The notes under the pieces are model-generated. The model worked only from the letters and a program-made list of their open reading frames with translations, ran no database searches and was not told where the DNA came from. A program made the translations under genes and the position numbers. Shown piece by piece: positions 1 through 57,510 of a DNA stretch of 57,510 nucleotides. Positions within the stretch are counted from its first letter, which is position 1. The number at the start of each line of letters is the position of its first letter. Source of the stretch: Pseudomonadota bacterium. GTDB taxonomy: Bacteria; SZUA-182; DTGQ01. The stretch lies in contig DAOURK010000011.1 of NCBI GenBank assembly GCA_030625085.1, positions 1 to 57,510 of the forward strand. The letters are read 5' to 3'.

Positions 1-970
1 GATGTTAACACAATTTGGTGGGACTGAAAAATTTATGGATGAACTCCGAACGGCTCTTCAGGCAATATAATACTCTAATACCCTTTATTTAAAAGCCTGA
101 AGATGCTTATGAATTAATTTTTACGCAACATTTAAGTAATATCTCGCCTGGTGGAGCCGAAAGACTGATGAATATAATGAACCTCATAAATTAATCAATG
201 GTCGAATTTAGCTTAAATTACACGCTAAAAATTTTTAAACCCTAAAACAGGGTGAGGCAGAGAGGGTAAGCCATATATTTATGATATGGTTGATGAGAAA
301 AATAGTAATGGCGGAGAAGAATCCAGACGATTACATTTTAATCATGAGATGGCAAAAGTTATTGATATTCAAATCAAAAAAGAGGGGCGGGGGAATTATT
401 TTTTTCAATATAAATTAATTGTCTAATTTTTATCGAAGGTTAATATGATTTTCCACAAAAGCTGTGAATAACCTGTGGATAAATAAAGGGTGAGAAGGTG
501 GAATTGACTGAAAAATAGGGGTCAATAGCATTTATGCACTTAATTCAAGCAACCATTTATATCTGTTGTTTCAGTTAGTTATCGGCACACATTTTTTCCG
601 GAGGGTCTTTTTTATGATTGAGATAATTATGGAAAAATTTATCCACAAGGAATAAAAAATTCAGATCGTGCCAAAGAAATATAAAATAACCGCCAGTATT
701 GTAAACTTTGCTTCTATGTGTCCTCTTTGGGGGAAGAATTCCACAAAGACTACAACACCGACGGCTTGATTATATTTTACTATAAATTGAATACTAAAAA
801 CAAGGGAATCATAAAAATTTTATATTTTCATATCAGCATATTTTTTTAAAAACAGAATGTTATAATTAATATTCAGGTGATAATAGTGCAGGGGAAAAGC
901 CCTGTTATAAAGAGTTTTCTGGCTGGAAAGATATCGAAATCGCTGGATTCTATTTTTTTACAGATTTGCC
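1..970. other. Long non-coding region with decayed coding remnants
   Basis: No intact gene is visible. Two short open stretches read like protein debris. One, at 2-70 (+), ends in residues MDELRTALQAI and stops. The other, at 286-426 (+), could encode 46 residues (MVDEKNSNGGEES...). Between them, around 100-196, another frame reads KPEDAYELIFTQHLSNISPG before a stop. Several frames being open in succession suggests a frame-shifted relic of an unrecognised gene. The rest is AT-rich and holds three DnaA-box-like sites (listed separately). Confidence 0.4.
463..647. other. Cluster of three DnaA-box-like sites
   Basis: The 9-mer TGTGAATAA (463-471) and TGTGGATAA (474-482) are minus-strand matches to the DnaA-box consensus TTATNCACA. 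TTATCCACA (639-647) is a plus-strand match. An AT-rich stretch follows at about 780-870. No dnaA, dnaN or rep gene is nearby, so origin function is not shown. The boxes could titrate DnaA or be chance in AT-rich DNA. A single further box lies at 45023-45031. Confidence 0.35.
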
Positions 971-973
971 TAG

Positions 974-1003
974 TTGACAATATTTAATGCGGTGCGCTAT
1001 ATT
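974..1003 (+). promoter_or_regulatory. Sigma-70-type promoter of hypCDE
   Basis: TTGACA at 974-979 matches the -35 consensus exactly. It is separated by 18 bp from TATATT at 998-1003, a good -10. Transcription would begin near 1010, leaving a leader of about 35 nt before the hypC start, with a GGAG ribosome-binding site near 1033. Confidence 0.6.
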
Positions 1004-1044
1004 TAAACAACAAAAATTTTACCATTTTATATTGGAGAAAAAAC

Positions 1045-1266
1045 GTGTGTATTGGGGTCCCGTGCCAAATTGTCAGGATACATGATCAGATGGCTACCAT
1101 TGAAATTGGCGGCACGCAAAGAGAAGTTTGTTTGGATTTATTGATTGATGAATCCGAAACACGTGTCGGAGATTTTGTGATTATTCATGCAGGCTTTGCT
1201 ATCCAAAGAATTAACGCTCAGGAAGCTGAAGAGACCTTGCAGCTTCTAAAAGAAATGATGGAATGA
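1045..1266 (+). CDS. hypC: Hydrogenase maturation chaperone HypC
   Basis: HypC (HypC/HupF family) is a small chaperone. It works with HypD to carry iron and assemble the Fe(CN)2CO group of [NiFe]-hydrogenases, and it binds the immature large subunit. The N-terminus MCIGVPCQI matches the family signature, in which the Cys after the initiator Met is the essential ligand. The 73-residue length is normal. The start is GTG, fixed by the obligatory MC N-terminus and by a GGAG site a few bases upstream. The stop overlaps the hypD start by 4 bases (ATGA), so the two are translationally coupled. Confidence 0.95.
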   Translation: MCIGVPCQIVRIHDQMATIEIGGTQREVCLDLLIDESETRVGDFVIIHAGFAIQRINAQEAEETLQLLKEMME

Positions 1267-2342
1267 AATACGTTGATGAATTCCGTGATGCAACCATCGC
1301 GCAGAAACTCATCAATCGAATTCAGAGATTTAAGTTCAATCGAAAAGTACGATTCATGGAGGTTTGTGGCAGCCACACTGTTGCCATATATAAATCAGGG
1401 ATGAGAAATCTTCTCCCTGATATTGATCTTATCTCCGGCCCGGGGTGCCCGGTTTGCGTAACCAGCGCTCTGGATATTGATCGAACCATCCAACTTACTC
1501 GAATGCCTGATACAATTTTGGCTACCTTTGGAGATATGATTCGGGTCCCCGGATCAAGCTCTTCTTTGCAGAATGAAATTTCACAGGGAGCTGAAGTCAA
1601 AGTTGTATACTCTTCCTATGATGCCTTAAAAATAGCGGAAGACAATCCCGGCAAAAGAGTAGTTTTTTTAGCTGTCGGCTTTGAAACAACCTCTCCGACC
1701 ATTGCTGCTGCCATTTTACAGGCAGAAAAAAAGGGATTGGAGAATTTTTCCATTCTCTCTTATCACAAACTCATTCCTCCAGCCATGAAAGCCTTATTAA
1801 CAGGAGAACAGGTTCACATTGACGGCTTTATCTGTCCTGGGCATGTGAGTGTTATTATAGGATCAAAACCCTATGAATTTATTCCTCAACAATATCATCT
1901 GCCTGCAGCCATCACCGGATTTGAGCCGGTAGATATACTTCACGCCCTTTTCATGATGATGGCTCAGATTAAAGAAAATCGCCCGGCTGTGGAGATCCCT
2001 TATTCAAGGGCAGTAAAACCTGAAGGTAATCCCATGGCTATTCAAAGGCTGTATGAGGTTTTTGAACCCTCAGAGGCTAAATGGCGAGGATTGGGTGTAA
2101 TTGCCGATAGCGGCTTAAAATTGCGCCGGCGATTCCAAAAATATGATGCGACCCAATATTATGACTTATCGGTGGCCGAAAGTTCAGATCCGCCGGGCTG
2201 TGAATGTGGGAGTATTTTAAAGGGCTTGAAGAAACCTTCTGAATGTCCTTTATTTGCCTCTGTTTGCAATCCGAGCCGCCCCATAGGACCCTGTATGGTT
2301 TCATCTGAAGGAAGCTGTGCAGCGGCCTATAAATATGGCTGA
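1263..2342 (+). CDS. hypD: Hydrogenase formation protein HypD
   Basis: HypD is an Fe-S protein. With HypC it forms the scaffold on which the Fe(CN)2CO moiety of [NiFe]-hydrogenase is built. Its 359 residues are full length. Visible signatures are CGSHT (Cys35 to Thr39), GPGCPVC (Cys62, Cys65) and a Cys-rich C-terminus (CECGSILKG, ECPLF, GPCMV, GSCAAAY) that supplies cluster ligands. It overlaps hypC by 4 bases and is followed by a 160-base gap before hypE. The cytoplasmic role is firm. The hydrogenase it serves is not in this window. Confidence 0.96.
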   Translation: MKYVDEFRDATIAQKLINRIQRFKFNRKVRFMEVCGSHTVAIYKSGMRNLLPDIDLISGPGCPVCVTSALDIDRTIQLTRMPDTILATFGDMIRVPGSSSSLQNEISQGAEVKVVYSSYDALKIAEDNPGKRVVFLAVGFETTSPTIAAAILQAEKKGLENFSILSYHKLIPPAMKALLTGEQVHIDGFICPGHVSVIIGSKPYEFIPQQYHLPAAITGFEPVDILHALFMMMAQIKENRPAVEIPYSRAVKPEGNPMAIQRLYEVFEPSEAKWRGLGVIADSGLKLRRRFQKYDATQYYDLSVAESSDPPGCECGSILKGLKKPSECPLFASVCNPSRPIGPCMVSSEGSCAAAYKYG

Positions 2343-2502
2343 AATAGTTAGCGAATCCATGGCTCTGTTGATTTAGTCCGAAAGTGAGTGTTTTTTGCGA
2401 AAAGAGCACTCATAATATTTTGTTTTTATTAGAGTACAATTTCGGCAATTTTATAAAATCATAGTAAATCAACGGAGTCATCAATGGAGTAAAAAAAGAG
2501 AA

Positions 2503-3519
2503 ATGGAAGAAAAAAGAATTTTGCTGTCCCACGGCAGTGGGGGGACAATGGCCCGCGACTTGATTGATCAATACGTTGTCAAGCATTTTGAAAATCCGAT
2601 ATTGAATCTTTTGAATGATCAGGCGGTTTTTCCAACTTCCTCCTCTCGTCTGGCCTTTACCACTGATTCTTATGTTGTAGACCCTATTTTTTTTCCTGGG
2701 GGGGACATTGGGAAGCTGGCCATTTGCGGAACAGTGAACGATTTGGCTGTATGTGGGGCCACCCCTCAATATTTGAGCTGCTCCTTTATGATTGAGGAGG
2801 GATTTTTATTTTCTGATTTAGAAAAAATTCTCCTTTCCATGAAAGAGGCTTGCAAGGAAGCCGGGGTCAAGATCGTTACCGGAGATACCAAGGTAGTGAA
2901 TCGTGGGAGCCTGGATAAAATATTTATCAACACGGCCGGTGTCGGGTCTTTAGAAGAGGGACTTTCTATTTCCGGGAATAAGGCACTGGTTGGCGATAAG
3001 GTATTGATAACCGGATTTTTGGGAGATCATGAGATCGCCATTATATCAAAAAGAGAAAATCTGGGCTTTGTTACTCATGTACAAAGCGATGTGGCGCCTA
3101 TGAATGGAATAGTTAAGGCTTTATTACAGAAGGGATTGGGCAGCCGGCTTCATGCTATGCGTGATCCAACACGGGGCGGTTTGGCCACGGTCCTTAATGA
3201 AATTGCCGCCCAATCACAGATTGGCGTTATCATAGAGGAAGATAAAATACCTGTTCGAGAGGAAGTGAAAGGGGCGTGTGAGATTTTAGGATTCGATCCC
3301 TTGTATTTGGCCAATGAGGGAAAACTGGTGATTTTTTTAGATTCACAAAAGGCCGAGGAAGTTCTTTCAGTCATAAAAAAGACCAGGTATGGATCGGATG
3401 CCCAAATCATTGGAGAAGTTATAGCTGAACCGAAAGGAAAAGTTCTCATGCGAACCGGTATTGGGGGAACAAGGATTGTGGATATGTTGGCTACAGAACA
3501 ATTTCCCCGGATTTGCTGA
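2503..3519 (+). CDS. hypE: Hydrogenase expression/formation protein HypE
   Basis: HypE belongs to the PurM/AIR-synthase fold. It dehydrates the carbamoyl group that HypF places on its C-terminal Cys to a thiocyanate, the source of the CN ligands of [NiFe]-hydrogenase. The 338-residue protein shows the N-terminal LSHGSGG motif, the RDPTRGGLATVLNE segment and the diagnostic C-terminus ending PRIC, whose last Cys is modified. The ATG at 2503 gives the expected N-terminus, and a GGAG lies about 14 bases upstream. hypA, hypB and hypF are absent here. The gene converges with the gene ending at 3577. Confidence 0.96.
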   Translation: MEEKRILLSHGSGGTMARDLIDQYVVKHFENPILNLLNDQAVFPTSSSRLAFTTDSYVVDPIFFPGGDIGKLAICGTVNDLAVCGATPQYLSCSFMIEEGFLFSDLEKILLSMKEACKEAGVKIVTGDTKVVNRGSLDKIFINTAGVGSLEEGLSISGNKALVGDKVLITGFLGDHEIAIISKRENLGFVTHVQSDVAPMNGIVKALLQKGLGSRLHAMRDPTRGGLATVLNEIAAQSQIGVIIEEDKIPVREEVKGACEILGFDPLYLANEGKLVIFLDSQKAEEVLSVIKKTRYGSDAQIIGEVIAEPKGKVLMRTGIGGTRIVDMLATEQFPRIC

Positions 3520-3576
3520 AAAACATACCTTTCAATGAGTTATTACCTTAAGTGCAGAGTCACTAATGACTTTACC

Positions 3577-6105
3577 TTACCCTACCTTTGATTCTTCAAG
3601 GCTTCGGCTTGGCCTTGGTTCCGGCAATTTGAGCTCCATCAAAATAGCTCCCAGGGTTGAAAAAATGGTAAAAGCAAAAACTTTCCATACACAACTCATA
3701 GGTATGTCACTGAAGCCAATGGGTGCACCGTAATTTATGATGGTCAAAAGAGCGGTATAAAAAATGCCAATGAGGCCGCCGCAACAGGCAGCGCTTATAA
3801 TCCTTTTCCCCAGGGAAGCTCCCCCGGCAGACAAAGTTACTGCAGCGCCGAAAAGTACCGGTATCAGTGCAGCCAGCCACCAAATCTGCATTAATCCCGG
3901 CAATTGCCCTGAAATTTTGAGATAAACAAGATCGATAAGCCGGAATATCCAGGCCCCGGCTAATGCCCAAAAAAGAATGGGCCAATATCGCGGCCTCATG
4001 GTTGCCCTTATTTGGGCTCGATTGTGCATCCTGCGCCGTATGGTTAACGGCCAGTTATAAAACAGACAAAAAACCCCATGCTCCAGCAATGCCCCTCGTT
4101 CCCCGAACACAGGAACAATATGGGTTGCTTCGGTAGCCCAGTGTCCTGCCATAAACCGCGCTAAGGTTGGATAATGATAAGTCATCTGAATAGGGAAGGC
4201 CAGATAACCAATATACTTGAAAAATCCAAGGAACACGGCAATGTTAAAGTCTTTGAAATTTCGTTCTTTGATAACCAGGTACACCACATACAAACCACGA
4301 ACTAATGAACCCGGCGAAATAGGCACCACCTGAAACAAGGCAATAATACCGAGTCCGATCCCCCAGGACTGTGCCCGAGGCATTGCAGGATGCATGAATA
4401 CATAAATAATGGCTATCAGCACAGAAACAATTTGGGTAACTGGTAAAGTGCAGACATGTACGGCCAATGCTTTGAGATATTTTTGAATAAACGGCTCATC
4501 AACCTGAGAAATGATAACCTTTGCATCTTCATCGCTCAGAAGATGTTTTTTCTTACCCTCGTTCACCATTTCACGAAGCCATTGTTCACGAAGCTCTGCG
4601 TTAAAATATAAGCGCACAGGCCGGATAGTCAGATAAAGAAATCGTTCCCTGGCATAGTGCCAGTCAGTTATAAATCTATGCAGTCCCACCGGCAGAATTG
4701 ATAAGGGCAGATGATAAAGAAAAGGCCACGGCTGTTCTGCAGCCTTTAAGGCATGATCGTCGTCAACACGTCCTGACCTGTGCCAATCGATAATCCTCTC
4801 AGTAATCTTTGCTCTCAAGGCTCGTCCTAAATACTGCCAACTTGTCAACATTCCCAAATAATGCTTTCGCCAATCAGCTCGACCATAAAATTTTCTTATA
4901 AGCCGGCCCAGAAAAGGGATTGCTCCAATTATCAAAAATAGAAGCGTTAAGGCTTTGTTGTCTTGCAATTTTTCCCGGCATGGCTCATCAATCAGATTTT
5001 GAACCTGCCATCCGGTCACTGCGCTGGTAAGCATAGTGGACCATAACTGCGAGCTGTACAACAAGCGGAAATGGTTATGGGTAATATCAGGGACCGAATC
5101 CCTATAAACCCGCTCCGCTTCTTTTAACTCTTCCAGCATGGGCGACATATCCGAAAACTCATTTTTATGCTCATCTATAAACTGCTCCAGTTGACCAATA
5201 TTGCCTCGATCAAACTGCACCAGGCTGCCTCTTCCGAGGCCTTTGACAATAAGTTTGAAATCTCCCGGACTCATGGGTAAAAAGGGTAAAAGGGCAAGTC
5301 CTGCCCGAAAATCAACGGCCACAAGATTTGAAGATGATGCCCCTTCAGCATCTTTGCGTTTCAGGCAATTTGGTTGGCTCTTGCAGGTAGTCCACTCATA
5401 TTGCCTGGCAAATTCAGGACACCCCATTTTGTGCATAAGGTCAACAAATTTACCCATAAATTCATATTTGTCTCGATATTCCGGCGAACCCAGGTCGGCA
5501 TTGGTAACTTCCCGACCTTTTTTCCACTTGCCAAGTAAATCCATATGATCGTCTACTTCCAATCGCCACGTTCTGCCTTCTATCCACTCACTCAACTCGC
5601 CGCAACTGCCCAGCCCGGTATCTACAAAAGTAGCGTATATATCTACAACTGTTCTTTCATCACCAAATTGAATTTTAGCTCCTCGACGGATAAATTTTTG
5701 CCAAAGGGCACCTGCTCTGGCTGCCGCAGGGTTTACTTGAAGTTGAAAGGGTCCCTGGAAACCGATCCGGTAAAGCGTATTACGAAACAGTTGTGAAAAA
5801 GCTGTTGGCGGGATAAGTATCTTTATGGCGTAGATTCCGCCTGTTTCGATCCCTTCTATCGGCTTTAATTCAGGCTCTATATGCAACACCTTCACCCGAT
5901 ATACCTGTCCGGCAAATCCGCCGCCGACAAATTTTTCAACCTTTAAACGAATCTGTGCCCTGTTGCCGCCGTTCAAGCCGATAACGTCGTAGGCTAATTC
6001 AGCGCCTGCTTCATAACGGCCAATATGCATGGGTCTATGTAAATCAGCGGCGCTGATTTTTTCCTCTAGTTTTTTATAGACTTCGACTGAATAATCTCTT
6101 GTCAT
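3577..6105 (-). CDS. Kinase-like/multi-pass membrane fusion protein, unknown function
   Basis: Not recognised as a named family. The ATG at 6105 (residues MTRDYSVEVYKK) is preferred over a possible TTG start at 6186, which adds an unlikely 27-residue extension. The first 100 residues contain GGGFAGQVYRVKV followed by IYAIKIL. These resemble a protein-kinase glycine loop and the VAIK lysine. A later segment, LMHKMGCPEF then VAVDFRAG, is reminiscent of degenerate catalytic and DFG loops. From roughly residue 375 onward about eight hydrophobic segments are seen (for example AIPFLGRLIRKF, WGIGLGIIALF and FWALAGAWIFRL). This would be an inner-membrane protein with a cytoplasmic kinase or pseudokinase domain. 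It stands alone, convergent with hypE. Confidence 0.55.
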   Translation of the reverse strand: MTRDYSVEVYKKLEEKISAADLHRPMHIGRYEAGAELAYDVIGLNGGNRAQIRLKVEKFVGGGFAGQVYRVKVLHIEPELKPIEGIETGGIYAIKILIPPTAFSQLFRNTLYRIGFQGPFQLQVNPAAARAGALWQKFIRRGAKIQFGDERTVVDIYATFVDTGLGSCGELSEWIEGRTWRLEVDDHMDLLGKWKKGREVTNADLGSPEYRDKYEFMGKFVDLMHKMGCPEFARQYEWTTCKSQPNCLKRKDAEGASSSNLVAVDFRAGLALLPFLPMSPGDFKLIVKGLGRGSLVQFDRGNIGQLEQFIDEHKNEFSDMSPMLEELKEAERVYRDSVPDITHNHFRLLYSSQLWSTMLTSAVTGWQVQNLIDEPCREKLQDNKALTLLFLIIGAIPFLGRLIRKFYGRADWRKHYLGMLTSWQYLGRALRAKITERIIDWHRSGRVDDDHALKAAEQPWPFLYHLPLSILPVGLHRFITDWHYARERFLYLTIRPVRLYFNAELREQWLREMVNEGKKKHLLSDEDAKVIISQVDEPFIQKYLKALAVHVCTLPVTQIVSVLIAIIYVFMHPAMPRAQSWGIGLGIIALFQVVPISPGSLVRGLYVVYLVIKERNFKDFNIAVFLGFFKYIGYLAFPIQMTYHYPTLARFMAGHWATEATHIVPVFGERGALLEHGVFCLFYNWPLTIRRRMHNRAQIRATMRPRYWPILFWALAGAWIFRLIDLVYLKISGQLPGLMQIWWLAALIPVLFGAAVTLSAGGASLGKRIISAACCGGLIGIFYTALLTIINYGAPIGFSDIPMSCVWKVFAFTIFSTLGAILMELKLPEPRPSRSLEESKVG

Positions 6106-6654
6106 TTCTGCTTTCTTGTCCCAGCAAAAGACTGCCTTGAAATAAAAAGGCCCTGAACTATATGAAAGAGCACGACTTTTTCCCAAATAGGCACAGGTAT
6201 TTTTTCTGTGGTGTCATAAGGGATTTGGTCGAAAAATAGCCCCAATTTGTATACTCCAAGGCACCCCAACAAAAGGGGGCATGAGGGTTTTTTAAAGAGA
6301 TTTGGATGTGAAAATTTGTTTCTTGATGATAAAAAGATAGCAAAAAAGGGGCTGTGTGTCAATAGATGATACCAAAATCCTAGCGACTCTCATTTTAGCA
6401 TTTTTATGTAGCGCAGTTTTCAAGGGGCCTGCTGAGTAAGGACTAAAACCGATTTCTGTATGAGAATATTTTTATTTGGCGGAAATGCTAACCTTAGCTT
6501 TTTCGCCAAATGTGAAAATGGGTCTAATAATGAGCTTATTAAAAGGTGTCAGCTATTTTTTGAAAAATTGCTCAATTTTGGACTAAATCAACAGACTTAT
6601 AAATGATTTCGAAATTTATTGGCTAAAATTCCATAGTCGGTAGATTTAGTGTAT
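6106..6654. other. Intergenic region without recognisable gene
   Basis: Upstream region of the divergent kinase-like gene and downstream of the CFI-box gene. It is AT-rich with no good open frame. A 16-base motif GGACTAAATCAACAGA at about 6582-6597 recurs in reverse complement near 2362-2377 (hypD/hypE gap), a possible small dispersed repeat. Otherwise nothing was seen. Confidence 0.4.
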
Positions 6655-7245
6655 TTAATGGAAGAAGGCTTTTAAGCCGGCGGCGGCAGTGTTGATAAAG
6701 CAGCCCTTATGCTTTCCGAAGGTAAAATCAGGGGAATCAGAGGTTGAGGGGGTTGTATCCGACTCATCGTTATTGGTTGACCCTTCCGGAGCATTTGGAT
6801 CATCATTATTATCAGTAGGTTCTTCCGGCTCATCTAAATCAGCGAAATCAATTTCAGCGGTATCAGTCCAATCGCTCTCATCATAAGTAACTGTAATAGT
6901 GTCTCCATCACTCACCTGAATTAAGTTGTTTTCATCATCGCTATTATTACGTGTAAAGCCAAAATCAGCAGTAAATTCGGCTGTATTAGGGTCCGTTTCT
7001 TCGGCTGAAATGGTAATTCCATTGGGATCGGATGTACTTTCAACCTGGAGAGTTACCTCTTCTATGCTATTCGGATCAGTGTTTGCGTTTGGGTCTTTTA
7101 AGGTAATAAGCGCTAAGCTATTAGTGTCAGTATAAGTATCCATATCAAAAAATACATCTGCCTGCGCCAAAGGAGAAAGCAAAAGGAAGATGACAACAAT
7201 ACAGAAGATCCTCATAAGAAAGTGTTTTATTATCCGCTTATTCAT
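6655..7245 (-). CDS. Secreted Asp-rich protein with C-terminal CFI-box
   Basis: A 196-residue exported protein. Residues 1-29 form a signal peptide (basic start, hydrophobic core FCIVVIFLLLSPLAQA). The middle looks like a beta-sandwich repeat with DPNANTDPNSIEEVTLQV and DTITVTYDESD, a type found in large surface proteins. An acidic Asn/Asp/Ser/Thr linker follows. The C-terminus reads HKGCFINTAAAGLKAFF and resembles the CFIATAAYG motif of CFI-box-CTERM proteins. The usual downstream tail is very short here. Function is unknown, and a surface or envelope location is inferred. It is a single gene with no neighbours on its strand. Confidence 0.65.
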   Translation of the reverse strand: MNKRIIKHFLMRIFCIVVIFLLLSPLAQADVFFDMDTYTDTNSLALITLKDPNANTDPNSIEEVTLQVESTSDPNGITISAEETDPNTAEFTADFGFTRNNSDDENNLIQVSDGDTITVTYDESDWTDTAEIDFADLDEPEEPTDNNDDPNAPEGSTNNDESDTTPSTSDSPDFTFGKHKGCFINTAAAGLKAFFH

Positions 7246-7611
7246 TTTGTCGCTTTACCTGCTTATAGTTTTTGATTAACCCGATATCATTTAGTATATC
7301 AACTTGCTCTAAATAATATTTTTTTGATTATAGTGGTTGATTTTTCCTCACAAGGAAACAAAAGACTTAGATGTACTCTTTGCCTCTCATGTGTCTTTTT
7401 GATGCTTATTTTTTTATCGAATATATATTATTTTTTTTATTGGAAAATAATAGTACAAAATGGGGAAAAATTCAATTGTTTTATTATAGCCAACTATAGA
7501 CTTGGCCAAAAGTGGACATACAAACATGTTTATCCTCTCTGAATTGACCTAGCTATGGAGCTTTAAGTAAAGAGGCTAGTATTAGCTTGTTAAGCCAGGT
7601 TAAAAGTGTGG

Positions 7612-7625
7612 CGACATTTTTGTCG
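7612..7625. promoter_or_regulatory. Distal palindromic activator-like site
   Basis: CGACA then a four-base T-rich spacer then TGTCG, a symmetric site that shares its half-site with the larger palindrome at 7705-7736. It lies about 190 bp upstream of the sigma-54 promoter at 7804, a typical distance for an upstream activating sequence bound by an NtrC-family regulator. The binding protein is inferred, not shown. Confidence 0.5.
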
Positions 7626-7704
7626 AATTTTTTCACATATCTAATTGCAAGGCTGAATCCCCTTATTAAGAAATAAATTTTGGTAAAGTGATCTATGAAC
7701 AGGA

Positions 7705-7736
7705 GACAGTTTTCGACAATTTTGTCGAAAACTGTC
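7705..7736. promoter_or_regulatory. Proximal palindrome, likely activator binding site
   Basis: Two 15-base arms, 7705-7719 and 7722-7736, are perfect inverted complements with two bases between them. The core is CGACAATTTTGTCG, the same half-site as at 7612-7625. It ends 68 bp before the -24 element of the sigma-54 promoter. It is not followed by a T-tract, so it is unlikely to be a terminator. Confidence 0.55.
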
Positions 7737-7803
7737 TTAACATATAAAAAAGGGAATTGAATAATTTCTTTATTTACATTGGGTTATAAATTTTTTAGTG
7801 GGT

Positions 7804-7819
7804 TGGTATGGAGTTTGCA
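7804..7819 (+). promoter_or_regulatory. Sigma-54 (-24/-12) promoter
   Basis: TGGTATGGAGTTTGCA fits the sigma-54 consensus TGGCACN5TTGCW, with GG at 7805-7806 and GC at 7817-7818, the exact canonical spacing. Transcription should start near 7830. Two palindromic sites upstream and a sigma-54 activator gene 2.7 kb downstream support the call. Confidence 0.7.
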
Positions 7820-7829
7820 ATGAATAAAA

Positions 7830-8050
7830 AACATAGATTGAACATACCAGTAAAAACATAATATTATAATAGAGGAGGTGATAAAATAGAAAATTATTAA
7901 TTTAGTTTGTTCTCCTTCGCCATACTTTTTTAAAAGGAATTTTTTACACAAAAAGAGAAAGGGGGTGATAAAACAAGAATTTATTTCTCTTACAGATTAG
8001 ATATATTGGATATAATGAAAAAAAAGGCGGGGTTTCCCCGCCTTTTTTTT
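7830..8050 (+). ncRNA. Candidate sigma-54-dependent small RNA
   Basis: The stretch between the sigma-54 promoter (start near 7830) and the terminator (8018-8050) is about 220 nt. It contains no ATG-initiated frame of note. It carries two extended Shine-Dalgarno-like motifs, AGGAGGTGAT near 7875 and GGGGGTGAT near 7963. These are followed only by tiny frames (an 11-codon frame from the GTG in the second motif). This could be a regulatory RNA or a leader/peptide RNA. No known RNA family was recognised. Confidence 0.5.
8018..8050 (+). terminator. Rho-independent terminator
   Basis: GGCGGGG (8026-8032) pairs with CCCCGCC (8036-8042) across a TTT loop. It is preceded by a run of eight A and followed by a run of eight T. 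It would end the sigma-54 transcript. Confidence 0.85.
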
Positions 8051-8097
8051 CTCATTTTTTTGTAACCGATTAAAAATATGATGGCAATTTCATTAAC

Positions 8098-8282
8098 TTA
8101 AGCTATGCTCAGTGCTCTTTGTCATTTGGAGCACATACACTACGTTTAGTGTAAATTCTGCGAGAAATCTTGTTTTGACTTATGTGTAGTGTAAACTCTG
8201 CGAGAAATCTTGTTCTGACTTACGTGTAAGGATTTCTCGTCGCTAACGCTTCTCGAAATGACACGCCGGAATTCGTTAACTT
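8098..8282. repeat. Dispersed repeat copy with internal 40-bp tandem duplication
   Basis: Contains the GAGAAATCTT / AAGATTTCTC / CGAAATGAC words of the dispersed family found at 16137, 16312, 25970, 38235 and 43661. Here a 40-base unit beginning TAGTGTAAA and including TCTGCGAGAAATCTTG is repeated in tandem at 8147-8186 and 8187-8226 with few differences. The rest of the gap to 8627 shows only a short AGCTTAA triplet near 8580-8610. Confidence 0.6.
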
Positions 8283-8627
8283 AATGGTATTGAGTATGAT
8301 AATTTTATTTTTATGGAGGAAGCCCTTTACTAAAGTGAGTATTTATGAGTATTTGAATGGTAAGGGAGGTTAAAGGTAGCGTTGCCGGTTAGTACCTTGA
8401 GCTTACATGATCTAATAGGCTATAATAACTTGTTATTATCTTTGTCCCACATTTAATGCTGGATAAACTCAAACAGGGATTTAACGTAATTGCACAGATA
8501 TTTTTATTTTTTATGCAACTTGCCGGGTTTTAATGATAAACTTATAAGCTGATGATTTGTTAAATAAATAATTTTTTTCAGCTTAAGAGCTCAATAGCTT
8601 AACAGCTTAATCTAATAATAATTGAAA

Positions 8628-10385
8628 ATGAAAAAGACAAAAAAAAGAGATTTTTTCTGGACTTATGCCACGGCAAGTATTTTTTTATTTATTATTGTGA
8701 TGGGTTTACATAGCCTGTGGCAGATAAAAAGGGGGAAAAAGGCTTTATATAAGGTTTTATATGATCAAGGAGAGGCCCTTGTGGAAAGTCTTCAATCCAG
8801 TGGGAAAAATGCCATTATTTCCAATAAATTGGCTCAGGATATTTTGATCAATCGTTTGCTCGATAATGCCGGATTAATAGATATGTTAATTGAACAAACC
8901 GGCTATAACAGCAACCTTCTCAAAGAGATTGTCGCTAAAAATAAGCTATTCTGCGTTCAGGTATTAGATCGATTGGGAAGGGTAATGCTTGATTCCAAAG
9001 CGCCTTCTTCCCCGGATATTTTAAACTGGCTGCCTCAGCATCAAGAGGCTATTCGCATGGGGATTGCTCCTATCCTCAGGGGAGAAAAAAACGTTATGGT
9101 GGAGGGAATAGGCCGGGAACAACCTGTTTTGGAGAATCTTTTCTGGGTGGCTATGGCTCGAAAAAATTTTCAAGGGGCTATCATTATCCATGTAGATGCT
9201 TATTATATGGATCGATTTCGCAAAGAAATCGGCATCAGGAAATTGATAAGCGACCTGGCCGAGCAAAAGGGGATTCGCTATATTAGTTTCCAGGATCGGG
9301 ATAATAATTTTGTTGCTCCTGAGGACATATCTCCATCAAAGTTGGAAAACATTCACCATCATCCTGATTTTGTTCGGGCGGGATTTCATCATCTTAGCTC
9401 CGGAGAAGAGGTTTATGAAATCATCAAACCCTTTCTGTTTAAGGATCGAGTACTGGGGCTTTTTCGTGTGGGACTTTCTTTAGATAAATTTATGCTCAAT
9501 ATTCGTCAGACACAAAAACATGCCATTTGGTTTAGTTTATTGGTAATTACCCTTGGCAGTGGTGGTTTAATACTCATCTTTTATCATCAATACATTCAAT
9601 ACAAAAGGCAGAAAATACAGGAGAAAATTTTGCAGCGAACTGAACGGCTGAATTCCATCGGTAAATTGGCGGCCGGAGTTGCCCATGAGATTCGAAATCC
9701 TCTTAATGCCATTGGCATGACTATTCAAAGGCTTCAGCACGAATACCTCCCCGAATCCAAGGAAAATAAACATGAATTTATTCATTTTACTACCATTATC
9801 AGAGAAGAGGTAAAGCGGGTAGATAAGATTATTGGTAATTTTCTTAATTTTGCTCGGGAGCCGAAACGTGAACTACAACAAGTGGACCTATCGTCCATAC
9901 TTGATAATATGCTATTAATTTTTGCTGCTGAGGCTGAAAAACAGAAGGTGAAGATATATACCGAGTATACACATTCTCCCTTGCACTGCTGGTGTGACAA
10001 AAATCAGATCAAGCAAGCTTTGATTAATATTATTCGTAACGCTATTCAAGCCATGCCTGATGGAGGTGAGATTTTTGTAAAGGTCAGTCAAAGGCGGGAT
10101 AATATTTTAATTTCAGTAAAGGATACAGGTGTAGGTATTGCCGATACGGCCAAGATTTTTGAGATTTATTACACCAGCAAGGAGGGTGGGGTAGGTGTCG
10201 GTCTGCCTATCTGCCAAAAAATTATTGAGGATCATGGTGGGAAAATCGAAGTAAACTCAAAAGTGGGAGAAGGCACGGAATTTCTTATCCTCCTTCCCAA
10301 TAAGCCGGTAAAATCTTCGGTAAAGTCTAACCATGTGAACCGCAAAGGTGAATTTGGAGCCAGAAGTCAAAAGATTTCTTCTTAG
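8628..10385 (+). CDS. Membrane sensor histidine kinase (ZraS/NtrB-like)
   Basis: Two-component sensor. A TM segment near residues 13-28 is followed by a periplasmic-type sensing domain of roughly 270 residues and a second TM (FSLLVITLGSGGLILIF). The HisKA domain follows, with the phospho-acceptor in GVAHEIRNPLN (His near residue 353), then the ATPase domain with the N-box (IIRNAIQAMPDGG), DTGVGI and GVGLPICQKI. The ATG at 8628 is chosen over a TTG two codons earlier. It lies 143 bp before an NtrC-type regulator, its presumed partner. The last residues (KISS) and the stop codon fall within a copy of a dispersed repeat, so the C-terminus may be altered. Confidence 0.88.
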   Translation: MKKTKKRDFFWTYATASIFLFIIVMGLHSLWQIKRGKKALYKVLYDQGEALVESLQSSGKNAIISNKLAQDILINRLLDNAGLIDMLIEQTGYNSNLLKEIVAKNKLFCVQVLDRLGRVMLDSKAPSSPDILNWLPQHQEAIRMGIAPILRGEKNVMVEGIGREQPVLENLFWVAMARKNFQGAIIIHVDAYYMDRFRKEIGIRKLISDLAEQKGIRYISFQDRDNNFVAPEDISPSKLENIHHHPDFVRAGFHHLSSGEEVYEIIKPFLFKDRVLGLFRVGLSLDKFMLNIRQTQKHAIWFSLLVITLGSGGLILIFYHQYIQYKRQKIQEKILQRTERLNSIGKLAAGVAHEIRNPLNAIGMTIQRLQHEYLPESKENKHEFIHFTTIIREEVKRVDKIIGNFLNFAREPKRELQQVDLSSILDNMLLIFAAEAEKQKVKIYTEYTHSPLHCWCDKNQIKQALINIIRNAIQAMPDGGEIFVKVSQRRDNILISVKDTGVGIADTAKIFEIYYTSKEGGVGVGLPICQKIIEDHGGKIEVNSKVGEGTEFLILLPNKPVKSSVKSNHVNRKGEFGARSQKISS

Positions 10386-10396
10386 CGTTCGAAATG
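10365..10396. repeat. Dispersed repeat fragment covering the kinase stop codon
   Basis: The words AAGATTTCTTC and CGTTCGAAATGACAAAT match the core of the MITE-like families seen elsewhere in the window. The fragment supplies the last codons and the stop codon of the sensor kinase. Confidence 0.55.
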
Positions 10397-10528
10397 ACAA
10401 ATTTGCCAAAAACGATTTTTTGTGAATTCATCAAAATAAGAATTGCTGATAAAGGAGGATGAAAATACACCTTTCTCTTCCTCCCTCTTGATAAGGGAGT
10501 GGGGGTGATATTTTCTCATGAAATTTAT

Positions 10529-11899
10529 ATGTTCAATATTTTAATCGTAGATGATGAAAAAAATCAGCGGGAGATGCTGAAGGGATTTCTTGCAAAAAAA
10601 GGGTATCATACCTTGGTCAGCAGTAATGCTAAAGACGCATTGGCTGTAGTCAGGGAAGAGCAAATTGATATGGTCTTGACTGATTATCAGATGCCCGGCA
10701 TGACCGGTCAAGAATTGATGCAGGAGATAAAAAAGATTAATCCCTTTATCCTGGTGGTTATTTTTACTGCCTACGGGACCATTGAACGAGTGGTAACTGC
10801 TATGAAAAGCGGGGCCTACGATTATTTAACCAAGCCGATTGATCTGGATGAATTGTTGATTGTTATCCAAAGAGGGGTAGATTACCTGCATCTGGTTGAA
10901 GAAAATCGTGAATTACGCGATGCGCTTTCCCAACGATATTCCTTTAAAAATATCATTAGCGGCAGTGGGAAAATGGAAGAGGTTTTAAGTATGGTCAGCC
11001 GGGTAGCAAGGGCGGATACCACGGTGCTGATTCGTGGTGAAAGTGGGACCGGCAAAGAATTAATCGCCCATGCTATCCATTTTAATAGTCTGCGGGCAAA
11101 ATGTTCCTTTATTAAGGTTAATTGCGCGGCTTTGCCTGAAAATCTTCTGGAAAGCGAATTGTTCGGTCATGAGAAAGGCGCTTTTACCGGAGCGATTCAG
11201 CGCCGCATAGGGCGTTTTGAGGAAGCCGATAGGGGCTCCATTTTTCTGGATGAAATCGGGGATATGTCTTTGGCCTTACAAGCAAAGCTTTTGAGGGTGC
11301 TTCAGGAAAAGGAAATTCAACGGGTTGGCGCAAATAGCAGCCTTCGGGTGGATGTTCGCATTATTGCCGCCACCAATAAAGACTTGGAGCAGGGAATTAA
11401 GGAAGGAAGTTTTCGTCAGGATTTGTATTATCGCCTCAATGTAGTACCTGTCTTTTTGCCTCCCTTACGAGAGCGTAAGGAAGATATTTTGCAATTGATT
11501 GATTTTTTTCAGGAAAAATATAACCGCCAATGTCAAAAGCAGGTCAAGGGTGTGACCAAGGAGGTCCGGGACCAGCTGTTTAAATATAGTTATCCCGGTA
11601 ATGTGAGAGAATTGGAGAATATCATGGAACGGGCAATTGTCTTGACCCGTCATGAATATATCACCTTGCGAGATCTTCCACCAAATCTTATTTCAGATTT
11701 ACAGGAAAAGGATTTGGCTCTTGGGTATATCGGATCGGATCCGTCTTCTTTGGAGGATTCGGTTTTAGCTTTAGAAAAAGAATTGATTGACAGGGCGTTG
11801 CGCCTCAGTGATGGAGTCCAGACAAAGGCCGCCGAATCTTTGGGCATAAGTGAGAGAGTTTTGCGCTATAAGATAAAAAAGTATCAAATCGGCAATTGA
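10529..11899 (+). CDS. NtrC-family sigma-54-dependent response regulator
   Basis: Transcription activator. It has an N-terminal receiver (acid pair Asp8-Asp9, phospho-acceptor Asp52 in LTDYQMPG, Lys in LTKPID) and a central AAA+ domain with Walker A GESGTGKE, the sigma-54 contact loop GAFTGA and Walker B IFLDEIGD. The C-terminal Fis-type helix-turn-helix contains TKAAESLGISERVLRYKIKKY. The ATG at 10529 puts MFNILIVDDEKN at the start; a GTG at 10499 would add an atypical 10-residue extension. The preceding gene encodes its probable kinase. The palindromes and sigma-54 promoter at 7612-7819 are plausible targets. Confidence 0.94.
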   Translation: MFNILIVDDEKNQREMLKGFLAKKGYHTLVSSNAKDALAVVREEQIDMVLTDYQMPGMTGQELMQEIKKINPFILVVIFTAYGTIERVVTAMKSGAYDYLTKPIDLDELLIVIQRGVDYLHLVEENRELRDALSQRYSFKNIISGSGKMEEVLSMVSRVARADTTVLIRGESGTGKELIAHAIHFNSLRAKCSFIKVNCAALPENLLESELFGHEKGAFTGAIQRRIGRFEEADRGSIFLDEIGDMSLALQAKLLRVLQEKEIQRVGANSSLRVDVRIIAATNKDLEQGIKEGSFRQDLYYRLNVVPVFLPPLRERKEDILQLIDFFQEKYNRQCQKQVKGVTKEVRDQLFKYSYPGNVRELENIMERAIVLTRHEYITLRDLPPNLISDLQEKDLALGYIGSDPSSLEDSVLALEKELIDRALRLSDGVQTKAAESLGISERVLRYKIKKYQIGN

Positions 11900-12040
11900 G
11901 AAAAAGGGGGGTCAAATCTTTCCATAAAAAGGTAAATCATTTCTTGAAAATGAAAAATTATTTGTATTTCTCTAAATTTTGCGCTATTCTACTGCATAGT
12001 TAAAAAAGCAAATTCCTCATCTATCAATTCCTATCATCTT

Positions 12041-14971
12041 ATGAAATTTCGAAAAGAACACCTGCTAAATTGTTGCGTTTTTCTTGCGGCTTTTCTTCTT
12101 TTTCAGATAGAGCTCGTAGTAGCAAAACGTTTACTGCCTCATTTCGGCGGCACGTATTCAGTGTGGGGCGCCGCCCTTGTTTTCTTTCAGGGGACGCTTC
12201 TTTTCGGATACTGGTACTCCAACTTCGTTATCCGAAAATTTGATATCGCAAGATACAGACGCTTTCACCTGCTGTTGATCATTCTGATCGTTATCATCTT
12301 TTTCCCCGGACATTCTCTTCCCGGCGTAACTGTATTCAGGGGAGTTCCCCTGGTCTTTAACGTCTTTTTTCAGCTTCTTATAAGCATAGGCCCGGTCATT
12401 TTTCTTTTATCGACCATGAGCATCATCTTTCAAAGCTGGCTGGCCGGATCGGATCTTGAAGGACGCGATAACCCTTACCCGCTCTACGCCGTATCCAACC
12501 TTGGTTCGTTCGCGGGACTGTTAACTTACCCATTTTTTTTTGAGGTCTTTTTCGATATTCCTAATCAACTACTGATCTGGAGGGTTTCCTTTCTTGTCCT
12601 TGCACTCATAAACACAGCAATATATTTTCTTATACCGGTTAAGCCCTCAAATGTCCCCAAAAAGCAAAGCTCTACGGACATACCTTTTAAACGAAAGCTC
12701 GGGTGGTCCCTGTGGGGAGCGGCCGGCGTAATTTTGTTTCTTTCGGTTACAAACCTTATAACTTATGAGATCGCGCCCATACCTCTTTTGTGGGTTATAC
12801 CTTTGGCTGTTTACCTGTTTTCGTTTGTCCTGGCGTTTAAAAAAATACCGTGGTGCCCGGAATGGATAGATGAAAATATCTATTTTGTTCTGGCTTCGGG
12901 ATTGATCCTTTTTCTTTTATCAGTAACACAGATTATCCCTTTCGCGATCCAGACGATACTTGTCTTGTTTCTCCTGTTCATTTTATGCTTATTCTGCCAC
13001 TTCAGGCTCAACAAGGATAAGCCGGAACAAACATCAGACCTGACGGTTTTTTATCTTTCTATGGCAACCGGGGGATTTCTGGGGGGTATTTTTGTAAGCT
13101 GGGTAGCCCCACTTATCTTTAAATCAATGCTCGAATTTCTGGCAGGCCTCCTTGTTATTGCCCTTGCTTTATCCGCGGAAAAAAAACCTGATAAAGTCAA
13201 TTTTAACCGCCACGCTATCATTTCTCTTCTTGCCATGACCCTCACCCTTATTATCTGGCCTGTTCTTTTTAAAAAATACGACGTACTGGGCATTATCGTT
13301 CTTTTTGTGATCTTCGGCATTCTTTTCAACAGGCTTAAAAAACGCCCTCTTTTGTTAAGCCTGCATCTATCTGCTGCTATTCTTATCTTTATTTTTTCCG
13401 AACCACTTTGGGAAAATGATCTTTTATATAAATTCCGCAATTATTACGGAATATATAAAGTTGAAGAGAAACACGATATGCGCAGGCTGATAAACGGAAC
13501 CACTTTGCACGGCATACAGTTTGTTTCGGGGGAAAGAGAACTTGAACCTGTCGGTTATTATCACAAAACTTCACCCGTCGCAAAATTAATGACTGACAAA
13601 GATTACTCATTTAACAGCATAGGGATAGTCGGACTTGGAATGGGCGGGTTAGCGGGTTACGGCCGTAAAGGGTCCAGCATTGATTTCTTTGAACTTGATC
13701 CGGCGGTTTTTACACTGGCCCAAAAATATTTTTCTTTTCTGGAAGGTTCCCATTCGGATATCAAACATTATTTTGGTGACGCCCGGATAAGCCTGAAAAA
13801 AATACCGGATATTAAATATGATCTTTTTATTATGGACGCTTTCAGCAGTGATACCATACCCGAACATCTTCTTACGACAAACGCCATAGAAGAGTATCTT
13901 CGCTGCCTAAAACAGGACGGCATCATACTTTTCAATATATCCAACAGATATATTACACTACGTCCGGTATTGAAAAAAAATTCTTCGATGCTCCGTCTTT
14001 ACGGCTGTTCAGCCACAAACAATAACCGAAGCGATCACAGTTTGAGGTCGGAATGGTTCGCCATAACGGCTAATAAGGATACATATGAGAAACTCATAAT
14101 ACTCGGTTTTGAAAATATTAGCACTGAGCAGGCTCAAAAGGAAAAGAATTTGAGAGCCTGGACAGACGATTATTCAAACATCTTACAGCTTATTAACCTC
14201 CATGGCCTGCTTGACCAGATAAAGTCGTTCATGCCTTTTTACTGGGATATGTCCATATGGAACTGGGAATATTACTGTAACGCTATACTTCGCCGGGATA
14301 AGAAAAGCCGGGTTAATTATTATTTAAAAAAGGCTTCTGACTGCCTTGCCGAAAATCAACTGGAAGATGTAGTGGCTTATTGTGAAAAGATCGAATCGAT
14401 ATCGCCTTCAGATTTTTACAGGTGTCACTTTGTTCTCGGATCTTTGTGTTTTAAAATAGGAGATTACAATAAGGCTATCGACTACTGGCAAAAAGCGGCG
14501 GAAGAAAAGGTTGAAAAAAAGAGTCTTTGCTATAAGTATATTTCCTTCGCATTTCTTAAAACGGGTAATCCATTAAAAGCCATAGAGTCCTGTAACAGAG
14601 CGCTTAACCTTTCGCCCAATGACTCAGATCTTAAGGAATTGCTTGAAAGCATTAAGAAAGACCGGAAAGAATTGGTCGGCGTGGAAAAGGCGGTTATGGA
14701 AAACCCTGGTTTTGCTCCCGCATATTACCGTCTCGCTGCAGCCTGCAACAATCTGGGTTTGAATGAACTGTCTTTATCCTACCTCGAAAAAACACTTGAG
14801 CTTGATCCATTTTCTGCCGACTCCTTGTTCTTATCCGGCGCCATTTACCGTTCCATGGACGCTAAAGATACATCCAATGCCTTTTTTCGACGCGCACGCG
14901 ACATATATGAAAAACGCGGGAATAAAATCAGACTTTATCTAATTGACAATTTTTTGGAAAAATCCCCTTAA
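12041..14971 (+). CDS. Membrane spermidine-synthase-like protein with TPR tail
   Basis: A 976-residue fusion. The first ~470 residues are very hydrophobic, with about a dozen TM segments (starting CCVFLAAFLLFQIELVVA) as in 'fused MFS/spermidine synthase' proteins. Residues ~520-660 form a SAM-binding polyamine-synthase-like domain. It has GIVGLGMGGLAGYG, an acidic FFELDP, GDARIS and the MDAFSSDTIPEHL catalytic-type loop. The last ~220 residues hold TPR-type repeats (AIDYWQKAAEE, AIESCNRALNLSP, YLEKTLELDP). The substrate is unknown; aminopropyl transfer is not shown. It stands alone, with no clear ribosome-binding site before the ATG. Confidence 0.75.
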   Translation: MKFRKEHLLNCCVFLAAFLLFQIELVVAKRLLPHFGGTYSVWGAALVFFQGTLLFGYWYSNFVIRKFDIARYRRFHLLLIILIVIIFFPGHSLPGVTVFRGVPLVFNVFFQLLISIGPVIFLLSTMSIIFQSWLAGSDLEGRDNPYPLYAVSNLGSFAGLLTYPFFFEVFFDIPNQLLIWRVSFLVLALINTAIYFLIPVKPSNVPKKQSSTDIPFKRKLGWSLWGAAGVILFLSVTNLITYEIAPIPLLWVIPLAVYLFSFVLAFKKIPWCPEWIDENIYFVLASGLILFLLSVTQIIPFAIQTILVLFLLFILCLFCHFRLNKDKPEQTSDLTVFYLSMATGGFLGGIFVSWVAPLIFKSMLEFLAGLLVIALALSAEKKPDKVNFNRHAIISLLAMTLTLIIWPVLFKKYDVLGIIVLFVIFGILFNRLKKRPLLLSLHLSAAILIFIFSEPLWENDLLYKFRNYYGIYKVEEKHDMRRLINGTTLHGIQFVSGERELEPVGYYHKTSPVAKLMTDKDYSFNSIGIVGLGMGGLAGYGRKGSSIDFFELDPAVFTLAQKYFSFLEGSHSDIKHYFGDARISLKKIPDIKYDLFIMDAFSSDTIPEHLLTTNAIEEYLRCLKQDGIILFNISNRYITLRPVLKKNSSMLRLYGCSATNNNRSDHSLRSEWFAITANKDTYEKLIILGFENISTEQAQKEKNLRAWTDDYSNILQLINLHGLLDQIKSFMPFYWDMSIWNWEYYCNAILRRDKKSRVNYYLKKASDCLAENQLEDVVAYCEKIESISPSDFYRCHFVLGSLCFKIGDYNKAIDYWQKAAEEKVEKKSLCYKYISFAFLKTGNPLKAIESCNRALNLSPNDSDLKELLESIKKDRKELVGVEKAVMENPGFAPAYYRLAAACNNLGLNELSLSYLEKTLELDPFSADSLFLSGAIYRSMDAKDTSNAFFRRARDIYEKRGNKIRLYLIDNFLEKSP

Positions 14972-15015
14972 TATTTTTTTTCATAACTCCCCCTTTGGGA
15001 ATTATAAGTATCTTA

Positions 15016-15193
15016 TTAAAGGGTGTTAAAATTAAATTTTTTTTGAGCCGAATAACAAGCTGATTTTATGGATACTAAAATTTAAATTTGACCATTTAAT
15101 CAAGTAACAAACTGTAATTATATGCAATAGCACGATATATAGCTTAACAAATTGATAGTATTAGGAATTTACCAATTCTTTTTAACACCTTTT
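15016..15193. repeat. MITE-like dispersed element, family D copy 1
   Basis: A ~175-bp element with inverted ends. The left end is TTAAAGGGTGTTAAAA and the right end is the complement of TAAAAGGTGTTAAAA. The interior (GAGCCGAATAACAA..., GCAATAGCACGATATATAGC) recurs nearly identically in the same orientation at 19113-19269. It fills most of the gap between the 976-residue protein and the orphan pilin. Confidence 0.75.
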
Positions 15194-15378
15194 ATTAGTT
15201 ATCAAAAACCCTCTAAAAGTTATTTTTTGTTTGACAAATAATACATATATGTGATTTTCTAAGCAATGAAAAATTTGTAATTTTGCAAAATGTATAGTGT
15301 TTTCGATAACGAAGATAGTTTTTTCGGTTATTAATTATAAATATTTATTAATATTATTAATTATTCATAAGTGTTATT

Positions 15379-15906
15379 TTGAAAAAAAATTTTGTTAAAC
15401 AAACAGGCTTCACTTTAATTGAGCTCTTAGCGGTCGTTATCATTATAGGGGTATTGTCTGCAATTATAATCCCACGATTGATTGTAAGCAAGGAAGATGC
15501 TAAAATTAGTATGGTAAAATCAAATCTTAAAATACTCAGAAAGGCTATAGATTTGTATCGCCTAGAGCACAACGACACCTACCCAGGCGCTACTAAATCA
15601 AAAGACGGTGAAGATGAGACAGATCCAGGCAAAGCATCTGACTCATTTGTAAAACAACTTACTCTTTATACAGATGTGATGGGCAAAGCCGAAGATAAAA
15701 TAAATGAAGATAAAAATATCATATACGGCCCTTATCTCAGGTTTGGTAAATTGCCAACAAATCCTTTCAACAGTCGAAATGACGTGAAGTGTGATGTCGC
15801 CACAACGGATATTACAGTAAGGGACTCAGACTGGTCGACTGGCTGGAAATTTTATACAAGAACAGGTAACTTACTGGCAAACGACGGCAATCATGATGAT
15901 CTATAA
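15379..15906 (+). CDS. Orphan type IV/type II pseudopilin (GspG-like)
   Basis: A 175-residue prepilin. The short basic leader ends at Gly10, and the mature N-terminus FTLIELLAVVIIIGVLSAIIIP is the class signature, with Glu5. The C-terminal half resembles the pilin at 28790-29281: the DAKIS segment after the N-helix, YTDV, YGPY and a C-terminal TGW..YTRTG versus GGWLYVEKTG. It is therefore a paralog outside the pilus cluster and on the opposite strand. The start is TTG, fixed by the leader. It may be an alternative major pilin. Confidence 0.85.
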   Translation: MKKNFVKQTGFTLIELLAVVIIIGVLSAIIIPRLIVSKEDAKISMVKSNLKILRKAIDLYRLEHNDTYPGATKSKDGEDETDPGKASDSFVKQLTLYTDVMGKAEDKINEDKNIIYGPYLRFGKLPTNPFNSRNDVKCDVATTDITVRDSDWSTGWKFYTRTGNLLANDGNHDDL

Positions 15907-16065
15907 TTTTGCCTTATTTAAAGATTGCGAAATTAAACACTTTACATTATGCTTTTTAGATCTATTTAATACTGAAAATAGCCTGTCCCTTGTCAAAATG
16001 CCATCATTAAACAATAACAATGGCTTATATACATGGTAATTTTATTGCAAGTCATTAAAAAACTC

Positions 16066-16089
16066 TATATAGTGCCTGAACGAAAACCC
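16066..16089. repeat. Solo MITE end (family A)
   Basis: TATAGTGCCTGAACGAAAAC matches the terminal inverted repeat of the elements at 16312-16451 and 38235-38376, but no matching right end follows. It is a remnant or truncated copy. The remaining gap from 15907 shows nothing else recognisable. Confidence 0.55.
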
Positions 16090-16136
16090 CGGAAATTTAT
16101 AGCAAGGGTGTAATAAACTTTTTCAGACTCACTCTT

Positions 16137-16277
16137 GATGGCCTCGTAAAAAGTCGATTTTGGCATATTTGTCATTTCGACTGTAGGGAGAAATCTTATA
16201 TTTTTCAGCATATTATGCAATAAAGATTTCTCACGTTCGTTCGAAATGACACGTTAATGAGACTTTTTACGAATACA
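16137..16277. mobile_element. MITE-like element, family B copy 1
   Basis: A 141-bp element with inverted ends: GATGGCCTCGTAAAAAGTC on the left, and GACTTTTTACGAATACAT on the right. The core is GTCATTTCGACTG...GAGAAATCTT and AAGATTTCTCAC...TCGAAATGAC. It is flanked by TCACTCTT and TTACTCTT, a near-identical 8-bp target duplication. The same length and structure occurs at 43661-43801. Confidence 0.75.
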
Positions 16278-16311
16278 TTACTCTTGGCTGACAAAATAAG
16301 TCAAAAATTTA

Positions 16312-16451
16312 TAAATAGTGTCTGAACAAAAACCCCTCTTTTTGTCATTTCGACTGAAAGGAGAAATCTTTGAACTGTAATGTTTCCAATGGCATAAGAT
16401 TTCTCGCTCCGAAATGACAATTTTGGATAGTTTTCGTTCAGACACTATTTA
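16312..16451. mobile_element. MITE-like element, family A copy 1
   Basis: Terminal inverted repeats of 22 bp (left 16312-16333, right 16430-16451) with one mismatch, containing GTGTCTGAAC. The outermost bases are TA, consistent with insertion at a TA dinucleotide. The interior carries the CATTTCGACTGAAAGGAG / AAGATTTCTCGC words. The right end supplies the stop codon of the TonB-dependent receptor gene (16449-16451). Confidence 0.75.
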
Positions 16452-18692
16452 GTAAATGTAAGAGATTTCACCAAAAATACGCCTGCCGGGGGCTTTATTA
16501 TATTCATAATAGGTGCGATCATATATATTATCCACGGCCAACGCAAATTTCAGGTGTTTATCTATGGCATAACTTATCTTGGCATTGAGTATAAAATAAG
16601 AATCGTAAGAGCCGGGAACATCGGTCACATAATCTGAATTGTCATCCTCTTTATAGACCTTGCCTTTATATTGGCCCACCAGAGAAGTATGAAAATGAGC
16701 TATGTCTAAATCAAAGCCAATATTGGTCATAGCCCAGGGGACCAGAGGGATGCGCTTTCCCTCCGATTCGGGAACTGCAGAGTTTTCTTTAATCTTGGCC
16801 TCCTGGTAAGTCCAGTTCCCCCACCAGGTCAACCAGGATGTTAATCGATATTCCAACTCAGTTTCGATTCCTTTGGTACTTCCTTTGCCCGCATTCTCCC
16901 TTTCCCACGTTTTGGTTTTTGGATCGGTTTCATGGGAATAAATCATATCCCTTATCCTATTTTCAAAATAGGTGAGCCTTAATCCTATATTATCGTTAAA
17001 TTGCTGATCGATGCCAACTTCCCACGAAAATGTTTTTTCCGGTTCAAGATATGGATTTCTAAGCGTAGTTTTTTTGGTCGATATCGTTGTCCGATAAAGC
17101 GCTTGTATGGGTGGGGACCGAAAGGCTGTGCCCACTGCCGCTCTGATCTGTGTTTCAGGTAAAGGATGATATGAAAGGCCAAGTCTGGGGCTGTAATTGT
17201 CCTTCTTTTGTTTATCAAAAGAGGTTATCTGTTGATTTTCATATACCAGTCCTTTGCTTTGCCAGTGGTCATATCGCAGGCCTGCCAGGAGATTAAGATC
17301 TTGGCGAATGTAATATTCATCCTGGATAAAGCCGAAGACAGTTTTATCTTCTCCCACTGTTCGGCCCGTTCTTTGTGATTTAGTGTCTTCATCCAGCCAA
17401 TTGGTTATAGTCCACTCATCATCTTCAATCTCATTTCCAAAATAGCCGACCCCAAAGGTTAGTTCATGCTTGGTCCCCCACATAAATTGCCTTTCACCCT
17501 CAATATGAAGAGATGTGCTTGGCGTTTGGGCCAGGGTTCCGGCGCCTTCATTTGAAGTAGAGGTTTTTGAAGGTAGCCTTTGCTTGTTCCGATACTCATC
17601 TGTATATCCTATCATGAATTTATAGCTGGATTCGGGATTAAGGCGATGAATAAAGGAACCATGATAGGTATTTTTGGCCTTTTCCATCTCGCCATTCAAG
17701 AAGTCCGATTCCATTACACTAGTTTTCACCTTATCCTGTTGTATAGTGCCGCTTCTTGCCTCATCCCCATTTGGGTCAACTAAAGTGGAATGAGATGTTC
17801 CAAATCCATTTTTAGAGTATTGATTCATAAAAAATAAGTCCATAGTCATTGACGGGGAAAAATCGAATGAAAATTGAGTTGTGAATCCTTGATGTTCTGC
17901 CCAATGTTCACCCTTGTCACCAACTAAATAGGCGTTTTCCCCCTTTGGAGTTAGGATCGGGGTCCATCCTGTTACCAAAATAGGCACACTATTTTTTTCC
18001 TTTTTACCTTTTTTAATGACCACATACTGATCAATATAGCCGTCAGTTTTGGTGTGATCAAAACCAAGGGAAAGAGAAACTCGATCCCTCAGGCCGGTCC
18101 CAAAATGAAAGCGCCAGCCTTTGGTCTGGTCCTCACCTAAAAGTCCCTTCAGATAGGCACTGGGTTTTTTACTGTCCCGGGTGATGATCTGAATGGTTCC
18201 TCCCATAGCGGCTCCTCCATAAAGGGCCGAATAAGGGCCCTTGACAATCTTCAGCCTTTCTATATTGGAAATTGGTAAACTGGACCAATCTACCTGGCCA
18301 TTATATCCGCCATTCAATGGGTGCCCATTCAACAGAATTTGTGTTTTACCCTGCCCCCTGAAACCACGAAGGCTGATTTGACGTGAGCTGCCTGCCATAT
18401 CTCGAACCATAACTGAAGACAGGCCGCTTTGGTAACGCAAGGCTTCGTCTAAGGTCAAGATATTTCGGCTTTCTATTTTATCCCGGGTAATGACCGTGGC
18501 ATGGGCTGGAATGTCCTGAATTTTCCTTTCACTCCTACTGGCAGTGACGACGATTTCTTCTAGAGAAAGGATTTTTGGATTTTCAGCGTTTGCTCCGGCC
18601 CACCCGGAGAAAAAAGAAATAATCAAGCATATTCCTACCAACATAATTTTGAATGATCCTGAGACTAACAGATTAGATTTTAATTTGGCCAT
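16449..18692 (-). CDS. TonB-dependent outer-membrane receptor
   Basis: Energised outer-membrane transporter for iron-siderophore, cobalamin or a similar ligand. A signal peptide (GICLIISFFSGWAGANA) is followed by a TonB-box-like SLEEIVVTASR. Next comes the plug domain (DIPAHATVITRDKIE, LRGFRGQGKTQILLNG, VKGPYSALYGGAAMGGTIQII) and then a ~22-strand barrel with typical EPEKTFSWEVG and IDKHLKFALAVDNIYDRTYYEYN segments, ending in an aromatic residue (GEISYIY). The start at 18692 is preferred over 18716 because AAAGGGGGATTT precedes it. The stop codon lies in a MITE terminal repeat. A leader-like element lies upstream (18865-19035). Confidence 0.92.
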   Translation of the reverse strand: MAKLKSNLLVSGSFKIMLVGICLIISFFSGWAGANAENPKILSLEEIVVTASRSERKIQDIPAHATVITRDKIESRNILTLDEALRYQSGLSSVMVRDMAGSSRQISLRGFRGQGKTQILLNGHPLNGGYNGQVDWSSLPISNIERLKIVKGPYSALYGGAAMGGTIQIITRDSKKPSAYLKGLLGEDQTKGWRFHFGTGLRDRVSLSLGFDHTKTDGYIDQYVVIKKGKKEKNSVPILVTGWTPILTPKGENAYLVGDKGEHWAEHQGFTTQFSFDFSPSMTMDLFFMNQYSKNGFGTSHSTLVDPNGDEARSGTIQQDKVKTSVMESDFLNGEMEKAKNTYHGSFIHRLNPESSYKFMIGYTDEYRNKQRLPSKTSTSNEGAGTLAQTPSTSLHIEGERQFMWGTKHELTFGVGYFGNEIEDDEWTITNWLDEDTKSQRTGRTVGEDKTVFGFIQDEYYIRQDLNLLAGLRYDHWQSKGLVYENQQITSFDKQKKDNYSPRLGLSYHPLPETQIRAAVGTAFRSPPIQALYRTTISTKKTTLRNPYLEPEKTFSWEVGIDQQFNDNIGLRLTYFENRIRDMIYSHETDPKTKTWERENAGKGSTKGIETELEYRLTSWLTWWGNWTYQEAKIKENSAVPESEGKRIPLVPWAMTNIGFDLDIAHFHTSLVGQYKGKVYKEDDNSDYVTDVPGSYDSYFILNAKISYAIDKHLKFALAVDNIYDRTYYEYNKAPGRRIFGEISYIY

Positions 18693-18779
18693 ATCAAATC
18701 CCCCTTTATCCTTCAAATAAATAGGTTAACCGATTTATTTATGTTCTGCCCTTTTCCCCTTATTCTTAGAAAAAATCAA

Positions 18780-18840
18780 TGCTGATGAAATCGTAAAAAG
18801 TTTCATCAACGCGTCATTTCGAGCAAACGTAAGAAATCTT
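18780..18840. repeat. Dispersed repeat fragment
   Basis: Contains GTAAAAAGTTTCATCAAC followed by GCGTCATTTCGAGC and AAGAAATCTT, words of the family A/B MITE-like elements. The ends are degenerate. It lies between the TonB receptor start and the leader-like element. Confidence 0.45.
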
Positions 18841-18864
18841 CATTGAACAACATGCTGAAAAGAT

Positions 18865-19035
18865 AAAAAAGCCATGAAAATTTTCAGCCGAATATCCTTA
18901 TCCGGTCAAAAACCTTCATGGCCTTATATTAAGAGATGATTACTTTCTGTCTTTGGTCTTTAACTCAATAAGTTCCAGAATAATAACCTTGCAGGTTATG
19001 GCAATCTTGCCAACTTTTGAGTTTCTTCATGAAAC
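18865..19035 (-). promoter_or_regulatory. Leader-like element A ending in a terminator hairpin
   Basis: Read on the minus strand, it begins with the hairpin GTTTCATGAAGAAAC and ends with GCCATGAA...TTCATGGC followed by six T. The GCCATGAAGG word could pair either with its immediate downstream GG-TTTT or with the distal TTCATGGC, an attenuator-like arrangement. The same two blocks in the same order occur upstream of the LbtU-like porin gene (38638-38777). It ends about 170 nt before the TonB receptor start. No known riboswitch consensus was recognised. Confidence 0.5.
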
Positions 19036-19112
19036 TATTATTATTGGACAATATCAAGGCATAATATTTTTGTCAACAATTAAATTATCTAAATTTTCTA
19101 CTGAAAAAGGTT

Positions 19113-19269
19113 GTTAAAATTAAATTTTTTGAGCCGAATAACAACCTGATTTTATGGGTACTAAAATTTAAATTTGACCATATAATCAAGTAACTAACTG
19201 TAATTATACGCAATAGCACGATATATAGCTTAACTAATTGATAGTATTAGGAATTTATCAATTCTTTTT
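19113..19269. repeat. MITE-like dispersed element, family D copy 2
   Basis: Same orientation as and nearly identical to 15025-15184 (shared words GAGCCGAATAACAA, ACTAAAATTTAAATTTGACC and CAATAGCACGATATATAGC). The right terminal repeat is decayed. Confidence 0.75.
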
Positions 19270-19381
19270 GATAATCATATAAAGGGTTTAATGTGGTGGT
19301 TGGGAAGTCTATCTCAATTGGGTGACGCTGTCCCCCAACCCCCCGCGCCTTTGCATAATGAGGCTTGCCGGAGGAAAATCA

Positions 19382-19515
19382 GCTATGGTGCATGATTTTT
19401 AGTTGCTGTCATATCAATGGCTGGCAGGCAATCTGTAAAAAAAATTTCGCAAACTTTTTAATCATAAGTCGTTGACGCTCAATATTTCAAAGATAAAGAT
19501 GTGCGTCAGGGCTGG
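19382..19515. repeat. Dispersed 134-bp element, family E copy 1
   Basis: Shares long words (TTAGTTGCTGTCATAT, AGGCAATCTGTAAAAAAA, TCAAAGATAAAGATGTGCG) with 37028-37163 in the same orientation. It lies about 120 bp upstream of the lipoprotein gene here, but between two minus-strand genes in the other copy. It is more likely a repeat than a gene-specific leader. Confidence 0.7.
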
Positions 19516-19633
19516 AGGAAAATCCATGAGATTGACAATGAATAAAGGGGTATGATACAGTGACAATGATTTTCCCGCGGTATATCTCTAATATAAAACC
19601 AGCCATACATCTCTATATAAAAGGGAGAAATAG

Positions 19634-20590
19634 ATGAAACGTTTTGAGTGGAAGGGATTGGTATTATTCATTTTAATAATCATGTTTTCATTCTCTTGTG
19701 CATCTCACCATGTTCGTGAAGATTCCGCTGTATCTCAAAGGCAACAGGTCCTGAATAAGGCCATTAATTGGGTTGTAACCCATCCGGCAAATTTTCAAGA
19801 TGGTGGTTTTTTAGAAATGGGGGAAGAGGCGAATCTTCATTATATTCTTTATACCAAAGCTCAATCCCCTGAGAAGAAGAAATTTTATCGGGATCAGGTT
19901 GCCGGCATTATCAAAGAATTAAGGGCTCAAAATAATTTTCAAATTCAAATTCCCGGGGATATTAGCGCCTATTTGATGGTTGCTAAGATTGCACAAAGAT
20001 TAGATTTTGATACTCAAGATTTCCACCGGTTTATTCAAAGGCATATTCTTAGAAACCACATGACTTATCCCCCGAACATGAGCTATGTTATTCTCAATAG
20101 TTCTTTGCTGCGTGATTTGGAATATGAACCCAGGGTCCCTTTGGAAGTTTCTATTGAACAAGGAGTAATTGTTACCATGACCAAGGATAATTTTCTCATT
20201 CCCATTGGTAAGAGTTACGCTTCAGATAAGGATGTAACCAATTATTTCTATGATGTTACTCACGAAATATTCGCCCTGTCCAGTTTCGGGGATAAGAACC
20301 CTGAACAGATGCTGATGGCCAAAGAAATAGAGTTTGTTCGGCGAATGCTTGCTGAGGGAGTTTCCCTGTATCTTCCAAAGAAGCAGTTGGACATTTTATG
20401 TGAATTAGTAATATGCGCTAAAATGATGAATTACACCGATTTCCCCGGCTATCAGGAGACTTTGGATTTTATCCTGGCTGCTCAGCAAGAGGATGGCACT
20501 TTTGGACTTATTCCCCGGATGAAAGATCTTGGCCGGGGAAATTTATATCGACATGGAGTCCTTGTTGCAGCTTGGGCCTTAGGCTCCTAA
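19634..20590 (+). CDS. Predicted lipoprotein, helical-toroid-like
   Basis: A 318-residue exported protein. The N-terminus KGLVLFILIIMFSFSC gives a lipobox with Cys22, so membrane anchoring is likely. The rest is predominantly helical. It contains INWVVTHPANFQDGG, a repeated aromatic/Leu pattern, and a C-terminal QQEDGTFG...LYRHGVLVAAWAL segment. This pattern recalls alpha/alpha-toroid proteins, but no named family is certain. A strong GGGAG precedes the ATG. It converges with the secretin gene (39-base gap), so it is probably a separate unit. Confidence 0.6.
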   Translation: MKRFEWKGLVLFILIIMFSFSCASHHVREDSAVSQRQQVLNKAINWVVTHPANFQDGGFLEMGEEANLHYILYTKAQSPEKKKFYRDQVAGIIKELRAQNNFQIQIPGDISAYLMVAKIAQRLDFDTQDFHRFIQRHILRNHMTYPPNMSYVILNSSLLRDLEYEPRVPLEVSIEQGVIVTMTKDNFLIPIGKSYASDKDVTNYFYDVTHEIFALSSFGDKNPEQMLMAKEIEFVRRMLAEGVSLYLPKKQLDILCELVICAKMMNYTDFPGYQETLDFILAAQQEDGTFGLIPRMKDLGRGNLYRHGVLVAAWALGS

Positions 20591-20628
20591 ATGCATAATG
20601 GATCGGATTTGTTTGCATTATAAAGAAA

Positions 20629-22014
20629 TTATTTATCGGGCTTTGATTCTTCCATGGCATGGATTTTTTCCTGCCATTGATTAATTTTTTTCTTGAGGGT
20701 ATCTTTTTTTTCGTTATCAACTCCCTGCACAATTTTTTGATCTGAGGCAACCAGGCGGGGAGTGAGCAGGATAATCAATTCCTTCCTTTGAACTTGCGTT
20801 GAAGATTTGGAAAAGAAAAGCTTGCCCAGCAATGGTATACGGCCGAAGAGGGGAAGTCGGTCCAAGCTTTTTATTTCTGAATTTCGTATAAGTCCGCCAA
20901 TAAAAATCGTCTCTCCTGTTTTCACCATAATCGAGGTGGAAACCGAAGTGGTTGTTTTCTGAGGCAAACCGCCGCTGAGAGATCCGTCGCTTACCTCAGG
21001 CTGGATAGTCATAAGAATGGTCCCATCATTTGTGATTTGGGGAGTGAGCTGCAATTGGGTCCCGATATCCAGAAATTCCACACTTTGCATGGTGCTGGTT
21101 TCTGTAGTTGTAGTCAAATAATAGCCTATTCTGCCGCCTATAAGTATTTTAGCGGGTTTGCCGTTTAACACCATAAGACGAGGCGTGGCTAATGTTTTAA
21201 CATCCCCCTTTTTTTCCAGGGCGCTCAGCTTTAAATAAAAGGTGGGCTTGATTAACCCAAAGTAAAATTTAGAAGGATCAGCGCCGGCCGCATTTTCAGG
21301 AAATTGCGGCCCCGGCGTATTTATCTGTCCGCTGGTGGTGAGGGTGTTAGCAAATGTGTCGCCCCAGTCAAGGCCATAAGAGATATCATCGCTCAGGTTA
21401 ATTTCCAGAATCTGGGTTTCAATGAGGACCTGCTTGGGAGGTATATCCAAAGAGCTAATAAGTTTTTGTATCTTGGGGAATTCCTCAGGTTGATCTTCAA
21501 TCAATAGAATTTGCTCGGTTTCATAGCTTATAATTCTACTTTTTGCAAAAGACCATTGGATAATTTTGGAGAGTTCCTTCAAATCGGCATAATTGATTTG
21601 AAAAGATTTCACTGTCTTAAAATCTTGTGTTCCTTGAGCTGCGCCTCCGCTGACTACGTATACGGACCCCTCTTTGGCCCATCTCAATCCCGTGCTTTTG
21701 GTAATGGCCGTCAGGGTTTCCTCAATGGTGGCATTGCTCATATTAAGGGTTATCCGGCCTTTAACCTCAGGCGTGCTGACAATATTTACCTGGTTTTTCA
21801 TGGCCAGGACCTTGAGCAAGGTTTGAATTTCCATATTTTGTATATGAAAGGTTGATTCTTTTTTCCCTTCTTCTTTTTTTTCTTGTATTTTTTCTTGTAT
21901 TTCCTCAGGCCCTGTAATAGACGTAGCCTCAGAAAAACGAGGAAAAGTAAATAAGCACATTACCAATACTATGGATAAAAGGCAGGCCCGGTTTTTCTTA
22001 CTCCATACCATCAT
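20629..22014 (-). CDS. pilQ: Secretin (PilQ/GspD family)
   Basis: Outer-membrane channel of the pilus/secretion machine. The 461-residue protein has a signal peptide (LLSIVLVMCLFTFPRFSEA). An STN/N-domain follows (HIQNMEIQTLLKVLAMKNQVNIV, GRITLNMSNATIEETL), then NolW-type N-domains and the secretin domain. The latter includes VLIETQILEI, TTTSVSTSIMVKTGETIFIGGLI and the signature LPLFGRIPLLGKLFFSK...RKELIILLTPRLV. It is shorter than typical PilQ because the AMIN domains are missing. GAGGAG precedes the ATG. It is the last gene of the cluster. Confidence 0.9.
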   Translation of the reverse strand: MMVWSKKNRACLLSIVLVMCLFTFPRFSEATSITGPEEIQEKIQEKKEEGKKESTFHIQNMEIQTLLKVLAMKNQVNIVSTPEVKGRITLNMSNATIEETLTAITKSTGLRWAKEGSVYVVSGGAAQGTQDFKTVKSFQINYADLKELSKIIQWSFAKSRIISYETEQILLIEDQPEEFPKIQKLISSLDIPPKQVLIETQILEINLSDDISYGLDWGDTFANTLTTSGQINTPGPQFPENAAGADPSKFYFGLIKPTFYLKLSALEKKGDVKTLATPRLMVLNGKPAKILIGGRIGYYLTTTTETSTMQSVEFLDIGTQLQLTPQITNDGTILMTIQPEVSDGSLSGGLPQKTTTSVSTSIMVKTGETIFIGGLIRNSEIKSLDRLPLFGRIPLLGKLFFSKSSTQVQRKELIILLTPRLVASDQKIVQGVDNEKKDTLKKKINQWQEKIHAMEESKPDK

Positions 22015-22054
22015 TTTTCTCCTCTTCTATAGGCTCGTATATTCCTTGCTTTAC

Positions 22055-22564
22055 TCACTCAAGTATCTCCGACTCTGTTTTAAGCGAAAGAATAAATGTT
22101 TGTTCGTCTTTCATGAGGACAACTTGTCCTTCTTGCACGTCTTTTAATTGATAATCTAAAATATTCTGGCCAATCAAAAGGGTCTGATTATTGATTACTG
22201 CTATGGGTGTCTGGCCGGTAAAGGTGGCCTCCAATTTCAGATCAAGCAGACCTTTTTTTTTGAAAGCAGAAGATGAGGGCTGTTCTGCGAGAAAGGCGAA
22301 AATATCTCTTTTTACCTTGGCCGGGGATTCCTCGATAGAAGATTGCTGATGCTTTTCTTTGGATATTTTTTCTAACTCCTGTCTGATTTCCTGCTCTATA
22401 GATGAAGAGGAAGCGGCCCCTTTTTTTTTGGATGCAGAGGCCTTGGAATTATCGTCTCTAGTTTTCAAAGAAGAAATAGACTTTTTAATGTTTCCATTAA
22501 AGAGTAAAACAATCAATAAAATCCCCGATGGAATAGCAAGTTTTAGTATTTGTGATTTTTCCAT
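22055..22564 (-). CDS. PilP/GspC-like pilus assembly protein
   Basis: A 169-residue inner-membrane protein. A single N-terminal TM (LAIPSGILLIVLLF) is followed by a low-complexity Lys/Ser region. A C-terminal domain of about 55 residues follows (LKLEATFTGQTPIAVINN...LLIGQNILDYQLKDVQEGQVVL), shaped like the PilP/GspC homology region that contacts the secretin. Its position between PilO and the secretin is the classical pilP position. Sequence divergence keeps the name tentative. Confidence 0.7.
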   Translation of the reverse strand: MEKSQILKLAIPSGILLIVLLFNGNIKKSISSLKTRDDNSKASASKKKGAASSSSIEQEIRQELEKISKEKHQQSSIEESPAKVKRDIFAFLAEQPSSSAFKKKGLLDLKLEATFTGQTPIAVINNQTLLIGQNILDYQLKDVQEGQVVLMKDEQTFILSLKTESEILE

Positions 22565-22603
22565 ATTTGTATCCCTAATAAACAGCCCTCATGAAAGTGA
22601 AAG

Positions 22604-23176
22604 CTAAATTTTTTTATTTTCTTTTTCTCGAGAATATACATCAAAGTGTATCTCCCCCAATAAATCAGGTCCCTGTTGTGAATCGGCTTCAATCTTCACC
22701 AATTGTGTTTTTAGTGTTGGGAAGTTTTTTTCCAGAAGATACAGAAAATGATAAAAGGAGATAAAATCACCCTTGAATTTGATATCAAGGGAATTATTCT
22801 GATAGGTATCGGTGGTAACCTCAATATCAGGATGCATTAACAATATCTTAAGGCCCGATCTCTTGGTTATTATATCGATTTTTTTCATAACATCCCATAT
22901 TACCCCTGCTTTAAAATCAGTCTCCAGGGATTGAATCTCCTGCTCAAGGCCGGCCTCGGATTTTTCAAAGAGAGTCAGTTTTTCTTTGAGTATGACGATG
23001 GAATTTTTATTTTCGGTCAGCATTTCTTTTTCTGATCGCAGTTTTTTTACCTTCCCGCAAAAAGGCCTCTGGAAAAGGAAAAAATAACCTAAAGCCAAAA
23101 GTATTCCCGCTGCAACAAAATATATATTTAGTTGCCGTTTATTCAATTGTATCCTATACCCTTTTTTGATAATCAT
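22604..23176 (-). CDS. pilO: PilO-like pilus assembly protein
   Basis: Inner-membrane alignment-complex component. The 190-residue protein has one TM (IYFVAAGILLALGYFFLF). A coiled-coil (KVKKLRSEKEMLTENKNSIVILKEKL...EQEIQSLETDFK) follows, then a ferredoxin-like periplasmic domain with SLDIKFKGDFISFYHFLYLLEKNFP, the most typical PilO segment. It overlaps pilN by 4 bases, so it is translationally coupled. It would dimerise with PilN and link PilM to PilP and the secretin. Confidence 0.82.
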   Translation of the reverse strand: MIIKKGYRIQLNKRQLNIYFVAAGILLALGYFFLFQRPFCGKVKKLRSEKEMLTENKNSIVILKEKLTLFEKSEAGLEQEIQSLETDFKAGVIWDVMKKIDIITKRSGLKILLMHPDIEVTTDTYQNNSLDIKFKGDFISFYHFLYLLEKNFPTLKTQLVKIEADSQQGPDLLGEIHFDVYSREKENKKI

Positions 23177-23763
23177 GAATCAGAAACCTCAGCGTAGTGA
23201 AATGAAATTTCAAAAGTGATTATATTTTTTCCCTTTTCGTCTCTATTCGATTTTACAAGGGTTACATCCCGGAAATATTTTTGTTTTTCAAGATTTACTA
23301 AAAAATTATTCAGATATTGAAATGACCGGCTCAATCCCCAAGCTTTAAGATCAAATCCAATGGTTATCTTTCCATCCTTTTCTTTATTGATCCTTTTTTC
23401 CATCCATAGTTTAAAGAGTTTGGTTCCCGGGTTGATGGACCGGGTCACGCTGAAAAAAATAGGAGTGGAGAAATTTTTTCCTGTTATACTCAATAAATTT
23501 TCTCTTTTTTCCAAAAGCTGTTTGATATTTTGGTTTTTGATGGCCAGGGACTTCTCCAGGCCCTTCATCTGGTCTCCATAGCCCCGGAACGTATCCACCT
23601 TTTTTTCTAATCCCAATACATAACCCCAATAGCCCAATCCCGCCGCACAGAGGAGGACAACCAAACATCCCAGGACAATCCCCCCCCTTTTGATTCTATG
23701 CCTGGTCATATTTTGGCTGAGAATCTCACCAGGGATTAGATTGATTTCATTTATTCCAGGCAT
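23173..23763 (-). CDS. pilN: PilN-like pilus assembly protein
   Basis: A 196-residue protein. The N-terminus INEINLIPGEIL is the PilN motif that binds PilM. A TM helix (GGIVLGCLVVLLCAAGLGYWGYVLG), a coiled-coil (KKVDTFRGYGDQMKGLEKSL) and a periplasmic ferredoxin-like domain ending SFQYLNNFLVNLEKQKYFRDVTLVK follow. It overlaps pilM by 13 bases and pilO by 4 bases. Confidence 0.84.
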   Translation of the reverse strand: MPGINEINLIPGEILSQNMTRHRIKRGGIVLGCLVVLLCAAGLGYWGYVLGLEKKVDTFRGYGDQMKGLEKSLAIKNQNIKQLLEKRENLLSITGKNFSTPIFFSVTRSINPGTKLFKLWMEKRINKEKDGKITIGFDLKAWGLSRSFQYLNNFLVNLEKQKYFRDVTLVKSNRDEKGKNIITFEISFHYAEVSDS

Positions 23764-24809
23764 TGTTCATCTCTCAATGTAAGCCCCAAGGGAATTTCAA
23801 AAAAAGGCCGCTCCTCTTTTATTATTTCTGTTGTTTCCATAGTATCCCAGGTCATTACCTTAATCCCGATATTTTGCTGAATAAAGTGGGCCAAAGATTT
23901 AATATTTACCTCCTGGCCAAGCAGAAGCGCTCGGTCTATGGGCCGGCGCTGCTGGATTATGGAGGAGCAATAAGAAATCACTTTTTGAATTTCCTGGCAA
24001 AGCTCTTCAAGAACGGGATTGATTACTTCATGGATTACCTGATAAAGTTCTTTTACCTCTAAATGGCCTATTTTCTCGCGCTCCTGATTATCCCTATTTT
24101 CTTCTTCAAGGCCATATTGTTGCAGTACCTTCTGTGCTCTTTTCGGGGATAATCCCAGGGTTTTTTCCATCTTTGTCTTCACCCGTGAAATCCCCCAGGA
24201 TACCTCGCGCACAAAGAGAATCTGCCCGTCAATCACGGCCATAATAATGGTAGAGTCTTCTTCCAGATAAATGAAAAATTGGTCATGAAGTATCTTTTTG
24301 AGTGCACATTGAATTGTCCTGAACAAGGAACAATACCTCGGTTCAATAACCGCAGCCTCAAGACCGGCCCTCTTTACTATATCTATTTGCCTGAGGATAT
24401 CAGCTCTTTTGGCGGCAATGAGGAGGACAAAATTTTGCTTTTGATTGTCGATTATAGGTGTGCTGAGATAATCAATGATTGCGCTCTCTATGGTAAAGGG
24501 AAGATAATTGCCTGCTTCGCGAAGCACAGCTTGATCAGTGCTTTCATTTTCTTTTCGGCTGAATTTAATGGGAATGGTGGTAATCAGGGGAGAGGGCAGG
24601 GAAAGCATGACCTTTTTGCCTTTAAATAGATCACCGGCCAGAAGTTTCGGCAAGGCACCTTCCATTTCACCTTCGTCAAGGTTGCTTAAGCTTATCTGCG
24701 AGGTCCGGTGCAGAGACAAAAAACCATTGTTTCGCTTAAACTGTAAGGCCTTTGCACCATGTGGCGTAAGATCAATTCCTATGGTTGAATAGGCCGGTTT
24801 TTTTAACAT
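23751..24809 (-). CDS. pilM: PilM-like actin-fold pilus assembly protein
   Basis: A 352-residue cytoplasmic actin-like ATPase-fold protein that recruits PilN. Signatures are STIGIDLTPHGAKALQF at the N-terminus, MLSLPSPLITTIPIKF, VLREAGNYLPFTIESAIIDYL, the AGLEAAVIEPRYCSLFRTIQ segment and ALLLGQEVNIKSLAHFIQQNIGIKV near the end. The ATG shares one base with the stop codon of the preceding minor pilin, indicating tight coupling of pilin and assembly genes. Confidence 0.86.
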   Translation of the reverse strand: MLKKPAYSTIGIDLTPHGAKALQFKRNNGFLSLHRTSQISLSNLDEGEMEGALPKLLAGDLFKGKKVMLSLPSPLITTIPIKFSRKENESTDQAVLREAGNYLPFTIESAIIDYLSTPIIDNQKQNFVLLIAAKRADILRQIDIVKRAGLEAAVIEPRYCSLFRTIQCALKKILHDQFFIYLEEDSTIIMAVIDGQILFVREVSWGISRVKTKMEKTLGLSPKRAQKVLQQYGLEEENRDNQEREKIGHLEVKELYQVIHEVINPVLEELCQEIQKVISYCSSIIQQRRPIDRALLLGQEVNIKSLAHFIQQNIGIKVMTWDTMETTEIIKEERPFFEIPLGLTLRDEQCLE

Positions 24810-25807
24810 CAGGGGCTCCTTGCGTCAAGATAGTATATATCGAGTTTAGGGCAAAAGCTTTGGCCAAGATCATTATTGCTGCTGCGAAATCGGCACTCAT
24901 TATTGCCAGTCCTTGCATTCGCCTCAATGATGAAACCGTGGTTTTGGCCGGGATACTTCATCCAGTAGCGGGTCATATAGGTAATGCTCCATGTTTTCCA
25001 TCCCATGCAGGAAAAGGTGAGGCTGTCTTCGGAATTGGGATCAAAGTCACCGCCACCGGCTGGGGCGGACCACTGCTGGTTGAGATTTTTATTTCGATAT
25101 TTCCAGCATGTCTCGTGGGGCTCCCAGGAATTGGTAACCCGGTGAATACGATAGACATCATTAATGATGCCGTCCGTCACAAAATCACTCTCTTCGTCGG
25201 GGTCATAAAGATACATGGAAAAGCGAGCGGCTATAACCGAGGCCTTATTAGGAAGCGAGTATTTTTTAAGATTATATTTAGCCAATGTTCTACATCTCTT
25301 AGTTCCGCCCCCCGATTCAGTGTCCAGCTTAAGTTCTTTTTTTTCGTCGTTAACAAGGATTATGTCCCCTTCTTGCAGATAGGTGTCCGCCTCCCAGTAA
25401 TCGGCACTTTGCTCTGGTTGAATGGTTAAGTAGTGGACTGTTCTTGCGGCCGACGATTTTATGCCCCCCACCTGAGACTGGCTGCTGATACCGATCCTTG
25501 GCCGATTGGGATCTTCGGTAAAGGACACGGTATACGCGCCGTCACCCAAGGAAAGATTGTTCATTTGTGTTCTCCAATTGGGGTCTTCCTGTATTCTCCA
25601 CAGACCGTGAGCAACCCCTGCTTTGGCCAGATACACGGATTTCAGTTTTTCTGCCCTGTGAGATGAGATAACAGCTTGTGTGCCCCTGGCCTGATTTAAA
25701 AAAAGACAGATTATCTCAAGCACCAGTACGCTGCTCATGACCATAATCAGGGCAAACCCTGCTTGATCGGGGTGGGGCGCTTTTTGGAAAAATCCTCTTT
25801 TTTTCAC
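24809..25807 (-). CDS. Minor pilin (PilX/GspK-like) with DNRLRE-like domain
   Basis: A 332-residue fusion. Residues 1-45 form a pilin-type N-terminus with a prepilin site (HPDQAG then FALIMVMSSVLVLEIICLF), followed by RAEKLKSVYLAKAGVAHGLWRIQ, typical of PilX/GspK proteins. From about residue 130 the sequence looks like a DNRLRE-type beta domain: DTYLQEGD, LAKYNLKKYSLP, VIAARFSMYLYD, VYRIHRVTNSWEPHETCW, WKTWSITYMTRYWM, CRFRSSNND and DIYYLDARSP. That domain is known from surface and adhesive proteins. It would display a binding domain at the pilus tip (inference). The stop/start overlaps pilM. Confidence 0.75.
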   Translation of the reverse strand: MKKRGFFQKAPHPDQAGFALIMVMSSVLVLEIICLFLNQARGTQAVISSHRAEKLKSVYLAKAGVAHGLWRIQEDPNWRTQMNNLSLGDGAYTVSFTEDPNRPRIGISSQSQVGGIKSSAARTVHYLTIQPEQSADYWEADTYLQEGDIILVNDEKKELKLDTESGGGTKRCRTLAKYNLKKYSLPNKASVIAARFSMYLYDPDEESDFVTDGIINDVYRIHRVTNSWEPHETCWKYRNKNLNQQWSAPAGGGDFDPNSEDSLTFSCMGWKTWSITYMTRYWMKYPGQNHGFIIEANARTGNNECRFRSSNNDLGQSFCPKLDIYYLDARSP

Positions 25808-25906
25808 CTGATAATATACCTATAACTAATTGATATCACAAAAATTTTCATTATGGTTTGTGCCGACTTGTCGGCATGTATGTTTCACTTGATAATATAC
25901 CTAACC
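25802..25906. repeat. 21-bp direct repeat around the minor-pilin start
   Basis: TTTCACYTGATAATATACCTA occurs at 25802-25822 and 25886-25906, about 84 bp apart; the first copy overlaps the 5' end of the minor-pilin gene. Next to the second copy is CCGGACAAGCCGGAACCAA, found again at 40232-40250. Confidence 0.6.
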
Positions 25907-25969
25907 CGGACAAGCCGGAACCAAAAAGGTTTTAAAATTTTTTATCATAAAAATCACGAAATTCAGAAC

Positions 25970-26108
25970 TAAGCACCTATACAAAGTAAAACTCCTCTCT
26001 TTGTCATTTCGACTGAAAGGAGAAATCTTTTAATTACAGCATTTCCAACGGCTTAAGATTTCTCGCGGAGTTTACACTGAACCAAGTGAATGTGCTCGAA
26101 ATGACAAA
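25970..26108. repeat. MITE-like element (family A variant) inside the pilin cluster
   Basis: Core words TTTGTCATTTCGACTGAAAG, AGCATTTCCAACGGC and TTAAGATTTCTCGCGGAG match family A, but the terminal repeats are decayed (CACCTATACAAAG). It sits in the 380-bp gap between two minor-pilin genes, so read-through of the cluster must cross it. Confidence 0.6.
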
Positions 26109-26187
26109 AAAATATCGGCTCGGTTTTGAGTTAATGACATTCTTAAGTTAATAACATTGTCATCATCATTCATGGCATCATCCTTTA

Positions 26188-27099
26188 TTAAGGCCAGCCG
26201 ACATAGCCGGCAAATTCAAACTCAGGCAAAAGGTAAACGGCTGTTTTTAATATTGTTTCTTCTCCCCCTGAATCGGTAATACCCAAGGTCAGCTCAACAC
26301 CCGAGGTATTTGCTTCACGACGGGTAACCTGAAAAGTAGTTACTCCTTCGGCCAGGACGTCTGTTTGCCCGTTTGGGTCCCGTTGTATAAGTCGGCCGCC
26401 GTTGGGATCACAATCAGGGTCGCAATAATAGACCCAATATTCTATCGGGTCTTCGTTTACCTTGCCATCTTCATCATCATCGGCCTTCATATCAATCCCC
26501 CCTTCATCAATGCCTCCTTTGCCGTTGTCATCTTTGCCCAATATTCCAGGCGCGCCGTCTCCGTTGAGATCTTCCCCCGGGTCCTCGTCTATATACCCGT
26601 CGCCGTCAAAGATATAATTTTGTCCGTCTACTTTGTCTTCGTTTACCCTCTGCCATCCGAAAAATTTAAAGGCATCCTCATCGTCATCTTCGTATTGCCC
26701 ATCCTCCATATTCTCATCAACGCTTCCATCGCCATCATCATCAATCCCTAAAATACCCGGGGCCCCGTCACCGGTAAGGTCTGCGCCGGGGTCCTCGTCA
26801 ATCAAGCCGTCTCCATCAGTATCCACCATGGCCGAGAAGGCTAAGACGTCTGTGTTGGAATCGGCGCCAAGGGGAAGGAGCAGGCGATTAGATACACTGG
26901 CCTTATTGACGATATGGTCTAAAGCAAAGCAGGCGCTTTGGATGGTTTCATTCTGCGTGCGGCTATAACTCCAGGATGCCAGGGCCACGGTTATGACCCG
27001 GGCAGATACGCCGGCTAATATGCTCAGGATGCTCATAGCCAGGAGCAGTTCCACCATAGTCATTCCTGAAATATTTTTTTGTTGCCTCATGGAGATCAC
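26188..27099 (-). CDS. Minor pilin (PilW/GspJ-like) with Asp-rich calcium-binding-like insert
   Basis: A 303-residue prepilin. The cleavage site is ISG then MTMVELLLAMSILSILAGV, a pilin helix with Glu5. A normal PilW/GspJ-like segment (QSACFALDHIV) follows. Then comes an insert of about 120 residues packed with DTDGDGLIDEDPGADLTGDG, DDDGDGSVDE and DGDGYIDEDPGEDLNGDG. These DxDxDG loops resemble thrombospondin type-3/dockerin calcium sites. The C-terminus returns to a pilin-like beta pattern (GGRLIQRDPNGQTDVLAEGVTTFQV). Calcium binding is inferred. Confidence 0.75.
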   Translation of the reverse strand: MISMRQQKNISGMTMVELLLAMSILSILAGVSARVITVALASWSYSRTQNETIQSACFALDHIVNKASVSNRLLLPLGADSNTDVLAFSAMVDTDGDGLIDEDPGADLTGDGAPGILGIDDDGDGSVDENMEDGQYEDDDEDAFKFFGWQRVNEDKVDGQNYIFDGDGYIDEDPGEDLNGDGAPGILGKDDNGKGGIDEGGIDMKADDDEDGKVNEDPIEYWVYYCDPDCDPNGGRLIQRDPNGQTDVLAEGVTTFQVTRREANTSGVELTLGITDSGGEETILKTAVYLLPEFEFAGYVGWP

Positions 27100-27113
27100 T
27101 TACATGTCCTTAC

Positions 27114-27205
27114 TGTAGTGCAGTGCTTTAGCCCTTCATAGCCCTTCATAGCCCCTTATAGCCCCTTAAATGATTTTTTTAGCAGGGCTAAAGCCGCCCT
27201 ACGTT
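27114..27205. repeat. Palindromic repeat (family C variant) with short tandem units
   Basis: GTAGTGCAGTGCTTTAGCCC on the left and AGCAGGGCTAAAGCCGCCCTAC on the right form an imperfect inverted pair. Between them are four tandem copies of AGCCCYTYAT. It lies between two minor-pilin genes and is related to the elements at 40681 and 44699. Confidence 0.6.
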
Positions 27206-27247
27206 CCATAATAATGGTCAACCGGAATACAAATAAACCGGTTAAAA

Positions 27248-27616
27248 TTATTGTATTCTAAAGCGCAGTGTTTCCAGTTCCTGGTCCCCTGCTTTTACAT
27301 AAATATGTTTGAGGTCAGGATCAGTATTGCTGTCCCCGTCCCCATCAAAATCGGAGACATTCACTCTCCAAACCTGGTTTTCTCCCAAAATCGCGGTCCC
27401 GTTGGCATCGGCCATGATATCAAAATCTTTGGCTAAAAATTCTTCCATTTTGGCTCGGGCCAAATGATAGCTTTTGGCCGCAGTATCTCCCCCCCCGCCG
27501 ATTTGAAGGCTTCTTCCAAGGCTCATGGATATAGGCACTACGGCCAGGGAAATAATGGTCATAGCCAGAATAATTTCTAAAAGAGTAAAACCCTTTTGCC
27601 CTTCTTTTTTATTCAT
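27248..27616 (-). CDS. Minor pilin (PilV/GspI-like)
   Basis: A short prepilin of about 122 residues. The leader MNKKEGQKG ends at the prepilin site and the mature protein begins FTLLEIILAMTIISLAVVP, with Glu5. LGRSLQIGGGGDTAAKSYHLARAKMEEFLA is the classical GspI/PilV segment. The ATG at 27616 is chosen for its normal leader length; a GTG at 27640 would add eight residues. No clear Shine-Dalgarno was found for either. Confidence 0.82.
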   Translation of the reverse strand: MNKKEGQKGFTLLEIILAMTIISLAVVPISMSLGRSLQIGGGGDTAAKSYHLARAKMEEFLAKDFDIMADANGTAILGENQVWRVNVSDFDGDGDSNTDPDLKHIYVKAGDQELETLRFRIQ

Positions 27617-27738
27617 AACTGTTTGCACTTTATATCGCACTCCATAGGCCGATTTAAAAAGAAAGCATAGGAATTTTTATTTTTTTCATTTTTTTGTGTC
27701 CTTTGTGTCTTTGTGCTTGAACATGGGTTTAATTTTCT

Positions 27739-28341
27739 TTATTCAAGGCTTAATCTGCCGATTTGACTGACTGTGAGAGTATGGGAAAAATCATTGCCTG
27801 CAAGCGTAATCAGCCCTGTTACGTTGGGCACACCAAGGGGATCAAATTCTACCCAGGTTTTTCCGCCAAAATCGGCATTAAGGGCAGCGTTCCCATATTC
27901 ATCCTCTTCATCCACCAAAATAACATAAGGTTTTTTGGTGATACGATTAAGTAAGGTATTGTTTAAATCAATGAGAGGCTCATCATCAGCGTCATATCCA
28001 GTATTTTGATAACAGGTGACCTTTTGCTGCCCTGCGGTTAAATCAAAAAATACACCAAAGGTATTATTTTGATTCACTGCCTGCTGCTTTGTATAGGCGA
28101 CTGCCATATATATATCCCGCGCTTTTTTCTCCAGGGCCATTTGATTAAGCGGCCCGACAAAATGCGGCGTAGCTACGGAGCACACGGCAGCCAGGATGGC
28201 GATAACACAGAGCAGTTCCATATAGGTAAACCCTTTGGATGAAGATATACCGTTGGATAAAGGCACCCTAAAGTTAAACCCTTTGGATAGAGGTACCCTT
28301 TTGGGCTCATTCTTAACGTAGGGTGGAGGCGATTTATTCAT
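27739..28341 (-). CDS. Minor pilin (GspH/FimT-like) with unusually long leader
   Basis: A prepilin of about 200 residues. The processing site is SSSKG then FTYMELLCVIAILAAVCSVATPHF, with Glu5. The downstream part is GspH/FimT-like (ALEKKARDIYMAVAYTKQQAVNQNN, WVEFDPLGVPNVTGLITL). The leader is about 36 residues if the ATG at 28341 is used, and contains a decoy-like LSKGFNFRVPL created by a partial 48-bp duplication (28228-28244 versus 28276-28292). A GTG within the second unit would give a normal ~12-residue leader. Confidence 0.8.
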   Translation of the reverse strand: MNKSPPPYVKNEPKRVPLSKGFNFRVPLSNGISSSKGFTYMELLCVIAILAAVCSVATPHFVGPLNQMALEKKARDIYMAVAYTKQQAVNQNNTFGVFFDLTAGQQKVTCYQNTGYDADDEPLIDLNNTLLNRITKKPYVILVDEEDEYGNAALNADFGGKTWVEFDPLGVPNVTGLITLAGNDFSHTLTVSQIGRLSLE

Positions 28342-28399
28342 TTTCAATAGTTCTCATTTTTAGAATCGGTTCGGTTTTAAAACCCTCACTTCCAATAAT

Positions 28400-28680
28400 G
28401 GAGACAGATTGCTAAAGATTTCTCGCTATCGCTCGAAATGACAAATGCACCCTTATCGTACTCGCAGCATACTTCATGAAAGGACATACCTGTATCCTTG
28501 CTTAGAGCATACTTCACGAAATGACACACATGTCCTCTCTCTTAGAGCATATTTTACGAAATAACGCACCTGTATCCTCGCTTAGAGAATACTTCACAAA
28601 CTTAGGAAAGTACCCTCCTCTTGTTGGTTACAGAATACTTCTCTGACTTACAAAAGTATCCTATCGGTGCTTGCAGAATA
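28400..28680. repeat. Degenerate tandem array of ~40-bp units
   Basis: After a dispersed-repeat fragment (AAGATTTCTCGC...TCGAAATGAC, 28415-28443), about five or six imperfect units follow. They resemble CTTAGAGCATACTTCACGAA plus a CACCTGTATCC-like tail (for example near 28468, 28500, 28542, 28584 and 28626). Units decay progressively toward 28680. The array occupies most of the gap between the major pilin and the GspH-like gene. Confidence 0.55.
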
Positions 28681-28789
28681 CCTTTTTTTTACATGCTAAC
28701 ATGTTAAAGCATCAATAATACGATTATAAATCATCTCCTTATTTACATGCTAAAGCGTGTTAACGCATTAATAATTATATAATTATCGA

Positions 28790-29281
28790 TTAATATTTAT
28801 CATATTCGTCCATATTGGCCATAAACTCGCCTGTTTTTTCCACATAAAGCCATCCGCCTTGGTTAGGATCATCAAAACCTTTCGTGCCGATAGTAGCCGT
28901 ACTGTCGTCGACCTGTATGCTACTCTGCGATTTAGTAGCAAAGGGCATATTGGGGAACCCATTTTTTATATAAGGCCCGTATACAAAAGCGTCGATTTTT
29001 GACGTGGAGATGGCGCCGAGAACATCAGTATATTGCGTCATCTGATCCTCGATGGCAGCCGTTGGATATTCGCCGTCGTGCTGGACCGAATACAATTCTA
29101 TGGCCCCGCGGATGCTCGCAAGATTGGACCTAAGGGCGGAAATTTTAGCATCTTTGGTTGAAGCGCCGAATTGGGGAATAGCCACGGCCGCTAAAACACC
29201 TAAAATAATAACTACCATTAACAATTCGATCAGGGTAAAACCATCGTCTTGAAAAATTTTTTTGTTTAAATATCTATTCAC
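28790..29281 (-). CDS. Major pilin / pseudopilin (GspG-like)
   Basis: A 163-residue prepilin and probable main subunit of the fibre. The leader ends DDG and the mature protein starts FTLIELLMVVIILGVLAAVAIP, with Glu5. The helix continues QFGASTKDAKISALRSNLASIRGAIELYSVQHDGEYP, typical of GspG. The C-terminal half has YGPYIKNGFPNMPF and GGWLYVEKTGEFMAN. The start is GTG at 29281 with an AAGGAGG site 6-8 bases upstream, the strongest in the cluster. A second GspG-like protein is at 15379. Confidence 0.9.
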   Translation of the reverse strand: MNRYLNKKIFQDDGFTLIELLMVVIILGVLAAVAIPQFGASTKDAKISALRSNLASIRGAIELYSVQHDGEYPTAAIEDQMTQYTDVLGAISTSKIDAFVYGPYIKNGFPNMPFATKSQSSIQVDDSTATIGTKGFDDPNQGGWLYVEKTGEFMANMDEYDKY

Positions 29282-29447
29282 TGTATTATCCTCCTTATGG
29301 CAAGGCTAAAGCACTGCGCTACCCTTTATTTTTGCCTCTCCAACCCGTTGCTGGGAGGTATGAAGCATAAGAAAATAAAATGAGTTAAAAAATAAACAAT
29401 GTAATGAACCGGCAACTAATTTTTTCTGTGCATCACCTCCTTCATCG

Positions 29448-30575
29448 CTAACAAGCGCCGCTTGATATACGGAAAATGGGAATTATAATCGATAGTACAA
29501 TTCCTCCCACGATTATCCCCATTGCGATAATGATAATGGGCTCCAAGACAGAGCATACTAAATCCATACCTTTGCGAAACTCTGAAGAGTAATATTCTCC
29601 CAATCTGACAATAACCAGTTGTAAGTTTCCTGCTTCCTCGCCTGTGTGGATCATTTCTTTGACGGTTACCGGCAAAAAAGCCTGTTTGCGAAAAGGTTCG
29701 GAGAACCCCGCTCCCTTTTCCACACTTACAATTAATTCCTGGATAAATCTTTTATATTGAGAGCTGCCGACAATTGATTTAATGGTGATTAATCCTTCAA
29801 GAAGAGGGACACCTCCGCGCATTAAGAACCCTAAATTGGTCAAAAAATTGGAGGTATAAAATTGAATCAACAAGGTATTCAGCAAGGGTATCTTCATCCT
29901 TTGTCTTTCAAACCATGAGGCTACCTCCGGCCTTTTGCACAAAAATCGCATCCCTATGCCAAGAGCAATAATAACAATGAGCATTATGTGCCAGGAGGTT
30001 TGTAAAAAGTCGCTTAACCACATGAGACAAAGAGTGGTCCACGGCAGCATAGCCTCCTGTCCCTTTAAAAACACGGCCAGTCTGGGGAAGACAAAAAGCA
30101 TGACAAAAAGGATGACCACAAAACAAAAGACCAGCAGAACTGAAGGATACACCAGGGCCTTTTTTATAGCCCCCACGTACTCTTCTTTTTGTATGTAGTA
30201 GTCATTTAATTGATTGATCATTTCTTTGAGTAATCCCCCGCTTTCTCCAACCTTGACCACGCTGATAAACATAGGAGGAAATACGTTCGGATAAGCGGCC
30301 AGGGCCTCGGAAAAAAGGCAACCTGACTCAATATGTTCAAGGGTTTCGGTAATAACTTTTTTAAAATAAAGGTTTTGTATCTGGGGGGCCATAATCTCCA
30401 GGGCCCTGTTCAATGAGGTTCCTGTCTCCAGCATCAGAGATAATTGAGAGGTGAACAGCATTAATTCCTTCCCCTTTACTTTCTTGCCTATGGAGAAAGA
30501 GGAAAATGAATTTTTGCCCTTCTCTTTTTTCCTTGATCTTGTTTCAATAGGTGTTTGTGCAATACTTATGGCCAT
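29448..30575 (-). CDS. Inner-membrane platform protein (PilC/GspF)
   Basis: A 375-residue polytopic protein that couples the assembly ATPase to pilin extraction. Two T2SF repeats are seen (ELMLFTSQLSLMLETGTSLNRALEIM and LLIQFYTSNFLTNLGFLMRGGVPLLEGL). Three TM regions are visible (VLLVFCFVVILFVMLFVF, IMLIVIIALGIGM, IIIAMGIIVGGIVLSIIIPIF) along with the conserved MIHTGEEAGNL. It starts 3 bases after the stop codon of the ATPase gene. Confidence 0.92.
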   Translation of the reverse strand: MAISIAQTPIETRSRKKEKGKNSFSSFSIGKKVKGKELMLFTSQLSLMLETGTSLNRALEIMAPQIQNLYFKKVITETLEHIESGCLFSEALAAYPNVFPPMFISVVKVGESGGLLKEMINQLNDYYIQKEEYVGAIKKALVYPSVLLVFCFVVILFVMLFVFPRLAVFLKGQEAMLPWTTLCLMWLSDFLQTSWHIMLIVIIALGIGMRFLCKRPEVASWFERQRMKIPLLNTLLIQFYTSNFLTNLGFLMRGGVPLLEGLITIKSIVGSSQYKRFIQELIVSVEKGAGFSEPFRKQAFLPVTVKEMIHTGEEAGNLQLVIVRLGEYYSSEFRKGMDLVCSVLEPIIIIAMGIIVGGIVLSIIIPIFRISSGAC

Positions 30576-30577
30576 AA

Positions 30578-32302
30578 TTAATCTTCAACAAAGAGTGCGC
30601 GGTTAACCTCTTCAAGGGTGCTCAGTCTTTCTCTGACTTTTTGCAACCCTTCACTTCTCAGGGTTTTTATGCCGTTTTGTTCCATTAATTTTCGAATTCG
30701 AGTAACATCAGCTTCCTCCAGAATTAGGTTCTGATAATCGGAATTTATCTCCAACAGTTCATAGACCCCCACTCTACCTTTATATCCTGAATCATAACAG
30801 ACAGGGCACCCTTCACCCTTGGCTAACTGATACCCTTTATTTTCTTCGGGATCTACGCCAAGGGACTTCAGAACATTCTTATGGGGGTAATAGAGGGTTT
30901 TACATTCAGGGCAAATTTGCCGAATTAATCTTTGGGCCATAATCCCTATGAGGGACGATGAAATCATGCACGGTTCAACACCCATATTAACGAGCCGGGT
31001 AATTGCTCCGGGGCAGTCATTAGTATGAAGGGTAGATAAAACCAGGTGGCCGGTTAAAGAAGCCTGAATGGCGATTTCGGCTGTCTCCTTGTCTCGTATC
31101 TCTCCTACCATAATAATGTCCGGGTCCTGTCGCAGGGTATGTTTTAAAATACGCGCAAAGGTGAGATCAATAGCCGCATTTGTCTGCATTTGATTAATAA
31201 TTTCCATATGGTATTCAACAGGGTCCTCAATGGTGATGATATTTTTTTCCAGGGTGTTTAAAAGATTCAGGGCCGCATACAAGGTGGTGGTTTTACCCGA
31301 TCCCGTAGGTCCGGTAACCAATATCAAACCATAACTGTTGCCCAAAATCTTCTTGAATTGGGTTAATTGTTCAGTCTGAAAACCGAGCTGGTTGAGGTCA
31401 AGCATGGCTTTGTTTGTATCAAGGATACGAAGAACAACCTTTTCTCCTAAAACCCCGGGAAGAGAAGAAAAGCGCAAATCAATCATTCTTCCTTCGGCTT
31501 TGACCTGAATGCGGCCGTCCTGCGGCTGTCTTCGTTCTGCAATATCCAAATTAGCCATAATCTTTAAGCGAGAGATCACGGCCGGAAATAAGTCCACCCT
31601 GGGGGTCATTGTTTGATAGAGCACGCCGTCTATGCGGTAGCGTACCCGGAATTTATTTCGCTCCGGCTCAAGGTGAATGTCGCTGGCCCTGTCATGTACA
31701 GCTTTGAGAATAATCATATTCACCAGGTTGATAATGGGGCTGTCTTCTCCCAGGCCGGTTATACTCTGGTAATCTTTTTCCAGGGGATTTTCCATCAACT
31801 GAAGATCAGATTCTTCCAGGTCCGAGAGAAAATCATCTACCTGAACATCTTCCTGCTTTTCTTTATAATTTTCCTCAATAGCCTCGATAATATCAGCGCT
31901 TCGGCAAACCACCTGATTAATTTCGCATCCGGTCATCTGGGCTAAGGTGTCAAAGACAAAAATCGCCTGGGGGTCGGCCACGGCCAAAGTAAGCTTGTTT
32001 TTAATCTTGAACATAGGGATGACCCGGTGCAGTACGGCCTTTTCTTTGGGGATAATATGAACAATTTCGGGGTCTATCAGTCCCTTGCGCAGCCATACAT
32101 GGGGGACCCCCATTTGCTGACTTAAAACATTATCTAATACCTCTTCCGAGATAAGTTTTTTTTCCGTGAGAATCTGGCCTAATTTTTTGCCTGTTTCCTT
32201 TTGAATTCTCAGGGCTTCAACCAGTTGATAATTGGTGATCAACTTTGCCTCAAGAAGACACTCGCCTAATTTTTTCCTTCGAAGCCCGTTGACAACGGTC
32301 AT
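30578..32302 (-). CDS. Assembly ATPase (PilB/GspE family)
   Basis: A 574-residue extension ATPase. The N-terminal MshEN-type domain (KKLGECLLEAKLITNYQLVEAL) can bind cyclic-di-GMP in related proteins. The ATPase core has the Walker A GPTGSGKTTT, the Asp box (IEDPVEYHM), Walker B (DPDIIMVGEIRDKETAEIA) and a His box (LVLSTLHTNDCPGAI). The zinc-binding tetracysteine is CPECK...CPVC near residue 470-500. It overlaps the STAS gene by 4 bases. No PilT-type retraction ATPase is present. Confidence 0.93.
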   Translation of the reverse strand: MTVVNGLRRKKLGECLLEAKLITNYQLVEALRIQKETGKKLGQILTEKKLISEEVLDNVLSQQMGVPHVWLRKGLIDPEIVHIIPKEKAVLHRVIPMFKIKNKLTLAVADPQAIFVFDTLAQMTGCEINQVVCRSADIIEAIEENYKEKQEDVQVDDFLSDLEESDLQLMENPLEKDYQSITGLGEDSPIINLVNMIILKAVHDRASDIHLEPERNKFRVRYRIDGVLYQTMTPRVDLFPAVISRLKIMANLDIAERRQPQDGRIQVKAEGRMIDLRFSSLPGVLGEKVVLRILDTNKAMLDLNQLGFQTEQLTQFKKILGNSYGLILVTGPTGSGKTTTLYAALNLLNTLEKNIITIEDPVEYHMEIINQMQTNAAIDLTFARILKHTLRQDPDIIMVGEIRDKETAEIAIQASLTGHLVLSTLHTNDCPGAITRLVNMGVEPCMISSSLIGIMAQRLIRQICPECKTLYYPHKNVLKSLGVDPEENKGYQLAKGEGCPVCYDSGYKGRVGVYELLEINSDYQNLILEEADVTRIRKLMEQNGIKTLRSEGLQKVRERLSTLEEVNRALFVED

Positions 32303-32634
32303 AGAAAACTCCTGTAGGCCTTTTCTTGATCAGTAAAGATTTCAAAAATATTGGTCATTTTGGTGGCCAGGAAAATATCCATAATCAACGTATTCGCATT
32401 CACCAGTTTCAGGCTGCCTCCGGCTTTTCGAAAATTCATAAGGCTGTCCCATAAAAGCTCAAGACCGGCGCTGTCAATGAGAGGTGCTTCTTTAATATCA
32501 ATTAATATGCGAAGATCACCGGCTTTGAGATGATTTTCCAGACTCTCTTTTAACAGCTCCAGATGCGGTTTTATAATTGCCCCGGAGATGGATACATGAG
32601 AAATCAAACCTAATTTGTTTTCTTTAATGTTCAT
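32299..32634 (-). CDS. STAS-domain (anti-anti-sigma-factor-like) protein
   Basis: A 111-residue single STAS domain with GDLRILIDIKEAPLIDSAGLELLWDSL. The Ser of DSAGLELL corresponds to the phospho-Ser of SpoIIAA-type antagonists. Such proteins act in partner-switching modules with a Ser kinase and PP2C phosphatase, neither of which lies here. It is sandwiched between HD-GYP and ATPase genes, overlapping the latter by 4 bases, which ties it to control of pilus assembly. Confidence 0.85.
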   Translation of the reverse strand: MNIKENKLGLISHVSISGAIIKPHLELLKESLENHLKAGDLRILIDIKEAPLIDSAGLELLWDSLMNFRKAGGSLKLVNANTLIMDIFLATKMTNIFEIFTDQEKAYRSFL

Positions 32635-32637
32635 TTT

Positions 32638-34215
32638 TTATATTTTCACTCTTTGATTATCATCTATATTTTTTATATTTAAAATCTGCGGCCCCTTGGC
32701 AGCAATCATATTGAAAAAGACTTTGACAATTTCAGGGTCCAATTGTGTTCCCGCCACTCGCTCAATCTCAGCTACAGCCTCTTCATGAGGACGACATTTT
32801 CGATAAGCACGGTCGCTGGTGATGGCATCGTAGGTATCGGCAATGGCTATTATGCGGGCATGTAAGGGAATTTTTCCCCCTTCTAGCCCCGCCGGATATC
32901 CCCTGCCGTCATACCTTTCATGATGATGGCGCACTACGTCAAGGGTGGTTTGAAATCCATGAAGGGGCTTTAAAATAAGATATCCCCGGTCAGGATGTTT
33001 TTTAATTTCAGCAAATTCTTCATCAGTAAGTTTGCCTGGCTTGGTAAGGATGGCCTCAGGGATCCCAATTTTGCCGACATCATGAAGCATAGAGGCCCAA
33101 TTAACATTTTCCCTGTTCTGTAAGGTCATATCCATAGAATTGGCTATAAGCATGGAAATATGATTCACCCGTTCCGAGTGGCCGCGCGTGTAAATATCTT
33201 TAGCCTCGATGGCTGTTACCAGACATTTGACCACGGCAACTAAAAATGTTTTCAGGTTCTGGTAAAGCTCAATATTTTTTAAGAGAATAGAGATAACCTC
33301 GGTCATGGAATGGAGAAGTCTGATATTGCCGGTGTTAAAATTCCGGGTATAATGGCCGGGGAGAAAACAAATGCCGAGGGCCCCCAGACGAAGGCCGTTA
33401 ATAGTTATGGGTGTAGAAATAAGGCCTAAGGAGGTTGGGAAGTAAGAACTGAGTTTTTGGTGTCGACTGACATCATTTAAGATGATTATTTTTTTATCTG
33501 AAAAAATGTCTAATAATTCTCCCCCTAACTTTTTTAAAAACTCTTGTTTGTCATTTCCCTCATTCCAACCTTCTAAAGAGCCGCTTTCAACGAAAAGGTC
33601 TTTACCGGGAAGAGTAATAAACCCATAATCTCCCTCAATGGTATCGGTAATATTTTCTATAATTAAATGCATGCTCTTCCGGATTTCCTGGACCTCTTTA
33701 AGCCAGTCGCCCAGCTTATAAAAAAGGTTCAATTCTTCATAGCGATTGGCCAACTCCTCGGAGAGGCTTATTGTTTCCATCTGGGCTGTATAGTCTATGG
33801 CTATAAAATCAGTTATACATTGATAGAATTTAACTCTTTCGGCTGTTTTTTCTTCACTGAATTCCTTCATAGAAGTATTGTGCCGGCCCGGGGTCCGGTC
33901 AGCTATGATAAGAGAGCCCAAAAAATCATTGTCCTTCATGATGGGAAGACCCGTCAGACAGTGATTATCATCAAGGGTGAGCTTTCGGATTTCTCCTTTT
34001 TCCGGGTCATTATTAAAAAGGACCTGGTAACTGGTATCAGCTAATAGGGGGACATCTATCACTGGATATGATACGATAAGTTTCCCGTTCGGATCGCGCA
34101 GTTCAAGATTTTGATTCAGTAACTTATAGCTGTTTTCAAGGAGTTCGGATATGGCTGTAAAATCAAGATATTGAAACTGATCTGTAACCAAACGAATTTT
34201 ATCATCCTGGGACAT
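32638..34215 (-). CDS. HD-GYP domain cyclic-di-GMP phosphodiesterase with sensory N-terminus
   Basis: A 525-residue protein. Residues 1-130 form a small-molecule sensing domain of uncertain class. A helical linker and a GAF-like domain (~175-315) follow. From ~335 an HD-GYP domain is seen: RGHSERVNHI, MLHDVGKIGIPEAIL (metal His-Asp), KKHPDRGYLILKPL, VVRHHHERYDGRGYPAGLEGGKIPL and IIAIADTYDAITSDRAYR. All metal and GYP residues appear intact, so c-di-GMP hydrolysis is likely. It is cytoplasmic. It starts 96 bases after the receiver gene, with a family C half repeat in that gap. Confidence 0.9.
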   Translation of the reverse strand: MSQDDKIRLVTDQFQYLDFTAISELLENSYKLLNQNLELRDPNGKLIVSYPVIDVPLLADTSYQVLFNNDPEKGEIRKLTLDDNHCLTGLPIMKDNDFLGSLIIADRTPGRHNTSMKEFSEEKTAERVKFYQCITDFIAIDYTAQMETISLSEELANRYEELNLFYKLGDWLKEVQEIRKSMHLIIENITDTIEGDYGFITLPGKDLFVESGSLEGWNEGNDKQEFLKKLGGELLDIFSDKKIIILNDVSRHQKLSSYFPTSLGLISTPITINGLRLGALGICFLPGHYTRNFNTGNIRLLHSMTEVISILLKNIELYQNLKTFLVAVVKCLVTAIEAKDIYTRGHSERVNHISMLIANSMDMTLQNRENVNWASMLHDVGKIGIPEAILTKPGKLTDEEFAEIKKHPDRGYLILKPLHGFQTTLDVVRHHHERYDGRGYPAGLEGGKIPLHARIIAIADTYDAITSDRAYRKCRPHEEAVAEIERVAGTQLDPEIVKVFFNMIAAKGPQILNIKNIDDNQRVKI

Positions 34216-34262
34216 GGTGAACTGCTTCTCCTTACCTAATCCTTATGAAATCAAATTTTTTT

Positions 34263-34286
34263 AATGTAGCACAGGGCTTTAGCCTT
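34263..34286. repeat. Half copy of family C palindromic repeat
   Basis: ATGTAGCACAGGGCTTTAGCC resembles the left arm of the elements at 40681 and 44699. A reversed half copy (GGCTAAAGCACTGCGCTAC) lies at 29303-29321. Confidence 0.5.
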
Positions 34287-34311
34287 GCATGTATGAGCGT
34301 GCATCATCTGC

Positions 34312-34692
34312 CTAGTTAAAATACGTTCCGATTATCTTCATCAATGTTTTTGGACTGAAGGGTTTTTCAATAAATACAGTCTTATCCATAGCCTCTGCCC
34401 AATCACGGTCTTCTGTTTCGAGACTGGAAGTCATGACAATGGTTAAAAATTCTTTTTCCTTTTTTAGGGGAATAGCGCGAAAGCATAGTTCCTTGCCGCT
34501 TAATTTAGGCATATTCACATCGCTGATCACTACATCAGGCTTGAAGGTCTTTATTTTTTCCAGGGCCTCTAATCCGTTTGAGGCGGTAATTACTTCATAT
34601 CCGGCATTACTCAGTTTCAACTTGACAACGCGAATTACATATGGTTCATCATCAGCTATCAATACTAATTTTTTCCCCTTTCCATAATCCAT
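34312..34692 (-). CDS. Single-domain response regulator (CheY-like receiver)
   Basis: A 126-residue stand-alone receiver. The acidic pair is Asp14-Asp15, the phospho-acceptor Asp58 lies in VVISDVNMPKLSG, the switch residue is in IVMTSS, and the conserved Lys is in VFIEKPFSP. There is no output domain, so it must signal by protein contact. It starts 12 bases after the histidine kinase stop, its probable partner, and precedes the HD-GYP protein. Confidence 0.92.
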   Translation of the reverse strand: MDYGKGKKLVLIADDEPYVIRVVKLKLSNAGYEVITASNGLEALEKIKTFKPDVVISDVNMPKLSGKELCFRAIPLKKEKEFLTIVMTSSLETEDRDWAEAMDKTVFIEKPFSPKTLMKIIGTYFN

Positions 34693-34704
34693 AAGCGAAA
34701 GCTC

Positions 34705-36654
34705 CTATTTAATAAATACTTCTTCTCTGGGGAGAATAATAGTGAAAGAACTTCCCATCCCCAATTTACTTTCAACCTGAATATCACCTTTATGCATTTG
34801 GACAATGTTTCTGGCCAGGGATAATCCTAAACCCGTTCCTGATTCCTTTTTTACTTCCTCGTTGGAGGCGCGGAAAAATTTGTCAAAAACCCGATTCACT
34901 TCAGATTGTTCAATACCGCAGCCTGAGTCAGTCACCTTGATGAAAATCTTATCTTCCTCCAGCACCCCTTTGAGAACGACCTTACCCGCTTCGGGGGTAT
35001 ACTTGATGGCGTTGGTCAAGAGATTTAAAATAGCCACCTCAATTAAATCTTTATCTAATTTTGAATTGGGCATTTTGTCCGGTACATCACAAATGAATTG
35101 GATGTCTTTTTTCTTTGCCTGAGGCAGCACTGTTTGATAACAATCCTTGATGAGTTTATCCATCTTTATGAGCGTTTGGCTGAGTTTCAGATGTCCTGTT
35201 TCCATCTTGGATATATTCAGCAGGTTATTTATTAATCGAGACAGCCTGATAGCTTCCTCATTTATGCTGTTAAAAAATTCTTTTTTGGTTTCTTCATCTT
35301 CAACCTCACCATCAAGAATCATCTCAGTATAAGATCTGAGAGTATTCAAGGGAGTTTTTAACTCATGAGCCACATTATTTACAAATTCATGGCGTGATGA
35401 TTCAGCCTGCTTTTGGCTGGTTATGTCAGTAATAATCCATAAAAACCCTAAGGGCTTATCCTCTTCATCAAGTAAATAGAAACAATCATGACACAGCATA
35501 AGAGAAATATCCCCGTTCTGGGATTTATGCTCCAAAAAGTCATGGCCATAGATATTTTCTTTTTGCCGAAATTCACGAAAAAGTTTACCCAATTCCTGAC
35601 TCTGCTCTTCTAAAAACTCTTGCCATGATCTGTTCAGATAAGCATTTTCCTCAACCTTTAACAAATGGCCGGCTTTTTGATTGGATAAGATGGCTTTGCC
35701 CATGGAATCAATGAAAACAACCCCTGTTTTCAGATTGTCCAGTATGCCCCTTGTGCGACATTTTTCGTAATACAAAACCTTATTAGCCACCTCCAAATCA
35801 GTATTGGCTTTTTCCAATTCCATATTTTTATTCTGCTGAAGCTGAAGAATATTATTTATTCGTTCAGCAATTTGCCCCGTTTCCCCATGTAAAGAGATTT
35901 CTATTTTGGGGGATTCCCGGTTTTCCGTGATCATCTCTCCTAAATCTTCATTAATTTTATATAAGGGCATAAACATTTTTCTTAAGAGAAAATAAAATAT
36001 AAGGACTAAACCTAAAATTGCCAAGGCTATAGTTCCCATTAAATAATTAAGATTTTTATTGAAATAAACATAATGGGAGAGGCTGAGGCCGATTTTCGCT
36101 ACCCCTGCCTTATTCCCTTGAAGGAAAATTGGCTTTGAAAATTCATAGATAATATCGCCATTTTGATCATTTTTATATTTTTGCGTTAAAAGATAGTCAC
36201 TGTCCCATGAATTCCGGGCGATCTGAGAATTTTGTTCCGGTATGTATCTGCCCAATTCTAATAAGGGAAGGCGTTTATTATCCAAGATCATACAATAAAC
36301 CAACCCCTTCTCCCTGACCACATAATCCAATAAATTCACATTTTTCTTATTATCCTCAAGAAAGAATGTTTGTCGAGCAGCATCAGTAATGAGGCTGCAA
36401 AGGGCTGTACCGTCTTGTAATAATTGTTTTTTTCCAGATGTTTTTTCATAATTGTAAAATAAAAAAAGGACAAAAATAATAACAACTAAAGCCAGACTTA
36501 AGATAATCCAGCCAAAGCGATGCATACTTGTATATCCGGCTTTGCTGTGGTTGGACGTATTTTGCGCATCCGGCTTTTGCGTAGTTTGACCATTGGCAAC
36601 ATTCGGATCATAGGGAATGATTTGGATGTTTTGCTTTTTCTTTTTTACTATCAT
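34705..36654 (-). CDS. Membrane histidine kinase with HAMP and PAS domains
   Basis: A 649-residue sensor kinase. TM1 lies at about residues 48-68 (WIILSLALVVIIFVLFLFY). A periplasmic domain of ~130 residues, TM2 (LMGTIALAILGLVLIFYFLL), a HAMP-like linker and a PAS domain (GILDNLKTGVVFIDSMGKAIL) follow. The HisKA domain has NNVAHELKTPLNTLRSY (His near 427), and the ATPase domain has LNLLTNAIKYTPEAG, VTDSGCGI and GTGLGLSLARNI. It heads a kinase-receiver-HD-GYP-STAS set in front of the pilus genes. Confidence 0.92.
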   Translation of the reverse strand: MIVKKKKQNIQIIPYDPNVANGQTTQKPDAQNTSNHSKAGYTSMHRFGWIILSLALVVIIFVLFLFYNYEKTSGKKQLLQDGTALCSLITDAARQTFFLEDNKKNVNLLDYVVREKGLVYCMILDNKRLPLLELGRYIPEQNSQIARNSWDSDYLLTQKYKNDQNGDIIYEFSKPIFLQGNKAGVAKIGLSLSHYVYFNKNLNYLMGTIALAILGLVLIFYFLLRKMFMPLYKINEDLGEMITENRESPKIEISLHGETGQIAERINNILQLQQNKNMELEKANTDLEVANKVLYYEKCRTRGILDNLKTGVVFIDSMGKAILSNQKAGHLLKVEENAYLNRSWQEFLEEQSQELGKLFREFRQKENIYGHDFLEHKSQNGDISLMLCHDCFYLLDEEDKPLGFLWIITDITSQKQAESSRHEFVNNVAHELKTPLNTLRSYTEMILDGEVEDEETKKEFFNSINEEAIRLSRLINNLLNISKMETGHLKLSQTLIKMDKLIKDCYQTVLPQAKKKDIQFICDVPDKMPNSKLDKDLIEVAILNLLTNAIKYTPEAGKVVLKGVLEEDKIFIKVTDSGCGIEQSEVNRVFDKFFRASNEEVKKESGTGLGLSLARNIVQMHKGDIQVESKLGMGSSFTIILPREEVFIK

Positions 36655-37027
36655 AAGTATTAAGATGTATTTGCTAAATTCAGTGTAATTTTTTTATATA
36701 GGGTTAACCGGATGAACCGGATGAACTGTATATAAAAGAAAAATTCTGTTAATCTCGTCTCATTTAATTGAATAGTTCGTTCCCTCTCCGCTCCCTTTCC
36801 TTTATTTTATAGGGGTAAAGATATATCTGCTGACATATTTATATGCACTATTCCTCTTAATTTTTATCGGATTGATTATTTTGCAACATCGGTGAATTGA
36901 TGGGTATTTATTAGGTTAAGATCAGGTGGCGCGGATAATAATGAAAAAATCCTCGAGCAGATTGTAATGAGAAACAATCATGCCCCTTTAAGGGCATCAC
37001 CAAGCATGGAAATGCAGTTTATCGGCA

Positions 37028-37163
37028 GCTATGGCGCATGGATTTTAGTTGCTGTCATATTAAGGGCTGGTAGGCAATCTGTAAAAAAATTTTCGCAAAC
37101 TTTTTTAATCATAAGTCATTGACGCTCGATAGTTCAAAGATAAAGATGTGCGGTCAGGGCCGG
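37028..37163. repeat. Dispersed 136-bp element, family E copy 2
   Basis: Same orientation and highly similar to 19382-19515. Located between the histidine kinase start and the bactofilin stop (both minus strand). Confidence 0.7.
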
Positions 37164-37200
37164 TTTATCGGGGCAATTCTTTATACTGAAAGAGCAATTT

Positions 37201-37833
37201 TTATTTAGCGTGTATGAGCTGTTGAACAGGATCCAGGTTCATTATTTTCCTCTCAATTTTATCATTCATTTTTTGAGGGGGTTTCATAGTATTTTTTTGG
37301 CCTTCCGGAATGTGGCTGATATTCGCCTCAATCTTGGCCCCTTTGGCAATAGAAATATATTCTTTATAAAAAATTTCTCCTTTTCCACGAGCATCGGGAC
37401 CTATTTCTATCTCATTACTTTCCAGTTTTCCGCTAAATTCACCATCGACATATATTTTTCCTTTTGATTCTAATTTACCACCATTGAATTTACCGGTAAT
37501 TTTTATGTCGCCGCCGGCAAAAACATCACCGCTGCTCATCTGCCCTTCTATATTTACATTGCCGTTTTTGGTCTTTATATTACCCTTACAATTGCCTTTA
37601 ATAACAATATTTGATTTTTCTTCAGAGCTGATATTGCCCTCAACTTCTCCGCTTAATTCTAAATCGTAGGTAATGTTAATATCCCCCTTCAATTTACTCC
37701 CTCTAACAATGACAGTCTTTTCTTTTTTGACGGGCTCTGCAATATTTTGTCCATAATTTTTCATTTCCGGGGTTTCCTTTTTTTCTTCTTCCATTTCAAA
37801 ATGTTCTATATTCGTTCCTCGTTTTTTAAACAT
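37201..37833 (-). CDS. Bactofilin (polymer-forming cytoskeletal protein)
   Basis: A 210-residue protein with the bactofilin beta-helix core (about residues 40-160). The core shows the short repeating pattern TVIVRGSKLKGDINI, LELSGEVEGNIS, NIVIKGNCKGNI, NVNIEGQMSSGDV, IYVDGEFSGKLES and IEIGPDARGKGEI. Both tails are charged and disordered-looking. Bactofilins self-assemble into filaments without nucleotide and position envelope machines; in some bacteria they anchor pilus ATPases. GGAG precedes the ATG. It lies at the head of the pilus block. Confidence 0.92.
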   Translation of the reverse strand: MFKKRGTNIEHFEMEEEKKETPEMKNYGQNIAEPVKKEKTVIVRGSKLKGDINITYDLELSGEVEGNISSEEKSNIVIKGNCKGNIKTKNGNVNIEGQMSSGDVFAGGDIKITGKFNGGKLESKGKIYVDGEFSGKLESNEIEIGPDARGKGEIFYKEYISIAKGAKIEANISHIPEGQKNTMKPPQKMNDKIERKIMNLDPVQQLIHAK

Positions 37834-38234
37834 TTTTTCTCCATGATGTAAATTTTATATTTATTCCATCCAGCTTCCCATTGAATGCAGGATAATCTTC
37901 AGAAGGGTTATATATATGCTATTCATTCTTTTTGAGGGCTCGTGAAATAAATATCCTTGTCAAGATACTATTCACACTCATTCTATTTACTCGTTCTATT
38001 TAAAAGAAGTTATAAACTCTAGTTTTTTAGATCTGTGATAAAACCGAGATATTTTATATAATCCGGGAAATATAGATCACTTGTCCTTATATATATATAT
38101 ATCGGATAGCTCTTGGAAAAAAATCGATAAAAATCGGGAACCCCTTTCTTTTTTTGGGTAGGGGCAAAAATAAAAAGAATTAGGAAACAAGCATCTGCCT
38201 GCGCTACAGTGAGTTTTTTTAAGCGGAAAGTTCA

Positions 38235-38376
38235 TAATTAGTGCCTGAACGAAAACTAACCAAAATCGTCATTTCGAGTGAAGCGAGAAATCTTAGGCTA
38301 TTGGAAATGCTGCCGTTAAAAGATTTCTCCTTTCAGTCGAAATGACAAAAAGAGGTTTTCGTTCAGGCACTAATTA
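38235..38376. mobile_element. MITE-like element, family A copy 2 (perfect 22-bp TIRs)
   Basis: Terminal inverted repeats 38235-38256 and 38355-38376 are perfect over 22 bp and begin TAATTAGTGCCTGAACG. The interior contains GTCATTTCGAGTGAAGCGAG and AAAAGATTTCTCCTTTCAG. It is 142 bp long and has no coding capacity. It would need a transposase in trans. Confidence 0.8.
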
Positions 38377-38390
38377 GAATTGCAGGGATT

Positions 38391-38593
38391 TTAGGCCTCA
38401 GGATAAATTTGTTCTAAGCCGTAATCTCTTGTTTTTCTAATATTCCTGAGTCACTTCTTCATTGTATTATGTTGATATCATTAGAGATTATTTGGCATTT
38501 GCTATGTTTTCTGCTGCTATATCCGGAAATAGGCCAAAAATTCATTTTTTCAAAGGATTAGCGATTAGAACAAATTTACCGTGTTTTAGGCCT
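38391..38593. repeat. Imperfect ~200-bp inverted-repeat element
   Basis: Left end TTAGGCCTCAGGATAAATTT then GTTCTAAGCC and TAATC. The right end 38556-38593 is its approximate complement (GATTAG, TTAGAACAAATTTACC, TTTTAGGCC). It is adjacent to the family A element, forming a composite repeat region upstream of the porin gene. No coding frame. Confidence 0.55.
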
Positions 38594-38637
38594 TGACAAG
38601 CAATATTATTTATTGATATTAATAATAAACTAAAAAA

Positions 38638-38777
38638 GTTTCACGAAGAAACGAAAATTTATTTACAGCAACGGGGTTTTTAACCTGGGTTAGGTAGAAG
38701 GCCATAAAAAATTAAAGCCATGAAGGCTTTGTTCCCGGATGAGATATTCGGGAGGAAGGCGTTATGGTTTTTTTTTT
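38638..38777 (+). promoter_or_regulatory. Leader-like element B ending in a terminator-like hairpin
   Basis: Begins with the hairpin GTTTCACGAAGAAAC (38638-38652). It ends with AAAGCCATGAAGGCTTT, then CCCGGATGAGATATTCGGG, then GGCGTTATGG and a run of ten T. AAAGCC can pair locally with GGCTTT, or the CCATGAAGGC word can pair imperfectly with GGCGTTATGG next to the T-run, giving two exclusive structures. It shares order and key words with element A (18865-19035). The porin ATG is about 280 nt further on. Confidence 0.5.
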
Positions 38778-39057
38778 GTCTTTAATTTAATTTTTATACG
38801 ATAGGTAAGGCAAGGGAAAGAGCGCCAAAAAATGACAAGGAGTTGATAGAGTTTACTCAGAAAACTCTTGAACTAAAGTTTTAGCCGTTAATCAAGGAAC
38901 TGCTTGCCTGGCCGGTATAAGCCGTTCTGTCGGGAGGGAGAGATCAGCATGGCTATTCTCTCTAGATTAAAGGGGGGGAGGTGAAAAAAGGTATAAGGAA
39001 TAAAATCGTCATCAAAAAATTAGGAATATTAGAATTCTAAAAAAGGAGAGAGGAAAA

Positions 39058-40032
39058 ATGAAAAAATGGAATATCAGATGTGTAATTTTAGTTTTGGCCT
39101 TTTCAGTAATATTATTCTGTTTTAATGGCCCTGTGCAGGCCAAAGGTTTGGAATGGAGCGGGTGTATTGAGGTAGATATGCTTGGTTCTAAGCAAAAGGA
39201 TAGGATGCCGAGCAAAAGCGAAAGCAATATAGTTTTGGATACTCTTGAATTAGTTCTTGAAACTGAAGTAAACGACAATGTTTCGGCCATGGCTATTATT
39301 AAATATGATGGGGGTGACGACGAGGTGGTGTTGGATGAGGCCAATTTAACTCTGAAAAATTTGGCTAGCATTCCTCTTACCCTTACAGCAGGGAAGTATG
39401 TCTTGCCTTTTGGTGTATTTGAAAGCCATCTGGTCAATGATTCCTTAACCCAGGAAATATACGAAATCAATGCTGCCGGCATCAGTCTGGCCTATGTCCT
39501 GGAAGGGATGCAGGGAGTAGAGGTTTCAGCGTCGGTTTACGAGTCGCAAGCAGGTGTAAACGATTTGGCTGATTATATCCTCAATGCCTCTTTTGCTCAG
39601 GAAGAATTGTACAGTTTGAGTGTTTATTATAATTCAGCAAAAGCAGAAGGAGGATTTGATCGTGATGATTCTATGGGTGTTAGTTTAAATGCCGCGACCC
39701 GGAATATAACTTTTGACGGTGAGTATATTACTGCCTTAAATAGGGAAGGCGATGATCCTGCTGAAGAATCCGCCTATTCTATTTCATTTGCTTATCAACT
39801 CCAGCCGATTATAGAGTTGGCGGCTCGATACGAAGACTATGAGGATGATATTAATGGTAATCAGCAAACTGATCCGGAAGACCCGGCACAGGGTTTGGAC
39901 TATCGATATAGCTTTGGCGCTAATTATGAGCTATATGAAAATGCTACCTTAAGCGTCGAATACCGAATTTCCGAGCTGGAGGCTGAGCCTACCTTAAATG
40001 AATGGGTCCTTCGCTTAGGTGTGGAATTTTAA
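39058..40032 (+). CDS. LbtU-family outer-membrane porin
   Basis: A 324-residue protein with a signal peptide (VLAFSVILFCFNGPVQA) and a beta-barrel pattern ending in a terminal Phe (VLRLGVEF). It resembles the LbtU family, named after the Legionella legiobactin receptor: LEWSGCIEVD at the start, LELVLETEVNDNVSAMAIIKYD, AGKYVLPFGVFESHLVNDSLTQEI and YELYENATLSVEYR. GGAGAGAGG precedes the ATG. It is a single gene followed by a terminator at 40140. Siderophore uptake is known for one family member only; general porin function is possible. Confidence 0.82.
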   Translation: MKKWNIRCVILVLAFSVILFCFNGPVQAKGLEWSGCIEVDMLGSKQKDRMPSKSESNIVLDTLELVLETEVNDNVSAMAIIKYDGGDDEVVLDEANLTLKNLASIPLTLTAGKYVLPFGVFESHLVNDSLTQEIYEINAAGISLAYVLEGMQGVEVSASVYESQAGVNDLADYILNASFAQEELYSLSVYYNSAKAEGGFDRDDSMGVSLNAATRNITFDGEYITALNREGDDPAEESAYSISFAYQLQPIIELAARYEDYEDDINGNQQTDPEDPAQGLDYRYSFGANYELYENATLSVEYRISELEAEPTLNEWVLRLGVEF

Positions 40033-40139
40033 TAAAAGCGGCTAAGGGAAAAAGTTTGGGTCAGAAACAAAAGTTTTTTTTCCGGGAAACCAATTATAAG
40101 GTTAAAAGGCCCGGTGATTATACCTTATAGCTTTACTTA

Positions 40140-40178
40140 AATAACCCTCTCCCCAATCAATTGGGTGAGAGGGTTATT
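40140..40178 (+). terminator. Terminator after the porin gene
   Basis: AATAACCCTCTC pairs with GAGAGGGTTATT, and inner CCCAAT pairs with ATTGGG, separated by small bulges. T-rich DNA follows. Its near symmetry could let it work for either strand. Confidence 0.65.
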
Positions 40179-40635
40179 TATTTTCCCCATAGTGGCCTTC
40201 TACTTGCCTTTTAAGGGCTGAAATTCCTAATCCGGACAAGCCGGAACCAACATTTGTAGTAAAAAAAGGGGTAAAGTCCATAGATTTTTTTTTTGAATTA
40301 CCGATTTTGAGACAAAAAATCTATGGGATAAAATCTGTAAGATAGTCGATTATTCAATAAAACAGTGTTCTAAAACAAGAAGTTTTATTAGGTGGTATGT
40401 CCATAAGAGTAGTAAAAGGTGTTGCAATATCTATTATTTATCTCAATTTAAACAATTATTATTCCCCTTTATTCTTCCATTTACCAAAAAAATAATTACT
40501 GATAAAAATATATTTTACCCGGATCGCATTGTAATAATAAGAAAAAGAGTTAATTTAGATTTTTTATTCCTGGTAGTTATATAAAATGGCATAATTAATG
40601 CGGCTCTATATAACCACTTGTATAATATAGAATTA

Positions 40636-40755
40636 GAGATTTTTCAGAAAAATAATTTCATAATCGATATTCAGACAAAAGTAGTGCAGGGCTTTAGCCC
40701 TGCCAAAATAAATTGGTTTCATCGAGGGTTAAGCAGGGCTAAAGCCCTGCACTAC
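40636..40755. repeat. Palindromic repeat, family C copy 1
   Basis: 23-bp perfect inverted arms (40681-40703 and 40733-40755) starting GTAGTGCAGGGC. They are preceded by a 45-bp AT-rich arm (TTTTTCAGAAAAATAATTT) that is also conserved in the copy at 44656-44773. Each arm is itself palindromic (GCAGGGCTTTAGCCCTGC). The rest of the 40179-41407 gap shows no supported gene. Confidence 0.75.
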
Positions 40756-41148
40756 ATATATATTAATTATTACCTGCACTGCATATATATTGATTATTAA
40801 TCAAATATTCTATTATAGTTCCAATAAATCGTATGATGATTGAGAGAGGGGGGATTAATAAAGAATAAAAAATTAAGATAAAAAAGATGTTTATGCAAAA
40901 AAGTATGGTTTTTTTTAGGAAAAAATTTGTGGGTTTAGAAAATAAATCAATTCTAATAATCATTAATCACCCCCCCAGTTCACTTGAAATCCTAGTACAA
41001 TATAAAAGATTCTCCAAAAATATCAGTCCGTTACTGATAAATTATTTCTTTTTAAAAAATCAGCGAATTATTACTTCTTTGCCACCAAATCCAATTAGGA
41101 GAAGATTGAAAAAGGTAACATCTGTCCTGAAACTAGCCCAAAAGAGTG

Positions 41149-41171
41149 ATTTTTGTTCAGGCATTTATTAA
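41149..41171. repeat. Solo MITE end (family A)
   Basis: TTTTTGTTCAGGCATTTATT resembles the right terminal repeat of the family A elements. No left partner is visible. Confidence 0.4.
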
Positions 41172-41407
41172 GAAAAAATTAGGAGGTGATCAAATAACAT
41201 CAAATAATATCAAAAAAAGATCTAAGTCTAGCTGGCGCTGGCTAAAATTTTAGTGATTGGAATGTGGGAATTAATAATGTTCCGGACTTAAGCTAGTGAA
41301 GAATTCCTTAAAGTTAATAACTTTTATAGGGGATGGTCAGAAGAAAACATGATGAAAACATAAGGTTAAAGAGCAGATTTGCGGTTCATGGGAAGGAGTT
41401 TAATATT

Positions 41408-43483
41408 ATGAATAAAAAGAGGTTTTTGAGAATTTTTAAATTGTGGTTTGTTATGATTATAGTGATTGGGGTTTGGGTCAATAATAGCATGGCCCAGATA
41501 ATGAATACCCAAGTCATGCTGCAAAATCGTTATGCAGCGCCTATTGGAGCCAATGATAGCAATCCGGATGCTTATTTAGTAGATAACTTCGAATACTGGA
41601 ATAATGTCAGAAATATGGGGTGGCAAGTATTTGAACCGGCTTATCCTGTATGGGGTTACGGCATCGGCTATGCTCAACTGAATTGCATTCTTGATTTCGA
41701 AGAGGGGAGCAGGGTCTTGGATGCAAAGCGTCCCTTTCCGGTTTTTCTGTTTAATACGGAATATCAAGGTTTCAAGATGGTCAAGCCAGCTCAATACCAT
41801 GATAGCAGCACTGATGAGGCCGAAAATATTCCCGGCACATACAGCATATTCAGTGTAAAGATGAGAATGCCCTTTGGTATTGAACATTTCCAAAAGCCTT
41901 CTGCTACGGTAACTTTCGATACCACTAACGCTAAAAATATTTCCATCAAATTCATCGCCAGAGAACAATCTTACTCTACTGAACCGGAGGATGAGCCGGC
42001 AGATAGCATTGATGATGATACCGCGATAGTAATACTTTTAGGAAGAGAATTTCAGGATAGTACCTGGCATCTGATAACAAAAGATCTGGAAGAAATTTTA
42101 GATGATTATGTCACCGGCGAAGACATCACCGAGATTAAAGCCGTTACTTTAGGAGGGAATTCTTTCAGGGCTGATGACGTTATATTTACCAAACCTGAAA
42201 AATCCATTTTAAAAAATTCAGCTCCTCATTTGTTTAAGATCGGACCTGTCTATGGACAATTGTATAATACTGATCAAGCAAGATGGATCATAGCCGAGGA
42301 TACTGATCTTATGATAGGGGCTGAGGCAACTGTCGATGGGTTTGCTTTTCTTGGCATTTATGACAGTGTGAAGAAAATCCAATATGTATTGGATGACCGG
42401 GAAATTGATCCCAATATAGTTGCTGCCAATCTTGGTATCTTTGCTTATGATAAAGATGGAGATCTTATAGACCCTAATACGCCGCGCACCTCTGATGATG
42501 CGGATTTAAACTGGATTTTAACTATGGGAGATACCCTGTCGCCTTTGGCAAATATGATTACACAGGTGCCCTTAAATAATAGCGGCGCTTTAACCCAAGA
42601 CGAAACCGATGAACTTCCTCGCTATCTGATTCAAGAAGATGGTACTCCTATCCCCAATCTCCTTGATCCCGATCCTAACAACCCCGGACATTTTCTTGCA
42701 GACCTGGCTAACCCTATGTATGCTCTAGCGGTTGCTTTGGGTAACAGCGGCTATGAGTATTTTCCCAATGCGGTGAAATTGATGCCCTCTGCCGGGCAAG
42801 TGTTTGAAGATATGATTGTTACCTGCAGGGTTACCGATGGTATTTCTACAGATAAGGAAACATTTCCCGTCTCGATAGTTAATTACCCGGTGACCAACCA
42901 TCCGCCTTTAATTAATGACGTGTATGATAGAGTTTTTTATGTCGGTGAGGTAGGGACCTATCAGATTGTGGCTACTGACCCGGAATTACAAGATATGGGG
43001 AATTTAACCTATTATGCTTCTTTGAATGGTTTGTCAAACTATCAGTATGGGCCCTGGATGAATCAAATTATTGATCCAAGTACCGGTCTCATCGCATTTA
43101 AGCCAGTTAGTGAAGGCGCGCTTGAATGCATTGTCACTGTTGAAGATCCTCGCGGCATGTTTGCAGTATGTCAATTCACAATCTTTTGCACTAATGCAGG
43201 CACATGGTTTAACCATCCGCCTATAGTTATAGATGACCTGGAATCACCTCAGACAATAAGGGCAGGACAATTATTTGTGGCTGACGAAATAAAATTCCTC
43301 GATCCTGACGGGGAAAAACTATATCATTCTTGTAATATCGGTTCAGTTGGTGAAAATGGAATTTGGACATTCCAGACCATGTTTCCCGGTTATTATCTTG
43401 TCCAAATCACTGCCTATGATATTCGAGGGGGATTCGCAACAACTGAATTTGTGCTCCATGTATTTCCGTGGTGGGCATTGTAA
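41408..43483 (+). CDS. Large exported protein with Ig/cadherin-like domains
   Basis: About 691 residues. The ATG at 41408 follows AAGGAG and gives a clean signal peptide (KLWFVMIIVIGVWVNNSMAQ); a GTG 75 bases earlier would spoil it. Part one (to ~260) starts with a DNFEYWNNVRNMGW-type segment seen in some exported carbohydrate-binding-like proteins. The second half has two or three putative Ig/cadherin-like repeats introduced by NHPPLIND and NHPPIVIDD, with YQIVATDPE and LVQITAYDIRGG. No catalytic motif or anchor was identified. It is probably a surface or periplasmic protein. A strong terminator follows at 43592. Confidence 0.65.
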   Translation: MNKKRFLRIFKLWFVMIIVIGVWVNNSMAQIMNTQVMLQNRYAAPIGANDSNPDAYLVDNFEYWNNVRNMGWQVFEPAYPVWGYGIGYAQLNCILDFEEGSRVLDAKRPFPVFLFNTEYQGFKMVKPAQYHDSSTDEAENIPGTYSIFSVKMRMPFGIEHFQKPSATVTFDTTNAKNISIKFIAREQSYSTEPEDEPADSIDDDTAIVILLGREFQDSTWHLITKDLEEILDDYVTGEDITEIKAVTLGGNSFRADDVIFTKPEKSILKNSAPHLFKIGPVYGQLYNTDQARWIIAEDTDLMIGAEATVDGFAFLGIYDSVKKIQYVLDDREIDPNIVAANLGIFAYDKDGDLIDPNTPRTSDDADLNWILTMGDTLSPLANMITQVPLNNSGALTQDETDELPRYLIQEDGTPIPNLLDPDPNNPGHFLADLANPMYALAVALGNSGYEYFPNAVKLMPSAGQVFEDMIVTCRVTDGISTDKETFPVSIVNYPVTNHPPLINDVYDRVFYVGEVGTYQIVATDPELQDMGNLTYYASLNGLSNYQYGPWMNQIIDPSTGLIAFKPVSEGALECIVTVEDPRGMFAVCQFTIFCTNAGTWFNHPPIVIDDLESPQTIRAGQLFVADEIKFLDPDGEKLYHSCNIGSVGENGIWTFQTMFPGYYLVQITAYDIRGGFATTEFVLHVFPWWAL

Positions 43484-43591
43484 TGTAATGTGATGGGAAT
43501 TATGATATGGCAACCTAACTCATTTGCCCATCAAAATGTGAAGTAAATAAGGCGCAAACTATGATGTAAATAAGGCGCCAAAATACTAGGA

Positions 43592-43625
43592 AAAGCGGAC
43601 AACCATTGAGTTGTCCGCTTTTTTT
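43592..43625 (+). terminator. Rho-independent terminator
   Basis: AAGCGGACAAC pairs with GTTGTCCGCTT across a six-base loop and is followed by seven T. It ends the transcript of the large exported protein. Confidence 0.85.
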
Positions 43626-43660
43626 ATTCGCTCTGGCTATTTTTTTAGTTAGTCATCCTT

Positions 43661-43801
43661 GATGGTCTCGTAAAAAGTCCATTTTGGTAAATTTGTCATT
43701 TCGACCTCAGGGAGAAATCTTATGTTTTTCAGTATGTTGTGCGATAAAGATTTCTCACATCCGTTCGAAATGACAACTTAATGAGACTTTTTACGAATGC
43801 A
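43661..43801. mobile_element. MITE-like element, family B copy 2 with 8-bp target duplication
   Basis: 141 bp, beginning GATGGTCTCGTAAAAAGTC and ending GACTTTTTACGAATGCA. It is flanked by an exact 8-bp direct repeat TCATCCTT (43653-43660 and 43802-43809). Same length and core as 16137-16277. Confidence 0.85.
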
Positions 43802-43833
43802 TCATCCTTCGTTTTAAATATCCTTGCTGTAGT

Positions 43834-43905
43834 GTAGCGCAGGGCTTTAGCCCTGCTTAACCCTCGCTGAAAGCAATTTATTTTGGCAAATAACTTTTAG
43901 CCCTG
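43834..43905. repeat. Palindromic repeat, family C copy (one arm degenerate)
   Basis: Left arm GTAGCGCAGGGCTTTAGCCC is intact, and the spacer CTTAACCCTCGCTGAAAGCA matches copies at 40681 and 44699. The right arm reads CTTTTAGCCCTGCTA, apparently rearranged. It ends next to the TPR lipoprotein stop. Confidence 0.6.
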
Positions 43906-43908
43906 CTA

Positions 43909-44349
43909 TCAATGAGATCGAATCTTTTCTATTCGCGCTGTCAGTTTTTTGGCTTCGTCATTCTTTCCCATGGCTTTATAAAGCTCAACCATATTCTCCA
44001 GCTCATGCACTACATCAGAATGGTCCGGCCCCAGGATTTTTTCCTGTATGGCTAAGGCTTTTTTGTAGAGAGGTTCAGCATCCCCGTATTTCCCCCGGGT
44101 TTTATATATCATGGCCAGGGTGTCCAGGGATGCGGCTACCTTTTGGTGATCTTCCCCAAATTTTTTTTTGGACATGGTTAATGCTTCTTTGGCCAGTTTT
44201 TCCGCTTCAGAATATTTCCCCTGTTGAAAAAGTACAATAATCTTGTCGTTTATTTCATCATAGGGACTTCGTATGGTGCAGGAGATCAGTGTAACAGACA
44301 ACAATAATATGGCCGCCATCAATAGAAATATCTTTTTGTTTTTTTTCAT
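43909..44349 (-). CDS. TPR lipoprotein (kinesin-light-chain-like repeats)
   Basis: A 146-residue protein. The N-terminus LLMAAILLLSVTLISC has a lipobox with Cys25. Three TPR units follow: LFQQGKYSEAEKLAKEALTMSKKKFGEDH, TLAMIYKTRGKYGDAEPLYKKALAIQEKILGPDH and ELYKAMGKNDEAKKL. The spacing and 'GPDH' words are typical of kinesin-light-chain-type TPRs. GGAGGC precedes the ATG. It is likely a scaffold in the envelope. It is a single gene. Confidence 0.8.
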   Translation of the reverse strand: MKKNKKIFLLMAAILLLSVTLISCTIRSPYDEINDKIIVLFQQGKYSEAEKLAKEALTMSKKKFGEDHQKVAASLDTLAMIYKTRGKYGDAEPLYKKALAIQEKILGPDHSDVVHELENMVELYKAMGKNDEAKKLTARIEKIRSH

Positions 44350-44655
44350 TGATTTTCGCCTCCTTTTGTATTTGTGAAAAAGATAATTTTTTTATAGATT
44401 TTTAGAAAGTTAATTTTACAATCCATAAATCTCTATATCCGAATATTCACAACCCTTGTAAAATGGATTATTTGTTTGGCTCATTATTCAGCAAATTAAT
44501 ATGCTATATTATCTCATACAATTCAGACTATTTTCTAGACTGTATTTAATACTTTTTTAAATTAATCTGGGTAAAGGCTTCACCACCGGTATTAAATAAA
44601 GTATCTTACAGATAAAACAGGCTGAATTGTTGGAGTATAAACGACTCTGGAGAGA

Positions 44656-44773
44656 TATAGATTTTCAGAAAAATAATTTTATAATCCATATTCAAAAAGT
44701 AGTGCAGGGCTTTAGTCCTGCTTAATCCTCACCGAAACCAATTTATTTTAGCAGGGCTAAAGCCCTGCGCTAC
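44656..44773. repeat. Palindromic repeat, family C copy 2
   Basis: Arms 44699-44721 and 44751-44773 (GTAGTGCAGGGC... / ...GCCCTGCGCTAC) with two mismatches. The conserved AT-rich 5' extension (TTTTCAGAAAAATAATTT) is shared with 40636-40680. The remaining sequence to 45335 holds a DnaA-box-like TTATCCACA (45023-45031) and a short tandem repeat (TTATTGGGTRAMCCGTTT) near 45128-45169, but no supported gene. Confidence 0.7.
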
Positions 44774-45335
44774 AGGATGAAATTTAATATCTGGTTCAAA
44801 ATCTATAACTGATTTGGTGTTTTGGTTTAGCTAATAAAATGAGTATGTTGTAATCGTTGTGGATTAATTTTCCTATTTACCCAATTATTTCAAAAAAGGT
44901 GTTTAACCTATTTTTTCTATTAATAACTCATTGAAATAGTTACCATATACCCCTGCTTTAGTTTGGTGCGAAAATGCTATCTTCTTCCATTTTTCAGTCA
45001 ATTACATCCCTTTATTACATACTTATCCACAGGTAGTCCACAGGTTTTGTGGAAACTTGTCTTAACATATCATAGTGATTACGTTTTTAAATCACATTGA
45101 AGAATATTGGTTTTTTTCTCATATAATTTATTGGGTGACCCGTTTTATTTATTGGGTAAACCGTTTCATATGTGCACGTCCTTTCTTGTTGCGGATAAAT
45201 TTTCACATAGTTGTCTTCATGTTTGGACTTTTACCTTCTTTTAGTCATAAGCATACAAATTTATTTATTGATATTTGAATGAAAGGATTTATATAATAAA
45301 GGAAAAATAACAACATATATATGAAAGGTATGGTT

Positions 45336-45884
45336 ATGAAAGAAGAAATCCCTGTTTCAAAAGCAAATCGATTAGTAAATCATGGCCCGGTTATTTTAGT
45401 AACCTCACAATTTAAAGAAAAAACAAACATTATCACCTTAGCCTGGCAGATGCCTGTCAGTCATAAACCAATGTTAATTGCCATATCCATAGCCAAGTCC
45501 CATTTTTCCCATGATATGGTAAAAGGCAGCGGAGAGTTTGCGGTAAATGTGCCCAATGTGAATCTTTTATCTCAGGTCCATTACTGTGGGACCACATCTG
45601 GAAGGGATACTGATAAGTTCGCTCAATCAGGGCTTACGCCGCTTCCCGCCCAAACGATTACCCCTCCGCTTATTGCTGAATGCATTGGCCATATTGAATG
45701 CAGATTGCAAAATATGTATCTTGTAGGTGATCATTCTGTTTTTGTAGGCGAGGTTTTGGCTGCATCTGTTGAGGAGGGCTTATTCGATGGCTGCTGGAAG
45801 CTGGATGAGCCAAGGGCAAAATCACTTCACCATTTAGGCGGCAATCTGTATACTACTCCTGATACTATACTGGAAGCTGATTAG
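45336..45884 (+). CDS. Flavin reductase-like FMN-binding protein
   Basis: A protein of about 182 residues of the flavin reductase/DIM6-NTAB family with a split-barrel fold that binds FMN. Typical segments are GPVILVTSQFKEKTNIITLAWQMPVSHKPMLIAISIAKSHFSHDM, GEFAVNVPNVNLL and the CGTTSGRDTDKFAQSGLTPLPAQ stretch, then CRLQNMYLVGDHSVFVGEV. The ATG at 45336 has an AAAGG 7 bases upstream; an in-frame ATG at 45321 is possible. These proteins reduce flavins or act as electron-transfer modules in anaerobes; the partner is not visible here. Confidence 0.85.
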   Translation: MKEEIPVSKANRLVNHGPVILVTSQFKEKTNIITLAWQMPVSHKPMLIAISIAKSHFSHDMVKGSGEFAVNVPNVNLLSQVHYCGTTSGRDTDKFAQSGLTPLPAQTITPPLIAECIGHIECRLQNMYLVGDHSVFVGEVLAASVEEGLFDGCWKLDEPRAKSLHHLGGNLYTTPDTILEAD

Positions 45885-46005
45885 TGTAATTGGCAGCATT
45901 AAAATTACATTAGAGAGAATAATTCTGTTTTATACAATCCAGTTGCATAGGTTCCAATGCAAGGGTTTTCAGCCTCTACACGTAACCAACAAGAATGTAA
46001 TAACG

Positions 46006-46120
46006 TATTGATAAATAATTATTTAACGAAAAAGGCAGTGTTGCCATTTTCGTTAAATGGGTTTCAGTCCATAAAAACGCTTTGCAAAGTGGAGAGAAAT
46101 TTGGGTTAGACTTTTTTTAT
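46006..46120. repeat. Structured element flanking the restriction system, copy 1
   Basis: 115 bp. The shared AT-rich start TATTGATAAATAATT is followed by a hairpin (46021-46037 with 46042-46058, 16 of 17 pairs), GGGTTTCA, a smaller hairpin around 46078-46096 and AGACTTTTTTTAT. The homologous copy is 53101-53217 in the same orientation. Three adjacent base pairs of the main stem differ by compensatory changes between copies. Confidence 0.75.
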
Positions 46121-46195
46121 AAGAAATTTTGAGAAATTGGGGTCCGTCCCCAATTTTTTTGTAATTTTTCCTTTTAAGATTTTTATCTCTATTCA

Positions 46196-46306
46196 TCAAG
46201 CGCCTGTGCCGGCTTCAAAAACTTGTTCTTCACTAACTAAATCAGCAGCATATTGCATGGCAGCCTGTATATCTTCGTTTTCTAATTCAGGATGATCCTC
46301 AAGCAT
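46196..46306 (-). pseudogene. DUF433-like antitoxin fragment
   Basis: From the ATG at 46306 the minus strand encodes about 36 residues, reading MLEDHPELENEDIQAAMQYAADLV then SEEQVFEAGTGA. This matches the C-terminal part of DUF433 proteins (HPELTxEDIxAALxYAA). The N-terminal helix-turn-helix half is missing, and no PIN or DUF5615 partner is present. Remnant of a toxin-antitoxin gene at the island edge. Confidence 0.6.
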
Positions 46307-46495
46307 TATAATATTTATTAAATTATAAATTATTAGTTGCAAAATATTAGAAATTATCATACTATAATTACAATAATTATCAAAACCTTACCCCACAAAA
46401 ATGAATCTATTAGGCGATCATATTCAATATAAAGAAGATTGCAAACCAGATTAATAAAAAAGGGAAGCTGATAGGAATAGGTGGATTAAGAATAT

Positions 46496-48550
46496 ATGAA
46501 CACGGAAGTCCTGAAAAAGCTGGAAGCAACACTTTGGCAGTCGGCTGATACTTTGCGCGCCAATTCGGATTTAAAATCAACTGAATATTCAACCCCGGTG
46601 ATGGGCTTGATATTCTTAAAATTTGCAGATAATAATTACAGCCGCTACGAAAAAGAAATTTACACAGAGTATACAAACCTGAAAGGCACCAGAAGGGAAA
46701 AACCTCTTCATGAGATTGCCATTGAAAAATGCGGGTTCTATTTACCCGACCAGGCACGCTATGATTATTTGCTCAACCTGCCTGAAGAAAAAGAAATCGA
46801 TAAGGCCATTCAGGAAGCCATGGCGGCCATAGAAGAATATAAGCCTGAATTAAAAGGAGTTTTGCCGCAAGACGAATATTTTCGCTTAACCCGCACGGAT
46901 AAAACCATCCCCAAACAATTACTTAAGAATTTTTCCAATATTCCAAAAGATGCCAAAGGGGACATGTTCGGCCAGATTTATGAATATTTCCTTGGCAATT
47001 TTGCTTTGGCAGAAGGGCAGGGCGGGGGAGAATTCTTTACCCCGCGCACGGTTGTGCGCTTAATGGTTGAGATCATTGAGCCCCACAATGGCACAGTGTT
47101 TGATCCTGCCTGCGGTTCAGGCGGCATGTTTGTCCAGTCCGCGCAGTTTATTGATCGTCGCAGAAAAGAAATGAAAAAGAACGGTGAAACCGATCTTTTT
47201 GTCTATGGCCAGGAAAAAACCCTTGAAACAGTGAAACTTGCCAAAATGAATATAGCAGTTAACGGCTTAAGGGGTGATATTCGACAGGCCAACACCTATT
47301 ATGAAGACCTTTTTGAAAGCTATGAGAAATTCGATTATGTGCTGGCCAATCCCCCCTTTAATGTAGATGATGTAAACCTCAGCAGGGTTGAAAATGACTT
47401 GCGGTTTAATACCTATGGCGTGCCCCGGAATAAATCCAAAGGGAAAAAAAAAGACAAAGGCGCGGCAACAGTCCCCAATGGCAATTATCTTTGGATAAAT
47501 ATCTTTGCCACCTCCTTAAGGGCCACAGGCAGGGCGGCGCTGGTTATGGCCAACTCCGCTTCCGATGCTCGGCACAGTGAGGCTGATATTCGCAAAACGT
47601 TGATTGAAAATAATCTCATCTACGGCATGCTTACCTTACCTTCCAATATGTTTTATACTGTCACTCTTCCGGCCACACTCTGGTTTTTTGATAAGGCCAA
47701 AAAGGATAAACGCCTTCTTTTCATTGACGCGCGCAACATATTCACCCAAATTGATCGAGCGCATCGTGAATTTTCCGAAGAGCAGATTCAAAATATAGCC
47801 GTCATCAGTCGCCTGCATAGGGGCGAGCGAGAGGATTTTGTCAAACTTGTCAACTCCTATTTTGCCCAAGGCTTAGAAAAATTAAGGTGTAATAAAGCAA
47901 AACTGAAAAAAGTTTCCCTAACCCTTACCGAGTTTCTCAAAGAACATCAGGAAACAGACCTCCCCGATTTTTCAGCCAGATTGGAAGAAATTCGGGTATT
48001 GGAAAAAAAGTATCAAGACTATGCTTCAGCGCATGATACACAAGGTACTCTTGATAACCAGGATATTGATGAGGCCAACATAGGTCAGAGGAAGCTGGCT
48101 GCATCATTTCATCCCTTTTTTACCTCCATCCATGAAATGCTCAAAGTGATTGATAAAAAGGTACGCCATTTTGAAAAAGAGCACGGCAACCAAAAAGAAA
48201 CAAAAATGGTAAAAGTAGAATTGGACGAGCTGCACAAGGAGATAAAAGAGGCTGAATATTTCTTTGCCCATATCAATTGGCTGCAGGAGCGTTTTCCTGA
48301 GGCAAAATATGAGGATGTGACCGGATTATGTAAACTGGCCACGTTTGAGGAAATAAGAGAGCAGGATTATTCCTTGAATCCGGGTCGATATGTGGGCGTG
48401 GTGATTGAGGAGGATGGAAAAACTGAGGAGGAATTTATTGAAGAGATGCTGGTGTTGAATGAGGAGTTGAATAAATTGAATATGGAAGCAAAGGAGTTGG
48501 AAAAGGTAATTAATCTTAATATACATCGTTTGGTGGGCGAAGATGATTAA
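46496..48550 (+). CDS. hsdM: Type I restriction-modification system DNA methylase (M subunit)
   Basis: A 684-residue N6-adenine methyltransferase. The N-terminal HsdM helical domain (EATLWQSADTLRANSDLKSTEYSTPVMGLIFLKFADNNY) precedes the SAM motif FDPACGSGGMFVQSA (near residue 202) and the catalytic NPPF (near 284). A long C-terminal region with coiled-coil character follows, ending in the common LNPGRYVGVV segment. It overlaps hsdS by 8 bases. It works with two S and two R subunits to methylate or cleave. It is the first gene of the hsdMSR operon. Confidence 0.96.
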   Translation: MNTEVLKKLEATLWQSADTLRANSDLKSTEYSTPVMGLIFLKFADNNYSRYEKEIYTEYTNLKGTRREKPLHEIAIEKCGFYLPDQARYDYLLNLPEEKEIDKAIQEAMAAIEEYKPELKGVLPQDEYFRLTRTDKTIPKQLLKNFSNIPKDAKGDMFGQIYEYFLGNFALAEGQGGGEFFTPRTVVRLMVEIIEPHNGTVFDPACGSGGMFVQSAQFIDRRRKEMKKNGETDLFVYGQEKTLETVKLAKMNIAVNGLRGDIRQANTYYEDLFESYEKFDYVLANPPFNVDDVNLSRVENDLRFNTYGVPRNKSKGKKKDKGAATVPNGNYLWINIFATSLRATGRAALVMANSASDARHSEADIRKTLIENNLIYGMLTLPSNMFYTVTLPATLWFFDKAKKDKRLLFIDARNIFTQIDRAHREFSEEQIQNIAVISRLHRGEREDFVKLVNSYFAQGLEKLRCNKAKLKKVSLTLTEFLKEHQETDLPDFSARLEEIRVLEKKYQDYASAHDTQGTLDNQDIDEANIGQRKLAASFHPFFTSIHEMLKVIDKKVRHFEKEHGNQKETKMVKVELDELHKEIKEAEYFFAHINWLQERFPEAKYEDVTGLCKLATFEEIREQDYSLNPGRYVGVVIEEDGKTEEEFIEEMLVLNEELNKLNMEAKELEKVINLNIHRLVGEDD

Positions 48551-49793
48551 TTATGAAAAAATAAAAATAAAAGATGTAGCTTTAATAAATGAAGTCTCTA
48601 TAAATAGGGCATATCAATTTCAACATATTGAATATATAGACATAGCATCTGTAAATTATGGAACTATAGATAATATTCAGGAACTTGATCTGAAAGAAGC
48701 ACCTTCTAGAGCTAAGAGGATAATAAGAGATAAGGATATTTTGTTATCAACTGTACGACCGAATTTAAAACATTATGCTATCATTAAAAAATCGAAACCA
48801 AATACAATTGGATCTACCGGGTTCGCTGTTATATCATGTAAAAAAATACATCATTATTATCTATTTTATTACCTTACAACAGAGTGGTTTACAAATTATT
48901 TATCAGCTATAGCTGATAATCAACAGGCGGCTTATCCTGCATTCAATCCTTCTGTAATTGAAGAGGCGGATATCTCTGTCCCTCCACTCCCCATCCAGAA
49001 AAAAATCGCCGCAGTCCTTTCTGCTTACGATGATCTTATCGAAAACAACAATCGCCGCATTGCCATACTGGAAAAAATGGCTGAAGAAATTTATCGTGAA
49101 TGGTTTGTGCGAATGCGGTTTCCGGGGCATGAGCAGGTGAAGTTTTATAAAGGAGTGCCTGAGGGATGGGAAGGAAAGAGAATAGGAGAATTAGTAGATA
49201 CACAATATGGTTATACCGCAAGTGGAGAAGAAAAAGAAGTTGGGCCAAAGCTGCTTCGTATTACAGATATTGTACCAAATATGATAGCGTGGGATAGGGT
49301 GCCTCATTGCATAATAGATAATAGTGAAATTGAGAAATATCTTTTACAGGAAGGAGATATCTTAGTAGCGCGCACCGGTGCAACTGTAGGATATGCTAAA
49401 AGAATTAATAAATTGCATCCAAAATCAATCTTCGCTTCATTTTTAGTAAGATTAAAACCCAAAAAATTTACTGACAACATTTTTTTAGGCATTGCTGTTG
49501 ATAGTGATACGTTTAAACAATTTATCAATTCTTTTTTAACAGGCGCAGCTCAACCACAAGCAAATGCGCAAATTATGAAGTTATTCCTTTTGCTCTATCC
49601 AAATATAGAGCTAATATTAAAATTTAACAAGGTTATTGAACCATTCCTTGATTTAAAAGAAAAATTGTATCTTGAAAATAACAAACTTATTCAAACTCGA
49701 AATAATCTCCTTCCCCGTCTGATCACCGGCAAGCTTTCCATTGAAGACCTTGACATAAAATTCCCCTCGAGTATGGAGGAGGAAGATGCCTAA
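48543..49793 (+). CDS. hsdS: Type I restriction-modification specificity subunit (S)
   Basis: A 416-residue protein with two target-recognition domains. The first ends at VPPLPIQKKIAAVLSAYDDLIENNNRRIAILEKMAEEIYREWF, the central conserved helical region. The second starts at VPEGWEGKRIGELV and ends at LENNKLIQTRNNLLPRLITGKLSIEDL, the distal conserved helix. It determines the bipartite DNA target, which cannot be predicted from sequence. The first domain is visibly AT-richer than the neighbouring genes, as expected for swapped recognition domains. It overlaps hsdM and hsdR by 8 bases each. Confidence 0.95.
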   Translation: MINYEKIKIKDVALINEVSINRAYQFQHIEYIDIASVNYGTIDNIQELDLKEAPSRAKRIIRDKDILLSTVRPNLKHYAIIKKSKPNTIGSTGFAVISCKKIHHYYLFYYLTTEWFTNYLSAIADNQQAAYPAFNPSVIEEADISVPPLPIQKKIAAVLSAYDDLIENNNRRIAILEKMAEEIYREWFVRMRFPGHEQVKFYKGVPEGWEGKRIGELVDTQYGYTASGEEKEVGPKLLRITDIVPNMIAWDRVPHCIIDNSEIEKYLLQEGDILVARTGATVGYAKRINKLHPKSIFASFLVRLKPKKFTDNIFLGIAVDSDTFKQFINSFLTGAAQPQANAQIMKLFLLLYPNIELILKFNKVIEPFLDLKEKLYLENNKLIQTRNNLLPRLITGKLSIEDLDIKFPSSMEEEDA

Positions 49794-52700
49794 TTTTATC
49801 AGCGAAGAACAGATAGAAAAGGCCATTCTCCAAATGCTGATTGATAAAATGGGTTACAGGCATATCAATTGTTTTACGCCTGACGCTGATACTCTTAACG
49901 ATGGTTCGGGAAGGGAAAACAAAAGTGAAATTGTCCTGTTGGATATACTCAAAAGTAAAGCAAAAACCTTAAACCCGGATATACCGGAAGCAGTCACTGA
50001 CGAGGCCATTGCTCGGCTCACCAATAAGCGTTATGCCATGTCTCCTGTTTTGGCCAATAAAGAGGTCTACAGTCTTATTCGAGACGGCATACCTGTTGAG
50101 TATCAGAATTCGGAAGGCAGAACTGAACACTGCCGGGTTAAAGTAATCGATTTTACGAATGCGCAAGAAAATGATTTTCTGGCTGTATCCCAGCTTTGGA
50201 TTAAGGGAGAGCGCTATTATAGAAGGCCTGACATCATACTGTATATTAATGGCCTCCCCTTTGTTTTTATTGAGCTAAAAAACTCGAATATAAAGCTGAG
50301 AAACGCCTATGACGACAACCTGACCAATTACAGGAAGGACATCCCGCTCCTTTTCCAGTATAACGCCGTTTGTATTCTTTCCAACGCCATTGACACCAAG
50401 ATGGGCAGTTTCACTGCCGGATGGGAGCATTTTTTTTACTGGCTGCGCATTGAGGATGAAAAAGAGAAAATAGACAGAAAAAAAATCAAACAGGAAGGCA
50501 CCAGCATTGAGCGAACCATTCTGGGCCTTTGCCCTAAAGAAAAATTGTTCGACTATCTGGAAAATTTTATTCTCTATCATAAAGAGACGAACAAAATCAT
50601 TGCTCAGAACCATCAGTTTATTGGGGTGAATAAAACAGTTGAATCATTTAAGGAAAGAGAAAAAAAAGAGGGCAAACTCGGTGTTTTTTGGCATACTCAG
50701 GGCTCCGGCAAGAGCTTTTCCATGATCTTTTTCGTCCGCAAAATTTTTCGCAAGTTTACCGGCAATTTTACCTTTGTAGTCATAACCGACAGGGACAACC
50801 TGGATGGGCAGATTTACCGGAACTTTCTCCATACCGAAACAGTGAAGAAAAACGAAGCGGCTCAGCCCAAAGACAGCGCTGAGATGAGGAAATTTCTCTC
50901 ACTCAATATGCGGCTGGTATTTACCCTTATTCAAAAGTTTCGCTGGGACAAGGGAAAGAAATATCCTCTTCTGTCCGACAGAGATGACATTATTGTTATG
51001 GTTGATGAAGCGCATCGCACCCAGTACAAAACTTTGGCGGAAAATATGCGCATAGGGCTGCCCTGCGCCCAGTATATCGCCTTTACCGGCACGCCCCTTT
51101 TGGGAAAGGAGCGAAAAACAAATGCCTGGTTTGGGGATTATGTCAGCGAATATAATTTTGTCCAATCTGTTGATGATGAGGCAACTGTGCCGCTTTTTTA
51201 TGAAAAGCGGGTCCCTGAGGTCCTTATTCAGAATGAGGACTTAAGCGATGAGTTTTACCAAATACTGGAGGATGAAAACCTTGATGAAAAGCAGCAGGAG
51301 AAGTTGGAAAGAGAGTTTGCCAAGGAAATAGAGGTCATTAAAAGGGACGACCGCCTGGAGACTGTTGCCAAAGATATTGTCTATCACTTTCCACGCAGAG
51401 GTTATTTAGGAAAGGGAATGGTGATTTCCGTGGATAAGTTTACCTCGGTAAAAATGTATAAGAAGGTGCAAACACAATGGAAGGATGAGATGAAGCGTCT
51501 TGTCGGTCTCAAGAAAAAAGCCGCATATGAGATAGAAAAACGGCGCTATCAAAAAATACTCGACTATATGCGCTGCGTGCAGATGGCTGTTGTGGTAAGT
51601 GAGGGAGCCGGAGAAGAGGAAAAATTTGATAAACAGGATTTGGATATAAGGCCGCATCGAAAAAAGATAAATGCCATTGATAAAAACGGGCATGATATTG
51701 AATATCGATTTAAAGATCCCCAAGATCCCCTTCAACTTGTGTTTATCTGCGCCATGTGGCTTACCGGCTTTGATGCGCCGACGGTATCCACCCTTTACTT
51801 TGACAAGCCCATGAAAGACCATACGCTCATGCAGGCCATGGCCAGGGCTAACCGCGTGACCTCGTATGCAGTTAATAAAGTGTCCAAAAAGAACGGTGAG
51901 GTAATTGATTATTACAATGTTTTTCGGAATATGAAAAAGGCCCTGGTCGATTATGCACTCGGCAGTGAAGGTAACAAAGAGGATATGCCGGTAGAGGAAA
52001 AATCAGCGCTGTTCACGCTTCTTGATGATGCTTTAGAAGAGGGGAATTCCTTTTGCCGGGGATTGGATATTGATTTGGACAAAGTGCTTGCCAGCGGTGA
52101 AACCTTTAAAAATATCGGACTGTTTAATCAATTTGCCGACAAAATTCTGGAAAAGGATGAAGGTAGAAAGGAATTTTATGTATATGAAAATACCATCACT
52201 TCCTTATACGAGGCATGTAAACCCGAAATTTTACATGATAATTCAAGGCCCCTTGTTTTCGTTTTTCAGTACCTGCGGGGAATAATCGATACTATTATTC
52301 AAAGACAGGATATTGATGCTGCCAGAAAACAAATAGCCGATCTTTTAGACCAAAGTGTAGTCACCAGTAACGAGCAGCAATTCATTCAGGAGCATCAAGC
52401 TGAATTCAAAATAATTCAAAAAGGGAGAAAGTGGGATTTAAGCAAAATCAACTTTGAAAAGCTAAAGGAAGACTTTAAGAAAAAAGAATATAAAAATATC
52501 GAGATTGCCGATTTGCGCGCCTTTATTGAAGACAAGCTGGAAAAGATGATTCGGCAAAACACAACCAGGGTTGATTTTGCGCAGAAGCTTCAGGAAATCA
52601 TTGACAATTATAATGCCGGCGGCACATCCAATGAGAACTATTTTAATGATCTGGTGGACTTTGCTGAAGGATTAAAAGAAGAGGATGAAAGGCACATTCG

Positions 52701-53016
52701 TGAAGGTTTATCGGAAGATGAACTGGAGCTGTTCGATATTTTAAAAAAGGAAAAAACCACCCAAGAAGAAGAGAAAAAAATAAAGCTGGCTGCAAAATCT
52801 CTTCTTCATCGATTGATGGAAGAGTACCCCAAGGTGCTTGTCCAGGATTGGTATAAGGATTCACAAAGTCAAGCCAGAGTAAAATCGGCAGTTGAGGAGG
52901 TATTGGATAAAACCCTCCCCAAAAGTTACAATAAAAATCTTTTTCAGGCGAAGTGCAAAAGCGTATTTGAGCTGTTATACGAATATGCTGCCAAAGGATT
53001 AAAATGGGCGGCATAA
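49786..53016 (+). CDS. hsdR: Type I restriction endonuclease (R subunit)
   Basis: A 1076-residue translocase-nuclease. The N-terminal PD-(D/E)xK nuclease has RRPDIILYINGLPFVFIELKN (Asp and ELK). The SF2 helicase/translocase core has Walker A WHTQGSGKSFSM, the DEAH box VDEAHRTQY, motif III FTGTPLL and a later motif with WLTGFDAPTVSTLYFDKPM and QAMARANR. The C-terminal helical domain binds the methylase. Length and motifs are normal, so the enzyme looks intact. Last gene of the operon; the second structured element (53101-53217) follows. Confidence 0.96.
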   Translation: MPNFISEEQIEKAILQMLIDKMGYRHINCFTPDADTLNDGSGRENKSEIVLLDILKSKAKTLNPDIPEAVTDEAIARLTNKRYAMSPVLANKEVYSLIRDGIPVEYQNSEGRTEHCRVKVIDFTNAQENDFLAVSQLWIKGERYYRRPDIILYINGLPFVFIELKNSNIKLRNAYDDNLTNYRKDIPLLFQYNAVCILSNAIDTKMGSFTAGWEHFFYWLRIEDEKEKIDRKKIKQEGTSIERTILGLCPKEKLFDYLENFILYHKETNKIIAQNHQFIGVNKTVESFKEREKKEGKLGVFWHTQGSGKSFSMIFFVRKIFRKFTGNFTFVVITDRDNLDGQIYRNFLHTETVKKNEAAQPKDSAEMRKFLSLNMRLVFTLIQKFRWDKGKKYPLLSDRDDIIVMVDEAHRTQYKTLAENMRIGLPCAQYIAFTGTPLLGKERKTNAWFGDYVSEYNFVQSVDDEATVPLFYEKRVPEVLIQNEDLSDEFYQILEDENLDEKQQEKLEREFAKEIEVIKRDDRLETVAKDIVYHFPRRGYLGKGMVISVDKFTSVKMYKKVQTQWKDEMKRLVGLKKKAAYEIEKRRYQKILDYMRCVQMAVVVSEGAGEEEKFDKQDLDIRPHRKKINAIDKNGHDIEYRFKDPQDPLQLVFICAMWLTGFDAPTVSTLYFDKPMKDHTLMQAMARANRVTSYAVNKVSKKNGEVIDYYNVFRNMKKALVDYALGSEGNKEDMPVEEKSALFTLLDDALEEGNSFCRGLDIDLDKVLASGETFKNIGLFNQFADKILEKDEGRKEFYVYENTITSLYEACKPEILHDNSRPLVFVFQYLRGIIDTIIQRQDIDAARKQIADLLDQSVVTSNEQQFIQEHQAEFKIIQKGRKWDLSKINFEKLKEDFKKKEYKNIEIADLRAFIEDKLEKMIRQNTTRVDFAQKLQEIIDNYNAGGTSNENYFNDLVDFAEGLKEEDERHIREGLSEDELELFDILKKEKTTQEEEKKIKLAAKSLLHRLMEEYPKVLVQDWYKDSQSQARVKSAVEEVLDKTLPKSYNKNLFQAKCKSVFELLYEYAAKGLKWAA

Positions 53017-53100
53017 TGCGTTTGCCTAATGCATGGTGCTTGGTTACAAGATGTTAGTGTGATTACAAAATATTACATTTTTAAAATAAACAGCTTAAGT

Positions 53101-53217
53101 TATTGATAAATAATTATTTAGTAAAAATGGCAATCTGCCATTTTTACTAAATGGGTTTCAATCAATGAAAAACGCTCTACACTGTGGAGCGAAATTGTTT
53201 TCCCAGACTTTTTTTAT
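53101..53217. repeat. Structured element flanking the restriction system, copy 2
   Basis: 117 bp, direct copy of 46006-46120. The main stem ATTTAGTAAAAATGGCA (53116-53132) pairs perfectly with 53136-53152 across a 3-base loop. The second hairpin CGCTCTAC...GTGGAGCG follows, then AGACTTTTTTTAT. Nothing else recognisable lies in 53017-53496. Confidence 0.75.
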
Positions 53218-53496
53218 GGTCGAATATAGAGCGAATTGAAAGAGGAGAGATAGGATTTCAAGAATCACCTTTACTCATTACTACTCAAAGAGTTATCATA
53301 TTATTATAAGATTATATCCTTTTAATGAGGTATTGATAAAAAGATGAGTTTATGGTTGAGTTACTTAGCTGAGAAGAAGAAGGATAAACAAAATTGATCA
53401 TTAAAAAAAAGCTAGTAATTTATTAGTAATTTATATAGAGGAGTATTACATGTAAATGGATGCAATATATTTATTTAGCAAAAAGAGGGTATATCT

Positions 53497-53709
53497 ATGA
53501 AGGATGCATATACAGCAGTAATTAAGAAAGAAAACGGGTGGTGGATTGGCTGGATCGAAGAAGTGCCTGGAGTAAATTGTCAGGAAGCCACACATGGAGA
53601 ATTATTAGAGACATTAAAAATAACATTGAGGGAAGCCTTAGAATTTAATAAACAGGATGCTATACAAGCTGCAGGGAATGATTATCAGGAAGAAAAAATT
53701 GCAATATGA
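53497..53709 (+). CDS. hicB: HicB-like antitoxin
   Basis: A 70-residue type II antitoxin of the HicB/UPF0150 fold. YTAVIKKENGWWIGWIEEVPGVNCQEATHGELLETLKITLREALEF shows the typical 'W.G.I.E.PG...G.T..E....L.EAL' pattern. There is no C-terminal DNA-binding domain, so it is the short form. It overlaps the toxin gene by 4 bases (ATGA). It would neutralise the HicA-like RNase and perhaps repress the operon as a complex. Confidence 0.85.
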   Translation: MKDAYTAVIKKENGWWIGWIEEVPGVNCQEATHGELLETLKITLREALEFNKQDAIQAAGNDYQEEKIAI

Positions 53710-53894
53710 AGCGTAATGAATTTTTAAGATATATTCGTTTTCAAGGTCGTGAACTTATAAGGGAAGGCGGCCGTCACTCTTGGTGCCATAATCCATTATT
53801 GCATAAAAGATCTGCCATCCCGAGGCACAATAAAATAATAGATAATCTGGCAAGGAAAATTTGTAAAGACTTAGGGATACCATCTGTAAAATAA
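53706..53894 (+). CDS. hicA: HicA-like mRNA interferase toxin
   Basis: A 62-residue toxin with a double-stranded-RNA-binding-like fold. KRNEFLRYIRFQGRELIREGGRHSWCHNP includes the catalytic-type His after GGR, and AIPRHNKIIDNLARKICKDLGIP is the standard C-terminus. It follows and overlaps its antitoxin gene. Its stop shares one base with the ATG of the next small frame. Confidence 0.85.
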   Translation: MKRNEFLRYIRFQGRELIREGGRHSWCHNPLLHKRSAIPRHNKIIDNLARKICKDLGIPSVK

Positions 53895-54079
53895 TGATGA
53901 ATAATCCTGATAAACAAAATCTTGATCTAATTGAAAAGTTTTCTCTTTCTGAAAAGATTTTTTTACGCATAGCCTTTTATGGAGTTATAGTTATCGGCGC
54001 CTATGGCATATATTCAGAAAGTAGTATGTGGGGAATAGTCTATACGTGTGCAAAAATAAATCTGTCCCCTTTTTTTTAA
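53894..54079 (+). pseudogene. Truncated small membrane protein behind hicA
   Basis: A 61-residue frame starting on the last base of the hicA stop. It has a polar N-terminus (NNPDKQNLDLIEKFSLSEKIF), one hydrophobic helix (IAFYGVIVIGAYGIY) and then SSMWGIVYTCAKINLSPFF. The last residues (AKINLSPFF) come from AAAATAAATCTGTCCCC, a word of dispersed 'CTGTCCCC' repeats repeated in variant form at 54079-54098. The 3' part of a longer gene therefore seems replaced or lost. Whether it is translated is uncertain. Confidence 0.45.
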
Positions 54080-54279
54080 AATAAATCTATTCCCCACCAA
54101 GGACGATATTTATTAAATTGCGGATAATGAAAATGATTGCTCTTACCTGTGAGGAGACATAGTACTTGTGGAACTTTTCTTATTGTTTGTAAGCCTTTTA
54201 TTTAAAGGTTTATTTAAGATCAATATTATGTTAATTTAGAAATAAGAATAGTGGGTTTTTAGATGAGGAAAGTATTAAG

Positions 54280-54504
54280 ATGCAAAATATTGATGTAAAT
54301 CAAGCCAAAAAGCGCCTCTCCGAGCTTATCGAGCAAAGCATCAGCGAAGGGGGCGTGGTTATAACCAAGGAAGGCCAACCTGTCGCCAAGCTTATTCCTT
54401 TCACTAAGCCTAAAAAGCAGCGCAAATTAGGTACTGCAAGAGGTCTTATCAAAATATCCAAAGATTTCGATGAACCGCTTGAAGACTTTAAGGAATATAT
54501 CTAA
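54280..54504 (+). CDS. Phd/YefM-type antitoxin
   Basis: A 74-residue antitoxin. VNQAKKRLSELIEQSISEGGVVITKEGQPVAKLIPF is the Phd N-terminal DNA-binding domain, and the C-terminal part (GLIKISKDFDEPLEDFKEYI) binds and blocks the toxin. This tail type is typical of partners of PIN toxins. Its stop overlaps the toxin start by one base. It should autorepress the pair. Confidence 0.9.
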   Translation: MQNIDVNQAKKRLSELIEQSISEGGVVITKEGQPVAKLIPFTKPKKQRKLGTARGLIKISKDFDEPLEDFKEYI

Positions 54505-54890
54505 TGCGTGTATTTCTTGATACGAGTGCTTTTTTATTTTTTATTACCGATAGCAAGAGGTTGAGCGTAGAAGCAAGGAAAGCCTTTGCCAACATGGACA
54601 ATGAGCTTGTTCTTAGTATAGCAAGTCTATGGGAAATAACAATTAAAGCAAGCCTCGGTAAGCTTGAATTATTAAGGCCATTTGAAAAATTTATACCGGA
54701 ACAACTTAAAGAAAATGAAATAAGTATTTTGCCAATAGAATTGAGCCACCTTTCAAGACTAATAAAATTGCCCTTTCATCACCGGGACCCATTTGATCGA
54801 TTGATAATTGCACAAAGTATTGCAGAAGGGCATCCAATCATTAGTTGTGATTCTGTTTTTTCTAGGTACCCTATAGAAGTTATATGGTGA
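54504..54890 (+). CDS. PIN-domain ribonuclease toxin (VapC-like)
   Basis: A 128-residue PIN domain. The acidic metal-binding residues are Asp6 (FLDTSAFLFF), Glu near 44 (IASLWEITIKASLGKL), Asp in HHRDPFDRLIIAQ and the late Asp in IISCDSVFSRYP. It is the PIN class that pairs with Phd-type antitoxins. It acts as a site-specific RNase when free. Complete and probably active. Confidence 0.92.
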   Translation: MRVFLDTSAFLFFITDSKRLSVEARKAFANMDNELVLSIASLWEITIKASLGKLELLRPFEKFIPEQLKENEISILPIELSHLSRLIKLPFHHRDPFDRLIIAQSIAEGHPIISCDSVFSRYPIEVIW

Positions 54891-54944
54891 CCATCAGCCA
54901 AGACTATCCATTTTGGTTCTGGCTTGTCCAAGGTAGGGAAATAG

Positions 54945-54971
54945 AAAAATGTGAACCCGTCCCCGATTTCC
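54945..54971. repeat. Direct repeat, left flank of TPR cassette
   Basis: 27 bases including GTGAACCCGTCCCCGATTTC. The same 27 bases recur at 55817-55843, and a GTCCCCGATTTCC part again at 55850-55862. Related 'GTCCGTCCCCAATT' is found at 46142-46156. Confidence 0.75.
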
Positions 54972-54989
54972 GTTCGCATAGAGGTAATC

Positions 54990-55826
54990 ATGGAATATAT
55001 TAATCAGTTTAAATTAATACAAGAGATAGTAAAAGGGCAAAAGCCGGATTCTAGAAAATTACTTGCTGAAATAGACAGGGAAAGAGTAATGAGCACAATT
55101 CAAAGGAGTAAGGGCGGCTTGCCGGCACCTTTTATCTGCTCGAATGAGCCGAAGGAAGAAGAAAATTTTGCTCAAATACCTGGTGCTGATAAGAGAAAGC
55201 TTTTAAAAATATGCAAAAAGATACGAGAATCTCCTGAGAAACAATTAGCTAAGCTCCTAGAATTGAAAAAAAGATATCCGAATGTACCGGCTATTTATAA
55301 TTATATAGGTATAGCTTATGCTTGCAGCAATCAGAGTGAAAAATATTATAATACAATCATTGAAACGATCAAAAAATTTCCTCATTATTTATTTGGTAAA
55401 ACTGCTCTAGCTGAATATTATCTTAAAAATAACGAACATAAAAAGATACCTAAAATATTCGATAATAAATTTGAGATTTATATGCATTTCCCCTTATCTG
55501 TAAAAATATTTCATACAAGTGAAGTCAGAGCTTTTTACTCGTTCATAGGCACTTACTATGCAAGAGCAAATAAACAAGCACGTGCTTTATTATGCTATTC
55601 CATTTTAGAAGGGATAGATCCGAATCATTTGGCAACTCGTCAATTGGGAGATGAGATTATACAACACGAGATAGAAAAATTTAGACGAAAGGTATTGAAA
55701 GTCCTTCCTGAAGAAGAATTTATAAAATTGAGGAAAAGGATTTCAGAAAAAGATTGGCAAAAATGGGAAAAAGAAATAACAAAGGATTCGAATACAGGAA
55801 AATTAGATTTTTTAATAAAAATGTGA
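54990..55826 (+). CDS. Helical/TPR-like protein in a repeat-flanked cassette
   Basis: Not recognised. About 278 residues from the ATG at 54990, which follows AGAGGTAATC; the in-frame extension upstream would be encoded by the repeat. An N-terminal basic region (QRSKGGLPAPFICSNEPKEEENF) is followed by TPR-like helices: LLELKKRYPNVPAIYNYIGIAYACSNQ, TIIETIKKFPHYLFGKTALAEYYLKNNEHKKI and FYSFIGTYYARANKQARALLCYSIL. The C-terminus is charged. The last codons and stop lie in the right direct repeat. No signal peptide, so cytoplasmic. Confidence 0.55.
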   Translation: MEYINQFKLIQEIVKGQKPDSRKLLAEIDRERVMSTIQRSKGGLPAPFICSNEPKEEENFAQIPGADKRKLLKICKKIRESPEKQLAKLLELKKRYPNVPAIYNYIGIAYACSNQSEKYYNTIIETIKKFPHYLFGKTALAEYYLKNNEHKKIPKIFDNKFEIYMHFPLSVKIFHTSEVRAFYSFIGTYYARANKQARALLCYSILEGIDPNHLATRQLGDEIIQHEIEKFRRKVLKVLPEEEFIKLRKRISEKDWQKWEKEITKDSNTGKLDFLIKM

Positions 55827-55862
55827 ACCCGTCCCCGATTTCCAATCTCGTCCCCGATTTCC
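55817..55862. repeat. Direct repeat, right flank of TPR cassette
   Basis: Exact copy of the 27 bases at 54945-54971, followed by a second partial unit (CTCGTCCCCGATTTCCAATC). It covers the stop codon of the cassette gene. Confidence 0.75.
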
Positions 55863-56633
55863 AATCTTGATCATTAAGTTTTTTAATATAACTAACCTTA
55901 ATGAAACCTACGTTCTCATCAAGTCTTCAGATGATTAAGCAGCCCGCCTACTTTATATAGATATTGGCGCCAACATAGGTGTAATAAAGGTTATGACACT
56001 ATCCATATTTTTTAGGGAAAAGCAGATTAATACTTGCTTTAAATATTCAGTATTTTCTATAAAATTGAAAAATCTATATCATTTTCATTTGGTATAAATC
56101 TTGCCCTAATAAAATAACGAGCATACTTTAAAAATTTGAAAAAAATAAATAAAAAGGAGGTGTTGCGTAACTATCAGAAATCAATAATACTATTTTCCAA
56201 TTCACTCTAAATTGCACTGTTGTATAGTTAACTCACGCTAATACTCTTCGAACGCGTTGAAGGCACAAAGGAAGGTTTCAGTTAGACTACTGCACCTATC
56301 TTCCTATTCTTTCTCCCCAGCCCTCGAAAATATCCCCGGCAAATCTGGTATTCTGGTATTCCTGCAGTTGGTTCTATCAATTGTTACGTTTTTAGTGAAA
56401 ATCTTTATTTAAAGGCTGGATGCGAAAAGGGTAACCTGAATGAATTATTTAAATTTCAGGCAACAGCAATGTACGCTCCAGGTCTTGTGAACTGTTGATG
56501 GTTATATAGTGGCAACGCATTGAAAAAAAGGGAGGTGAAAAGGGGAAAATAAAAGCCAAGAACATAGTAAAAAGCCAAGAGAACGTTGAAATCTTTAGAA
56601 CTTATTTGCGGATGGGAAAGGAGAATTTTCAAA
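55863..56633. other. Long upstream region of the proline-rich protein gene
   Basis: About 770 bp without a supported gene. Two Shine-Dalgarno-like motifs are not followed by useful starts: AAAGGAGGTG at about 56154-56163 and GGGAGGTGAAAAGG near 56531. No promoter or terminator was identified with confidence. Confidence 0.35.
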
Positions 56634-57326
56634 ATGATGATCAAGAAGAGACTCTCATGGTTATTTTTAATAACAGTTACCTTATCAGTCGCTTTATTCT
56701 TAATTTATTCACCCATAGTTCAGGCGCAAAACTGGACTGCCTTACCTCCTTATGATACATTATGGCCGTTATGGTCGCCGGCTCTATCGCCTGTTGACCC
56801 TGTGAGCGGGATACCGGTCCCCATAGTAACTGAATTAACCGCACTTACTAACTTGCCTGTTCAGCCCGGATTAACCTGGAACCCTTCATTGAGCTATCCA
56901 TGGCTCCTTTATAATTCACCACTGGGTATGGCCTATTTTGATCCAATCGGCGGTGTTGATTTATGGCCCCCTCCAAGTTTAGTAAAACCAAATGGCTCCA
57001 TCTTGGTTCTTGAACTTCCAACAGACTACGAAACATTGCCGGTTACTCCGTCGAGTTTTATAACGGATTACCTCCCACTGGCCAACCCTGCGGCTATAGG
57101 TTTTCTATCAATTTTTCCGGGGGCATTTAAAGGTGGTATACTTCCTGTCTATTTAGGTGCATCCGCACTTCTTCCTCCTCCGATTATTCCTCCACCCGTA
57201 CCTTCCATTGCCGTTCCGCTTCCTATTCCTCCTGTCCCCCTTCCTACAGGTATTGTTGCTCCTCCCATCATAACAACTGTACCGGCGGCTATTTCAGGAA
57301 TATTCTTTTTTCCTCCTATTTTTTAA
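56634..57326 (+). CDS. Proline-rich secreted protein, unknown function
   Basis: A protein of about 230 residues. The ATG at 56634 follows GGAG and gives a signal peptide (LSWLFLITVTLSVALFLIYSPIVQAQ); an in-frame TTG 48 bases earlier is less likely. The mature part is rich in Pro, Leu, Ile and Trp (ALPPYDTLWPLWSPALSPVDP). It ends in a Pro-dominated tail (LPPPIIPPPVPSIAVPLP, VPLPTGIVAPP). No family recognised. It is probably an extracellular or envelope protein of structural kind. It is the last gene; nothing further is seen to 57510. Confidence 0.6.
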   Translation: MMIKKRLSWLFLITVTLSVALFLIYSPIVQAQNWTALPPYDTLWPLWSPALSPVDPVSGIPVPIVTELTALTNLPVQPGLTWNPSLSYPWLLYNSPLGMAYFDPIGGVDLWPPPSLVKPNGSILVLELPTDYETLPVTPSSFITDYLPLANPAAIGFLSIFPGAFKGGILPVYLGASALLPPPIIPPPVPSIAVPLPIPPVPLPTGIVAPPIITTVPAAISGIFFFPPIF

Positions 57327-57510
57327 AAAGGAATTGGAGAGTATTATAAGGCGATTTTTTAAAAGATATATGGCAGCAGTTCTAATTTTAACATTTTTTA
57401 AGCAATCAGGATAAGATTCCCCCAATTTTTTTGAACTATTGAGGGTGACTTTAGATAAAAATTAGATAAAGGGCTTCCTTATGTCTGTATGAGGATGACA
57501 TTTTGGAAGG

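Follow-up and report, generated by a model that had tools for sequence, protein, structure and literature searches.

What is transcribed from the stretch ahead of a sensor kinase and NtrC-type regulator gene pair, and what would an RNA do that carries two extended Shine-Dalgarno (SD) sequences with no gene behind them? The question is raised by a locus within a 57,510-nucleotide stretch of DNA (the window), which corresponds to contig C122 in an assembly of 4.94 Mb (G000) and for which a sequence-only reading had proposed a sigma-54-driven small RNA. Three further genomes of the same family (G001, G002 and G003) serve for comparison, giving four genomes from three genera. The explanation favoured here, with a probability of roughly 0.6 when taken as a whole, is that the locus encodes a sigma-54-dependent non-coding RNA which is controlled by the adjacent pair and acts as an SD decoy. 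That a regulated RNA is under the control of the adjacent kinase/NtrC-type pair is judged highly probable from the arrangement of the predicted elements, and the decoy mechanism of this SD-mimic RNA is advanced tentatively, at a little short of even odds.

The promoter region, the RNA unit and the adjacent operon

The features of the locus are collected in Table 1. The two palindromes with a CGACA/TGTCG core described in the sequence-only reading are both present, the second having 16-bp arms (7704-7719 and 7722-7737) and not the 15-bp arms first given, which were one base short on each arm. With up to one mismatch allowed, CGACANTTTTGTCG is found in the window only at 7612-7625 and 7714-7727, compared to 0.02 occurrences expected, and the NtrC-type regulator is likely to bind the first palindrome. 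The relatives retain the second palindrome as well, often with one half weaker. Located between the palindromes and the promoter, the CTTTATTT box is found in all five promoters bearing such a pair and is possibly a DNA-bending element or a site for a third protein. The -24/-12 element stands as it had been claimed (TGGTATGGAGTTTGC at 7804-7818, with GG at 7805-7806 and GC at 7817-7818) and displays the GG-N10-GC spacing of sigma-54-dependent promoters. Since the pattern TGGYAYNNNNNTTGC occurs three times in the window versus 0.41 expected, the element alone is weak evidence, and its weight comes from its conservation, with an equivalent at five loci, rather than from rarity. The paired upstream palindromes are accompanied by a nearby gene for an NtrC-type activator with a predicted sigma-54-contact motif; this regulator bears GAFTGA (G[AS]FTGA in the relatives), and an RpoN-box sequence is present in the window's own genome.

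Table 1. Predicted features of the RNA locus and of a second target (window positions unless another locus is named)
Feature	Position	Strand	Remarks
UAS1 palindrome, GCGACATTTTTGTCGA	7611..7626	+	Sequence pattern; kept in G001, G002 and G003
UAS2, core CGACAATTTTGTCG	7704..7737	+	Perfect inverted repeat, 16-bp arms; 102 bp from UAS1
CTTTATTT box between UAS2 and promoter	7768..7775	+	
Sigma-54 (-24/-12) promoter, TGGTATGGAGTTTGCA	7804..7819	+	Equivalents present at five loci
Predicted non-coding RNA, about 221 nt	7830..8051	+	Start placed 12 nt past the -12 GC
SD-mimic motif 1, around GGAGGTGATAAAA	7871..7886	+	-19.4 kcal/mol with 16S tail; 0/200 shuffles
SD-mimic motif 2, AAAGGGGGTGATAAAA	7958..7973	+	About -22.5 kcal/mol with 16S tail; 0/200 shuffles
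Intrinsic terminator	8017..8051	+	Perfect 16-bp arms 8017-8032/8036-8051, T8 run
Sigma-70-type promoter of the kinase-regulator operon, TTGAGC-N18-TATAAT	8397..8426	+	
Membrane sensor histidine kinase (HisKA + HATPase_c)	8628..10385	+	Orthologues adjoin RNA gene in G001, G002 and G003
NtrC-type response regulator (receiver, sigma-54 AAA+, Fis-type HTH)	10529..11899	+	Orthologues in G001 and G003
Second target: palindrome pair + sigma-54 element before 198-aa protein gene	L052 4269-4399 and 4659-5255 (G000:C227)		

The order of these elements is the same in all three relatives, namely a palindrome pair with its sites about 100 bp apart, the CTTTATTT box, the sigma-54 element, an RNA with two SD-like motifs, a GC-rich terminator and the kinase, with the regulator following the kinase wherever the extent of the contig allows. 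The kinase orthologues are 62-66% identical to that of the window, and the regulator orthologues of G001 and G003 are 75-77% identical; the kinase of G002 is split by a contig end, its remainder being located on another contig. The proposed control of a small RNA by the pair encoded at 8628-11899 is supported by this arrangement, in which the unit adjoins an orthologous kinase/NtrC pair in each of the four family genomes and the palindromes and promoter are retained wherever the regulator is retained. The palindrome-pair pattern has five matches in 386 genomes, all of them in the four family genomes, and kinase matches below E = 1e-60 in 290 genomes are confined to these four and two distant matches (31-36% identity). 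A DNA search of the relatives with the whole locus returned only short pieces (terminator, palindrome and unrelated stretches) and is uninformative because the sequence of the locus is too diverged.

The fifth palindrome pair is found on contig C227 of the window's genome, before the gene of the 198-aa protein listed in Table 1. This protein has a Cys-rich N-terminus and its gene is followed by GspE- and GspF-like genes; no match to it was found in Pfam or NCBIfam, and its PDB matches are weak (best E = 0.009). In the three relatives, a short gene of about 61-70 aa is divergent from the RNA gene (L053 579-791, L054 5686-5892, L055 1878-2063). With the 68-aa divergent protein of G003 as the query, none was found in the window's genome, and similar short frames are present in G001 and G002.

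The predicted transcript is 220-260 nt long across the four genomes. The strong terminator claimed at 8018-8050 proves to be a perfect hairpin, and GGCGGG..CCCGCC terminators occupy the corresponding position in the three relatives. The description of some 220 nt devoid of a coding frame also holds, with only frames of up to 15 codons in the window, at positions not common to the relatives, and with no protein-coding frame conserved among them; the longest frames across the four RNAs range from 15 to 32 codons and lie at differing places. Between G001 and G003, the closest pair, the transcript bears frame-breaking gaps, yet is better conserved than the sequence on either side. Between genera, the RNA body has strongly diverged and a common structure is not established. 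The fold energy of the window RNA (z = -2.95) is mostly accounted for by the terminator. A search of Rfam returned no family at gathering score, and the sub-threshold matches fall mostly on the terminator and palindrome.

As strand and order are identical in the four genomes and read-through of the terminator is possible, the transcript might be construed as the 5' leader, or attenuator, of the kinase-regulator operon rather than as a free RNA. The terminator is strong, however, and a gap of roughly 150-575 nt follows it, in which a TTGAG[AC]-N17/18-TATAAT promoter precedes the kinase in 4/4 genomes. This conserved sigma-70-type promoter of the operon, located 3' of the RNA terminator, marks the RNA as a separate unit, and its reading as an operon leader is weak and highly improbable. 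Also located between the terminator and the operon promoter, at window positions 8141-8220, is a 40-nt tandem repeat with 90% identity.

Shine-Dalgarno-like motifs on the RNA

The two anti-SD-complementary motifs that had been reported on the RNA, GGAGGTGATAAAA at 7874 and GGGGGTGATAAAA at 7961, are confirmed, and both lie within a 26-nt direct repeat whose copies are 81% identical and 87 nt apart. Paired with the 16S 3' tail (GGATCACCTCCTTTCT, read from G003 (L099) only and used for all four RNAs), the eight SD-like motifs of the four RNAs each form 11-14 bp with energies of about -18 to -23 kcal/mol, and none of 200 dinucleotide shuffles per RNA attains the energy of the best or second-best motif. 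By comparison, for the best sites of 63 ORFs sampled from the window and the other loci examined the median is -9.1 kcal/mol and the most extreme value -17.0 kcal/mol, and all eight motifs are stronger than any of these ribosome-binding sites. According to the predicted folds, part of each motif is base-paired (unpaired 0.24-0.53), and accessibility there is usually low relative to the rest of the RNA. A pattern for SD pairs following TTGC proved uninformative in 386 genomes: its gap range excludes the window, and most matches outside the family resemble coding sequence or ordinary ribosome-binding sites.

In the RNAs of the window and G002, no start codon is suitably spaced from either motif. 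In G003, motif 2 is followed by ATG TGA and motif 1 is overlapped by frames of 29-32 codons, and in G001 motif 2 is followed by ATG AAA TAA, as would befit motifs that drive very short peptides or start-stop minigenes, with the RNA serving as a small mRNA or as a trap for initiating ribosomes. Such frames are, however, not common to the genomes, G001 and G003 differ by frame-breaking gaps, and the window and G002 lack a suitably placed initiation codon after either motif, which leaves this account weak and very improbable. The twice-repeated, short G-rich motifs could otherwise be seeds that base-pair with C-rich stretches of mRNAs or sRNAs, making this an ordinary antisense-type sRNA, but the match is to the 16S tail itself, at up to 14 bp, and goes beyond a generic G-rich seed; such pairing is considered rather improbable.

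The repeated motifs also invite comparison with RNAs that sponge CsrA or Hfq. Neither CsrA (PF02599) nor Hfq (PF17209) was found in any of nine genomes of the class by searches that were positive in control genomes. As these nine genomes are 88-97% complete, missing sequence is unlikely to account for the absence from every one of them, and a very divergent CsrA or Hfq would escape such a search. Models of the Csr/Rsm and CrcZ types were rejected on this ground, and sponging through CsrA or Hfq is unlikely here.

Related motifs in the leaders of exported-protein genes

The SD-like motif, without a start codon, recurs in sense orientation ahead of exported-protein genes at distances of 40-380 nt, a porin and a pilin gene among them. 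A scan of about 657 kb of the window's genome revealed additional extended SD-like sites that are not followed by a gene start, and these cluster in the leaders of genes with signal-peptide-like starts. Set A is the discovery set, and the independent sets comprise 400 kb more of the same genome (B) and 400 kb of G003 (C); the exported class was delineated by a crude hydrophobicity rule for signal-peptide-like starts and does not include flagellin. At -14 kcal/mol, sites are present in 22/69 exported compared to 19/193 other leaders in set A, in 10/40 compared to 13/138 in set B (p = 0.015), and in 10/32 compared to 16/118 in set C (p = 0.032). The enrichment is thus weaker in the independent sets than in set A; at -15.5 kcal/mol the values are p = 0.088 (B) and p = 0.067 (C), and set C spans p = 0.012-0.067 across energy cut-offs. 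A matrix derived from the sRNA motifs gives p = 8.2e-6 overall (score 11), with set B alone not significant (p = 0.26-0.51).

The bias is also evident in strand. In the three sets together, exact GGRGGTGR is found in sense in 17 of the 141 exported leaders and in antisense in one, and in 11 and 13, respectively, of the 458 leaders of other genes (Fisher 1.7e-5). An unbiased ranking of 8-mers in exported leaders places GGAGGTGA first, with 11 sense and 0 antisense occurrences. Most of the leader sites are not ribosome-binding sites of short genes, because among the 22 occurrences of GGRGGTG in exported leaders a start codon is placed at the ribosome-binding distance in 4 and at a control distance in 3. 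A general excess of sigma-54 promoters ahead of exported-protein leaders is absent, as is the enrichment in the distant control genome G055, among only 15 exported leaders. Given that several cut-offs and motif definitions were tried and that set A was the discovery set, the association of the motif with exported-protein leaders is likely, but not settled.

Individual sites may be noted in addition. AAGGAGGTG is present in the flagellin leader of G000, about 170 nt upstream, and in that of G002, about 134 nt upstream, where a 21-codon frame follows it. Extended SD-like motifs are found in the window at 38977, 41183, 56159 and 56533, and elsewhere in L139 (5912, 6114 and 6209), L102 (16859), L103, L112 and the leader of L147 6705. 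These sites lie tens to hundreds of bases 5' of genes for exported (porin-like, Tyr/Gly-rich) proteins and for flagellin, mostly without usable start codons, and several such leaders contain two extended motifs roughly 75-135 nt apart. At window positions 56090-56104, a sigma-54-like element, TGGTATAAATCTTGC, precedes an orphan AGGAGGTG by ~50 nt, the two being located upstream of the exported-protein gene at 56634.

The presence of the motif in long leaders of exported-protein genes would also fit a stabilising role, in which a 30S subunit bound close to the 5' end would protect the RNA against 5'-3' decay and the regulatory part lies elsewhere, for example in a 3' stretch. A precedent exists in cry3A mRNA of Bacillus thuringiensis, whose STAB-SD does not initiate translation but binds the 3' end of the 16S rRNA and obstructs RNase J1 (PMC4113751). 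The motifs described here share its complementarity to the 16S 3' end and its lack of a start codon, motif 1 lies 17-46 nt from the predicted 5' end, and a 3' stretch immediately 5' of the terminator, TATCCTCGAAGGGCATAAAAGAGATTTTGATAC (L053, L054), is invariant or nearly so between G001 and G003. This stretch is, however, absent from the window and G002, and 4/4 genomes retain motif 2 at a more internal position (by 75-126 nt), where it would be superfluous for a 5' barrier alone. Stabilisation as the sole role of the motifs is considered unlikely; stabilisation and decoy action can both be true.

The proposed circuit and known systems

The anatomy of the locus and its conservation argue for a circuit composed of kinase, regulator, paired sites, sigma-54 promoter and a separate RNA. 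When active, the kinase would phosphorylate the regulator, which would occupy both palindromes and cause the sigma-54 promoter, located about 75 and 180 bp downstream of them, to open. An RNA of 220-260 nt would then be synthesised up to the intrinsic terminator, with the kinase-regulator operon transcribed apart, from its sigma-70-type promoter. Bearing two extended SD copies and no conserved start codon, the RNA would function as a decoy, or sponge, for a factor that reads the same motif, likewise without a start codon, in the 5' leaders of mRNAs for exported proteins. As neither CsrA nor Hfq was found, this reader would be the 30S subunit, through its 16S rRNA tail, or an RNA-binding protein of another kind, yet to be described. 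Switching on the RNA would alter the expression of surface and secreted proteins. The sequence elements, their synteny and the strength and recurrence of the motifs are observed directly, and from these we infer transcription, regulator binding, decoy action and the direction of the effect.

A bolder and more doubtful generalisation is that, in this lineage, where neither CsrA nor Hfq is detected, an RNA under two-component control may mimic the 16S-complementary leader motif of exported-protein mRNAs and titrate the ribosome or an undescribed leader-binding protein away from these mRNAs, in effect a Csr-like sponge built on the SD itself. Searches of an open-access library revealed no description of such an RNA in the titles and abstracts listed, which is no proof of novelty. 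CbrAB-CrcZ already exemplifies a two-component system with an adjacent sigma-54 RNA under its control; the difference here is that an extended ribosome-binding sequence without a gene behind it forms the repeated element and that the usual sponge targets were not found in these genomes. Should the link to the leaders be real, it would represent a new coupling of environmental sensing to surface-protein expression and would point to a hitherto undescribed reader of start-codon-less SD motifs.

Of known systems, crcZ is a separate, sigma-54-dependent and CbrB-activated unit adjoining cbrAB in Pseudomonadaceae (PMC8871633). The likeness extends to the sensor kinase and NtrC-type regulator, to the neighbouring RNA as a unit of its own with a predicted promoter of the same type, to the conserved synteny and, as CrcZ titrates a translational regulator, to the proposed decoy action. 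CrcZ is, however, encoded downstream of cbrB and acts on Crc/Hfq, whereas the present RNA lies upstream of the kinase, its repeated motif is SD-like and Hfq, the titrated protein of the CrcZ type, was not found. The sponge RNAs of the Csr/Rsm systems (CsrB, RsmY and RsmZ) combine repeated GGA-containing motifs that resemble mRNA leaders with two-component control. Repeated, GGA-containing, leader-like motifs beside a two-component system are found here too, but with a sigma-54 promoter, with no CsrA in nine class genomes and with no Rfam match at gathering score.

The Qrr RNAs (LuxO) and GlmY/GlmZ (GlrR) are sigma-54-dependent and activated by NtrC-type regulators, the Qrr RNAs acting by Hfq-dependent pairing. 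In the GlmY/GlmZ system, glmS is the pairing partner of GlmZ, and RapZ is titrated by GlmY (PMC7073468). Activation through sigma-54 and an NtrC-type protein is the feature shared with these RNAs, and the absence of an Rfam match sets the present RNA apart. The STAB-SD, finally, offers the likeness of a non-initiating SD matching the 16S tail in an mRNA leader, a resemblance that is drawn here at the level of sequence; the STAB-SD belongs to a Gram-positive mRNA leader, whereas the motif described here also occurs in two copies on a predicted free RNA that has a regulated promoter of its own.
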